Under the pieces are notes generated by a model that did not search any database, had not been told where the DNA came from, and was given only the letters and a program-made list of their open reading frames with translations. From Anas platyrhynchos (lineage: Eukaryota; Chordata; Aves; Anseriformes; Anatidae): a stretch of DNA of 64,000 nt. Shown piece after piece: positions 1 through 64,000 of this stretch (positions are counted from its first letter, which is position 1; the number at the start of each line of letters is the position of its first letter). The stretch spans positions 6,597,501 through 6,661,500 of the forward strand of contig NC_092613.1 in the NCBI RefSeq assembly GCF_047663525.1. The letters run 5' to 3'. The translations under genes were made by a program, and so were the position numbers.

Positions 1-172
1 GGGGTCCCCCCTCTGACAAACCTCCCAGCACCCTGCAAACCTGCCACGAGTTCAGACTAGGGGCGTTTTTACAAAGCCCCCCGGGGATTTTGGGGGGGAC
101 AAGGGTACAAATGGGACCATCCTCCCCACCCCTGCAGGGACACAGGACGAGCAGCCGGCTACAGGAGATAAC

Positions 173-178
173 TTTATT
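173..178 (-). terminator. NAV1: NAV1 distal poly(A) signal AATAAA
   Basis: TTCAATAAAGTT on the minus strand, the last signal before the window edge. Cleavage is expected near 150. Confidence 0.6.
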
Positions 179-651
179 GAATCCAATGGAGTTAGACAGA
201 CGACCGAGAAGAGACATGCCGGGTGGTGCGGGCAGCGTGGGCAGCAGGAGCTGACTTGGTGCAGGGCTGGATTTGTTTTCTGTCCTTCGTGAGATCCTCA
301 AGCCTTTTCCTGGCTTCCTTTTAGACTTGAAAATTTCTTTTAAGTAAAAACGACGCGTGGTGGAAAGAGTCCAGATGGTGTTTGTTCCCTCTGATTGTTC
401 CCGCAGCTATGTACAACGGAGGGTTGGGTTCCAACATCAGGTATAAAATGGAGCGAGTTTACAAACTTCGAAGAGGCAAGGAAAAAAGCAAAGACAGACA
501 GGCGAGAGCAGTAGAAATCCGGACCAAAATCTTAAAGAGAAATTTAAAAAGTGCTATAAAACCCCTCGGCAGGAATACCATGCAGTTAAGAAACACAAAA
601 CCCAGTCAATTACACAGATCATCTAAAACAGGAATTTGTCCATTTTTATCT

Positions 652-657
652 TTTATT
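652..657 (-). terminator. NAV1: NAV1 internal poly(A) signal AATAAA
   Basis: AAATAAA on the minus strand within an AT-rich block, where TTAATTAAATAAAAG is readable. Confidence 0.4.
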
Positions 658-2979
658 TAATTAAAAAAAGGTTGTCGTTTTGTTTTTTTCTCTCTTTTTT
701 TTTTTTTTTTGATAGAAAAAAGCTAAAATTGTAAGGTTCAGGCCACCGGGCAGCAGCAGCTCAAGGGGGGGCAGGAGGGGGAGGCGCTGGCAGCCGCCAG
801 CCCCAGCCCCTCGGGAGGGCTCCTGGCACTCCGAGGGGCCGCGGGTACCTTGGGGTGACGGGCACCCCGGGTAGGGTGGGCACCCTGAGGGACAACAGGC
901 ACCTTTGGGGTGACGGGCACCCCTGGGGCTTTGGGGGACGCCTCAGTGCAATCGTCGGCCCCATTGGGCCAGGCACCGGCAGCCCTAGGGGACACTCAGT
1001 CCCCAGCGCCCCCGATGGCTGCCACGCTTGGGGCCGGGGGGTGCGCAGTGTGAGCCAGGAGGAGCCATCGGGGTCTGTCCCTTTCCTCTGGGGAGCCCCA
1101 GAGAGAGCCCCCCCATCACATCCCATCCTCCGGGCATCGCCCATCCCATTACTGAACCAGGCTGATGCAGGGCTTGGGATTCCTCCTGCTGTACACTGGG
1201 GTTTGTCCCTCGCCCCAGCGCATGGTGGCTGAGGTTTTGGGGCAGTCCCGGGGGGGGAAAGATGGGACAAACACATGGGAAAGGGGCTGGGGGCACCCAG
1301 GTGTAGGGCCCCGGGTGAGCCGGGGATGGGGACGGTCGGTTTGACATTTTGGTGGCTCTGTGGGGGTCAGGAAAGACAGCCCGTGGAAAGCAGGGGGGAC
1401 GCATCGACCCCTTACCTCACGGGGCTCCTCAGGGCACCCAGGAGGGCACCCAAAGGTGCTTCGTGCCCTGCCTCGGGCACCAGAGCCCCGAGGAGGGCGA
1501 GTGGGGCCAGAGGGGAGCACGGGTCCCCAGCGCCGGCCTCGAGCGACTGCTGAGCCGGGGTCTTGTACAATCAGAAAAAGAAGTCAGCACAGCACAGTTA
1601 TCACAGAGTACAAAAAAAAAAGAAAAAAAGAAAAGAAAAAAACGGAAAGAGGCGCAGGGCCGGGCCCCACCAACTCCCGCAGGGCGTTCGACTACAGATC
1701 TATTTACAGCGAGTCCTCAGCCGACGGCGGCAACACAAGAGAAGGCAAAACGAAAAAAAGCCCTAGCGTCCAAGCCAGCGTGGGGAAGGGGACAGCCCTG
1801 TGCGGGGCGGGGAGGCTGTGGGACAGACGGAGAAGTGAGCACCAAGGGGCGCGGGCGCCGCGGCCGGGAGGCAACGGGGCGGCGAGGCGAGGCGCGCCGG
1901 GCGAGAGAGCACCAAGGGCGAGCAGCAGGAGGACCAGGGAGGGCCTGGGGGGAGATGCCCACCTGGCAGGGTGGCGAGGTGTCCCCAAAAACCACGCGCA
2001 AAGAGGGGCCGGGAGCAGGACAAGGTGGATGGAGCAGCCCTGGGGGTTCCTCTCCCCGAAAGGGGTCTGAGGAGAGGGGGCCCAGGGGTTGCGCTCCCCT
2101 TGGTCCGGTGGGGGGACCGCGGGGATGAGGAGCCCAGCGGGGGGCAGAGGCAGCAGCAGCCCTGGAGCATCCTCAGAGATGTGCAAGCACAGGGCGTGAA
2201 GCCAACGGCCCCAACGGGGCTGGGCTCACCCCAGTGCCACCGTCCTGTCCCGGCCCGGCTGGCTTTAGGGACACAGTGAGAGGACACCACCCCCGGGGCA
2301 GGCGGGACCGTGCCAGCCCCAGCCCTGCGTGCCCCCTTCCCACACGGCACAAGGATTAAGGCAGCGTGACATTGCACCTCGGGGCCAAGAGGACGTGGCC
2401 CCAGCTGGGTGTCCCCAGAGCACCAGTGTGGGGTACGGCCAGGCGTTGCCAGGGCCAAGGGCACAGGCTGGCACCTGGGGGCCACCAAACCCCAAGAGGG
2501 CCTGGGAGGGGATCAAGGGGCATGGGGACAACCCTGGGCACAGCCTGGCACCCTGGGTGCAGGGGAGGGGATGTCCCTTAGCACCCCAGCGGGGTGGGAG
2601 ACCTCGTCCTGAGGGCCAGACTCTGCCTTGTGCTTTTGGGGAGGGGGGCTGCCAGGCAAGGGGGTGCTCCGGGAGCATCCCGCTGCCAGGTCCCGTCCCA
2701 GCCCAGCTGCGAGGCTGCAGGAGGTGGATTGAGGGACTGGAGGTTGTCCAGTGAGCACCAGTTTTGTAACGGAGGTGGTTGGAGTGGTGGAAGCGACGGC
2801 TGCAAAAGAAAGGCAAAGGAAGGGGAGCTGCTCGCGGGGAAGCGAGGGGCCACGGGGCGGGAGAGAGGAAAGCAGACCAAGAACAAAAAAAGGGACCAAA
2901 GCGAAGTCTGGACTCGGCCAAAGAAAAAGGGAAGGAGGGAGGGGAGGGGGGGGAATAAAATAAAATAACCGAAGCAGGG

Positions 2980-2985
2980 TTTATT
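2980..2985 (-). terminator. NAV1: NAV1 proximal poly(A) signal AATAAA
   Basis: AATAAA on the minus strand, followed within 30 bases by a U-rich stretch (TATTTTATTTTATT) as a downstream element. It would give a 3' UTR of about 550 bases. Confidence 0.6.
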
Positions 2986-3526
2986 GGGCTGTCCGGGTCG
3001 CAGCGGCTGCCATGCAGGTTAAACAGGGAACGTACAAAGGTAGCGGGGGATCCGTGCTGCCCCTCGCTCAGAGCGAGGCGGGCGCTGCCCCCCCGGCAGC
3101 AGTCCCTTGGTGCCTGCCCTGGCAGAGGGACAGAGGGGGACGCGCCCCAGCTCCGGCCCAGGTGGCTCCCGCGGGGTCCCTGCCCCACGCAGGGGCCTTC
3201 CTGCGGCTCTGCGGAGCGGGGGCTCGGTCCCAGCGCTCACAGCCCGGCCCCTGAAGCCCGAGAGTTTTGCAAGAGACAGAAAAACCAAGAAGAGAAACCA
3301 GGATTTCTCCTACCCCCCCGGCGTGGGGAGGGGGAACGGCGCCTCGCGCTCTGCCGCGGGGTGAGCCGAGCTTCCCCCACGCTCCGCGAAGGACGCGCGG
3401 AGCAGCCCCAGTCCTCTCCGCTCGCTCGCCAGCCCCAGCCCCGCGCTCCAGGCTACCAGAGGAGAAGGAGAGCAGCCCCGGCGGCTGGCGGCGGCTCCCC
3501 TGCGCCTGGGCCGGCATGTCCGTGCC

Positions 3527-3622
3527 TCACAGAGTCGACTGCAGGTCGGGATCCACCATGGTCTCACGGTCCGGGGACTCGATGTAGTTGGCGGCTTCCT
3601 GGAGCTTCAGCAGCATGGCCAT
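3527..3622 (-). CDS. NAV1: NAV1 coding exon 30 (C-terminus and stop)
   Basis: Encodes MAMLLKLQEAANYIESPDRE to LQSTL, then TGA (3529-3527). This matches the remembered human C-terminus apart from a few conservative changes. Confidence 0.97.
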   Translation of the reverse strand: MAMLLKLQEAANYIESPDRETMVDPDLQSTL

Positions 3623-6600
3623 CTGCGGGGAGAGGCGCGTGGCACCCAGCTCGATGGGGACAGGGGGGGCTCGGCAAGGAGCACCCAGCCCTCCTGGCCC
3701 TCCCAAACCGGACACACCCCAAAAAACTCGCCCAGAGGGGAGAGGAATGCCCAGGGATGTCACAAATCCTTCCCCAGCACCAGGATTTGGACTTGGAGGA
3801 TGCTGAAAGCTCTGCGTGCCAAAGCACTGGGGCCTGTCCCCTGGCACTGCACTGTGAGCCCCCTTAGTGTGTGCCCATGTGGTGCCACCACCCAGGACCC
3901 ACTGCTCCTCCCAGGAGCACACAACAGAACTCAGAAGTTGTTGTTTTACACCAAAAAGGCCCCAGGAAAGCAATGCAACAGCCCCGTCCTGTTCTCCTCC
4001 ACCCCGGCCCCTTCCCAGCCATACCAGGGGGTCCGCGTCCAGGGAGCTGGGCGTCGTGTCCTTGGCGCTGCGCTCCTCGGGAGGGGACACGGTGCTGTGG
4101 GGCCCGATGGTGGGCGGGGGCAGGTGGTACAGCTTGGACTGGTCCTGCTGCGCTGACGGCCAGGGCAGGGTGTCCCGCACCCACTCCACGGGGTCCTCCC
4201 AGGCCGCCTTCTGCCCGTGGACCTGCGGGCAGAGAGCATCAGCCGTGGCTTCAGCACGCACCGAAACTGGCAGCAATCAGGGGAGGGGGCAACAGGGGCA
4301 TCACCTGCACCCCAAATCTACCCCTGCACCTCCCCTCTCCCCACCCTGTTGTCTGCTGTGACAGCACGTCCCCAAGTGCCCCCAGTTCCAGGCAGAGCCC
4401 TGCTTTGTGTCCCCACGTGCCAGGTAGCCTTGGGTACCTTGAGCCCATCTTTCGCTCCCTCCTGCAGGTAGGGGATGATGGAATTATTCCACAGGTCGAT
4501 GAACCAAGTCCGGAAATCCTCGATCCCGATGGGGCAGGACAGGAAGAAGCAGGGACCTGCAGAGGGAGGCAGAGAGCGAAGATGGGAAGCGGGTGGTCCC
4601 CAACCCCGCACCAGCCCAAAAACCCAGCCCCAAAAGTGTGTGAGGCAATGCTACACCTGCCTGGGAAAACCCAGCAAAACCGCACCCAAGGACGGGTGCC
4701 AGTAAGAGCAGCAACCTTGTCCTGAACCCCAGTGACAGCTCCCACAGGGCAGGGGGACAAGGCCACCCAAACGAGCCCTGTTTGTGCCCCACACCCCCCA
4801 GCTTTCATCGGTGTGGGGCTGGGGGACACGAGGCAGCATCGTGGCTCCTTTGGGACAGTTTTGTCCCCATCCCATGGGGGCTCCCGCAGCTCCCAGCAGC
4901 ACGAGGCACGAGAAGGAGCCCAGGCCGTACCGATGAGGAAGTCGGAGGTGCTGTGTTTCTCCAGGAAGGTGTGCAAGTGGTACCAGAGCTTGGGCACCCA
5001 GTCCAGCACGCGCAGCAGCTCCTCCTTGTTGGCGTTGACGTCCGTGTCCGACTCCAGCAGCTTCCGCCGCAGGTAACGCACCAGGAAGCCGTTGGCCGGC
5101 TCCACGTTGTTGGAGAAGGTCAGCATCCTGCGGGGAGAGCCGAGTGCTCAGGGCTGGGTCTTCTCCACAAGAACCCAACTCCCCGGCACCTTCCCCAGGG
5201 TCCCCGCACCTTTAGGGGACCTCCTGGCACCCCTAACGCTGCCTGCGCCCAGGGCTGGGGACTTCAGACCCTTGTGGGATGGCAGGGACAGGCCTGGGGC
5301 TTGGTCCTCACCAGGGTCCCCAGTCCCAGCACGTGTCCCTGGGACTGCCCGGGGGCAAGAGCGATGCCCCCTGCCCTCCCTAGCCCCACAAGGATGCTCA
5401 CCGGAGATGATCCATACCTAAAGCTGAGGTGGAGGCCATGGTTTGGAGTCATCTTCACGGGCTGGTTGGTGGTCCCGATGATGTAGGGGCTGAGGGAGAG
5501 ATGGAGAGAGACAGGAACCATGAGAAAAAGCACCCTGCAGCGCTTCCACCCGCAGCAGAGCCGGAGGAAACCCACAGGGCCGTGCAGCCCTACCCTCCAG
5601 GAGCCCGGGGAACGCGCTGAGAGCAGCAGGGAGCGTGCACGTGCCCCGGAGGGGGACACCACGGGGCTCTCACCATTTGTGGTACTTGCAGGTGAGCGCG
5701 CCGTTGACGAGCTCGCTGATGGAGCCCGCCTCGCTGAGGTCGTCCAGGAGGATCACCAGCGGCACGTCCGCCGTGCCCGTCTCGCGGTCGATCTGGTTGG
5801 CCAGGTTGGAGAGGTACAGCTGCAGGTCCTGCAACCAACGGAGCTGGGCGTCACGCGTGGGACCACGGCGTCAGCGCCAGTGCCAGCGGGGAGGGTCTCA
5901 GCCGCCGCGCGCCCTCACCTTGCAGGACTGCTGGTGCATGTTGAAGGTGCTGACGATGCCCTCGGTGACGTCCCGGCCCGAGCGCTCCACCAGGTACTCG
6001 GCCAGGCGGTTGGTCAGGTAGGTCTTGCCCGTGCCGCTGGGTCCCGAGAGGATGAGCCGCCGGTGCTTCAGTAGGAGGCTGATGTAATGCTGCATCATGG
6101 GCTTGGGGATGAGCGTCTCAAACACCAGGCTGTCCACGCACTTCTCCTTCAGGCCTGCGGGCAGGGGAGGGCTGAGGGTGCTGCTCCGTGCCACCATGGG
6201 GCAGAGGGAGGACAGGGCAGCGAGGGAGCCCACCGACCTTTGAGCGTCACCACGATGCTGGTCATGCCCCGGCGGCACAGCGGCAGCTCTGGTGGCTCCG
6301 TGTCCAGGACCCGCTTGATGTGGCTGATGCTGTAGCCGTAGACGGACTCGGTGCTGAGCCCCAGCGTGGAGGCAGGATCCATCTTGGTGATGTAATCCTG
6401 CAGGGACAAGGAGAGGGACATCAGGAGGCAAACAGCACTCAGCAGCTGCGTGAGCTCCTGGTAAGGACCAAGCCAGGGAGCGTCAGGAAGAGCGGAGCAG
6501 TGAGAAAGATGTCAAGAGATGCCGGGATGCTCCTACCTTGAAGACCTGGCAGACGGCCTCATCCAGCATCTTCCAGTCCACCTTCCCGCTCACCTTGGTC

Positions 6601-9600
6601 CAGCCCAGGAAGAACTCCTGCTGCTTGAGGTCCTAGGAGCCAAGGCAGAGGTGTGCAGAGTGGGAGCACTGCACCCAGCCCCGGAGACACATCCCCTGCC
6701 CCTCATCCAGGACCGTGGCACTGGGCCACGTCGGGCTCCCCGCGCTTACCCCCTTGATGATGTGCTGGGGCGGCATGCGCACCACGATCCTCAGCGTCAG
6801 CTCATCCTTCTGGGTGCCGGCACTGACGGCGTCCATGGGGGACACATCTGGGGACAGAGCAGAGTCAGGCCGTGCCAGCAGGGCGAGCAGAGCCACGGGG
6901 CCTGACCGTGCCCAGCCTGAGCTGATCGGGACACAGGCAGCACAGCAGGTCCCTGTGCGCAGCCATCTCCCAGTGCTCTCCCAGCACGCTCCCACTGCCT
7001 GTGCCGGGCACCCCTACGCACATCCGTGTCCCTTCTGTCACCCGGCAGCTCCGTCACCCCTACCTGTGTCCGCCAGGCTGGGGCTGAAGGCATGGCCGAG
7101 GGCGAGACCCAGCGAGCGCCGTGGCGAAGAGGAGGCCGAAGTGCTCGTGACGTGGCCGGGGAGGGATCCCGGCACCGCCGAGGGCCCCGGAGCCACTTTG
7201 AGCCGGTCATTCTCGGCCTTCAGGAGATCCACCTCCAGCTGGGGGAGAACCGTGTGGCGGCCCAGGGTGAGCAGCTGGGTGCCAGCAGCATCCCAGCACC
7301 AGCCCGGGGCTGCGGCACGGCTCTGGGGACACGAGGACCACAAGCCCTGAGGTGCGGCTGCCCTCACCTGCATGTTGTGCATGGTCTCCCGCAGCTGCTC
7401 CAGCTGGTGGGCCGAGTTGAGGGCCTCCAAGCGGATGTCCGTCAGCTTCATCTCCTTCTCCCACAGCTCCGAGCGCAGCTCCGACACCTCCTTCTTCTCC
7501 GGCTCGCCCTCGCTGTGGGCCTGGAAGAGCCTGTGATGGGGAAGGAGAGCGCGGCGTGCTGAGGGCTGGGGTAAGGCACCCCAAAACCCCACGCCCAACC
7601 TTCCCTGCCCCACGTACTCAGCCGTGTCAATGCCCACGGAGGAGGACGTGGAGGACTTGATGGAGGGCGAGGCGGTCTCTGTGGAGCCGTGCTGCAGCTT
7701 GGGGGAGGACGGGGCAGACGAGTCCGGCGTGGCGATCTCCTCGATGTCCGAGTAGGACGAGGCTGACTTGGGCCCCTTCTTGATGCTGAAGGCTTTGTTG
7801 AAGGAGCTTCGCAGCTACAGGAGACCAAAAACACCCGTTACGGACAGCCAGACAGCTCAGCCTTGCAAACATGGGCCTGGCCCAGGCCCCACAGATGGTT
7901 TGAGCCGGGACCAGCAGCACCAGAACCATCGCTGAGGCACCCGTGGCTCCCCACCACCACCCCAAGAGGCACCGCTGTGACCCCGCACCAACTGGCCCCG
8001 CTGAGCAGGACCCGTGTCCTGGCCAGGCTCCCCACAGACCTACCCCCAAAATTAGCACCCACACGGGGGCACGGGGGGACCGCACCAGCGCCCTGCTCCA
8101 TCGGGAAGGGGCGACTCCATCCTTGTGGTCACCCCACCGCAGCCAACCCAGCGAGCAGGGCTTTGGGAACAGAGCTGGGGACGCACCCCAAGCCTCTCCT
8201 CTCCGTGCTTCTGGAGGGGCAGGGGGCCAAACGGCCTGCTGGAAGGGTGCGGGGGCTCGGCAGGCGTCCCGGCCGGGCATGCAGCATGCACACAGCACAC
8301 ACACAGCAGCGGGCAGGCGAGTGCGAGGCCGGGGGGAGCTGATGGACACCGTGCGGGGGCCAAACCAGGCCTGGGTCCTGCACACGCAGCCCCACCACCA
8401 GGACTCTGGAGGTCACAGTACATCCCCTGGGGCGCCTGGGTCTGCTCCAAGGGGAGGCAGGGGGAAAAGAGGATGGAGAGCAGGCAGGATCTGGCCCATC
8501 TCCCACAGGCACTGCTGGGCAGGCTGGGCTGGGGCATCCCCCAAAAGTGAAAATACCGCTTTTCAGGGAAAAAAAAAAAAAAAAAAAAAAGTAAAAATAG
8601 AAATAGAACGAGCTGAGCATCTGGCTCTGCTGACAGCAGGAGAGCAGGGGAGCATTGGGACCTGCATGGATCCCAAAGGGGACAGTGCTTGCCCTAGGCA
8701 AAAATGGGGGAAAACCCATCCATGGATCCAAGGGCCGGTCCCTATCTGAGCCCTCCCTGCTGCCCAGGTGGTTCAGCCCCTCTGCATGGGTGCGTGTTTT
8801 GACCCTAACACCAAAAGGAAGCAGCCGAGGCGTGCGTGGCACAGGGCCCCGGGGTGGCCGTGCTAGGGATCAGTGCCAGTGGGATGGATGGGATGGTTTG
8901 GGGCACGAGCGCCGTCCCGTGAAATGGAGCAAGCGCCCTGGGTAGGCACGGCATGGGGTGGAGAGGACGGCGTGGGACTTACCTCGTACACCTGGAAAAA
9001 AAGGGTTGAGGTCAGCATAGGGGGAAGAGAAACAGAACAAAGCAAGACTTAATCACGCGTCCAGCTTGGGGCTGCCTGGCCGGGTGTTTGCAGAGCCTCA
9101 GGCCCGCACCCTGTGCTGCCAGCACCCGCGGGGGCTGAAGGGAGGCAGGTGGGAGACACCACGAGGGAGCAGGCGTGCGGGACAAGGGCTGGAGAACTCC
9201 CAGGGGAGCTGGGGAATTCCTGGCCCCAGGCAGCACAAGACAGAAATATCCAGGGTGGCTGCACGCTCCTCGGCAGCGCTGTCCCCAGGGGACAGAGGGA
9301 ACCAAGATGGACCGAGCGGGGCTGGCTCAACGGGGCTGAGCCCGGTCAGACCCTGCCAGCGGCTCCCCACGCCCCCTCCTCCTGCCAGCGGCCTGCCCAA
9401 CCCACCCAGCTCTTCTTCTTCTTCTTCTTGGCGTCTGCGTCCTTGCTGCTGCCGATGCTGGAGTGGCTGGTGATGCTGTTGAGGCTGGAGATGCTGTCGG
9501 AGGAGTTCTGCCGCTTGATGCGCAGCTCTGGGGCCGGCGAGAGAAGCCAGGGAGTGGGGAGAGACCGGGAACAGAGCGGTCAAACTGTGCCTGTCCCAGT

Positions 9601-12600
9601 GCCACAGCCCCCCGGGAGCTCCCCCCAGCCCACCCTGTGATCCCTCCCTTCTCCCCTGGGCCCAGCCGAACCCCGCAGCGGTCAGAGCCTCCTGGTAAGG
9701 AGGATACCGGGGGAACCAAGCCAAAAATCAGCAGCCAGAAACACAGAGGTGGCAAAGAGCCCAGTCCCTAGGCACCAGCACCGAGACCTGCCGTGCCGAC
9801 AGCCCTGGCTGTGTGCAACCCAGGTTTTGGATGCTCAGGGGTCTCAGGCAGGAAAGGGGCTGCTGCCCAGAACCCCAAACACCTCGCAAGAGCCAGGGAT
9901 GCCCCAAGGCCCTGTGTCAGCCCCGGGCAGGAGGAGCCCAGCTGGATTCAGGCAGGGCTGCCAACCCCACAGCGGGGACTGATGAGTTCCCTGCTCCCCA
10001 GGGTGCAGCTGCAGCCCCGTGCCCTACCTTTGGGCGCAACTTCGGTGCCGTTCAGAGCGCCCTGGATCACGGCTTGGGCCTCCGAGTTCTTCTTCTTCAG
10101 GAAGTCGATGGTCTCCCGCAGGTCCAGCAGCTCCGTGTCCTGCAGGAGCAGAGCCAGGAGCCCTGCAGCGCGTCCCCATGGCGCGGGGGACGCCCCGAAA
10201 GCTCCCGGGGGCACCCTCGGGTTCACCCCACGTACCCCCCAGCCCCGCGAGCACTCTCCCAGTGCCTCCCCACGGCTCTCACCTTCTCCTCGGCGGTCTC
10301 AGCCAGGTGCCGCAGGCGGGAGGTCATGCTCACCAGGCTCTGCTCAAAAGCTGCCACCAGGTTGGCCTGGGAGAGACGGGGACGTGGGTGAGCACCCGCG
10401 ACCCCGAGCCGCTCGGCACGGGATGGGGAGCTAGGAGAGGGGATTTCTCCTGGGGCAGGGGAGCCAGCGCCAAGGAAAGGGGGAAGCCCACAGCAGGGAC
10501 CACCTCAGGCTGGCCTCGGGGTGCTCCCAAGGGAACCCAAATCTCCTGCGGGTGAGCACCAGCCCCACACGTCCCCCGTGGGTTCCCGCAGGGACTCACG
10601 TTAGCGGACAGCTGGGACGTCAGGGTGGCCACCTTCTCCTGCGAGGACTCCAGCTCGCGGCGCAGCTTGCGGATTTGCTGCAGGGAGAGAACAAAGAGGG
10701 GTCGGGGGGGGGTGAGAGGGGTCGGGGCGCTCGCCTCGGCTGCGGCAGCAAGGTGGGGACCAGGCGACAGCGCTGGGCACGGGCTCACCTCGGACTGCAT
10801 CTTCTCCTCAGCCTGGCAGCGCGAGGGCAGAGAGAGACAGACAGAGGCGGGCAGTCAGGAGGGCAGCGAGGCACGGCCAAGGCTCAGCGCGGGGCGGAGG
10901 ACATGCACAGAGCCCCCCCATACGCACAGCTCAGCGCCCCAAATCCCACCCAGGCCCCCCCCCAGCCCACAGCCATGCAGGAGGCAGCGCAGCCCGGCGG
11001 TGGCTCTTACGGAGGAGTAGGTGGAGGAGGCGCTGGAGGCCAGGGACAGCACCGATCCGTGAACTGCAACAGAACAAAAGCTGTCAGGAAGCCGGGAGCT
11101 CCTGGGGCCACGGGGGGCTCTGCGGGGACCCTGCGGGGACCCTGGGAGGGTGGCTGCAGGGCTCTGCCCGCTCCTCGGCACTTGGCCACGACCACATCCT
11201 GGTAGGGCTGCTTGGGGAGCACCCTGGGCTCTGTCCAAGCCTCAGCCACTCTGTTTGGGTCCCCTGTCCCCAGTGCCAAGGACACCAGGCACCGCTGGAC
11301 ACCCACCACGGCATAAACCTGCCCACCAGCACCTGCGTGGGTCGGGAGCTGCACAAAGAGCCGATGCCAGCACAAAGGAGGTCGCCAAGCACTGCGCCGG
11401 GTGTGCCAGCCCCTCCAGCAGCACCCAAAAAAAACAGACGAGGATCCGAGGAGCCCCACCACCCCCCGGGGAAGCCCTCTCAGCCTGGGCACACTCTCAC
11501 CGTCGTCCACAGGGTCGCGGAAAGAGCCCGAGCGGATCATGCCCTTGGGTTTGTCTGCCAGGGAGAGGGTGCTGCCCATCTGGGAGGTGCTGTACAGCTC
11601 AAAGGTGGAGTCGTGGGTGGGGATGCTGTTGGAGCGGGTGATCCGCGGGGTGGTGGCGGCAGTGGGGCTCACTGCAAGGAGAAGGAGGGGGAGAGGCAGG
11701 GTCAGAGCGGGGATCGGGGTGGGGAAGAGGGGCTGGGAGCGGTCGGTGGAAGGCGGGATGGGGAAAGGAAGCAGGGATCGCGGTCCCAAAGCAGAGGCAC
11801 GGGAGGAAAGCTAAAAAGCCGGTTTACACAGGGACCTGGAGACCTGCGACATCTTCTGGTGAGCACAGAGCTGAGGAAGAAATCCCTCACCCTGAGGCAA
11901 AGCTTGTGCCACCGTGCAGGAGCCCATCACCTCCGGGAGCAACCCCATCACCTGCTGCCAGCCCCAACCCCTCTGCCCAAGTCCCCAAACCCTCCAGGAA
12001 CGTGGAGGAGCCAGAAGAACAGGGCAGGGCTTCACTTTGCTCTCTGGGCACCCCCAGAGGAGAGGAGCACTGCGGGCAGAGACCCAGTGGTGGGCTGGAT
12101 GCCCTGAAGCAGAGGTGATGCATGCCCATGGTCCCCCAGCCACATCCCAGCACCTTGCTGGGGCCAAAGGCACCAGATACGGGGGGTGGCGAGGAGAAAC
12201 CCATCCACCCAGAGGCAGCCAGAGCCCAGCAGAGAGCCCAGGTGCCGAGGGGGGGACCCAGGGGATAAGCGGGATGGGGCTGGGGGGCACTGACCGATGC
12301 TGGTGAGCGGGCCCTTCCCCACCAGTGCCATGGGCAGGGCGGGGGGCGAGGGCAGATCCGTCTGGTCGTCCGACTCGGGGAGCCCACCGATGGTGTGCGA
12401 GTGGCGCCGCTCCTTGGCCTCCTCCTGGGAGTGGAGCTGGTACCTGGAGGGGAGCAGAGCCCAGCACGGTGAGGTGGCGGGGGGGCCGCTGCCAGCCCCA
12501 CGCCCCAGGTGCCCCCGCACACTCGTCCTCCCTTCCCAGAAACATTCACAAGCCCTTGGGGCCCTTTTTACCTCAGCCCTTTCTTGGGCAGCGTGTTCCT

Positions 12601-15600
12601 GTCGCGGTTGGAGCTGGAAGGGAAGGGAAGGGAAGATCAGCCACCTGCACGGAGGGGAGGTGCCACGCCGCGCCTAGGGGCTGAGCGATGGCACAGGGAC
12701 GAGGCAGATCTCCCCCAGATATCAGCCTCCGAGGCAGGCAAAGGCCACGGTAGGATGGTGAGGAGGGTGCCCAGAAGCCCATCAGCCACCCTCAGCCCGT
12801 ACCTGTCCAGATGTGCGAGCCGGGGGCTGCCGCTCCAGCCCAGCTCACCCGCCTCCTCCTCCTCCTCCTCCTCCGCGCTGGCAGTGGGGACAGCAGCAGG
12901 GGTGGGGGCGGCGGTGCTGCCCCCCGAAAAGGCACTGGGCAGGCTCATGGGCATCTGCAGGGACTCCATGCTGCGGTGCAGGCCTGAGAGCTTGGGGTAC
13001 ATCCTGCCCTCCTTGGGGACGCTGAAGCCGCCCATGAGCTCCAGGCCCTGGGAGAAGCTGGCCGAGTTGATGTTGAGGATGGGGGCAGGACTGGGGCTGA
13101 AGCAGGGCGTCAGGTGCCCGCCGCTCGGGTGCAGGTCCTGGAGCTTGGCAGCGTGCGGGGGGTGCAGCTCACTGGAGGAGGGCAAGTCCAGGCTGTTCGA
13201 GTTGACCTTGTCCAAGTTGGCCAGCGAGGGAGGCTTCACGTACGTCTTGGCAGCAGCTCTGGGGGAAGAAAACGGGTGAGGACGGCGGTGAGACCGCACG
13301 CCGGGCATGGCTCGGTGCTGGGCACGGCCACACCGCGCTCCTGCTGCCTTTGGGGCAGGGAACTTCATACCTGAGAGGCGTGGGGGGCAGCTCAGCCACC
13401 TTGGCCGCCGGCGGGAGGTTGGCCTGGGCTTTTGGGGTGCTCTCGGGCGAGCCGATGCTCTTCAGCGTCACGCACTCGGAGTCCAGTGCTACCGCCTTGG
13501 CCTTGGCCTTCTCCTTCTCCCGGTCCGTCTGGTTGACGGGGGCCGGCGCGCCACGGCCGGCACCGATCTTGGACGGCTCCTTGAGCCGCGACACCGAGAT
13601 GCTGCCCTGCTTGGTGCTCAGCAGGCTGGGATCGATGCTGCTGCTGACGGGCCGGGTGGCACCGCGGCCACCGGTCACGCTCATGGAGCTGGACTTGGCT
13701 GGCCGGGGCAGGCTGCGGTACTGGATGTTGGAGCGAGCCCCCGGGGCCAGGAACCCGGGCTCGGCCGCGTTGGAGACATCCAGGCTCGTTTTCCTCCCGC
13801 TGACCGGCTTGACGGGGATGCCGGAGCTCTTCTGGATCTTGCCGAGCGTGGCCGAGCCCCCAGCCTGCATGACGGTGGCGGTGCCGGTGGCAGGAGCTGG
13901 CTTCTTGTAGCCAAAGGAGCTGGAGGCTGAGGGGCGCGTGAGGCCCGAGGGGGGCTTCTTGGCGTCACCGATGCGGTCGCGGCCGGCGTCGGAGGAGGAG
14001 CGCTGCAGGCCGGTGTTCTTCACGGACAGCTTGCTCTTGTCGGTGGCTTTGGTCTCAGGTTTGCCTGTGGCAGGGAGGGAAGGAGGGGTTAGCAGCCCAG
14101 GAGCAGCAGGGAGGGTTTGGGGGAAGGGACGTTTGGGTGCCTTGGAGATGAGGAAGCAGAGAGGTGATGTAGAGGAAGAGGACGGGACGCGGCACTGCCC
14201 AGAAGCCAGGATCCCCCCACCCAGCCAGCCTCGAGCCCCGCGGGGTGTCCCACAGCCAGCCCACGGCTGATGTGCACAGAGAAGACACATGAAGATACCC
14301 AGAATCAGCCCCTGCCCAAACCGGCCTCACCTGCCACTTTGAGGGTGCTCTGGGCTGTGTGGGTGATAGGAGAGGTCACTGCCACCGGAGGGGTCTTGCC
14401 CTTCTTGAGGGAGCCCGGGGTGCCCAGGCTGACCGGCTTCTTCAGCTCGCCGCCCTTGGAGCCCTCCTCGCAGCTCTCCGAGGGCTCCCGCCGCCACTTG
14501 GAGGAGCCGTGCTCCATCTTGAGGCTGCTGCTGTCGTAGTCCAGCTTCTTGGTTGCCTTGTCCTCGGCCTCGCCGTACCAGCTCAGCCCGCTCTCCGCCA
14601 GCGAGCGCTTCTCTGAGTCGGTGCGCAGCTGCGGGACGAGAGGAGTCAGGGGGCAAAACCGGCACCCAGCCCAGCCCCGGCGAGTGCCAGGGCACCGGAC
14701 ACCCGTGGGTGCTCCCAGCCCCACCGAATCACGGCCCCGTGGCACGTGCCGTGCCTTGGGCACCCCTCCCCTGCCCACCCTGGGCATCCTGGGCACCTAC
14801 CGCTATGGCCGAGTTCCTGCGTGAGGCCGTGGGGGTGGAGGGCAGGGAGTTGAGCGAGGAGCTGGCATTGAACTCCTCCGAGCTGAGGTTGTCAGAGGCA
14901 TCGCTGAGGCCGCTGCTGATGGAGCTGCTTTCATCCCAGCTGCAACAGCGAAGCCAGCGTGAGGCCCCCTGCCCAGCCGTCCCCTGCCACCACCGTGTCC
15001 CCCTGCCACCCGACTGCACCCCCGGGGCCAAACCTCAGCTCCCGTTCGCCTGGCGGGGAGCTGACGCTTGACAGCAGTGGCTGGCTCCAGCCCAGCCTCG
15101 TGCAGGCTCCAAACCCCCGCAATTTCCCCGTGCAGGCCCCCACGGAGGTGTTTTATGGACTGCAGGCACCTGTGCAGCAGGGGAACCAGCACCTGCACCG
15201 GCACGGCAGGCAGCACCGCGGCCGGCACCGAGCTCCCTGCGCCCAGCCCCACCGAGGGGGTCAGGAGGATTCCTGGAAAGGGCAGGGAGCGGCCGGAACA
15301 CCAAACTCATCCACCCCACAGCCTCCACCCTTTCTCAGCCAGCTCCCACTCGCTGCTCCAGTGCCCGCGGGGGACATCGGCACCTCCCCAGCACCCGGGC
15401 AGCTGCTCCGTGCCGGGGGCGCAGCGGAGCGTGCACGAGCCCATCTCCGGGGCTGTCAGTCAGCACGGGCAGAACGCACGAGCACGGCCGCCTTCCAGCA
15501 GGATGAGCACGGCCCCTTTCAGGTCAGCGGCTCAGTAGGTCAGGGAGGGCCCCGCAGCCCCATATCAGCTGCCCTGGGCTTTTTGGGGGGGACGGGGAGT

Positions 15601-18600
15601 GGAGCTGAGGGGACGCAGCCAGCCGGGGTCCCCAGCACCGGCACCGGAGCTGCAGCAGCCAGGGGAGCTGTGCAGCAGCACCCAAGTGACATTTGGGGAC
15701 AGGACGGGCAGGGATGGCAGCCGCTGAGCACCTCTGCCACCCGGGGTGCAGGGAGGGTGCCCAAACGCTGGGACGGAGCCATGGGGCAGCAGAGGTTGGA
15801 TGTCCACAGGGGACTGGTGTCCTCAGCGCCCTGCGGCATCGCCTGGGCAGCTCCAGCACAGCGCCGGGTGGGGGTCTGGAACCATTGGGGGGCACAATCG
15901 GGTGCTCATCCCTTGCTCCTCCACACCCCCTAGGCTGGGCACCGCCACAGCCCCTCTGCAGGAGGGTCAGGATGAGGCTCCCCACCCCACACAGCCCCGG
16001 GGGCAGAGCTGCTGTCAGCAGCCAGAGGTTTACGGCCGGGCGAGCAGAGCCTGGCCCCAGGGAAGGGGCCCCCCTGTCACATCTCGGGGGAGCCCAGAGC
16101 TGCCGGGCACCCCGGCAGGACGCGGGGAGCTCGTGCATCCCCAGCACGAGTCCCTAAAACCCAGGGAACTGGCCAAGGACAGAGGGATGCAGCCCCCTGC
16201 ATCCCTCCAGCACAAACCCTGCTGCCCAGGAAGGGATTTAATTACAACCACGTGCCCAGGAAGCGCCACGGAGCTGCCCGGCTCCGCAAATCTCCCAGCA
16301 CCAGCCCCTGCTGTGGGGATTTCTCACCGGGACAGAAATCCCCAGAGCTCGAGGCTAAGCTCCTCTCCCCTCCCGCGTCAGCCCCTCGCCACAGGCAGCC
16401 CCCAGAGCCAGGCAGAGCTTTGGGGAGCTGCGCCCCGCGGCCACGTGGCTGCGACCAAACGCGGTTGGGTCTTTCCAGCTCGTGCCAGCCCAGCTGGGCT
16501 GACCCCAAAAGCTCTCCCGGCCTCACACAGGAGACCCCAGGGGGCTGATATATGCAGAGCCCCAATGAAACGGGCACAGGGCTTGGGGTTAACCCATGGG
16601 GAGGTAGCCCCAGACCCCCCTCAGCAGCCCCATGAGGAAGGACCAACGTGCACCCACGGGGGGAGCTGTCTCTGGAGCCCACCCAGCTCACCCCACATGT
16701 CTACCCCACCACGAGCCCCGCTCAGGGGCTGCTTCTGCTGCCTGCGTGGCCCCGTGCTGGGCTCCGGGCGCCCCCACCAAGCCCCCAGCACCACCCCAGG
16801 ACAGCCCGGGGGAGGGCACAGGCCACATCCCAAAGGCACTGGGGCCACAGGGTGAGACCTGGGTGCCAGATGCCCACCCTAGGGTGCCTCGAGCTCTCTT
16901 GCAGGGTGCGTGGCTGGCACGCAAAGGGGTCCTCAAAATCCAGCACCGTACCTAAATGTGACCCCACCACCACCCCCCTGGCAGAAAAAGGAACTCAGCT
17001 TGGGCTCCCGGTCCGTGGCTGAGCCCAGGCAGCCCCAAAGCAGCCCTAAGGGGGGTCCTGCTGGCCAAGGTCACCCCAGCACCCCCCTCAAACCCCAAAG
17101 CCCCAGCACCACGCTGAAACCAAACCCGCAAACCCTGTCTGGGGATGCGGGGGGGGGATCCTGCGGGGATGCAGCGCCCGAGGGAGGGCTGAGCCCCCAG
17201 ATCTGGGCTGGGGTGGGGGGGGGGAGCAGCCAGCTCCGAAGCATCTCCCCGTGCTGCAGCCCCGGCAGCTCCGGGGCTGGGCTTTTTGGGACCGGCTGCT
17301 GCGGGGAGCAAAGCTCGGCCCCGCTTTGTGCTCCCCACCCTCCACCTTCCGCAGCGCCCCCCCGCCAGCTCCCTGCACCGAGACCCCTCCCGGTGGCACC
17401 CCGGGGCCATGCGCCCACCCCGGGGAGCTGCGAGACGAGCCCGGGGTGCTGAGGGGGGGGCTCCCAAGGGATGCTCGGGGGGGTCCCGGCACCGGCTCCG
17501 CGCGGTGGAGCGCAACGGGGCCAAACCGCGGGGACCCCCGGGGCCGGCAACCGGGAGCTGGAGCTGGGGAGGGGAGGGGGGGGGCGCGGGCGGGGCCGCG
17601 GCTCCCTCCCGCCCCCGGTGCGGTGCAGACAAAGCAGCGGCCGCGGTGCGGCCCCGGGGCTCGGGGCCCGGCAGACAAAGCCCCAACCCCGGCCCCGGCC
17701 CCCGGGAGCCGCCCGCCCGCAATGCGCCCGCGGCCGCCCCGCGCCGCGCCCGCCGGTGCCGGTCCCGGAGCCGGTCCCGGAGCCGGTCCCGGTGCCGGTC
17801 CCGGTGCCGGTCCCTACCTGGCGGCCAGGCGCGGGGCACGGCGCATTCTCCCGGCCCGCAGCATGCTGCCGCCCGGAGCAGCGGCCCCGCGGGAGGGGCG
17901 GCGGCAGCGGGCCCGCCCCACCGCGTTAAAGCGGCAGCGGCCCCGGCCCGGCTCGGTTCGGGGACAAAAGGCACGCCCCCAACCCCCCCACAAAAAAAAT
18001 TTAAAAAAAAAATCAAGGGTTGGGGGCTCATCCTCGTTCCAGCCCCCCCGCATCGCCCCCCGCCTGCCCAGAGCCCCCCCCCCGATCCCCTCCCCGTGTC
18101 CCCGCATCCCTGCGCCCGGCCCCAGCCGCCCCAGGGCCGGTTCTGGTGCCCCCAGCCCAGCCCCGGAGCAGCCCCCAGAGCTTCTGGGCTCTGCCCCGCA
18201 CAGGGGGTGGCTGCTTCCAGCAGGCCTGGCTCCCGCAGAGCCCCCCCCTTGCACAACGGCTCGGTTTGCATCTTGGTTTTCCATCCCTTAGCCGAGCGGG
18301 AGCTGCGCCCCCAAGGCAGGGCGCACCCCGGGGACCCCCTCGGCCACCCCTCTGCAGCGTTGCGGTGGGCAGAGAGGGTTAAGTGCGGCTGCAGCACAAC
18401 AGCACCGGTCCCTGCGGGCTCGGAAATAAGTAATTCCTTCCTCGCCAGCCCTCGCACGGCAACGCCTCTTGGCTCCCTCCTGCCGCACAGCCCCGCTCGC
18501 GATGTGCCTGTCCCGGCTTGGCGAGGCGAGGCCGTGTGGGGTGCACGTTGCCCGACCCCGATGGTCACCCCTTGCCGGCACCTGCCGGCCCCACGGTGGC

Positions 18601-21600
18601 TCTCGGACACGTGGCTGCTGGCCAGGAGGATGGAGGTTGCCCCCCGAAGCGCTGCGGCACCTCGCTGGGGGGTCTGGCCCCATGGTGAGGGCACCGGGAT
18701 GCGCTGCCATGGGATGCGTGCCAGCGGGGCGGCGGCACGGCACCGGCACCGCTCCCCTGCGTCCCTCCATCCCCTTCTGTCCCTCCCTCCTGGCCAGGAG
18801 CATTTGGAGGAGCAGCTTTGGCCTAAATCTGGATTTGGGGCGGGTGGGGAGCCCCCCTGGACAGCCCGGGTACGCTGGGGGGAGAGTCACTGCTGGTGGC
18901 TCTGCGCGGTGCATCCCTGAGTGAGAGCACCACGGCCACGGCGGCACGGCCACAGGTCCTGCTCCTCACCCGTCTCACTCCTGTCACACCGACACCCACC
19001 CACGTGCCAGCTGGCCCCGCTGCCACCAGCCTCGTGTGTGAGCCAGGGAAGCCACCGGGAGCTGGCTGACCCTGGAAGGACAGAGGGGATGCGGCGTGGC
19101 GCACCCCACGTTGTCCTCAGCCACCAGCTTTCGCCTGTCACCTGCCCCAGTTGTCCCCAGACGAGGACGTGGAGCCCCTCTCGCTCTGTCCCAGCCCTTC
19201 TCCCTTGCTCTGCCGTGGTTGTTGCAGTGGGGGAGGCACGGGGCACGCGCAGCCCCCCTGTTTCTGTAGGGCCAGGGCCCTGGGGGGTCTCCGTGCCTAC
19301 ATCCATGGGTCGCTGGCACCAAGGGGGCTCTGAGGACGGCCACTGAGCTCTCCCATCAGAGCCTCACCCCTGTGCTCCCTGCTCCCAGCAGGGAAAAGCA
19401 GGGGCAGCCTGGGCTCTTTGCTTCTCATTCACTTAATGGGGCAGAAAAAACAATTAGCTGCATAAATCACTGGGGGGGGGGACGGATAAGGGGGCCCTCG
19501 CTACTGCCCAGCGGCTCCGGGCGCTTCCCTGAGAGCACGGCTTTGATGAAGGTGCCCTTTTGGGTGCAGGGGGCACAGTGGGGAACTGGGCCACCCCTTT
19601 ACAACCCCTGAAGCATCAGAAACCCCGGAGGAAGCGCGTCCCTGCACGGGGATCTCCGGGAGCGGGGAGACTCGAAGCCTTGCTCAGGGCTCGGGGCGTC
19701 GCGGCAGCCGCGTGCGGAGGTCGGAGAGTCCCAGAGCAGCACCGGGGTGGGGGAGCCGGCGTGACTCAGCCTGCTTGCGAAACTCCTGTTTTTCCTCTTG
19801 CCTGGACAAGCCCGAGGCCTCGGACACCTCTGCCTGCAGGGGCCGAGCTCCTCGCACGGGGCACGGCGGCACGTGGCGAGCGGCAAAGCCAAGGGGCAAA
19901 GGCAGCGCTCGGCTCCCCGCTCTGCAACGGATCCCGGCCCTGGTCCCCAGTGCCCCAGCCGTGCCCGGCCCCATTCCTGGGGTCACAGCCTGCTGGGGAT
20001 GGGGCTGGAAGCCCCCCAGCCTCCCTGCACCCCTGCAGGGCCATCCGCCAGCCCTGGGTTATCCCCAGCATCCCCTGACCCCCTCCCCGATCCCAGGAGC
20101 CCCTTCCCAAAGCACACCCGAGGTGGCTGCTCCCGGGGAGCCTCAGGGCCTGGGGGTCTGCACCAGGCTCCTCGAGCAAACCCGAAATTAGGAGGAAACT
20201 CCAACACAGAACCCCCAACGTGGCACAGGGCAGCATACTTCGATGGTGGCAGTGCCCGGCAGGGGTCTGGGGCTCTTTTTTTGGGCCTGTCCCCAGCTCG
20301 CCCCCATCCCGGCTGGAGGCAGGAGCCCCGCGGAGCCCCGGCACGCGGCGCAGCGCAGCCAATATTTATCCGACACCACTTCCCTGCTGCTCCCCCGCGA
20401 CCCAAACCTCCCCGCCCGGGCCCCGAACACACGCAGGGCCACGTGCGGGGCCATGGCCGTGCCCCGCGGGATGTCCCAGCCGAGCGATGACTTCACGGGG
20501 CTCGCCGGGACGGCGGAGAGGGGTCAAGCCGGAGCGGTCGACGCCGAGCGCAGGCCTTTGAGGGAAGGGGAGGAGAGCGCCCACGCCAAGCCCGCTCGGA
20601 GCAGGGGAGGAGGGCGGCCGCTCCCCCACCGCTCACGGGGAGCCGAGCCAAACATCTGCTCCAGCCCCCGGGGCTGCGCCGAGCTCAAGTAGCTGCGAGG
20701 AAGCCGGAGCCTGGGCAGAGCCTGCTGGAGCACGGCGGTGTCAGCCAAAAGGACTCCCCCAAAAGGACTCCCCCCGAGCACAGATGTCCCGCGAGCACTT
20801 CCCCGGGGCCGTGAAGCCACCAGGCTTTTGAGTGCCCGGTGCCAGCGATGTGCTTCCGCACCGCCAAACCCCACCGAGCACAGCTCTGCACCAGGATCCT
20901 GGTACACCCGGGGGGGAATAAGGGAAACTGAGGCACGGGAGGTCCCTTCAGCCCCATTCCTGCACTGCCCGTACCCCGCCGAGCCCTCGGCAGCAGGCAC
21001 AGGGCACGGCAGGTACAGCTCCGTGGTGTGGCGGAGCCATCCGGGGGCTTCTGGAGCATCCCAGGGCTCTGCCTTTTTGCTGTGCCAGCGTTGTGGGGAA
21101 GCGGTCGGGAACGGGCTGGATGACGAAGGATCTGGCAAAAGGAGGGCAGCGGAAAGCACTACGTCATGCAGGGCGCTCTCCAGCCCCGGAGACGTGATGG
21201 GGCGGCTCGGAGCGGGGCAGAGCTGACATGTCCTGCACGGGAGGGAGCCTGAGTGTGCGGGGTCGGAGCCCAACCACCTCGAAGCCCTAACCCTAACCCT
21301 ATTTTTTGCTCCTGCTGTGCCAGGAGCTGCCGGAGCTGCTCCAGGTCACCCAGCACGTGCGACACCACGGAGCAGCAGCACAACCACGCAGCCACACCAC
21401 AGAGCCACGAGTGGCTCCAGGAGGATGGGGCCACACCGCCTGGACGCGGGCAGGATGAAACCAGGCAAAACCTGACTTGAAAAACCCCGCCTGAGCCACC
21501 CGAGCCTCCTCCGCTTCCGCCTGATTCACACGCAGGTCCGCACACGAACGCGCCCGGTGCCGCCGCATCACCACCCCCAAAATCACACGACAGCCATCAA

Positions 21601-24600
21601 GCCGCGGTGCCCCGGGGTCTTCGCAGCCCAGGAAATGTCCCCAGCCTGGCTGGAGGTGGGGTGAGGCTCCCCCCTCCACCACCACCACCCTGCGGGGGTC
21701 CCCACACCGCCCACCCCGGCCACGTGCCGCTCCCCTACCTCGTGCCGCAGCGCCGCGTCTCCGAGGGGCTTTGTCACCACGTCCCCGTCCCCGGGGATGT
21801 GACACGGCGTCCCCCGGGCGGGCTGTGTCCCACTGCCCCACAAGGCTCCGTGCGCGTGCGTGGGGGAGCTGCCCCCACAGCCTGAGCCCGGGGGGCTGCT
21901 GGCCCCATCTGCAGCGCGCAGCTCCTGCCCGGTGCATTAGCGGCACGGGGAGACGCGGCCCGGGGCACTGCTGGGTTTCTAGGTCAGGCAGCCGAGGAGG
22001 TTGGATGAGGGGCTGCGATGTCCCAGCTGATCCTCCCGGGTGCCACACGACGCCGTTGCCTCGTGTCCCATCTCTTGAGACCCAGGAACAGAGCCCGGCC
22101 CCCTCCTCGCTGCAGGGCTCTGCCCTCAGCCTCCCCCTCTCCAGCCCGAACGCCCCCAGCCCCGCAGCTGCCCCTCACAGCTCAGTTCCCAGCCCCTTCA
22201 CAGCTCGTTTCTCCGGGAGAACACCGGGTGAAACAGTGTAAATGCTGTTCTGAAACCCAGGAATGCTGTGGAAAATGTAAAACGCTGCTGAAACCCAGGC
22301 AGACGACATCCACAGGGCCCCACGCAGGGATGGGGACCGTGGTGTAGCCACCTGCCCTGAGCGAGGACACCCCAAGGCTCCCCCTGAGGACACCCCGAGG
22401 TTACACACACAGCTCCAGGACGAGCACGGAGGGTGAAGGGGGGCGGTGGAGCCCCTCACCCCATAGGGAGACCCACAGAAAAGCCCCAACTTCAGCCCAA
22501 AGCTACACCAGGCACTGCAAAGCCACCAGGTCCCCCAGCCGGTGACACGCCACCGCTGCCTGCTCACCCAGGGGGGGCACCGCGCTCAGCCAGCACCAGG
22601 CACCGGCGCTCACGAGCACGGGGCAGCCCCTCGAGCCCCCTGAGGAGGGCTCAGACACCCACGGTCCCCGTGGCACAGGCGGTGTGACCCCCCCGGCCCC
22701 CCGCTCACCGCTGTCACACGCCTCCGAGCCGCGTCTGGGCAGCGCTGCCCCGAGCCCCAGGACGGGGGTGAAGCCGCGGGCTGTGCCGGGTTCCGCCAGG
22801 AGCTGACGTGACTGCGGACACCCCACGAGGGCTGGAGCAGCACTGTCAGGAGGCCAAATACCTCCTCCTGCTCTGGGACAACTCAAACGCTGGCGTTATT
22901 TATTTTCTCATGCGCTGAAACAGGAAACCTCCAATATGCTGAAGCCCTGGACCCCCGCCAGAGCCAGGGGCACCTCGACTGCTCAGCGGGAGCGGGGACA
23001 AACCGGTGTAAACTGCACGGGACAAACTGGTGTAAACTGGGAGAACACTTCTGAAGGCGGCAGCTTTGGCCTGCAGCCCTTTACCACCGGCTTTTCTCAG
23101 CCCCCTGCTCTGGAAACACCCAGGCGAGCCGGCCACCTCCTGCACACCAGGACAGCAGCACGTCCCTGCTAGCCACCAGCAGCCCGGGGCAGCCCAGCAC
23201 CATTTGGCTCCCCAGCACCAGCACTGCAAGGGCCACGTGCCCTCGATGGAGGGCAAGCACCTCCTGGATGCGGGGACACGATGCACCCGCGGCCATCTCC
23301 CTGCTCCTCCACCCCAAGCCGAAAGGGAGGTGGCAAAACCTCCAGAAGAGCCCAGCCCGGGGCACTTACCCTGTGGTGATGTCGTCGTCCTCCGTCAGGG
23401 TCTTCCCCATCAGGTCGCTGTCGCTCATGTAGCCCGACTTCAGCTCCACGTCGTCCGTGTCCAGCGCCTCCACCAGCTCCAGGCGCGAGATGTGGCTCAG
23501 CTTGCTGGGGCTGCGCATGGGCATGGTGTGCGAGTAGTGAGCCCGCTCGCCGTGCATGTACCAGCTGGGGGTGCCCTCGGAGCGGCAGCTGCCCCCCACC
23601 GAGGGCGCGTCCCCGGCCTGCAGGCGGGGGCTCGACTGCCCGTAGCGCCAGGAGAGCGGCGAGGAGCGGTTGGAGAGGCTGGAGACGCTGCGGGGGTTGG
23701 CTTCGTCGCTGTCGTAGCATGTCATCTCCAGGGAGCTGTGAGGACGGGGAGCTGGGTTTAGGGTCGGGGTCGGGGTTAGGGTTAGGTTCTGGCAGACCTC
23801 CCTGCCTCTAGGATTTCCCATTTTGTGGGGTCTCTGCCAGCACCGAGCCTCAGGATCCCCTGTGGAAACGGTTCAGAGGGACCCAGAGTCTCCATCGCTG
23901 CATCCCGCCCACCTCTGCACCTCCATCACCTCGGAGCAGGGGCTGGCAGCAAACACGAGAGGGGCAGCACCTCTGCGTGGCACCAGGGACCAGCCCAGCC
24001 CCCCGAGGGTCCTGCTGAACCCCATTAACAGGGAGCTGTCAGGGAAAGCCCAGCTGTGCTGCCCGTGCCAGCGCGCCTCTCCGCAGCCAGCCCAGAGCCG
24101 CGAGCGCAGCGGTGCCGGGGAGCTCAGCTACTCCCCGCACCCCTCGGGGTGTATTTCGGGCAAACGGCATGTCAGGGAGTGATGCTGAGGCTAAATTTAG
24201 ACACCAAAAATGATTACTTCTTGGAGCAGCTACTCGGGAACCCACAGCCCTCCACTTGGCTCCGCACGCTGCTCTCAGGGAGCTATTCCCGAGCCGCGAC
24301 CGCGCCACGCTTGGACTGAACGCTCCGGCAGCAGCACCAGAAGCCAAAGCCCGGCTGCAGCACGGAATTTAAAAGAGGGAACTGCATAAAAACTAGGAAG
24401 TTCGTTCCAGCGGAACTGAAAGGGGCAGCTAAAAGGGTGCATTTTTTGTAGGAAGCACAAAGGCTATTTAAAGATGTTGTGCTGGCAGCTCGCAGCAGAT
24501 GCGAGCCACGTCCCCAGGCAGGGTGCAGAAAGCCCCGAGGAAGCTCCCGCGGCCCCACGGCCAGGCTCAGGGGCTGTCAGAGCACGGTGACATCTTCCAG

Positions 24601-27600
24601 GAACAAAGCTGCGTCCTAGCACAGGGACAGGAAAGGGTCAAGGCTCCGCTGGATGAAAGAACCCAGCGAGGAGAAGAGGAGAAATGGCAGGAATATTTGT
24701 GGAAGGAATAAAACGGAGCGGTAAACCCTTCCCAGGCACGTGGGAGCAGGCAGAGAGCGTGCACCAGGAGGACACCCAGCTGCCAGAGTGCCCCAGGATG
24801 AAAGCTGTGACAGATGGGGGGCACTTTTACATTCGTGCAGGCTGTGGGGAGCTGAAAGAGTCCCCATGCCACAGCCCCAGCCCCCAGAGAACCTGCCTCT
24901 GGTGCTCCAGGAGGGAAGTGGTGGACTTTGCATCGTGGCCAGCACCACAGAGCCCGAAGTGGCTCCGATTTGAGGAGACCCAGGGTGCCCCCAGAGAACC
25001 ACAGGTAGCATCTGCATTGGGCACACTTGTAGAAAGTGCTCCCAGGAGCAGAATTAGTGGGTCTGTGTGGTGGTGACAAGCCGTGTGTGGTGGCCCAGCT
25101 GTGGGAAGTGCAGCCCGTGTGGTGGGGCTGCTGCGGGTCAGTGAGCTCTCCCACCAAATGCAGCCTCCAAATAAACTCATCTGTCACAGGGTAAGAGGGA
25201 AAGCCCTCACGGATGTAAAAACTCCTTACGGGACAGAAAGCAGGGACAGGCTTCCCTGGGCTGCTCCCACCAGTTACCCGTGGTCCATTTTCTCCACGGC
25301 AGGGATGGGGCTGAGGCTCCGCCGTGGGCTGGGTGCACAAATCATCAAGGAAAGGAGGTGATGGCGAAGAGACAAAACCCACCAGCAATACTAATTTAAT
25401 CGCCCTTAATATCCTTGCCCTATTTCCCTAAGACAGGGGCTGACAGAGGATTTGCTCAGGAGCCGCTGAGCCGAGCAGCGCGCCGAGGAAGCAGCGGATG
25501 AAATTTGACACAGATGAATGCAAAGCAAATGCAAAGCAGCCCTGACTCGGCGTGAGCAGCGCCAGGCTGCAAACGGGCTCCTACACCGAGCGAAGGGATT
25601 GCAGAGCTGCAATGGATAATTCCAGGAAATCATCAGCTCGGGGAATATTGCCACGGCCCCCATGGAAATCCCAGTGCCCGAGCGCTCTGCTCCCTCCAGC
25701 TCAGAGGTCTGGGAAGTGGGGTGAGGATGATGAAGGTCTTGGCAAGCTTCTGGGTGATAAAGGGCTTTATAGAGGGGGTTCTGCAGCCCAGACAAAGCCG
25801 GCTGGGGGTGGGGGGCACAGAGGAGCTCTGTGACTGCCAGTGGTGGGTGAGGGGGGGCCAGGAAGCCCCTGGAAGGTCCAGCAGGTTCTCGCCCCTTCCA
25901 GCACAAAACCAAGCACGCAGCGAGGCCACGAGGTGGCAACAAACACCCAGTGAAGGACGCACAGCTCCTCGCTCCCCGGCCTCGCCGACACCCGGCGCAG
26001 TCGCCCTGCAGAGCCCAGGCTGGGCACGGCGCTGGAGCTGCTGGGCAGAGCCTGAGCGCATCCAGAGCACAGCAACAATCAGCAGGGACCCCAGGGGCAC
26101 ACTGCTGGCCCCGGACACGTGTCAGAGACACAAACGCAGCCCCAAGTGCCCATGTGTACGTGTAGGTCCCCCCCCGGGGCCATGGGGTGCAGCCAGAGCC
26201 CTCTCCCACCTGGGACCCCCAAGGGAAGGTGCTGGTTGTGGGGAGGGGGACGTGGGGTGCTGGGGCCTCACCTGTGCGACACCTGGGAGCCCCGCAGGCT
26301 GGACATGGTCTCCTCCAGGTTCTGCCGAAGGTCCAGCACATTCTGCACTGTCCTCTTCCTCTGGGACTCGGGGTCTGCAAGGGGACAAGGAGGTGGCATT
26401 AACGGGATGAAACACCTCCGAGCGCGGCTTTCCCAACCAGGGCCCTCCCCAGGTCCCACTCTGCCACCAGGAGGGGACAGGGCAGGGCCCCCACGCTGGA
26501 CCCAGGTGTCGATATCACCTCACGGCCACCAAACGCCACCGCCCTGGGTGCTGTGGCCAGGAGCAAGGGCAGAGGGACCAGAAGCAGGGACACCGAGGCC
26601 TGAGGTGACCCCAGGCATCCCCAGGCAGCAGGGCCAGGACCCTGCTGGGACGGGGACATCTGCTCCAAAAACACCACGCTGGGAGCACGTTCACACCTGC
26701 ACACACCCCCTAACGGACCCGCATGCGTGCTCACATACCCAAAAGTGTGTGCACACACACCTGGAGACCCCCCTGCATGTGAACACACACACTCGTGTCC
26801 ATGCACACGGCCGGGGGGTCCCTGCGCCCTTTCCATGGCAGCTGCTGCTGGGCTTGGGGCACGGCTCCAGCCTTCCTGCAGGTCCCGTCGGGTAACAGCC
26901 GTGCCCGCGCAGCTTTGATCCCCGATTTCAAGCCTTTCAGCCGTGGCCACGGCGTGCCATTGAACCGTGGTGACAGCTTAAAGGGCAGCGGGCGCGAGGG
27001 GACGCTGGAGGCGGCTCCTCCTAACGCGCCGTGGCACCCAGCACTGCGGGAGAGCTGCAGGGGCTGGGGGGACACCCCCAGCACAACCCCCCGGCAACGA
27101 CACCAAGGCCACGTGTCCAGCACGCGAGCAGAGCCCGCGTCCCCTTGTCCCTGTCACAAGCTGGGCACCTCCCTGGGCACCTCCCCGGGCACCGCAGGCA
27201 GAGCCCACGCGCCCCGCTGCAAAGCATCGCTGATCTCCGCGTGGAAGGTGGTGATGATGAGCACCAGCAGCCCCGATGAGACGGGTGAAATGAAGCAGGT
27301 TCACGCCTGCAGCACAAAGGGTGAGCTCCAGCAGAGCTCCTGGCCGGGGCCGGGCAGGCAGGGGGCACCCAGCACCGCTCACACCCATGGGAGAGCGGGG
27401 ACGGGGATGGGGACGTGCGGGCAGTGGGGTCGCAGGGGTGCGGGGCTGCCAGCTCAGCAGTGGCTCCCTCCCAAAAACGCTCGGCTGCCTCCCCCGTGGC
27501 CATTCCCACTGGCCCCAGGCCAGCACAGGGCTGGCGCTGCCTCCTGCGGGGTGGCCACGCGAGCACCCGTTGCGTCCCCAGCCGTGCTGTGAGCCCACAG

Positions 27601-28803
27601 AGTCCCAGTTTCAGGGCGCCGGCACTGACTCCGCTCCCCAGCTTCTCCCAGCCTGATCCCCACTCCAGCCACCCCACCCCACCTCCCCCCAGCACAGCTC
27701 GCTCCCCGAATTTTTGGCCGGCCATCCGGAGATCGCTCCAACCTCTGGAGATGCTGCGGGAAAAGCTGCAGCTTTCACCTGGGAGAGATCCAGCCCCCGG
27801 GAGCTGCTCTCCCACCTCTGCACACACCCCAGCCGGCACCGAGGTGCCACAGCGTGCAGGCAGGGGCGGTGGCACCACCGGGCAGCGGGGTCCCTCTCCC
27901 AGGTGAGCGGGGCTGGCCGAGCCGCTGCGTGCCAGAGCCGAGCCGAAACCGGAGCCACCAGGAGAGGCTGGAGTGTGGGAACGGGGCTGGATTCCTCCCC
28001 TCATCGATTTAGCAAGCCTGCTGCAGCCAGATGGTTCCAGCTGCCGGCTCAGGGAGCAGCGGGTCAGACAGACATCCCACCTCGGCCGGGCTGGCTTCCC
28101 CGGCAGTGACGTGTCCCGCCGTGTCCCCTGCTCGGCCGGGGCCGCGTGCTCGGGGCCGTTTCCTCCACCCCAGCTCTGGAGCACAGCCCCGCCGGCAGCC
28201 CCTGGCTGCTCTCTCGGGCTCTGTCCCACTGCAGCCCCCGGCTGAGCACCCCCCAACCCCACCATGCTGAGGAGGTGCCCCAGGCACTGTCCCCAAATGC
28301 TGCGTCCTGCGGCCATGCTTGAGCAGCTCTCCTCGCCCCACTGCAGCTCCATCCCTCGCCTGAGCACCCTCAGCTCCCTCCGTCAGCGAGCAAAATTCGG
28401 CTGATTCACAGGAGGGGAAACTGAGGCAGGAAGCCTCGATCCTCCCCCCAGCTGACCCAGCCGCCCTTCCACCCGGCATGCCGTGCCTGGCGCGGGGCTG
28501 CCACCTTTCCCACCTGCCCAAGAAGGGCTCCAACACGTCCTCACACTGCAGACGTGGCCAAGTACGTCAGGGAATGAGGAGCCCATCAGCTCCCAGAAGC
28601 TCGTGACAGCTCCTTGCAAAGGAGCATGTGGCCAACACCTCCCGCTGGGGCCAGGCAGCTCCGCGGAGTGGGACACGTGTGCCCCATGTGCCTTGGCAGG
28701 GAAACCCAGGGGGGTGCGCGCGCTGCCCGAGAGCTCGACAGCATCGTGCGCGTGCTCATGGGGGGGCCACGTGGCAGCAGGAGCCGTGCGGCCGTGGGGA
28801 GGT

Positions 28804-28839
<36 letters not shown>

Positions 28840-31800
28840 ACCCCTGTGACCGTGCAGGCGTGCACGCACCAGGACGGCGGCAGCAGAGGGGCGCTTGCCG
28901 GGCTGGCACGGGACGCTGGTGCCGGTGTGGCACTCACACGTGGGCATTTTCTTGCCCCCGAGCCACCCCGAGCGGTCTCGTTCCAGAACAGGCTGGGAAC
29001 GGACTCCTGGTGACCCGGCGAGGTTTTGCACGGCAAGCAGGAATTTCCTATAAAAGGCCTCGCCGCACTCGTGAGTCATTCCGGTGGGCCCCTGGTACAC
29101 AGGAGCTCCAACAATTTTCCCCAGGCCACGAAATGTTTTTACCCATTGCTCAATTCCTTACAGAGTGCTGAAGAAAACGCCAATAAACTCAGCAAGAAAA
29201 GCAGCTCTCCGGGGGCAGCGAGGTGCCTGCAGGCTCCCCAGTCCTGCGGACCTCCGAGCGGACGCGCGCTGCGCCTCGGGACGCACTGGGGCCATGGGGA
29301 GCCTGCCCGAGCCCTCCTGCCCCTGCCCACGCTGCCTCCAGCCTCCTTTTTTGCTGCGTTTTCCTTGCAAACCCTCTGCTCCAGCACCCGGAGCCCGCTG
29401 CAGCCGAGGAGGAGAGCCCAAGACCGGTTCAAGACCCAAACCTCCCCAGCCTGCAGCGTGCACATCGGTTCCCCTGGCGTGGCCTGCTGACAGCAGAGGC
29501 TTTCCATATGGAGGCCGGTGGCTTTATCTCAGTTTTCTTGCAGCTCTGATTCACGCTCCTGGACGGCCGGGCAGGGGGATGGTCGCACCGTGCAACCCTT
29601 CTCCCTGCGGTTTAATTAAGCCTTCCTTCCCCCCACGGCCACCCAGCAGGCGGTGGAGATCGCTAACAGGACTCTGCGGGGTAACTGCCAGATCCCCAGG
29701 GTTTGCATCCACCCCGCGTCTCTTGTCGGGCTGGATCCTTCTGCACAAAACCGTGGCTCTGCAGGAGGCTCCAAAGGCAGCCCCATGCCCTGCAAGGACG
29801 CACTGTACCTATAACAGCTGTCCCCATAACCAGGGCTGTCCCCATAGGGCCGTCTCCCCTCCCAGAGCAGCCCCGCAGCGCACGCAGGGGCCGTCAGCTC
29901 CCCATTGGCAGGCGAGAGCAGAAAATCAGCAGCAGCGCAGCGGTGACAGGCCAGGACTTCAGCCGAATCAGCACTTCTGGGGCGAGGGCTGCTGCTAAGC
30001 CTTGTGAATCGCTTCTCCTAATGAGGGCAGGGCTGGGAGACCTGGAGCCTGAACCCGGTCTGGCTCCAGCAAGCCAAGCTTTTAAAAGGGATTCAGACTT
30101 TCTCAGGCTAGAGCAGCCATAAATCTAGTTAATTGGGTCTCTCCCATACACTACTTTCCAAGTGAACCCGCTGGAGAGATCCAGCCTGGGCCCCCAGCCC
30201 ATTTGCGGGTTTCTTTCAATGGATGCTGCGCTTGGCCCCGAAGCACCCCACCTGCGCATCCAAATCGCAGCTCCTTTTTCTTTCACGACAGCTTCAAGCT
30301 GCTCAGCACGTCCCACCTCCACGCCTCGCTCCGTGCCTCCACACCGGGAGCCAGCGCCTGGGGTGCCCCAAATCCCCCCGCCGGGGCAGACCCTGGCGGT
30401 GCCATCAGGGACACCAGGACCCTGATGGCACCGCCTGCCCGCCCTGGGACGCACGCGCTGCAAGTGTCCCCAGCCCGGTGCCCTGCAGAGCAGGGTTCGT
30501 CCACGCATGCGTCACTCTGTGCCTCAGTTTCCCCCCTCCCTGGATTCGCTGTCCCCTTGGGGCACCGGTATTTGTGTGTGTGAGCGTCGGGCTGCCCCGC
30601 GCATCCCCTGGCTAGCAACGCGCAGCCCTGGGATTTCAGGTGCGACACACCGCCTGTGACAGCCACCAGCACACGCTCGAGGGGATGCTGCAGACCCTAG
30701 GCAAAAAGGAAATAAAAAGGAACAGAACGGGGGGGACAAAAGCAAAAAGAAAAACCTCGAGGCAGAAGGTGCGGGCGGGCCTGGGGGCCCCGGAGCAGCC
30801 GGCAGCAGCAGGTTCACGCTCCCCACACGTCACGAGACACGGGGCGGACATTGTGGAAATTCAAAATTCCAGATGGCTCTTTGGGCTTTTTTTTTTTTTT
30901 TCTGTCTCATTTCCAAGGCAACAAGACTCGCTGTCATCTGCCAGTTGCCATAGTGATTTCACCTGATTCTGCTTCAGCAGCGCAGCGGAAGAGAAAGCCG
31001 GGCGAGCCGAGCTCTCTGCTGCCGCGGAGCCGCGAGCTGGGGCGCGTTCAAAGTTCCTGGGGAGAGCAGGAGATAAATGGGGCTTTATCCGAGGAGGCAA
31101 TGGGCTGATTCACGGGATCAAAGGAAGGAACTGCGGGTTTCTGTAGCACAAACCAGCCCTTCACTTAACTGCTTCGACGCCCTCCAGATGCGCCGCACAT
31201 CTGGGGACGTCGCCGCGCCCTGCGCCGAGCTCTGCCTGGTGGAGGAAGGGGTTTGGGTGCCGGGGGTCCTGCGCCCGCTTCTGGCTGGGTCTCAAGGACC
31301 GAGCTGGGCTCCTGCAGCGATCCGAGAGCTGGTCCATCACGCACAGCCACCCCCTGTCCCAGCACAGCCCTGCCCCAGCAGCCTGGGGAGCAGGAACTCC
31401 AGCGTGACCGAGCGCTCGGGCAGCCCCAGCAGCGAGCAGGGATGCAGCACCCTCTGCCGCTGCAAGGACGAAGCCTGGCACCCTTTGGCCTCCCCAAATT
31501 TGGGGTTAGGCAGGACGCACCACTGGGAGCTGCACGCAGCCGGCCACAGACAGAACCCGTGGAAAGAGCAAATGACTCGGGAGCTCCCGCTCTGCGGTAG
31601 CCGCGTGCTGACTCGTGGTCATACGCCCCAGATCAGCAGATCTGACGAAGCTCCAGGAGCCAGCCCGCCCTGCCTGAGGCTCCCTTCTGCCGTTTGCGTC
31701 CTCGCTGAGCACAACGAGCCCCTTGAGCAGGGGCTGGAGGGCCGAGAGAGGACACTCGGTGCTGGCAGGATGCTCGCGGGTGGCAGCCACCCAGGCGGGC

Positions 31801-34800
31801 AGAGCCCCCGTGCCCATTCCTCCTTGCTCTCACTGCCTGCCATGAGCCCGGGGCTGGCCGAAATGGGGTTTATGACCCCACAAGTTTGTCCCCTTCTCAG
31901 CCCATGTGCCCATCCTGAGGGGAAGGGCCCCGGCGGGGCAGCTCCTGGCTTGCGCTGGCTCCAATTTGCAGGGAGCAGCGCTCCAAGCGCGAGCACAGTC
32001 ATTAGCGCGGCCAAACTGCCCGCTCCCGGCCAGAACGCAGCCATGCTTGGGGAAGCTTTATATTCACAGAGACAAACAACTCACATTTGCTTTTTAACTG
32101 TTGGAATTGCACCCACTGGGACGGAGCGAACAGGGAGCCTTTTGTCCCCTTCTCCTTGTGACTGAGAGCTTTGTGCAGAGCAATGCGTTGCAAACACAAT
32201 TCTCCGCGGCCTCAGCTGGGCTCTGCGGCTCTGGTAGACACTTGGTCTGTCTGTCCATCACCCGGCCAGCCAAGGAGCCCTCGTGGGTCTCCAGCCAGCG
32301 TGCAAAATGTCCTCCCTCCCTCCCTCTCCGGCCAGCCGCAACCCGCAGATGTTCCCTGCCCAGCGCGTCTTCTCGCTGAGCCACCAGGACAGACCCAAAA
32401 CGCAGGTGGCGCTGGGGAAGGCAACGGCTCCAAAACCAAGCTCAGAAACCCAAACTGCACAGGGCCATGGGCGGCGTGGCTGCTCCTTTGGGTTCCAGCC
32501 CGCTGGGAGCATCTCCAACCGTGAAAATGCCAGCACAGCACGCAAGAAGGACCGGGTCGCTGCCGACTTCCAGGGGAGGTCTCAGCCACCATCACCTCTT
32601 GGAGAGGGGGCTCCAGAGACCCCTTGCCACGGCAGAGCTCCTGAATTCAGAGCTCACCAAGCTGCCAGGGTGCTGTCACCCTGCAGAAAAGGCAAAGGGT
32701 GGTGTGCCTGGATCAGGCCACGTCCTTGAGGCACCGGTGAAGCCCGTCCTGGTGTCCCCGGGACAGCGCCGGGGAGCGAACCCAGACGAGGCAAGCTGCA
32801 GGCTGCTTTGTGGCTCCATTGTTGCCACCCCCTCCAGGGGGAGGGAGACAACCCAGGCTATTTTTACTTCCATCTGGGGAATCGCTTCCCTCCAAAGTAC
32901 GCTGCCACAATGCTAATTTTGAGGCTGATGATTAATTGATGTCAGGCTCATTAGGGGGCCAACGGATCCCTCTTCCCCGGGAGCGCCAAGGACAAGGGGG
33001 ACGTGTTTTGACAGATGTTGCTCGAGCCGCGTGTGAGCGACGTCCTAACAACGGAGGAAAATAGGAGCCATTACCATGGAAAGCCCTGGAAATGGGAAGG
33101 GAAGTGCCTGCACGCGACCCCGCCGCCCTTCCCCGCGCACCCCCTAATCAGCCCTTCACGCTCTGCCCTGCGTTACCAGGGCTTTTCTCCCGGAGATAAA
33201 CGACCATTGTGTGCCCGGGGGGGTGACCGAACCCCCTGCCGGCAGCCCTGCGGGGAGCTGGGGGGAGAGGGGAGCTCTTTTCCCCCCCAGCCTCGCAGGA
33301 GGGCCAGGTGCCAAATCCAGCCCGGCACCGGGAGCCGCAGCCTGCGGGCGCGCTGCTCGTGCCAGGCACGGGGCACGATTGCCCCACTGGAAATGGTGGC
33401 TGAGGATCGTGGGGCTCATCACACATTTTGGGGTCCTGCGCCACGGCCTGGAGCCACTCACCCCGAGGCAAACCTGCGCCTGCTCCCCTACACACGAGGT
33501 GGCACGGAGCAGCGGGGGCAGATTCACCGCGGGGCTGCCCGTGCTGCACCAAACCCTGCGCTCCCCTCCCCGCAGCAGCCCCAGGGCCCTGCCCGGAGCG
33601 GGGTGCAGGCACCCCCGTAAGGCTGCAGGGAGCCAGGGATTTGTGCTAATTGCTGCGCAGCGCCTCCAGCACCCCCGTGAAGGGATGCATGTGCATAAAT
33701 TGTCTATTCTTAGAGCTGCCGCTTCCCCGCGGGGAGCGCAGCGGCGGCAGGACCTGCTCCGTCCCCACCTCTCGCAGCGCCCTCGGTGCCTCCCCTCTGC
33801 TGAGAAAAGCTTTTCTTAAGCTTTTTTTTTTTTTTAATAGCTGCGTTTTTCCTATCAAAGGGGATTCACAGGGGAGGAACGGGTTCTTCTTACCTCTCAC
33901 AGAAGACCTGACTTCCTTCTGCTGTGCCCCAAGAGGGAAGGGGGATGCTTGCAAAGCCCCGTGCCACCGCGGTGGGAGATGCTGCCCGGTCCCTTTGTGT
34001 CCTGCTCTCCTCCACCAACCCCAAAGCACGCGGAGCCCTGCCCAGGTGCCACGGCAGGGCTGGGGAAGGCATCGAGAAGCTCTCCTCATCTCACCTCTGC
34101 CATCTGCACGCAGATCTGTGCCCAGGGCCGCATGTGATGGCGAGGGGAACGACTCGGACATGCTTTAGGACTCGCTGCACAGGGCAGTTGTTTGGCCACA
34201 CACATCCAAGCTTTGCTGTGAATGGGCGGGGCAGAAAACATGCTGGAAAAGGTGTCTGCACCAACATGAGGGGTTTCAGCTGAGCCTCTCACGAGGAGGA
34301 ACCGGGGCTGTGCTGCACCTGGGCAGGACACATCCCCTCCCAGCCCCCGGCACCACTCGGGGCCATGCCAGCTCCCCAGCACACGCTGCTCACACCGCCG
34401 AGTGCCACGCGGTGCCAGCCCAGCAGAGGGAAGGTGACAGCACACGAGCTCACCCAGGCACTCAGACATGAGGCAGGAGGGTGGGCGCCCACCCCGTGCC
34501 CCCACACAAGCAGCATTTCCCCTGGGGAACGTTCCCGCGTGCCGAGAGCGCCGAGCCACGCCGCGCAGCGCGGACACCTTGGGATGCTCCCCGGCAAGCA
34601 GGAAGGATCCCCACGCCAGCATCACCCTCCTGGGGCTGGCGTGGTGGAGGCTGTGGCCGGGATTTTTCCCCATCCCCACGTCCCACCTCCGCGCAGCAGC
34701 TGCCCTCTCCGCCGTGGGAATCGGCGCTGCGCTGTGCTTCGAGCTCAGCTCTCCGAATTGGCTCCGGGGGCCTGTCCAAGCGCTGACGACACGCAGCCCG

Positions 34801-37800
34801 CAGCCACGGCTGCTGGAGGAAAAGCCGAGCCAGGGCTGCGTCGTGGGGAAAGCAGCAGCCAAAAGTCACTCAAACAAGGAAGTGATTTGTCTTTTTCTGG
34901 ATACACTTTCCACTGACAATGAGTGCAGAGCAGGAAAGTCGGCTGTGATAATGTGCAGTGTACCAACAAAGCGGCTATTGAATTGGTAAATGAGAGCACT
35001 CGCACCGGGAGCCTGACAGATAAAACAGACCAGGGAGAAAGGATGAAAAAAGGAACGCCATGTGACCCCCGAGCTCCATCCAAACCAGGCAACACATCCA
35101 ACGGTTCTGAGGATGGAGTACACACAATGAGCTCCAGCGAGTAACTAATCCCTTCAGGAACACTGTAAGTGGTTGCAGACAGTTTACCAAGAGAGAAAAA
35201 AAAATAAAAAAAAAATTGGAAAGCCATTGAAAAAATTACCGTTAAGTATTTTTTCTGCTCCAGTGCGAAACGCAGTGAGATCCAGGAGAACTCTGCCCTG
35301 TGAACCTTGCAGGCGATGGATTTAAGCAATTTTTCTAACACCACCTCATCGACCTGCCAAGATTACTGCCGGGGGAAGGCAGCCTGAGGCCGGCCCGGTG
35401 AGGGCGGCTGCTCACCTCGGGCTCCCCGTGTCGTGGGATGTGGCAGGGGGAGATTTCGGCAGGGGATGAAGTGCAGGGAAGACAAAACGAGGGCAGGAAG
35501 GTGATATCGATGGCACCTCAGCCCTGCGCTGCAGGATCAGCCAGGGAGAGCATCCACAAGCAGCACTGCCCTTGTACTTCCACATTTCTTGGTATTTTTC
35601 AACCCAAAGCTTCTGCTTGTAAAACTGGGGGGTTCCTGAAAAGAGCCTGAGGAAAGGTGTTTTCTCCTCTTGATAAAATGAGGTAAAATCAGCTGGAGTC
35701 TTAGAGACACGCATTAACTTTCACTTCCCCTTGAAATCACTCTGGTTTCGAAAGCTGGCTTTTTTCCCCCTCCCCTTGTTCTCTCCTCACCATGTTTTAG
35801 TTTAAAAATTCTTCAGGCCAGGGAAAAATTCCAGGGCAGGAAAAGAAAAAAAAAAAAAAGCATAAAGCAATTGTGGCTTTCGCAAACCCAGCGCTCCAGA
35901 CTTCCTTTCTTCATCCTGGGAAGTGAGAGACGCTCGGGAGGACGCAGGAGAGCACGGCGCAGGAGCCCGGCCATCTGCTGGGGGCTCGCACAGCTCCCGG
36001 CACCTCGGCCGAGGGAAAACCACGGGGAGCCGAGGAAACCGCCCTGCTGAGACCCCAATGGCTCGAAACGTGGCTCTCACCCTGCCAGCCCCGTGCTGAT
36101 GTGTGTCCCAGCGGTGGCACCGAGCTGGGGAAGCAGCGAGCCCTCTCCAGGGGCCGTTCCGCAGCTGCGAGGTCGCTCGGCACTGCGGCGCGCTGGGCAC
36201 GGCGGCCACAAGGCCAGAGGCACGGAGCTGTGAAGGGATGGGGACAGGATGGGGACAGGATGGGGGCTGCACCCCGGCAGCACCATGGCCTCGGCTCAGC
36301 AGTTTTAGGGCCAGCTGCTGCACAGGGCGCGCGTAATGTCTGCTGCCGAGCAAGAAGGCTTCGCGAGGGGATGAAAAGCGACGTGGAAATGAAAGCTCAT
36401 TACCACCATCTCCTTGGAAACGTCCCATCGGAGCAAGTTTGCCTTCCTCCTCCTTCCCTCGCCGCTCCCCCTGCACACAAATTCTGGCACCCCGCGCATC
36501 GCTTTGGCGGTGCCTCAGCGCTGTGGGTCCAAAATGCAGGCGTCTGCTTTCTAAAGCCATTGTCTAGGATGTGCTATTGAGCTGCAAGCCATGGATGGGC
36601 TGGGATGGAAAACAGAAAGGAGCTGGCAACCCAGATTTGATTTGCCTTTGAAGCTATAGAGAAGCTAAACCAAACAGCACTCGCTTTATTCCCACAAAGG
36701 GAACACGAAGCTTAGCAACAAAACAAACCCACACCTCTGCCCCCCGAGGGGCAAGCCCGGCGCTGCTTCACCCGAGGGTCGTGGCTGCAGCTCGGCCCGG
36801 CCGCTTCTGGAGAGCAGCAGGCGGCTGCGAGCGCGCTGACACGCTCCGCTGGGGAATGCGAGGCTGGAAAAGCTGCTCTGCAAATTTCCTTTTGAATCGG
36901 AGAGAGCTCTGGGGCTGTTTCCTCCCCGGTTGCGTGCCGTTACATCTGGTGAGCGCTCGAGCCGCCCCGTTCGAGGCGGGGAGGTTTTCAGGAACCCCCT
37001 CCCTGAGCTCCCCCGGTTGCAGCACGCCGAGTGTTTGCCCAGGAAAGCACCGCGGGAAGTTTCGTGCCCGCTCCTGGCTTTGCGAAGCGAGCGGGGCTGT
37101 GAAGTGCGCAGCAATGCAAACAGCAGCGGAGCTGAGACTCGCTCCTGCCTCCAGGTTTCTGTACTTTCCCCACGATTAATAACCGGCGGAGGCAACCTCC
37201 CACCGCCAGCACCGCCGCCGCGCACGCTCTGCTTGCCCAGGGTTTTCCAGGCGGCCCCGACAACGCGAGCCCCCGGGTCCTGCTCCCCTCCCCAAGCATC
37301 TCACGGGCTCCAAGATATTCCCTCGCTCATCCCCCACGCTGCTTTACGAGCGGGGCCGTTCCCTTCCCTTCGCAGGAACCGGCCACATGTTCTCCATCTG
37401 GGAACAGATGCCCACGAGCCAATAATCTCGGCTTGGAAAACTCACTGAAAATAGCACCGAATTGCTGAGCGCTCCGCAGACCGCGGCCGGGTGATGGATG
37501 TCAGAGCTCGAGCTGCAGCAGCACCGGGACGCTGCTTGGCGAAAGCGCAGCGAAAAGGGCCCAGGCATGAAAAAAAAAATGGAAAGGAGCTGGCTGGAGG
37601 TGCTGCCCTGGCGCCTGCCCTCTGCCAGATGCTCCTGCCCTCAAGGAAGGGTTGTGCTCTGCTGGTAAACCAGTCCCCAGCTGCTGCCTTCAGCCTGGAG
37701 CACTGCAGGACGCAGACTCTGTGCCTCCCGCGTCCCCAAATCCACCGGGGGATGTTCTGGTCCCTCAGGTGGAAGCCAGCAGCCCCGGGTTTTGGTCTGG

Positions 37801-40800
37801 GTTTTGCTGTTCCCCTTGGGGCCGAAACGCTGCTGGCCTCCAGGTGTCCGAGTGCCTTCAGCCCCTCGCAGCAACCGCACTCCACAGCTGGAGAGGATGT
37901 AGAGAAAATGATGCATCCAGCCTCGAATCACCCCAGTGAGCTACGACAAAGGAATTTGCCAAAAGACAAAAGGGCGGCGGAGCTGTGAGCCCCCAGCTGT
38001 GCACAGCCCCAGGCGCACGAAGGCTCCAGGGCTGCGTCTGGGCGCCAGGCAAATGCGGGTGCCTCCCCTCCGCCACCATCGCACAACACAACCTAAAACG
38101 TGTCCTCCAGGCCCAGTAGGATTTTAACCCCACACCAAATCTGCATGCGCATTATTCCTGAGAACCCACCACCACCAGGTCCTGGCACACCGGCACCAAG
38201 CCCTCACATCCCTGCCCAGCTCTGGCTCCCTGCAGGAGCCGGGGATTTGGGGTTTTACACCACCCCAGGAGGCTCCGCATGGGCAAGGAGCGCAGGGAAG
38301 CGGCCTCCTTCCCCCTGGCACCAGCTGGAGCAGCAGCAGGGAAGTCCCAGCCCGTCCCCGCTGCCTCCCAGCACCAGCTGCCTTCGGCCTCACCGTCACC
38401 GAGCCCCTCGCAGCGGGAGGCCGGGACAGGAAACGAGCGTGCGAGTGCCAGCGGCCGCGAGCCGAGCGGCTGCGAGCTCTCGGGCTGCAGCTGCACAAAC
38501 CCCAGCGGGGCCGGTGCTGGAGCGGGGCCACCTCCCCGGGAACGGGCACACGCCTTTTCCTGCTCACCGAGGTTAGCGGTGAGGTTTCCAGCACGTGGGC
38601 TTGCTCTCTGTCCCCTGCTAGGATGGGGAGGAAGCTGGACTTTGGGGTTTTCTCCCAGTCGCTGATTTGTTGGGGTGGAAATCGGGAGGCTGCAGGCCGG
38701 GCGGCTGCAGAAAGGAGCCACGGCTTCGGAGCCACCCGAGCTGGAGAAGCCTCTAGAGGTGGGAGCAGGCGGCCACGAGGCCGAGCGCATCCCCCCGGCC
38801 CCAGGAACCAGCCAGGAAGGGGCTCGCTCGCCCCAGCCAACACCTGGCAGGATTTTTCTGCTCGCCTCGGGGAGCTGCTGCCCCACGGCCATCGGTGCCC
38901 ATCACCCTCTACCTGTTCCTCCCCGCGTTTGCATCCACTTGGAAACACAACGCCAGGAGATAAAATGAACTGGAAACAAACTGGAAACACCCCAACAGGC
39001 TCTAACGCTCCCAGCCCGAGGGCTTCATTAAAGAGAAAAAAAAAAAACCAGCAGGGCCAAACTCCTCTGGGCTGGCACGGGCCCAAGGCGTACCCACAGC
39101 AGCGTGCGGGGAGTCCGGGAAGGCGACGAGGCGCATGGGCAGCAGGCGTGTGATTGTGAGAAGTGTCTAATCAGGGAGTTATTCTCAGCCCTCTGCGAGG
39201 CTGCAAGCTCGCACATCTATAAATAGCCGGCAACGGAGCGGTACCTGGGGCGCTGCTCTGAACGTTGTTCACTGCTGCTCCGTGAAGCCGGAGCGCCGGG
39301 GGCAGCGCTGCCGTAGGGTCCTGCACAAAGAGCACGGCAAAAGCACCCGTGGCGCTGCTCTGCCCGTCCTCCTGGGCCACACGGGAAGGCCCACGGCCTC
39401 CAACAGGGCCAGCACTCTGAGCACCCCAGCGCCCACCCTCACCAGCCCACGGTGAGGAGCCCAGCCCTGGCTTGCAGCCCTCTGAGGGAAGCGTGGCTCC
39501 GGGAGCGCGCCGCCACGCGCCGGCCTCCAGCTCCAGCCCGAAAGCCAAATCCTGGTCCCCTCCTGAAGGTCCCTCCTCCTCTCCAGCTCCCCGTCAGCAC
39601 CACAAACACCGCCACCTTCACTCATTTGCACTGCCACTGGGTGAGGCAGCGTGGGAGAAACTGGAGGTGACGGCAGCTCTGCCTTCACACCTCCAGAAAC
39701 GAAGCCCTGCATTTACCACAAATCCGGCGATGCCGTGGGAAAGCTTCGGGACGGACCCTCACGGGCGTTCTGGCTGCTGGGAGGGCTGAAAAGCGCTCAC
39801 CTCCCGGCGAGGCGGGATGAGCCAGCGAGACTGACACGAAACCAAAGAGGGATGTGGGATGAGTAAAGCATCCCCGGTGCCTACGCCAGGTAGGAGAGGG
39901 AAACCCGGCGCTGTCGCAGCTGCCGGGCGCGCTCGTGCGGTGCCGAAGGCAGAGGCAGGAGTCACGGGCACTGGGGACTCGCCCGCGTCTCCCCAGGCAC
40001 CGCTGCAGGCACCAGGCACTGCTGCAGCCCCTGCTCTGCCCACGCTGCCAGCTCCCTGCTGCAGGGCAGCTCTGAGGAGCCGGGAGGAGATCCCTGCCCC
40101 ACCACGCTGCGCCCGCTGCCCTGCGCCGCTTCCAGCGGCTCCTTCCAGGGGGAGGTGAATCCCAGCCCTTCTCCTGGATCCGTAACAAATGCTTGGAAGG
40201 AGACAAACAGCAGCGGCGAGGAATGGAAGCAACGCCGGAGCGCCACAAAATGTGGGAGAAGCAGATTAGAGGAAGGACAAGCGAATCCGAGGGTGTGCCG
40301 GGCGCCGCTCGCCGGTGTCACACCCGCTCTGCCACCGGCACATCTCCATTTGCACAGCTTCTAATCTCAGCCCTGCAATGCAGCATCCCCTGCCTTCCCA
40401 GCTCCCCTCCGCGTTCTGCTCCCGGCTGGGAGCTGCAATGCAGCAGCGTGGGGAAGCCCCAAAGCCCTGCTCCCCTTCTCCCGGCCGGCAGCGGGGTCCC
40501 CGAGCCCCCCACCTCCCCCAGGCTCTGCGCTCTGCCCTCCCCGCGCTCCCCCAGGAGAGCGCTCCGCGTGCCCGAGGAGGACGTGACATTGCAGGAGAGG
40601 GATGGGGGCAGAACGGGGCCGTATCCGATCGCCCACGACCCCATTAGAGGCACCCTCAGGACCCGGAGCCCAGCCAGGCCAAGGATGGAGCTGCCCTGAG
40701 GGATGGAGCCGTCCCCGCTCCACCCAGCGGGGCCAGAGCCAGCGGCTTGGCTGCGGGGCTCTCAGGGCAGCTGCCACCTGCACCAGGAGCCGCACGCCCC

Positions 40801-43800
40801 GAGGCCACCGCTGTCACCGTGCGCTCACATCACCCGGTGCCACACACGCAGTGGCACAAAGCAGGCTGCAGGTGGGACAAGGGAACAATTCGGAGGATGC
40901 CACAGAGCCAGGCGAGCGGTGTGACCACAACCGGGGCTTGCAGCCCCCCCAAAAAAGCCCCTGTGTGCAGTGGGACCGCGGCTCAGCCCGGCACACACAG
41001 ACGGCCGTCCCTGGCGGGTTGCTCGCCGCTGAGGGCACGCACGCTCTGGCTCCTCGTGGACCTGGCACCAATCTGCCCGCCCGGGCAGCAGGCACAAGCA
41101 CCAGCCAAGACCGCGGGCAGGGGAGGACCAGGGAAATTGTTTGCTGGCACCACGAGATGTGGAGCTATGCCTGAAAGCACAGAGCGGGTCACATCGAGAG
41201 ATGGAAGCGGGCGGAGGCGAGGGGACTCGTGCTGTCGGCACAGCCGAGTGCTGCAGCGCAAGACCCCAAAGCCAGGGCAGTGACACGAAGCTGGGGACAC
41301 GGGACAGCGGGAGGGGGCTCTACAGGAGGAGGCAGGGCTGGTTTTGGCTCCCCAAGGCCACCCAGCTGGAAGCACATCACTCACACAGCACCCACACCTG
41401 GCAGCACCCAGCAAATGGTGCCAGGAGCCACCAGGCACAGCAAGGCCTCGAGGGGACACGACCCAGGTCCCATCGTGGTAACATCCCTCCAACAGACCCC
41501 AAATGGCCCTTCTGGGATGGGGAGCCTGCCGGTGGATGCCAGGTGCCCGTTGGTCCCTCACACCAACCCCGTGGAGGAACCATGTAAAGCCTTGCACTCA
41601 TCCATGGATTTCCAGTGAGGAAATGTCAGACCTGGGGGCAAAATCCAGCTGGGCACAGCCCCACATGAACAGCATTTTTTGAGTTCCTTAGGGGAAGAAT
41701 TTGTTTCACGAACATATTTCCAATAGTTCTGCCTTCACGTCCTTGCTCAGCTACTTTTCCATGGGAAACCTTGAAAGATAAATCCGGATCCATTTATTTC
41801 TTACAGCAGGGCGGGTGACGCGAGCGGAGGCAGCGACACGACGGCGCAGCTCCCCCCCTTTCTCCTCACCCTCCCCAAACACAGGGGCTGGGTTCTGCAG
41901 GCAGAAGGAAAATCAATCCCCTCCTAAACAACCTCATCACACGGGCGCTGTCCTGTCAGGGCACCGAGAGAGGCACAACGTCATTGTCAGAGCGGGCTGA
42001 GAACAGCGGCGGTGTTTTACGAGGCAATAACCCACTCCCGGGGCTATGAAGAGCCACTTGGTCTCTGACCTCCCGGTGTTCCCCAGCCAGCGAGCCAGGC
42101 TGGTGCTGCACAGCGCTGCAACGCACCCATTAGTGCTTAATTAAACAGTGAGGAGAGCTGTGGGGCTGAGGTATCCCACACCATGAGCCTGGCCAGCAGG
42201 GGATCTCCGTGGGCAGGGTCACCGCGGTGAGACCCCCTCCACCTGAACGCGCTCGCAGGGGACGCGTCGGACACGAGCCAGGAGTTTCTGCGCTGTGGGT
42301 TTTCCACCACCCACGTGCGATGTGAAGATCACCCCTCGCCAGGGGCCCCTGCCTCTCCTCCTGCCCCACCAGCCCTGCCCGCGAGCATCACCAGGCTGAG
42401 CGTGGTGGGAGAGGCAGCATCGCCCCCCCACCTCCCAGCCAGGGGCTGTGGGACCAAGATCTATTCCAGCTGCACCAGCCCCTGCAGAGCCTGGCAGGGC
42501 TACAAAGGCTCCTCCAGCCAAGCCTTCGGGGAACGCCGCTCCCCCGGGGATCGCACGCGGCCGTCTGGGCTCCGGCCCACGCAGCAGCGGCCATTTGGGT
42601 ACTTATGCCCATTAGGAGCCACTTAACAGGCACCATACACAGCACGAGATGGCCAAGGAAATGGCTGCAGAAAGCAGCTGCAGGATCCTGGAGCTGCTCT
42701 GGGAACCTCGTGGGTCCCTGCACCCCAAGGTGAGCTCAGCCACAGCCCCCCGTGTGCCCCGAGCTGGCCACGCTCCCTCTGTGCCCTTCCTCCTGTGGCC
42801 GGGCACTGGTGCAATTAGCAAAGCCAGCTACCGCTCGGCTTTGATGAGAAGACTCAGCCTCTGCTCGGGATGAAACGTGTAATTTGGACGGTAGAAATAG
42901 CCTCTACAAAGCACATGTGGTTGCTGTGTCCCGGTGACCTCTTCCATCTTACGCAGGCGGCTCTGCTCCGAGCGTGGTTCCATCTCCGCCGGCTCTCCAA
43001 AGGCGCGGGTGCCATCAAACAGATGACACATCTGCAGCAACCAAAGGAGAGGCAGCGCTTGGCCACTGCTAAATAAATCGTATTTTTGGCCGGCGCTGCA
43101 CCTCAGCGGAGGCCAATGAGTGCTTCTGGCAGGAGGAACGTGAAATGGAGATGAGAAGTCAGGTGTGGAAACCACGGATGCAGAAAGGCTCCGCGAGGCG
43201 CCGCGCTCGGCAGAGCAGGGAGCTCCGGTTCGTCAGCGGCAGCGCCGGCTCCTCGGCACAGGTCAGCGGCTCAGACGGGATCTGCAGGGCTGGGAAATCA
43301 CCGCGGCTCCCACGCCTTTCTTCCAGGACAAACCAAGCTCCTTGGGTCTTCTCGAGGCACTCCAGCAGGCGCAGCAAAATGGCTCAAGGCTGATGGCTCT
43401 CGCGCCAAAGGAGCCCCGCAGAGTGGAGAAGCCTCCTCTCCAAAACCAGCACCTCTGGTAGCCGCTGAGCCCCTCTCCTGGCCTCGCCCGCCGGCCCTCA
43501 CAGCCTGCTCTGAGCCAGGGGGGGTCCTGTCCTGCCTGGGTTTGTGCCCCCCACCAGGGGTTGGTCTGCAGGGGGCTTCACCCGCCCGGATCGCAGCAGC
43601 AGACAAGCCGAGGGGTCAGGGCCAGAAGCTCGGCGCGTGCCCGGGCTCACGCACCCCCAGCCACGAGTCCACCACCGGCACGTAGGAGGTGACGGAGCAA
43701 CCACCGGCACGCTGCTGGCACGTCCCCAGCTCCTGTCACCGTGCCCACCCCTCGGGCTGCCAAGGACGGGCCGGTTCACAGGCAGCGGGGTTGAACAGCC

Positions 43801-46346
43801 ACGATTCAGTGGCACAGATCCCACCAAGGTAAGAAGCTCATCCTGAGCCCCCCCAGGAGGGAAGATGTCAAGCTCCTGGCCGGCCAGCCCCAAACGCTGC
43901 CCACCTGGGGGTGGAGAACCAGCCCCCCCCGCTGCAGGGTCCGTGCACGTGGACGAATGACCTATTTCAGCAACCACGCAGAGCAGGGGGGGCACGAGGC
44001 AGATTTGGCAGTGCAGGGCCCTCACCACACAACTGGCCAAGCCTTCAGATGGCAAGCACCGCCCGAGGGATGCTCAGCACCATTAAAACCAGTCCCACCA
44101 CGGACAGAGGCTGGGAACCACCCCCAAACTTCCTCACCTGGTGCACGAGGAGTCCTTCCTCCACAGGCCGGCCCTGTGCTCTCAGGAAAGCTGCAGGATT
44201 TTTTCCTGGAGGTCCTGAGGAACCCCCCTTAGAGCAGGGCACTACAAGAGGGACCCCGAGATCCCCCACGGCATGCAAACACCAGCGGGTGGAGACCTGC
44301 TCGTGACCAATCCTCCTGCAATCCTCCCGTGTTCTCTGCCCCAGTGGGACCTGGCGTTACCCCAGCGTTGGGGCTGGGGCTGGGCATCCACCAGCCCAGC
44401 AGCAGGACCCCCACGGGACCACCACAGGACCCCAGCAGCAGACCAGCCTCGTGCATCCCATCTCTGCCATCTGCCTGCCCCGCCTTGGCCTCGCTCCGTG
44501 GCTTTCCACGAGCCACTGGCACGGCCCCAGCGAGCCCTGGGCCAGCGGGCAGTGGCCACAGAACATTTTGGCAGCTGGGGCAGCCCCCTAACCAGGAAGG
44601 GGAGCAGGCAGGGGACATCGGCATGGGGGCTGCATGCAGCACACGTGTGCCAGAGCCCTGTGCCACAGCAAGGGGCTGTGACACCCCGAGGGCTCCAAGG
44701 GAGAAGACACTCGACACGCCAGGGCCCCCACCGAACGCCACAGCTCCAAACCCAGCTGGCTCGGGCGAGCAGCCTCGTCATGGCCGCATGCAGCTCGTTG
44801 CCATTTCTGCACGCCGGCTCGCCACACCGAGCCGAGCTCTTCACAGCTACAAATCCTCCATGGTACAGCCACCGGGGAGAGAAAGCCGGCGGATGGGGAC
44901 GCCGCCTCGCCCTGCTGGGGATCAGCCCACGTCCCCCCCACCAGCAGCGGCCACGACGGGAACGCGAGGGCCGGGCACGCCTGCACCCGGAGCCAGCGCA
45001 GCCCCAGCTCCGACCCGAAGCGTTGGCTGCTCGGATGAAAAAAACCTCACGTGATACCACGCCGGTGACGAGCTCTCGACCATGCAGAGCCTTTCCCAGG
45101 CTCGGAGATCAAACACATCAAGCAAGGAAGCCGGGGGCTGCAAGCAGCTCGCGCACACCCTGCAGCAGCGTCCTAGGGGTGGGGGGCACAAAGCAGCACC
45201 AGGGCTGGGGCTCCCCACGCGTGCTGTCCCCAAGGTCAGCCCCTAGGATGGGGCAGCGGTGCTGGGAGGGCAACCTCGGGGCTGATTTAAAACTGGGCTG
45301 TGGCCAAAAATACACTGGGGCACCCCAAGGCGGTGGGTGCCCACCTGAAGGCATGGGGCCACCCCACGCTGCGTGGCTTCACTGCTGATGGCCGAGCCAC
45401 GGGGAGAAGACCCCAGAGCCTGCCAGGAGCCAAATTTCCATTCCTTAACCCCACAAAAGCCAGGACTGAACCCTCCCAGCCCCGAACCCCCCCCCCCGGT
45501 GACCACCTCGGGGTGCGAGGAGCAGCGGGGGCGTGAAGGCAAGGAAGGATGGAGGCAAGGCAGGGGGGCACCGCTGCGGGGGCTACACTCACCCAACATC
45601 TGGCTGAAGAGGAGCTGCTCCAGGTCTCCCAGCACCGTCACCACCAGCTCGGGGTCCACCTTCAGGTACGGCTTCTCCTCGGCGCCCGCCGCCGCGGGCC
45701 CCTTGCCGCCCAGCAGCTCGTCGTCGCACTTGCCACCTCCGCCACCACCACCACCACTTCCACCGCCACCACCACCGCCTCCACCCGCCTCAGGGGCCTT
45801 ACTGAGGGGCTTCACCTCCGCGTAGGGCCCCCGGGGGATGCGGCTGGGCTTGCCGCTGGCCGGCGGCTTGGCGGGGCCGGCGGGGCGCGGCGGCAGCAGC
45901 GAGTGCTCGGAGCGGGACAGGCTGCGCGACATGGTGGACGCCTCACGGGCACGGGGACCACCGCCACCACCTCCACCGCCACCACGGCCACTCGTCGCCA
46001 CCGTGGCCGCCGCCTTGGCCATGTCGTCGCTCCAGCGCGGCTCGTAGAGCTGCCGCTTCTTCTCGGCGTCGGTGAGGAAGGCCAGGTTGGTGAGGGACTT
46101 CTGCTTGCGCAGGTTGGAGCCCGGCAGCCGCCCCTCAGCGCTGCTGGCCTTGAACACCCGCAGCTCCGCTCCCCGCGGCCCCGCCGTTGGCGTCGTCGCC
46201 GGCGTTGTCACCGTCGTCGCCGCCGCCTTGGCCCGTTTGGGCATCACGGAGCCAGCGTCGGGCCCCCGGCGGTAGCCTCGCAGCTCCGCTGTCCCCTCGT
46301 CGCCCAGCTCCACGTCGGGGAGGCTCTTGAGGTTTGTCCCCAGCAT
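3527..46346 (-). CDS. NAV1: NAV1, neuron navigator 1: complete 30-exon canonical coding region
   Basis: NAV1 is a microtubule plus-end-tracking protein that acts in growth cones, neuronal migration and neurite guidance (family knowledge). Thirty exons join in phase to 5616 bases (1871 aa plus stop), close to the human length. In order, the protein has a basic, low-complexity N-terminus with an SRIP EB-binding motif and polyglycine tracts (exon 1), a long Ser/Pro-rich region with an SGIP motif (exon 6), two coiled-coil stretches (about 1076-1165 and 1293-1352), and a C-terminal AAA-type ATPase region with Walker A GPSGTGKT (1552-1559) and Walker B ending LLDD (to 1623). It ends in a conserved tail reading LQSTL. 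The start at 46346 was chosen because its first residues (MLG) and the later PKRAKA match the human N-terminus. The upstream frame stays open, so no upstream stop fixes it. Exons are listed separately. Confidence 0.96.
4025..4222 (-). CDS. NAV1: NAV1 coding exon 29
   Basis: Encodes 66 codons, VHGQKAAWEDPVEWVRDTL to SSLDADPL. Both ends are phase 0. The acceptor is CCCGCAG and the donor CTG|GTATGG. Confidence 0.96.
4438..4556 (-). CDS. NAV1: NAV1 coding exon 28
   Basis: Encodes PCFFLSCPIGIEDFRTWF to EGAKDGLK. The acceptor is CTGCAG and the donor AAG|GTACCC. Confidence 0.96.
4931..5127 (-). CDS. NAV1: NAV1 coding exon 27
   Basis: Encodes MLTFSNNVEPANGFLVRYL to STSDFLI. It is strongly conserved. 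The acceptor is CCCGCAG and the donor G|GTACGG. Confidence 0.96.
5418..5489 (-). CDS. NAV1: NAV1 coding exon 26
   Basis: Encodes PYIIGTTNQPVKMTPNHGLH to LSF. The TTN segment sits where AAA proteins have sensor 1. The donor is AG|GTATGG. Confidence 0.95.
   Translation of the reverse strand, partial: PLHHRDHQPAREDDSKPWPPPQL
5674..5828 (-). CDS. NAV1: NAV1 coding exon 25 (Walker B)
   Basis: Encodes DLQLYLSNLANQID to LTCKYHK. It includes the Walker B strand VILLDD (about 1618-1623) followed by LSEAGSISEL. Confidence 0.96.
5919..6154 (-). CDS. NAV1: NAV1 coding exon 24 (Walker A)
   Basis: Encodes LKEKCVDSLVFETL to NMHQQSCK and carries the P-loop GPSGTGKT (residues 1552-1559), followed by YLTNRLAEYLVERSG. 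This is the nucleotide-binding core of the AAA region. Confidence 0.97.
6238..6397 (-). CDS. NAV1: NAV1 coding exon 23
   Basis: Encodes DYITKMDPASTLGLSTESV to IVVTLK, leading into the AAA module. The acceptor is CCTGCAG. Confidence 0.95.
6537..6632 (-). CDS. NAV1: NAV1 coding exon 22
   Basis: Encodes 32 codons, DLKQQEFFLGWTKVSGKVDW to VCQVFK. The acceptor is CTCCTAG and the donor AAG|GTAGGA. Both ends are phase 0. Confidence 0.95.
6750..6847 (-). CDS. NAV1: NAV1 coding exon 21
   Basis: Encodes VSPMDAVSAGTQ to VRMPPQHIIKG. The strand RIVVRMPPQHIIKG starts the folded C-terminal region. Confidence 0.95.
7064..7238 (-). CDS. NAV1: NAV1 coding exon 20
   Basis: Encodes LEVDLLKAENDRLKVAPGPS to FSPSLADT: the end of coiled coil 2, then a Ser/Pro linker. 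Confidence 0.95.
7368..7530 (-). CDS. NAV1: NAV1 coding exon 19 (coiled coil 2)
   Basis: Encodes LFQAHSEGEPEKKEVSEL to ETMHNMQ, the start of the second coiled coil. Its first residues differ from the remembered human sequence, which carries a longer insert here. Confidence 0.95.
7618..7814 (-). CDS. NAV1: NAV1 coding exon 18
   Basis: Encodes LRSSFNKAFSIKKGPKSASS to SVGIDTA. It is nearly invariant in the family. The acceptor is CCTGTAG and the donor GA|GTACGT (a weaker donor). Confidence 0.95.
8569..8590. repeat. A22 homopolymer (T22 in the NAV1 transcript)
   Basis: Twenty-two A on plus. In the NAV1 pre-mRNA it is a U22 tract about 390 nt downstream of the 9-nt microexon. No target-site duplication or element body is recognised beside it. 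Confidence 0.95.
8983..8991 (-). CDS. NAV1: NAV1 coding exon 17: 9-nt microexon encoding VYE
   Basis: The nine bases GTGTACGAG are flanked by TTTTTTTCCAG and GTAAGT, a near-consensus acceptor and donor. They encode Val-Tyr-Glu between ...KKSW (exon 16) and LRSSFNKAF (exon 18). As I remember it, human NAV1 reads SWVYELRSSF here, so the microexon is real coding sequence. A UGC triplet lies about 24 nt upstream of the exon, as in many SRRM4-dependent neuronal microexons (inference). Confidence 0.9.
9406..9527 (-). CDS. NAV1: NAV1 coding exon 16
   Basis: Encodes LRIKRQNSSDSISSLNSITS to a polylysine segment (six Lys) followed by SW. The donor is TGG|GTGGGT. Its end is phase 0, compatible with inclusion or skipping of the next 9-nt exon. 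Confidence 0.95.
10028..10139 (-). CDS. NAV1: NAV1 coding exon 15 (end of coiled coil 1)
   Basis: Encodes DTELLDLRETIDFLKKKNSE to EVAPK. The acceptor is CCTGCAG and the donor AAAG|GTAGGG. Confidence 0.95.
10283..10366 (-). CDS. NAV1: NAV1 coding exon 14 (coiled coil 1)
   Basis: Encodes 28 codons, ANLVAAFEQSLVSMTSRLRH to TAEEK, continuing the coiled coil. Both ends are phase 0. Confidence 0.95.
10600..10677 (-). CDS. NAV1: NAV1 coding exon 13 (coiled coil 1)
   Basis: Encodes 26 codons, QIRKLRRELESSQEKVATL and onward, with clear heptad spacing. Both ends are phase 0. The donor is AAC|GTGAGT. Confidence 0.95.
10789..10812 (-). CDS. NAV1: NAV1 coding exon 12 (24-nt microexon)
   Basis: Encodes only AEEKMQSE. 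It is flanked by CTGCCAG and GAG|GTGAGC, starts the first coiled coil, and both flanking junctions are phase 0, so it can be skipped cleanly. Confidence 0.93.
11011..11063 (-). CDS. NAV1: NAV1 coding exon 11
   Basis: Encodes HGSVLSLASSASSTYSS. The acceptor is GTTGCAG and the donor TCC|GTAAGA. It precedes the first coiled coil. Confidence 0.94.
11501..11671 (-). CDS. NAV1: NAV1 coding exon 10
   Basis: Encodes SPTAATTPRITRSNSIP to SGSFRDPVDD, a phospho-site-rich segment. The acceptor is CTTGCAG and the donor G|GTGAGA. Confidence 0.96.
12295..12443 (-). CDS. NAV1: NAV1 coding exon 9
   Basis: Encodes YQLHSQEEAKERRHSHTIGG to GPLTSI. The acceptor is CCTCCAG and the donor G|GTCAGT. The conserved RRHSHTIGGLPESDDQ block supports the assignment. 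Confidence 0.95.
12572..12613 (-). CDS. NAV1: NAV1 coding exon 8 (42 nt)
   Basis: Encodes SNRDRNTLPKKGL plus split codons at each end. The acceptor is CTTCCAG and the donor AG|GTAAAA. Its length is a multiple of three, so it could be skipped in frame. Confidence 0.93.
12803..13258 (-). CDS. NAV1: NAV1 coding exon 7
   Basis: Contains the highly conserved VKPPSLANLDKVNSNSLDL and LSGLHRSMESLQMPMSLPS blocks. An acidic run of seven Glu is encoded by (GAG)n near the 3' end of the exon (about 12853-12876 region). Confidence 0.95.
13371..14064 (-). CDS. NAV1: NAV1 coding exon 6 (SxIP-containing basic region)
   Basis: The second-largest exon, with 230 full codons. It is basic and Ser/Pro-rich, and includes KSSGIPVKP (an SxIP-type EB-binding motif) and the conserved SNIQYRSLPRPAKSSSMSV block. 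Low-complexity, microtubule-associated character is typical of the family. Confidence 0.95.
14331..14628 (-). CDS. NAV1: NAV1 coding exon 5
   Basis: Encodes LRTDSEKRSLAESGLSW to AQSTLKVA. It is Ser/Lys-rich and predicted disordered. The acceptor is CCCGCAG and the donor G|GTGAGG. Confidence 0.95.
14801..14939 (-). CDS. NAV1: NAV1 coding exon 4
   Basis: Encodes WDESSSISSG to RRNSAIA. It enters with one base, so both exon 3 (GG|C) and the internal alternative first exon at 17818 (AG|C) are in phase with it. The donor is GCG|GTAGGT. Confidence 0.95.
17761..17814. repeat. 12-bp minisatellite, 4.5 copies
   Basis: Units GGTCCCGGAGCC, twice, then GGTCCCGGTGCC, twice, plus a half unit. It ends one base from the GT of the NAV1 alternative first exon donor (17817-17816). 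Confidence 0.95.
17818..17864 (-). CDS. NAV1: NAV1 alternative first coding exon (internal promoter isoform)
   Basis: An ATG at 17864 in GC-rich DNA opens MLRAGRMRRAPRLAA and stops at AG|GTAGGG. Spliced to exon 4 (AG+C = Ser) it gives ...LAASWDESSS, bypassing exons 1-3. The resulting product of about 1479 aa agrees with the known short human NAV1 isoform of about 1484 aa, which also begins at this point. It has no SRIP motif, polyglycine or N-terminal basic region but keeps the exon 6 SGIP, the coiled coils and the AAA region. A 12-bp minisatellite begins right after the donor. Confidence 0.75.
17865..18000 (-). promoter_or_regulatory. NAV1: NAV1 internal CpG-rich promoter
   Basis: GC- and CpG-dense sequence directly upstream of the alternative ATG at 17864, inside intron 3. 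It is assigned as a promoter from position and composition; no TATA box is seen. Confidence 0.5.
21285..21300. repeat. Telomere-like (CCCTAA)n, 2.7 units
   Basis: CCCTAACCCTAACCCT on plus in NAV1 intron 3; a short interstitial telomeric sequence. Confidence 0.9.
23370..23735 (-). CDS. NAV1: NAV1 coding exon 3
   Basis: Encodes 121 full codons, from SLEMTCYDSDE to the acidic TEDDDITTG. It includes a serine-rich block around SNRSSPLSWRYGQSS. The acceptor CCTCACAG is preceded by telomere-like repeats that could act as branch points. Confidence 0.96.
23754..23788. repeat. Telomere-like TTAGGG/TCGGGG repeat beside NAV1 exon 3
   Basis: GGGTTTAGGG, then GTCGGG units, then GGTTAGGGTTAGG on plus. It ends 19 bases from the exon 3 acceptor and supplies CTAAC/CTAAAC branch-point-like sequences on the transcript strand. 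Confidence 0.9.
24191..24200. promoter_or_regulatory. Perfect palindromic MEF2 site
   Basis: CTAAATTTAG fits the MEF2 consensus CTA(A/T)4TAG exactly, inside an AT-richer island (about 24170-24240) in NAV1 intron 2. Confidence 0.4.
26272..26374 (-). CDS. NAV1: NAV1 coding exon 2
   Basis: Encodes PESQRKRTVQNV to SQVSH. The acceptor is CTTGCAG and the donor AG|GTGAGG. It enters with two bases, so it accepts either canonical exon 1 (giving Asp) or upstream exon B (giving Asn). Confidence 0.95.
28806..28838. repeat. (GT)n microsatellite
   Basis: An uninterrupted GT repeat of about 16 units inside NAV1 intron 1. Confidence 0.98.
30840..30975. promoter_or_regulatory. Candidate intronic regulatory block
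   Basis: An AT-richer segment in NAV1 intron 1 holding AATTCAAAATTCC, T14, CCAAGGCAACAAG and the X-box half GTTGCCATAGTGA. Functional status unknown. Confidence 0.25.
32880..32965. promoter_or_regulatory. Candidate intronic enhancer, homeodomain-rich
   Basis: An AT-rich island in NAV1 intron 1 with GCTAATTTTGA, TGATTAATTGATG and CTCATTAG clustered in 60 bp, unlike the GC-rich surroundings. Conservation could not be tested. Confidence 0.35.
34855..35350. promoter_or_regulatory. Candidate conserved non-coding block in NAV1 intron 1
   Basis: About 500 bp of balanced base composition in a GC-rich intron, rich in AACAAAG, CCTGACAGATAAA and TTAAGTA-type motifs. It has no coding signal on either strand. 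It resembles a regulatory element by composition alone. Confidence 0.3.
45593..46346 (-). CDS. NAV1: NAV1 coding exon 1 (canonical N-terminus)
   Basis: Encodes residues 1-251 plus one base. It contains the conserved NLRKQKSLTNL and YEP.WSDDMAK segments, the SRIP motif (SxIP, EB1-binding type) just before RGPYAEVKPLSK, and the ending LEQLLFSQML. Two glycine runs interrupt it: nine Gly at 45957-45983, and Gly9-Ser-Gly8 at 45732-45785. The donor is G|GTGAGT. It joins exon 2 as G+AC (Asp). Confidence 0.95.
45732..45785. repeat. NAV1: Polyglycine-coding repeat (Gly9-Ser-Gly8)
   Basis: Imperfect GGT/GGC/GGA codon run in NAV1 exon 1, about residues 187-204. Mixed codons indicate an old or selected tract rather than a pure slipped triplet. 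Confidence 0.95.
45957..45983. repeat. NAV1: Polyglycine-coding repeat (Gly9)
   Basis: Nine consecutive glycine codons of mixed type in NAV1 exon 1, about residues 122-130. Confidence 0.95.
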
Positions 46347-47100
46347 CCCCGCGCTGCCACCATTTAACCCGGCTGCTGCTGCTGCTGCTGCTGCTGCGGC
46401 ACGGTGGGCGCGGAGAAAGGGAGGAGGAGGAGGAGGAGAAGGAGAAGGGAGGGGAGAGAAAGAGAGAGAGAGATTGAGAAGCGCCCTCAGCTGCCGCCCC
46501 AAAACCGGGGCGGGGCTGAACGGGGAAACGGAATGGGGCGGGGGGGGGGGGGAAAAACGGGAGAGGAGCCGCCCTACCGCGCCGCTCCGCCGGCGGCGGG
46601 GCGCTGCGAACCAAGGGAATGAGCGGGGCCGAACAAAAAGGGCCCGCCCGCAGCCGCCTCCGCCACCGCCTGGGCGCGGGCAGGGGGCGGGGCCGCGCGG
46701 GGCGCGCGCCCGCGGAGGGGAGGGGGGAGAGGGGGGGGGGAGCCTCGGGGGCGCGCAAGGGGTTGAGGGGGGGGAGGGGGTGTGGGGGGGGCACCCATGG
46801 GTGCTGTATGGGGTGGGGGGGGGGTGGAATCCGCCCTCAGGAGCCGCCCGCGCGCCCCCGCGGCTCCTCGCCTCGTCGGGAGCGCGCACGGGGAAGGGGG
46901 GGGGGGGGCGAGGGTGAGGCCCTAAAGGAGCCGAATTTCCCCGTTCCCAGCCCAAAACGGGCGCTGCGAGGGCCTGGGGTGGTTCCCAGAGGCAGCGCGG
47001 CACCGCCAAGGGGGGCTGGGGGGGGGGGGCTGAGGGGCTGGGGGGTCCTAGGGGGGGGTGAGGGGCAGGGGGAGCGGGGGCTGCGGAGCCTCATTTGGCA
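46347..47100 (-). promoter_or_regulatory. NAV1: NAV1 canonical promoter / 5' UTR, CpG-rich
   Basis: Immediately upstream of the canonical ATG, DNA is very CpG- and G-rich, with multiple GGGCGG-type sites, long G runs and an (AGC)8 tract. There is no in-frame stop before the ATG in the 5' leader, so the 5' UTR is open-framed. The extent is estimated from composition only. Confidence 0.6.
46372..46395. repeat. (GCT)8 triplet repeat in the NAV1 5' leader
   Basis: Eight GCT units on plus, (AGC)8 in the NAV1 leader, 26 bases upstream of the canonical ATG. Confidence 0.95.
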
Positions 47101-47154
47101 TTAATTACCCGTCCCCAGGGAGGGGGGAACGAGGCCTGCGCCGTGACCTCAGGC

Positions 47155-47168
47155 GGTGCCATGGTAAC
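47155..47168. promoter_or_regulatory. RFX X-box-like palindrome
   Basis: GGTGCCATGGTAAC matches 12 of 14 positions of the symmetric X-box GTTGCCATGGCAAC. A CRE-like TGACCTCA lies six bases before it. It is about 810 bp upstream of the canonical NAV1 ATG. Confidence 0.4.
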
Positions 47169-47858
47169 GGCACACAGCGCCTTGGGGCGCGGGCAGGGAA
47201 CGGGTGGCGAGGCCTGAGGGGGGGGGAGCCCCCAACACGGGCACCGCTGGCACCCCCAAAGGGGTTGGGGTTCGGTGTCAGGGGGTCCCGGGATCGCCTG
47301 AACGAGTGGGGATGAAGAAATGCCAGAATGGGTGGTTTGTGCCCCAAAATAACGCTGCTGGGATGGGGTGGGTCGTCCCCAACGCTGCAGGGAGGTTTTG
47401 GGGTGGTAAGGCCTCTGCCGAGCCCCAGCTGCTGCTGTAGGGCCTGTGGGGGGGTAAATTGGGGGAGTTTGGGTGGGTTTTGAGGGTGGGTGAGTCGGCG
47501 GCCACCCCATGCGCTGCTGCTGGAGCCGCTGGGCCCCAAAAGGCAGCGGGGACACGCAGGGGATGGGCTGGGGGCACGGAGCCCCCCCTGCAAAACCGTG
47601 CCGGGAGCGGGCGCCGCGGCGCTGACCGACTTCTGTCGGCTCGGATCAGCCAAAGCGGCTCCCGAGGCGCCTGCCCCCCTCCCCACACATCCCCCGAGCA
47701 TCCCCATCCTATCCCCAATCCCATCCCCGTCCTCATCCCCATCCCATCCCTTCGAGCAGCCCCGCCGCATGGCCACCTCCCAAAAACCCACCCCAAAAGC
47801 ACCGGGGCAGCTGGGGGGGGGGGGGAACCTCGTATCTGGGCTCAGCCACCCCCACCCC

Positions 47859-47887
47859 AAAAAAAATAAAAAATAAAAAAAAATAAA
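47859..47887. repeat. A-rich low-complexity tract
   Basis: CCAAAAAAAATAAAAAATAA and on, an A-run with scattered T, in NAV1 upstream intronic DNA. Confidence 0.9.
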
Positions 47888-48971
47888 GGGGCTCGTGTCC
47901 TGCTCGCCCCAAAAGCCAAAAAAAAGCCAAAGCGCAGCCGGTGCCCGGTGCCAAACGCTTCATTGACAAACGCCGTGGTGAGCATGGAGCCGACCACGCG
48001 GCACGGAGGGTGTGGGTTTGTCCCCAAATCCGCTCACGGGGGTGTCACCGGCAGCTGGGGACGCTCCGGGTGTTAAATCCCTGCCCGGCAGCCCCGCGGT
48101 GCCGGTGGGAGGTTGGCAGCGCCGGGAGCCACCGGTGCCAGGCCCCCCACCCCCCCTCCCTTCTTCCCCGGCTGCGCTCTGGCTCTCGGCCGCCTCCTCG
48201 GAAATGGGGTCATTCCTGGAGCTGGGTGGAAAACTAGAAAGAGGAGAGCGAGCCAAGAGGCAGCAGGGCCTCGGGAGGGGACGGCCACACCGAAAAACGG
48301 GGGAGGTGGGCGGCGGGGACGAGCCTGGGGGCACCCGGCTGCTCGGTGGCACGGGGAAGCGGGGGGAGAGCCCCTGCCCCATGGCAGCCCCACAGGGATG
48401 GACGCGGCTCCAGCAGCTGGGGGGGACTGGGGAAGGGTCCCCCCCATCCCCTGCTCCTCTCCTCGCCTGTGATTTTTGCCCCTCTCCTTGCTGCCACGAA
48501 GCCACCGGGCACCCCGTGCCCACCCCGTGCCCACCCCGTGCCCACCAGCCTGGCCCCGCAGCCCCAGCCCCTGGCCCCCGCACGGTTCCCTCCTCCCCCC
48601 ATCCTTCTCCCTCTCCCCCCTCGCTCTCTCCGTGCGGCGGTTTTTGGGATGCTCCTGTGCTCGGCACAGCCCTGGCCCCACGTCTGCACGTGCAGCTCAT
48701 CCGGCCCCGCTCCCAGCCGCCGCCAGCTGCTCCCGGAGGCCCCGCACAAGGCATTAATAACGCAGACGATGGCCCCCGTGTGTCCCCCCCGTCCCCCTCC
48801 CAGCCTCCCTGCGCCCCTTCCCCAGCAGCCCCCCCAGCCCCCCCACAAGCAGAAGGGGAGCGGGGGGCACCCAGCATCGCCCCCCACAAGTCCCAGGCCA
48901 GCCCCCGGGCAGGGGGCACACAGGACCTCCCCCCACACACACCCCCCAAGGAAACCCCCCCATGGACTCAC

Positions 48972-49039
48972 TCAAGGCTCCGGGTTTGGGGTCGGTGTCA
49001 CACGGGGACGTGGCCTGCTCCTCCCTGTCCCCCTGCAGC
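48972..49039 (-). CDS. NAV1: NAV1 upstream alternative exon B
   Basis: Encodes LQGDREEQATSPCDTDPKPG and two more residues, with the acceptor TCCCCAG and the donor TTGA|GTGAGT. It leaves one base, so it splices in phase to exon 2 (A+AC = Asn, PESQRKR), skipping canonical exon 1. The acidic, hydrophilic composition differs from random GC-rich translation in this window. Confidence 0.62.
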
Positions 49040-49307
49040 CTGGGGACAGAGCGGGGTTAGGGGACAGCCTGGGGCTCTCCGGGGACCCTGGGGACACCGG
49101 TCCCATGGTGGTGGGGGTCCCCAGGGTGTCACATCCCCCTCGGTTTTACCAAGCCCACCCCACACCATCCCTCAGGCTCCCATGGGTGCCCCCCAACCCA
49201 GGGGGAAGCCCCCAGCGCCCACTCACCCAGCCCCAACCCCACAATCCCAGTGAGGTTTCCCCGCTGCCCCCCCCCCCATCCCCGTGCCCCCATCCCCGGG
49301 CACTCAC

Positions 49308-49848
49308 CGGTACTGGAAGGGTGCCACGGTGGCTGTCACAGGCCGGCTGTGTGGGGGGGCCGAGGAGAAACTGATGGCCCCCGACCCAAAAACGGGCACC
49401 CTGCTCTGCGAGCCGGCGGGGGGGGCATCCTCCATCTCAGGGGTCCCCCCTGGCCCCCGCACGGAGCAGCTCAAGGGACGGCGACCCCCAGGTCCCCGCA
49501 GGCTGCCCGCCACCCCCTTGCCCACCTCCGGCCCCTTCCCGGGGGGCACCAGGGGTCTCTGCCCCCCACGGGGGGGGACGCCGGGGCTGGGCTCCCCGGC
49601 TGGCTCGTGGCCAGTGGCGGCTCTGGGTTTAGGTTTAAGGCTTTTGGGGCCGGAGGCCAGCCGCGGGGACGAGGCTTGGTGGGAGGCGGGGGGCCCCGGG
49701 CTGCTGTGTCGGGCCGGGGGGGCCACAGCAGGCAGCTTGCCAGGGGGCACGGAGCGTGGCACCGGGATGGCGGAGCCATAGTGGCCGCGGCCGCCCGGGG
49801 TGAGGTTGGCCGTCCCGTTCATCCCGGCGAGGAGGCTCCGGCGAGGCA
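49308..49848 (-). CDS. NAV1: NAV1 upstream alternative exon A (SxIP-bearing N-terminus)
   Basis: An open block of 179 full codons with an acceptor of long pyrimidine tract plus CCGCAG and the donor CG|GTGAGTG. It is Pro/Ser/Gly-rich and basic like other NAV linkers, and contains YGSAIPVPRS, an SxIP EB-binding motif. The likely start is the Met at 49822 (MNGTANLTP) if the preceding exon is untranslated; the exon also accepts one base from an upstream exon. It joins exon B as CG+G (Arg). It is not part of the 1877-aa human protein I remember. Alternative reading: a GC-driven chance frame, but phase, splice sites and SxIP argue against that. Confidence 0.65.
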
Positions 49849-50673
49849 CTGCGGAGGGAGAGGAGAAGGAAGGGGGTGAGGCACGGCGTGGGTGATGTCT
49901 CCTCCCCATGTGTCCCCCCCCCCAGGGACACCTGTCCCTGTGTCCCCAGGCCCCTATGGTGCGGCCCTGCAGTGAGGCCACATGGGCGCAGGCCCCGCAG
50001 GGAGGGGTCCCCCTCTTGGCCACCCAAAAAAACATCTCCTGAGCCCCCAAACCACTGGAGGCCACCTCCCGGACATCCACGGTGACCTCCCAGCCACCCA
50101 GGACCACCCTGCAGCCACCCGAGACCATCTCCTGGACACCTGAGGCCATCTCTTCACCATCTAAGGCCCTCTCCGGCCACCCAAAACCACCTCATGGGCA
50201 CCCAGGACCACCTCGTGGGCACTCAAGGCTACCTTCCAGCTGGCACAGGGGCCAGCTCCGCCACCCCAATCCCCTGGCCATGGATCTGGCCGCACGGCAC
50301 CACGAGGGACCCCCACACACGTGCCCACAGGAACCATCCCACAGCTGCTCCGGGCGGTGTCCAAGCCCCGTTCCTGCCCTCCCAATCCCCAACACCCCCA
50401 CGGGTCCTGGGCACCCCTCTGCGCTGCAGCTCACCAGGGAAAAATTAGCAAATAAATCAATAAATAATACAACATCTATTATTTTTTTTTTTTTGCAGGG
50501 ATGGAGAGATTGGGAACATCTCTGGAAAGGCAGGGAGATGCCGGGGAGGGTGCCCGGGTGCTGCTTGCCCCCCGCCAGGGCTGCGTTTTGGGCCGGGGCA
50601 GCCCAAACAAGGGGGGCTTTGTGCGGGCGCCGCGCTGGGCGCTGGGTGCGAGCCGCCGGGGCCGCTCTCCGTG

Positions 50674-50689
50674 CACACACACACACACA
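50674..50689. repeat. (CA)8 microsatellite
   Basis: Eight CA units in the region upstream of NAV1 exon A. Confidence 0.95.
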
Positions 50690-53600
50690 GGGCGCTCTGT
50701 TCCAGCCCGGCCCGCAGCCTGGCTGCCTTTCAAGGCTGAGCCGGGCTTTCCCCGGAGCGTGAGGACTGCCTGCAGACATTTTGGCAGTCGCGCCGTCTCC
50801 GACACGGCCCGGGATCTGCCCGCGAGGTCCAGCCCCGGCCCTGCCGATGGCATCGCTGCGGCTCGGGGCCGGCCGTGCCCTGCTCCCAGCACCCAGCACC
50901 CAGCACCCAGCCTTTTCCAAAATGCCTTTTGTAGTGCTGGTGGGGTCGATCTTCCCTCCCCGGGGCTGGATCCAGCAGCTCTCCACCCTGGGTGGCACAA
51001 GGCAGCCCTACAAGGAGTGGCAGAGCCACCGGCCCCATTCAATTTTTTGGCAATTTTCTCCCAACTTTGCCAATTTTCCCCCAACCACTAGAGCCGGTCC
51101 CAGCACCGTAATTTCCCTGAGCTCCTCTTTATCCGAGTCAGAGGCCAAAAGTTCCCCTGGATTTGTGCTGGTCCTATCATCACCGACACCCCTGTGCATC
51201 AGCAGCACGCAGCTCCGCTCCGGAGCCTGGCACGCTCCTCTCAGGGCATTCAGCACCGGAGCTGTGACCATTTTTTATGGATTTTTTTATGGATTTTTTT
51301 GATCTGTTTGCTCCACCTGGATTCCCCTCACATGGACACAGCTTCCACCTCTGTCCTCAGAGCCTGCTGGGGTGGCAGCACGAAGCCATTTCTGCAGCCG
51401 AAGCCAAAGCTGCCGCGTTTGCCACAAAAAATCAATCCTCCTCTTGTTCTCCCAGGCTCCGAGGTTTTATAGGGGCAGGCAGTGACCCTATAAAAGGGTC
51501 AGGAGGGTTTTGGAGCTGTCCCCTCCCATCGCCCAGGCCTTGGGGTGGGGAGGGCACCGATCATTTGGCCCGGCTAACCACGGGGACCCCTTCCAGGCGT
51601 CACCCTGATCCGGAGCTCCCCTGGGGATGGGGAGGGCTGGATGTGGCCCCTCTGCCCCAGGTGACTCCGGCTGCCAGCCGGACCCCTGGCTGGGGACAGG
51701 GATGTTCTAACCCACAGAACTGCCGTGGGACAACCCAAAGCAGCCAGCACCCAGCCAGCCTCGGGAGGAGCCTCCTGCTGGAAGCAGCCTGCCGCAACCT
51801 CCCATCATTTTCTTAGGAAGCACAAATTAAAGTCACCCCTAGGAGATCCAGCACTTTTTTTTACTCCAAGCAAATTCCCAGCTTCCCTCTGGCAGTTTCC
51901 AGCCACCCAGGCAGGGCCTTTTGGGGACGCTGAGCCCCCTGTCCCATGGGGCCGGTCCCCTCCGTGCGCCCCTGCTCCTGCCGCGGCCACGCAGCCCGGC
52001 TAAGCAGGTCACAGCCTGACCTAGATCGAGGCATCTCCCCACCACGGCAGCTCCTTTGCAATTAGCTGAGAAGGGAAAGGACTTTCTCCTAACGACAAGG
52101 AGCCAGCGGCACTGCGGGCTCAGCCCCGCATTGGGGTTTGTGTCCCCCAGGCAGGGATGGAGATCCTGAAATCTCAGGCGGGTCGGGATGCGCTCCCCGG
52201 GGGAGGATGCTTCTGGCAGCTACCGCAGGGCCAGAGCTCAGCGCAGGGGTGCTGGGCTGCTGCCCACTGCCTCCGGCACTCAGCTCCAGGTTTCCCATAA
52301 TTAGAGACCAGGGACAAAGTGGTGGGTGAGCCTTTCGGACGAGGCATCCCATGGAGAAAGGAGGAAAAAAGAAACTGGCCGAGCTGTGCCCTTCATCCCA
52401 GGACAAACGGGAAGCAGCACATCCCTGAAGGCACCTCGCTCAAAGAGGCATCTGTTGTGCTCGGGGCTCGAGCTGCTCGCTTGGAGCAGAGTCAAAGCAC
52501 ACCTCACACCTGCGGTTCGGGCAGGCAGCAGTGAGCACACGGGCCCGGAGGCTCAGCCCCGTTTCCCGTCCCTTGCTTCGGACACATTGTGGGGCACGCG
52601 GGTGTCTCAGCCCCCTCGCAGCTGTGCCGGGGTGAAAACCTTCCCCGTGCCCGGGAGGGCTGTGGCACGGCCACTCGGTGATGCAAAGAGGCATTAAACC
52701 ATGAAAACCCTTCAGCCTCTGCTGGGCTCTCACCGCCACTCCGTGCCTCGGTTTCCCCACCCTGACACAGCTCCAGAGTGAACCCCACAGTGAATCCTAC
52801 AGTGTGGGTGCAATCGGGACCAGCCCCGTGCGGACCCTCCTGGCACAGCGCTCCTGCCCCTCGAAGCTGCTCCCCGCAGCCCCACGCAGGATCTGGCCCC
52901 GAGCTGCCTGCGGGGATGGCGCGGCTCCAACGCAGCCTCCTCCCCGGCACGCTCAGGAAGGATGACAAAGAAAAGGCTCCTTGTGACACGAGGGACATAA
53001 AACTTTCCTAAGAGAAACAGAGGGGAGCAGGGAGAGAAAGGAGCCTTCAGAGGGGAACAAGCTGCCGATTCAGCCCCCGCTCTGCGGCCGGGACCTGGCC
53101 TGCCCCCGGCCGGGTGTCACCGCGTGGGACATCGCCACCACGCTGCCTGCTCGCTGCCGGGGGTCTCGAAGCACCGAGGGGCTGTACCCAGGGCTTGGTG
53201 CCACGGGGAGGGGGCTTCTGGCTCAAAAACACCGCAGGGACCAGAGCAGAGCCCCAGCAAGGCAGAGCTGGGGGTGGCCGGGGGTCAGCGCAGCACAACC
53301 CGAGCCCCTCCTGGAGCCAGGGTCTTGTGTGCAGCAGCAGCTCAGCGGGCAGCTTGTGGGGTTCGGGCATGGGCACGGGGAGCAGGAGGGTGGGAGGGTG
53401 CCCAGGTGGCCCCAGCTCTGCCCGTCCTGGCCTCGTCTCCACCCCACGACACGGGGGGCTTGGGGCCGAGCCGGGGGAGCTGCGGGCGGGTGCAGGAGGG
53501 GCACGAAACCGGCTGGTGTGAGGGCAGAGCCGCAGCAATAAGCTGTCCTTTAGCCACGCCGCCGACAATCCCATTAGGCACTTAACCCACTTCAATAAAA

Positions 53601-56097
53601 CCTCGCTGCCAGCCAAGTTCAGCCCTGCACAGCCTGCAGCCGCCTCCGCCACCCAGCCCCGCGCAGTGACCCCAAGCCCTGCCCAGGCTGGGCACAAATC
53701 CCACGGGGGGGGCTGAGCCCTGCCAGGCACCCCCATACCAGAGCCCCCCCCCCATTTATGGCCTCTGGATACCGGAGGCTGTTGGGGTCTCTGGGGATGT
53801 GTCCCCCCGGCTGCTCCAGCCCCTCGCAGGCCTTGAATTGGTGCCTTTAACCCCAAAACTGCGCCCCGCGGGTGTGACGCCCCCGGGCGCATGCGGGTGG
53901 TGGGGGGCGCAGATGTCCCTGTGCAGCCCCCGAGGGGACAGGGGGTGTCGGGGGGGGGGACACACAAGGGTAGGGAGGGGACAGGGGGCTGCGGGAGCGT
54001 GGAGCCGGGCGCGCCGTGCCCCCGCTGCGCGTCCCCGCGGCCGTTCAGGAGGCGCCGGCGCTGGACAGCTCCGGGCCGGCCCCGCGGCGCCGCCCCCCCC
54101 CCCAAAAAAAAAAAAAAAATGGGGCTTCCAATTCCGCCCACCCCCCAAAAAATAAACCTAGGGGTGTCCCCCTGAGAACCTCCCTCCCCATGGCCACCAG
54201 TGCCGGGGCTGCCGCTTCGCCAACCTGCGAGAGGCCAGGAGCTGCCCGCAGCCCCACTGCCTCTCCCCAGCAGGTGCTTCAGCAGCCAGCACCTCACTCC
54301 CCCAAAAAAAAAGATCTCTCTCGTGGTGTCTGAGGACCCCAAGTCATGTCCTGGAGCCGTCGTGCAGCCGAGGCACAGGCGATGCTCTTGGGGAGGGCCG
54401 AAAGCGAGCAGCTGGGGAGGGGAGCGCATCCCACCCAGCCCGGCTGTGGCCATCGCAGAGTTTGGCCCCAGCCCCGGGACCTGACGGGCTGCAGACCTGG
54501 CCCAGTCTCCTCGCCAGGAAGCTCCTTGCTTGCTTTTTTTTTTTGAGCAAGAGCAGATGTCGCAGCGCCTGCCTGCGTGTCCTCGCCGGGTCCAGCAAGT
54601 CTGGGAGGAAACAGCCCCTCCAGCGCTCAACCCCGAAGCCTGGAGGCCCCCGGTGCTTTTTGGCTTTGGGGACGTGGCCTCGGGAAGCCGCAGCTGTGTG
54701 GAGAGCTGCTAAAGGCATCAACTCGGCCGTGCTTGGTCGTGTGGTGTCCCACGTGCGGTGGGACAGCTGCGCTCACCTCCCTGCCCCGGCACGGGCTGCG
54801 CGTCCCCGGCGCTGGGCTCAGCTCCCCAGGCACCCTGGAGGCTGCGCTGGGCTAAGCCAAAGGTTGTTCATCCCTCCAAGGAGGCCAAAGCTGCTGTCTG
54901 CACCGCTCCGGGTGCTGAACAGAGCAAAGGGAAGCTGTGCTGGGGCTCCGAGTGGCCACCCGTGAGCCCCCTGCTCCCCCCCGAGCCCCTGGGTGTGCAG
55001 CGAGGCTGTGCCCCCCCCGCATCCCCAAGCACCGGAGCGCAGGACCCCCTGGGAACCATCCCCACCGTGCACAACACCTATAGGGCTGGTGGTACCCAGG
55101 CACGTGGGATGGGATCTCCCACAACGTCCCCCCACCATAAATGCACAGCTCTTGCAGCAGGGACTTGCCCTGACCCCCCTTTTCTCCCCCCCGTGTGCCC
55201 GGCGCCCCCACTCGCATTGCTCAGCCCCCACAGCCCGGCAGCCCTCACCCTGCCTGGGACGGGCTCCCCGGGACAAGCGGGCATCTGCAATGGAAAGCAA
55301 AAGCCCCGGGGAGCCCTTAATGGGATGAGTGGATTTTCCAGCGAGCTGCAAATCCGCAGGGGCCGCGAGGGCCACGCAAACACCTCGTTAGCCAGGAATT
55401 AACCTGGGGTTCACTGTGTTTGCTGCTCGGAGCGCAAGCAGCCGGGCTGCCCCCCCCAGCTTCAAACCAATCCCCATGGTTCACAGAGTGACTGTGGGTT
55501 GGTTGCTCGTGGAGGAAGCTCAGCTGTCCTGGAGAAGAGCCTGAGCATCCCCTGAGCAAACCCTGAGCATCCCCTGAGCACCCCGCCTGCCCGCAGTGAG
55601 GAGAGCCGTGCTCCAGCTTCCCCTGCCCCCCTCAGGGCATAGATGCCTACCCTGGAAAGAGCCCAGAGAGGCAGAGGGGAGAGAAAAACCAGGAAAACCC
55701 TGTCGGGGGATGGAGGAAGGGGTGGAGGAGAAGCCGTGAGTCAATGCCCAGCCCCACACCGAGGGAGTTTCCGCTGCCCTGCTGCCGGAGGTGACGCGGC
55801 CCGGCCGCATCCGCACCGTGGGGCCGTGTCCGGGGACAGCTGAGGATGAGGATGGGGACGACCACCCCTGTGCCCCCACCCTGACAGCCCAACACGTCGC
55901 TGAGGGTGGTCGTGCTGGGTGCCCCGGGGTGCCCAGAGCCCCCAAAACCCAGCCCCTGAGGCTCCCACGAGGCCACCACCACGGGGGTGTCTCCCCCTGG
56001 GTGGCCGCAGCAGGATGTGGCTTTGGTGGCAGCGTGGGAAAGCTCTGCCCAGCACAGAGCAGTGCCCACCAGCAGGGGAACATCAGGGAATTGGGGA

Positions 56098-56280
56098 AAT
56101 CACGGAATGGTTGGGTCAGAAGGGACCTTAAAGCCCAGCTGGTTCCAGCCCCCTGCCATGGGCCCCACAGCTGCCAGCTCATGTCCAGCATTTCTGCCAC
56201 CAACGTCCCCAAACCCTTCTCTGCAGGGCCACCCCCAGCCCGCGTGGGCATTGCCCTGACCCCAAGGGTGCCCACACCCA
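56098..56280 (-). mobile_element. Degraded CR1 LINE fragment
   Basis: GGAATGGTTGGGTCAGAAGG, GGACCTTAAAG and CCCCCTGCCATGGG are the familiar reverse-complemented 3' part of avian CR1. Further blocks (GTCCAGCATTT.TGCCACCAAC, CTTCTCTGCAGGGC, TTGCCCTGACCC) match more internal CR1 after a gap. No coding capacity. It lies between NAV1 and RNPEP and supports a sauropsid, probably avian, source. Confidence 0.8.
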
Positions 56281-57399
56281 GCTCCCACCCCAAACCTGCC
56301 CCCTGCAGCACAGCACGGACGGGCAGAGCCAGATTCCCATATCCCAGAGGGAAGAGGATGCCAGGACAGCAGTGCCACCACCCCGGGGGGCTCCTGTCCC
56401 CACCCGCCCCCTCCTCACGCAATGCCTGGGGGTGCCCCTGGTGCATCCAGGGTCCTGGATCCGTCCCCTCCACGGCCAAACCCCACTTGGGGTAAATCAC
56501 AGAGGGTGAAAGCCCCCCTGGGTGCCCAGCATCCCCCCCGTGGGGTTGCACCAAGGCTGTGAACCCAGGCGCTCATTCAGCTGTGCCCAAATTTCCGTGC
56601 ACCTGAAGCCCTTGCTCAGGCAAAGCTCGTCAAGGGGCCTCTTGCTAACGAGCAGGGCTCAGGACCCTCCCTCAGCCCCAGGGAGCGGTCGGGGGGGGGC
56701 ACTGGGGTTGGTTTGTGCCCCCCCAGGAGCACTCAAGGAGGACCCACGGGCTTTGCCAAGCTTGCCACCAACCCGGCCCCCACAGCAGCTCCTGGCCCCC
56801 CCAGGAATCATTTCTGAACCCCAAGAGCCCGGGGACCAACGCTGCTCCCCCTGTGCCCTGGGTGGGAGGCAGGGGGGGAACGGGGACACCTGGCCCCCAG
56901 CCCGCTCAGCCCCTGCGAGGCCCGGAAACACCTTTATCCTGTCCGTGGGCAGGAAAAGCTCCCAGCTCGGATATTTTTATACCCCGCTGCCCCCCGGGGA
57001 CGGCCCCACCTCCCTGGCTGCGCCCCCAGCCCCGCTCCAGGCCCCGCCACCCCCCGGCCTCATCCTCGCCCCCATTCCCTTCCCTGGCCCCATTCCTGGC
57101 CCAGTTCCCATTTTGGTGGCTCCCCCCACGCCGGGGCTCACCTGGAAGCCCCCAGAGCAGAGGACGAGGCCCGGATCCCACTCCGGGACCCCAACCAAGG
57201 GGGGGGAAGGACCCAGCCCCCAGCCTGCCCCCCCCACACCCCGCACCATGGGGCCGTGTGGGATGGGGAGCGACGCGCGGGGGGAAACTGAGGCAGGAGC
57301 AGGGCTGGGGGTGGCGAGCCCAGGAGCCGCACCGAGCCCCCGTGCCTCAGTTTCCCCCCCCCCCGGGCTTCCTGCAGCTCCCCCAGGAGACCCCGAGCC

Positions 57400-58191
57400 G
57401 GGGACAGGCGACAACGGGAGGGGGGCACCGGGACACGGGAGGGGGGGGACCCCGCACCCCCGGCACCACCCGGGCCGGGCTGAAGGAACGGGACCCCCGG
57501 GGGGACCCTGCCCCGACGGCTCCGTGTCCCCTGCGTGTCCCCGCCGGGGTGTCCCCCCCCGGTCCCCCCCCCAGCACTCACCGCCGCCGCCCGGCCCCGC
57601 TCCGCTCCCGGCGCCTCCCCCGCGGCAGCGGCGCGGACTCGAAGCCAGCGCCGGGAGCGGGGAGCGGCGGGGAGGAGCCGCGCAGGGACGGCCCCCCCCC
57701 GGCCCCTCCGGTCCTCCCCCGGCCCCCCCTGGCCCGCAGCAGAACGGCCCCGAGCACTGGGGGGTGTGGGGGGCAGCACCACGGCGCCCCCAGAGACCCC
57801 ACCCCAGGGGTTCTCCCCCCCGGGACCCCCTCTCCACCCGGGACCCCTCTCCATGCGCCCCCCCCAACGGGTCCCCCCCTCACTCTCCATTCCCCGGACC
57901 CCCCCCGATGCCCCCATGCCCTCCCCCCCCCACGGGACCCATACCCCAAGGGTCTCCCACACTTATTCCCCCCCCCCCCATATGTCCCTCTCCAGAGCCC
58001 GCAGCCCCCGGACCCCCCAAACCTTCCCCCCCCCCCAAATCCTGCAACCTCAAAACCTTCCACGGAGCCCACTCCCCCCCCCATAAATCCCCCTCCCGTC
58101 TCCCGCCCCCCCCCGGAGCTCCCCCCCCCGGAGCTCCCCGCCCCTTTCCCCGCCCCTCCCCGTTCCCTCCCCCCCCCTGCCCGCAGTAGCC
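57400..58191. promoter_or_regulatory. CpG-rich region upstream of RNPEP, possible bidirectional promoter
   Basis: CpG-dense at 57420-57720, then an extremely C-rich plus strand (many C6-C10 runs) up to the RNPEP ATG. It lies between RNPEP and a minus-strand donor at 57582. No TATA box is seen. It is called a promoter from position and composition. Confidence 0.5.
57582..57900 (-). promoter_or_regulatory. NAV1: Putative first exon/promoter of the upstream NAV1 transcript
   Basis: A strong donor (GGCGGCG|GTGAGTG) at 57582 on the minus strand lies in CpG-dense DNA about 600 bp from the RNPEP start. It could be the untranslated first exon feeding exon A at 49848. Only the donor and base composition support it; the 5' end is arbitrary. 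Confidence 0.35.
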
Positions 58192-58605
58192 ATGGCGGCG
58201 GAGCCGGCTCGGGACACGGCCACGGCCACGGGGGGGGCAGCGGCCGCCCCCTTCTCGCTGCTGCACCTGCACCTGGAGCTGGGGGTCGCTTTCGGCTCGG
58301 GGGGGGGCGCGGGGCGGTTGCGGGGGGCTGCGCGCTTGGAGCTGCGCTGCGTGCGCCCTGGGGGCCGCGCCCTGGTGCTGGACTCGCACCCCACGCTGGA
58401 GGTGCGGGGGGCGACCCTGCTGCCCCCCCCGTGCCCCCCCGGGGCCGAGAGCGATGCCGATGCCGGGGGGGGGCAGGAGCTGCCCTTCGAGACCCTCCCG
58501 TTCGCCAGTTACGGCTCGGCGCTGCGCATCGCCCTGCCCCGCGAGCCGCGGCCCGGGGACCTGCTGGCGCTGCGCATCGACTACGAGGCGGGCGAGGGAC
58601 CCGGG
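58192..58605 (+). CDS. RNPEP: RNPEP exon 1
   Basis: Residues 1-138: an Ala/Gly-rich, poorly conserved start, then [16 protein letters not shown] and the N-terminal beta-domain to [10 protein letters not shown]. The donor is GGG|GTGAGA, phase 0. A pyrimidine tract ending CCCGCAG lies just before the ATG and could be an acceptor for an untranslated upstream exon. Confidence 0.92.
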
Positions 58606-61600
58606 GTGAGAGGGGGGCGAGGGGCTGGGGAAGGGCCACGGGGGGGTTGAGGGGCCGGGGAGGGTCCGCAGAAGGAGTTTTGGGGTTTAGGGTTGGGTCC
58701 CACGCTGTCCCGAAGGTGTCTGGCGTGGGGTGGATTGGGGAGCGAGGTGGGTGCCCATGGTGAGCGGACCCCGCCGCCCCCCTCACCGCCTCGCTGTTCC
58801 CCCCCCCCTGTGCTGCAGATGTCGTGGCTGGCCTCCTCCCAAACTGCCCAGAAGGAGAAGCCTTTCCTCTATACCTCTGGCTTCCCTGTGCTCAACAGGT
58901 CCTTCTTCCCCGGCTTCCACACCCCGGGCACGAAGAGCACCTACTCGGCACGGGTCCAGGTAAAGCCCCGCCGCTCACAGCGCTGTCTCTTGTCTCTCGC
59001 CAGGTGTGCTGGCTCACCCCCGAGCAGACCGCGGGGAAGCAGAAGCCCTTTATGTACACTCAAGGCCAGGCCGTCCTGAATAGATCCTTTTTCCCTGGCT
59101 TTGACACTCCAGCAGTTAAATGCACATACTCAGCCACGGTGCAGGTAAGCGGCTCCCCGGGAGGGGCGCGGGGCACAAACCCCAACGCCTTCCCGAAGCT
59201 CTCCCAGAGCAAAGCCCTCGCCGTGCTCCCACCTGGAGGTGCTCGAGGGGCCGGATGCCCCAGACATGTGGAAGCATTTGGGTGCTGCAGGAGTGCTGCC
59301 CACAGCCTGTGCAGCCATGGGTTTGAGACAATTTGGAGCATTACACCCCAAATTCCCACTTCAGGCCCCCAGCAGAGAAGGCAGTGACAAATATTTAGCT
59401 TCTACTTTGTTTTCCTCTACGAGTACACCCGGCCTGAGTCGCTCCTCTCCCCCTTCCCCAGCCACTGCTGCAGCCTCTGGTTCGTGCGTGGCAGCGGGTG
59501 CGTGCCGGGGGGTGTGCCGACAGCTTTTGCCTCCGAGCAGGAGGCTGCCAAAATGCTTCACACTTGACGCTGAGGTGCCAGGGAGCAGCTGGGATTAGCT
59601 GGGTGCTTGAACCTCTCAGGTCTCCTCGTGGGGATGCAGCTGCCTGAATAATTCCTCTGAATCCTTACCGTGGAGCACCCAGCTCGGTCCCCTAGCAGGC
59701 AGCGGGTGCCTTCCCCTTTTTGTTTAACCCCAAACCAAGTCGCTCACACCCAGCTTTGTCCCCTCTCCTGGGGGCGCGCAGCCAACAGCGGTGCTGCCGG
59801 GGGTGAAGGATGCTGCTGGGGGCTGTGACGCTGATGGCATACTGAGGCCGTGGCATCAGCTGAGGATGCAGGACTTTATTTTTCTCCCTCTTGCTCTAAA
59901 TTCTTCCCCGAAAGTTGGAGCAAAGCTCCCTCCTGAAGGGTGAGCACGGGGCTCGTGTGTTGGAAAACCCCGGTGCAGGGATCGGTGCTGCAGGAACCGT
60001 GCTCTCCCCAGCCCCACCGGCCTCACCTCCTGCCTGTCCTGGGAGCCACTGCAGAGCTCACTGGGGCCTGACGAACCGGGATAACGAGCTGTTGTGCAAG
60101 GATGGGGAGGAGAGCTGCTTTCTGCAGGGCACACGCTGCTTCCTGCCTCCCTGTCCTGCTCCCTGCTGCGCCCTGTGGCACCGGGGCTCACCGTGTGCCT
60201 CTCTTGCTGTGCTCAGCTGCTTTGTCCCCAATGCTGTGGTTGGGGCTTGGCTCTGGGGATGCATCGTGGAGTCCCCCGCTGGGCTGGCAGACACCCTGCT
60301 TCGTGCAGCACAGATCTGATGGGCGTTTTGTCCACGTTTCCAGGTCCCCGAGGGCTTCACGGCGGTGATGAGCGCCACGACCTGGGAGAAGCAGAAGGAC
60401 AACACTTTCGTCTTCAAGATGGACCATCCCATCCCCTCCTACCTGATCGCCCTGGCTGTCAGGGACATGGTGTCTGCTGAAGTTGGCCCAAGGTAAGTGC
60501 CTGCAGGAGCAACCTGCAGCACATAACCCCAAGCAAAGGTCCCACGTCTCTTCCCCAGGCTGCTCGTTGGAGCTCGCGGCTGCTCCAGCACCCGTGTAAA
60601 AGCCCTTTGGCATTCAGACTAGGAAAGAGATTGCAACAGTTGGACTCTCGTTAGCTTCATTTATCACCAGGCTTTTATGCTGTCGCAGAATAAACACGTG
60701 CGGGTGTTGCCTGATGAAGCAACGGGGTGAAAGTCCCCTCCTGGTTATCGCTGCCTCTTGTTGGTGCTGGCCAAGCACGCGCCAACAGGTCTCCACCTGC
60801 CCCATGATTGTCCTGCAGGGTCCCCCGGCGCTGCCTCCTCCTGCTGCAGACACAACGCACTGCTCGGGGCAGGGTGGGGGGATCTCTTTGGGGGCACTTG
60901 CTCGGCTCTGGAGGAGGCCCCGACTCAGAGGGGTCGCTCAGTGGGGCTGAATGTCCCCCCAAGTCCCTGCTCCTTGGCGTCTGGAGGGACCCCCTTCCCT
61001 TTTATCGCTCTGTTGGTCTCTGCAGGAGCCGTGTCTGGGCCGAGCCCTGCCTGATCGAGGCTGCTAAGAAGGAGTACGATGGGGTGATCGAGGAGTTCCT
61101 GGCCGTGGGCGAGAAGCTCTTTGGACCCTATGTTTGGGGCAGGTATGAGGGGCTCTGTTCCTTGGGGCTGGGGACGGAGCATCCCCCAGCCCTGGGCCGT
61201 GGCTGCAGGCAGAGTTGGCTCCGTACCAAGCCGCCGACCCTTCCCTGCCAGGTACGACGTCCTGTTCATGCCGCCCTCGTTCCCCTTCGGCGGGATGGAG
61301 AACCCCTGCATCACCTTCGTGACGCCCTGCCTGCTGGCCGGGGACCGCTCCCTGGTGGACGTCATCATCCACGAGATCTCCCACAGCTGGTTCGGGAACC
61401 TGGTCACCAACGCCACCTGGGGCGAGTTCTGGCTGAACGAGGGCTTCACCATGTACGCGCAGAGGCGCATTTCCACCGAGGTCTACGGTGCGTGGCCGTG
61501 CCCGGGGGGTCTGCGGGGTTTTGGGGTCCGTGCCATCTGCTGGCCCGGCAGCTGCTCCCCCAGCCAGCAGGGCTCACGCCGCTTGCCCCTGGTAGCAGCA

Positions 61601-63270
61601 CCCGTCACGCTCTCACCGCGTGCGGGTCGGGGTCTCCAAACGCCTCCGCTTGTCCCCGTCAGGTTCAGCGTACACCTGCCTGGAGGCCGCCACGGGCAGG
61701 GCCCTGCTGCGCCAGCACATGGACAACACCGGGGAGGACCATCCGCTCAACAAGCTCCGGGTGGTGATCGAGCCAGGTCCGTGGCAGCCCCCGCGGGCGG
61801 TGCTGGTGGTGCCCGAGGCTGTGCGGGGCTCTGCTCCATGCGGAAAGGGTGAATCCGCTCGTTTTGCAGAGCAGCAGATGGGTTGTGAGAGGTTTCCCTT
61901 CTCCCCTGCTAGGCGTCAACCCGGACGACACGTACAACGAGACCCCCTACGAGAAGGGGTTCTCCTTCGTCAGCTACCTGGCGCACCTCGTGGGGGACCA
62001 GGGCAAGTTTGACGCCTTCCTGCAGGTCGGTGGAGGGACGGCACGGGGAGCTCGGCCCAAAACTGGGGTTGGGAGACACGAAATGCTGCGGGGGGAGGAA
62101 GGGCTGAGCGCAGCAGCAGATGGGGAAGGGGTGTTCGGGGACATGCTGGAGGATCCAGGGGTAGGCAGCGAGCGTGTGTGGCAGCCCACCCCGGCCGTCC
62201 CCACAGGCCTACGTGGAGCGGTTCAAGTTCCAGAGCATCACCGCGGATGATGCCCTCAATTTCTTCCTGGAATACTTCCCCGAGCTGAAGAAGCAAGGCG
62301 TGGACTCGCGCCCAGGTCAGTGCGGGGCGGTGCGAGCTTCGTGTGCCACAACCACCTCGCCTCACCCATGGGGCTGCCGAGGTGCGAACCGAGCCTTGCC
62401 CAAGCGGGGCCCCCCCCAGCTTCCCCTCCCTGCCTCACCTCAGGCTTGGAGTTCGATCACTGGCTGAACACACCGGGCTGGCCGCCCTTCCTGCCCGACC
62501 TCTCCCCGGGGCAGCAGCTGATGAAGCCGGCGGACGAGCTGGCGGAGCTGTGGGCGGCCGAGAGCTTGAACGTGGAGGCGATCGAAGCCGTGGACATCAC
62601 GGGCTGGAAGACGTACCAGCTGGTCTACCTCCTGGACCAGCTCCTGCAGAAGTCGCCCCTACCCGAAGGTGAGGGCCTGGCGCCCGGGGTGGCATCACAC
62701 AGGGCCCAGGCTGGGGGCCGGGGATGTGAGGGGCTGCACCCGCACGGCCTCACCCAGCCCTGGGGTGCCGGGGAGCCCGGGGCCGGGAGGATTTGGGCGA
62801 GCAGAGGCGATCACTCTCTCTCACAGGCAACGTGGAGAGGCTGAGCGCCATGTACCCCAAGATCTCCAAGGCCCAGAACGCCGAGCTGCGGCTGCGCTGG
62901 TGCCAGATCATCCTCAAGAACAACCACGAGCCCGAGTACAGCAAGGTCAAGGACTTTCTCCACAGCCAGGTTTGTCCCGTCCCTCTGAGGGGACAAGGGT
63001 GACACCAGGGGGGACACACAGGACCCCCCCCCTCGGTCATCCCCAGCCCTCCCCGTGCTGCGGTGGAGGTGGCTGGGCCCCGACCGCGTCTCTCTCGGGC
63101 AGGGGAAGCAGAAGTACACCCTGCCCCTGTACCGCGCCATGTGGGCCGGCTCGGAGGCGGCCCGGGCCCTGGCCATGGAAACCTTCTCGGCCACGGCCGC
63201 CCAGCTCCACGTCAACGTCCAGAACTACGTCAAGAAGATCCTGGGCCTGGAGGGGGCAGAGAAGGAGTGA
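58192..63270 (+). CDS. RNPEP: RNPEP, aminopeptidase B (M1 zinc metallopeptidase): complete
   Basis: RNPEP removes N-terminal Arg/Lys from peptides and is used in hormone precursor trimming (family knowledge). Eleven exon positions give 1929 coding bases (642 aa; human about 650), using either exon 2 copy. Visible hallmarks are the exopeptidase motif GGMEN (287-291), the zinc site HEISH...E (H314, H318, E337; general base E315), and PYEKG with the proton-donor Tyr (Y403). The C-terminal helical domain as in LTA4H begins around exon 8. The start has GCCATGG context. No signal peptide is evident. The gene is head to head with NAV1. Every junction is GT-AG and in phase; exons are listed separately. 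Confidence 0.97.
58819..58959 (+). CDS. RNPEP: RNPEP exon 2a, alternative tandem copy
   Basis: A 47-codon phase-0 exon ([20 protein letters not shown] onward) with the acceptor GTGCTGCAG and the donor CAG|GTAAAG. It is homologous to exon 2b over its whole length, with 31 of 47 residues identical. It differs at positions normally fixed in M1 peptidases: TQGQA becomes TSGFP, FDTP becomes FHTP, and LTPEQT becomes LASSQT. Of the 31 shared residues, 22 use different synonymous codons, so the copy is old and its core is under selection rather than a fresh or decaying duplicate. It is probably mutually exclusive with 2b. Confidence 0.8.
59004..59144 (+). CDS. RNPEP: RNPEP exon 2b, canonical copy
   Basis: A 47-codon phase-0 exon ([20 protein letters not shown] onward) with the acceptor TCTCGCCAG and the donor CAG|GTAAGC. 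It matches the remembered mammalian RNPEP sequence, including [10 protein letters not shown], whose glutamines line the S1 pocket in M1 peptidases (residues 158 and 160 here). Confidence 0.96.
59145..60343 (+). other. RNPEP: RNPEP intron 2 (1.2 kb)
   Basis: The longest RNPEP intron, downstream of exon 2b. I see no third copy of exon 2 in it and no other feature. Confidence 0.8.
60344..60492 (+). CDS. RNPEP: RNPEP exon 3
   Basis: Encodes [17 protein letters not shown] to VSAEVGP. The acceptor is TTTCCAG and the donor AG|GTAAGT. The [10 protein letters not shown] block is typical of M1 peptidases. Confidence 0.96.
60493..61025 (+). other. RNPEP: RNPEP intron 3 (0.5 kb)
   Basis: Nothing recognised. 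The remaining RNPEP introns are 44-425 bp and equally plain. Confidence 0.8.
61026..61142 (+). CDS. RNPEP: RNPEP exon 4
   Basis: Encodes [17 protein letters not shown] to FGPYVWG. The acceptor is TCTGCAG and the donor AG|GTATGA. Confidence 0.96.
61252..61487 (+). CDS. RNPEP: RNPEP exon 5 (catalytic core)
   Basis: Contains GGMEN and the full zinc site [10 protein letters not shown]...WLNEGF. All three metal ligands and the catalytic Glu are intact. The donor is G|GTGCGT. Confidence 0.97.
61663..61776 (+). CDS. RNPEP: RNPEP exon 6
   Basis: Encodes [18 protein letters not shown] to VVIEP. The acceptor is CCGTCAG and the donor G|GTCCGT. Confidence 0.95.
61913..62025 (+). CDS. RNPEP: RNPEP exon 7 (catalytic Tyr)
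   Basis: Encodes [18 protein letters not shown] to FDAFLQ. The Tyr of PYEKG is the transition-state-stabilising residue of the family. The acceptor is CTGCTAG and the donor CAG|GTCGGT. Confidence 0.96.
62207..62315 (+). CDS. RNPEP: RNPEP exon 8
   Basis: Encodes [20 protein letters not shown] to VDSRP. The acceptor is CCCACAG and the donor G|GTCAGT. Confidence 0.95.
62444..62668 (+). CDS. RNPEP: RNPEP exon 9 (C-terminal helical domain)
   Basis: Encodes [19 protein letters not shown] to QKSPLPE. The conserved WLNTPGWPP marks the linker to the helical domain. The acceptor is CACCTCAG and the donor G|GTGAGG. Confidence 0.96.
62827..62969 (+). CDS. RNPEP: RNPEP exon 10
   Basis: Encodes [20 protein letters not shown] to FLHSQ in the helical domain. 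The acceptor is TCTCACAG and the donor CAG|GTTTGT. Confidence 0.95.
63103..63270 (+). CDS. RNPEP: RNPEP exon 11 (C-terminus)
   Basis: Encodes [18 protein letters not shown] to EGAEKE, then TGA at 63268. The acceptor is TCGGGCAG. Confidence 0.96.
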   Translation, partial: GKQKYTLPLYRAMWAGSEAARALAMETFSATAAQLHVNVQNYVKKILGLEGAEKE

Positions 63271-63345
63271 GCGGAGAAGGGGGTGCTCCTGCCCCTGCCC
63301 GGCTGGGGCAAGCCCTCCGTGAGGTCTCCCTGCGCATATTTGCTT

Positions 63346-63351
63346 ATTAAA
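63346..63351 (+). terminator. RNPEP: RNPEP poly(A) signal ATTAAA
   Basis: ATTAAA lies 76 bases after the stop, followed by a T-rich and GT-containing stretch (TTTTTTTTGTGC). The 3' UTR is therefore only about 100 bases. Confidence 0.75.
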
Positions 63352-64000
63352 TTTTATAATTTTTACCTTTTTTTTGTGCTTTATTTCCAGCAGTCCCTGT
63401 GCAGTTTGTGCTCCTCCTGGCCAGGAACCATCCCCAGGCCCCGGGGTTTACCTTGGAGGGCTGGGCCTGGCACGGAGGCCAGGGTCCTCTGCTGGGGGTC
63501 CGGGGGGCTCATTTTGGGGCTGGGGAGGGCAGGATCCGTCCCTGCTGTGCCACCTCTGCCCTGGGCAGAACAGGGCCCTGCCACAGGCTGGCAGCGCGAC
63601 AAACCCCACGGATTTGTGAGCAAAGGGGGAGCTTAGTGCGGGATCTGCCCTCCAGCCTCGGTGCAGGGATCAAGGATGGAGCCTGGCCCCATGAACCTGC
63701 AGTGCAGGAGCAGCAGCTGGGTCAAAACCATCCCCTAAGCGAGGCCGTGAGATACAGGGAGCGACTCTGACACGTTTCTGAGCAGCAGCAGAATGGTAAT
63801 GGACGTGGGGGCTCCAGCCCAGGCACAGCCTAATGGGCTTTTAGGCAGAACTTTCCATCAGGAGAATAACTGCGCTGGTGAGCAGCCAGGCGCTGACAGC
63901 AAACCCGAGCTGACACCACCATGGTGCCGCGTGGAACCAACCCTGAGCCTTTTGCTGGGGTAAATCCCACAGAGGATGGACAACGATGCAGGTAAAACAC
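63352..64000. other. Intergenic DNA downstream of RNPEP
   Basis: After the poly(A) signal I see no exon, repeat or further gene up to the window edge. Confidence 0.7.

Follow-up and report, generated by a model that had tools for sequence, protein, structure and literature searches.

A Conserved Tandem Pair of Second Exons in RNPEP and a Putative Alternative Form of Aminopeptidase B

The window (the whole stretch of 64,000 nucleotides of Anas platyrhynchos DNA that was analysed) contains RNPEP, the gene for aminopeptidase B, with two copies of its second exon side by side. Does a single gene encode two different enzymes here, or is one of the copies without an enzymatic role? The copies are designated exon 2a (upstream) and exon 2b (downstream), and the features are as follows.

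58192..63270, plus strand: RNPEP (aminopeptidase B), coding region from exon 1 through exon 11; based on the exon model, the match to mallard record P0019 and the domains in P0019
58192..58605, plus strand: exon 1, coding part, with the C-terminal letters GEGPG; exon model
58606..58818, plus strand: intron 1, 213 nt, with one YTNAY branch-point-like match
58819..58959, plus strand: exon 2a, the alternative copy, 47 residues; based on exon anatomy and on relatives in birds, squamates, turtle and teleosts
58960..59003, plus strand: intron between exons 2a and 2b, 44 nt, with one YTNAY match
59004..59144, plus strand: exon 2b, the canonical copy, 47 residues; the same sequence is in mallard P0019
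60344..60492, plus strand: exon 3, the acceptor exon common to 2a and 2b; exon model
between 60344 and 63270, plus strand: exons 3–11; exon model

Joined by the exon model, exons 1, 2b and 3–11 of the window encode 642 amino acids followed by a stop, and the coding region is complete. This 2b form is identical to P0019 at 637 of 642 residues. The differences are at residues 98, 225, 227, 408 and 470, two of them within one conserved stretch (RDM for GDI). Pfam recognizes Peptidase_M1, M1_N and Leuk-A4-hydro_C in P0019. Peptidase M1 and LTA4H C-terminal domains in both P0006 (a 2a form) and P0019, with the motifs HEXXH and GGMEN, assign the protein to the M1 aminopeptidases as aminopeptidase B. 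Elsewhere in the window, long open frames are numerous on either strand of positions 1–57000, which is expected from the G+C content; ten of the window's 110 long open frames, compared with Pfam, had no match.

Exons 2a and 2b are each 141 bp long, in phase 0 and bordered by GT-AG, as originally reported, and they are 44 nt apart. Either copy keeps the reading frame, and so do all combinations of the two. The acceptor and donor are ...tgtgctgcag and GTCCAG|gtaaag for 2a, and ...ctctcgccag and GTGCAG|gtaagc for 2b. The copies share 31 of 47 residues. At the base level 89 of 141 positions agree, and the 52 differences are distributed 14/8/30 over the three codon positions. On recounting, 22 of the 31 identical residues use a different codon, as originally reported, and the replacements of TQGQA by TSGFP, FDTP by FHTP and LTPEQT by LASSQT were also found as described. 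G or C occupies the third codon position in 40 of 47 codons in 2a and in 32 of 47 in 2b, despite the 44-nt spacing. A repeat scan of 58100–63400 (minimum 25) returned two families of low complexity; since it did not pick up the exon pair, it is uninformative on diverged copies of other RNPEP exons.

The exon 2 segment was the target of three protein searches. Of 30 candidates, 26 proteins were obtained with the 2a isoform of the window as query; a cyprinid 2a isoform yielded 22 of 26, and a chimeric 2a-like query 53 of 296, with many proteins found more than once. A 2a-type segment is present in 24 database records, which range from fish to birds. The bird records are from Lagopus (ptarmigan) and P0018, which groups with Lagopus. 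The reptile records are from skinks, geckos, Podarcis, Rhineura and Chelonia (sea turtle). Among teleosts, 2a is seen in cyprinids, a loach, characins, a gymnotiform, clupeids, an anchovy, a smelt, a whitefish, Brienomyrus, an eel and Aldrovandia. Lagopus is the one named bird with a 2a record besides the window, and Neoaves showed only 2b representatives, but absence from these lists is weak evidence, since clustering of the proteins at 90% identity can conceal 2a members behind a 2b representative. Across birds, reptiles and mammals, for which a comparison was originally proposed, 2a is present in birds, squamates and a turtle; the two mammal records found, both from Phyllostomus bats, have 2b. 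It is likely that 2a was lost in mammals. Both the age and the taxonomic spread of the pair far exceed what the original prediction implied.

For the phylogeny, 24 2a peptides (23 database records and the window), 20 2b peptides and 6 outgroup peptides were aligned over 47 columns. The second Podarcis record, P0009, was left out of the 2a set; P0019, P0023, P0025, P0027 and P0043 were left out of the 2b set, as were RNPEPL1 and LTA4H-like matches beyond the six outgroup rows from the tree. The 24 2a peptides form one clade apart from 2b and the outgroups, with support of 100/99 and in 200 of 200 bootstrap trees; none of 500 label shuffles scored as low. The inner forks of this 47-column tree are weak, and the grouping of the sea urchin sequence with 2a (97/78) is not taken as history. 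LTA4H, RNPEPL1 and sea urchin RNPEP belong to the M1 subfamily of RNPEP, and exon 2 aligns to Gln134–Asp148 of LTA4H. Their rows are 2b-like, with Q or H at exon positions 20 and 22 and D at position 34, and none of the six has the 2a-type F at 22 or H at 34. Because these rows lack the 2a residues, 2a is the changed copy. Derivation of 2a from RNPEPL1 or LTA4H was rejected on the same ground, and separate duplications in fish and amniotes were rejected because 2a is one clade with F and H in common. Since both ray-finned fish and amniotes have 2a, the duplication predates their separation. Ray-finned fish and tetrapods separated about 430 million years ago.

Conservation was compared on a subset of the 2a records, 6 from tetrapods and 10 from fish. 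The mean tetrapod–fish identity among these isoforms amounts to 0.678 in exon 2a, 0.721 in exons 3–11 and 0.333 in exon 1, and 32 of 82 windows along exons 3–11 are less conserved than 2a. Exon 2a is the less conserved of the pair: fish and tetrapods keep 32.2 of 47 residues in 2a versus 38.0 in 2b, and 13 positions are invariant in 2a versus 29 in 2b. Both copies are conserved as coding sequence. That the RNPEP pair is real and conserved is close to certain. An alternative translation start at the Met of 2a was also considered and dropped, since Val or Ile is at this position in 12 of the 24 2a rows.

What does exon 2a change in the enzyme? Residues were mapped by alignment to human LTA4H, calibrated on the zinc ligand His295. 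Exon positions 20, 22, 23 and 34 correspond to Gln134, Gln136, Ala137 and Asp148 of LTA4H. At position 20, 2a has S in 22 rows and T and C in one each (n = 24), versus Q in 20 of 20 2b rows. Position 22 is F in 24/24 versus Q in 20/20, and position 23 is P in 23/24 versus A in 20/20. Position 34 is H in all 24 2a rows, versus D in all 20 2b rows and all six outgroup rows. No residue at positions 20, 22 and 34 is common to 2a and to the 2b and outgroup rows. The Gln/Gln and Asp of the LTA4H sites are thus S/T/C, F and H in the 2a form, which is an isoform of the RNPEP gene and is not claimed here to work as ordinary aminopeptidase B. The changes had been placed at positions fixed in M1 peptidases, but the PEQT segment varies among relatives: RNPEPL1 rows read SELT, PELT or TELT.

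In LTA4H, the side chain of Gln136 can face either the zinc or the hydrophobic cavity, and a bound tripeptide has its N-terminal Arg directed to Gln136, as described in the available part of PMC9177663. The fixed 2a changes at the Gln134 and Gln136 equivalents therefore lend support to the originally claimed change of the substrate site. The S1 pocket of LTA4H is capped by Asp375 (PMC3984412, in the section available). In RNPEP, the segment corresponding to Asp375/Tyr383, the zinc motif and GGMEN are all encoded outside exon 2. Because the catalytic segments are on other exons, the exon choice is expected to alter one wall of the substrate site and to leave the metal chemistry unchanged. Against the Pfam M1 N-terminal model (cut-off 25.8 bits), the exon alone scores 15.7 bits for 2a and 33.0 for 2b, and the whole protein 27.3 for P0006 and 42.7 for P0019. 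Pro, as at position 23 of 2a, is the usual residue there in other M1 aminopeptidases. Glutamine-169 of human aminopeptidase B has reportedly been the subject of a study.

The preferred reading is that of an ancient mutually exclusive pair in which the 2a form is an active aminopeptidase B with altered substrate recognition; as a joint claim, this is given a probability of about 0.52. A single duplication of RNPEP exon 2 would have occurred before ray-finned fish and tetrapods separated, followed by protein-level selection on both lines. Exon 1 would be joined to either 2a or 2b and then to exon 3, and both products would keep the zinc peptidase encoded by the remaining exons. The 2b form would be ordinary aminopeptidase B. 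In the 2a form, the equivalents of Gln134, Gln136, Ala137 and Asp148 would be Ser, Phe, Pro and His. If activity is retained, these replacements at the substrate site suggest that the N-terminal residue is held differently and that other substrates are used. Once a conserved exclusive pair is granted, an active 2a form with altered specificity is more probable than not.

The best-surviving alternative has an exclusive pair with a catalytically dead 2a form, which would act as an off switch or as a binding-only or competing protein. The residue replaced by Phe in all 24 2a rows is the equivalent of Gln136, a tripeptide recognition residue in LTA4H crystals (PMC9177663, from the part available), and an Asp kept throughout the 2b and outgroup rows has become His. 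The weaker fit to the M1 N-terminal model and the lower conservation of 2a also suit a loss of activity. However, the catalytic segments come from exons common to both forms, and the residues of 2a are strongly conserved, with replacements at the site that are specific rather than scattered; a dead form would need less. The Pro at position 23, as in other M1 aminopeptidases, also argues for an enzyme. A dead 2a form is therefore considered a possibility to be kept in mind, yet a doubtful one.

In the preferred reading, only one copy enters each transcript. The 44-nt intron and intron 1 each contain a single YTNAY match. In the 44-nt intron the A of this match is 18 nt from the 5' splice site, with 26 nt to the intron end; in intron 1 the corresponding distances are 180 and 33 nt. 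In the records that read through it, the intron between 2a and 2b is 37 nt (P0018) or 48 nt (the turtles P0004 and P0042). Work on human mutually exclusive exons takes a donor-to-branch-point distance below about 50 nt as the criterion of steric exclusion (PMC5740500 and PMC7969005, in the parts available). The RNPEP intron is 44 nt in all, and its candidate branch point is well within this distance. With the candidate site so close to the 2a donor, the U1 and U2 particles could hardly fit together. The intron had been called too short for vertebrate splicing, which is too strong, as human cells splice introns of 43, 49 and 56 nt (PMC4463651, in the portion available); forced exclusivity is still likely. 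At +5 the 2b donor, GTAAGC, has a G and the 2a donor, GTAAAG, does not, so 2b is probably the default choice.

Annotated isoforms agree with the use of one copy at a time. Of 18 records named RNPEP isoform X2, 17 (from 16 species) carry 2a without 2b. The remaining one, from Accipiter, has 2b. Five X1 records and one X3 record likewise have 2b, and none of the X-labelled RNPEP records has both copies. The X names are in the style of the NCBI automatic pipeline, in which variants generally need transcript support. Five unlabelled gene models (P0003, P0004, P0005, P0029 and P0030) contain both copies. In those from Lerista, Labeo, Coregonus and Aldrovandia the exons are joined directly, while in P0004 (Chelonia) the 48-nt intron is translated. 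These five models are probably annotation errors caused by the tandem exons. With the X2 records and the single ancient clade of 2a, the prediction of a mutually exclusive pair has gained support, and mutually exclusive use is very probable.

It would follow from the opposite view that the copies are not strictly exclusive, with double inclusion giving a longer protein or with a loose choice of no functional consequence. The five both-copy models, the splicing of a 43-nt human intron and the fact that every exon combination is in frame are compatible with this. None of these models carries an X label, however, P0004 looks like an error as it translates the intron, and an insertion of 47 residues would hardly be tolerated in a folded domain. 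Non-exclusive use is thus regarded as improbable.

Codon differences within the window had been taken as a sign of long protein-level constraint on 2a. When all 52 changes were simulated as random, at least 31 identities were reached in 0 of 20,000 runs, and 18% were without a stop. When 26 changes were silent on a constrained 2b branch and 26 were free on 2a, at least 31 identities were reached in 36% of 5,000 runs; 35% were without a stop, and the mean was 45 base differences versus 52 observed. Synonymous differences are thus a weaker argument than they seem. The window data alone are compatible with drift on 2a and cannot prove the constraint; the cross-species data decide for selection. 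The 2a copy may be decaying in single lineages. The record of the box turtle P0042 (Terrapene) begins inside 2a with FSIKSTCSAKIQ, the 2a of the green turtle P0004 (Chelonia) has NRSLSPGF and YSVKIQ, and that of Brachyhypopomus (P0036) has one residue missing and reads NWSVFSGF. Although these odd records and the half-neutral simulation would suit a relic or neutral duplicate in birds, this explanation is rejected as very improbable, because from fish to birds the 2a frame is open (stop codons in related species had been named as evidence against the pair) and its residues are fixed, in one clade with conservation near that of constitutive exons.

The exclusive pair with an active 2a form can be extended, tentatively, to a broader joint claim. 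Many or most non-mammalian bony vertebrates might have two aminopeptidase B enzymes per gene, of which the 2a form, through the Phe at the Gln136 position and its companions, would handle a different class of N-terminal residues or a non-peptide substrate; the pair would be more than 400 million years old and lost in mammals. If so, work on the human and rodent enzymes never met the 2a form. RNPEP converts glucagon to miniglucagon (PMC2241622, in the part available), and peptide processing may differ between mammals and other vertebrates. The pair provides a natural experiment on the specificity of M1 aminopeptidases, in which 47 residues are exchanged on a constant scaffold and which evolution has maintained in fish, reptiles and birds.

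No description of the pair in RNPEP had been known originally. Among the literature matches listed on splicing of RNPEP or aminopeptidase B, where subscription papers are mostly outside the scope, no title or abstract describes it, but databases already carry automatic isoform X2 entries. RNPEP has no occurrence in the main texts, as available, of three surveys of duplicated or mutually exclusive human exons (PMC9741552, PMC5740500 and PMC9013439), whose tables are outside this count. The RNPEP pair suggests that surveys of duplicated exons built on human genes can overlook ancient pairs absent from mammals.

Alternative homologous exons that alter enzyme kinetics or substrate are known from KHK (exons 3A/3C), PKM (exons 9/10) and CYP4F3. 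Unlike the RNPEP pair, these are known in mammals, and none of them is in a metallopeptidase. One of the surveys lists 236 human events of mutually exclusive tandem duplicated exons (PMC9741552, in the text available). Like the RNPEP pair, they are adjacent homologous exons of equal phase, give two proteins that differ in one segment, and originated in or before early bony vertebrates. Key functional residues are usually kept in them and changes are mostly conservative, whereas RNPEP 2a has Gln to Phe and Asp to His at the substrate site. A likeness is also seen in exons 4a/4b of OGDH, an ancient vertebrate pair that alters an enzyme property and is separated by a short intron with branch points below the steric limit (PMC7969005, in the part available). 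The OGDH intron is 118–131 nt in birds and mammals versus 44 nt in RNPEP, both OGDH exons are kept in mammals, and their choice alters Ca2+ sensitivity rather than a substrate pocket.
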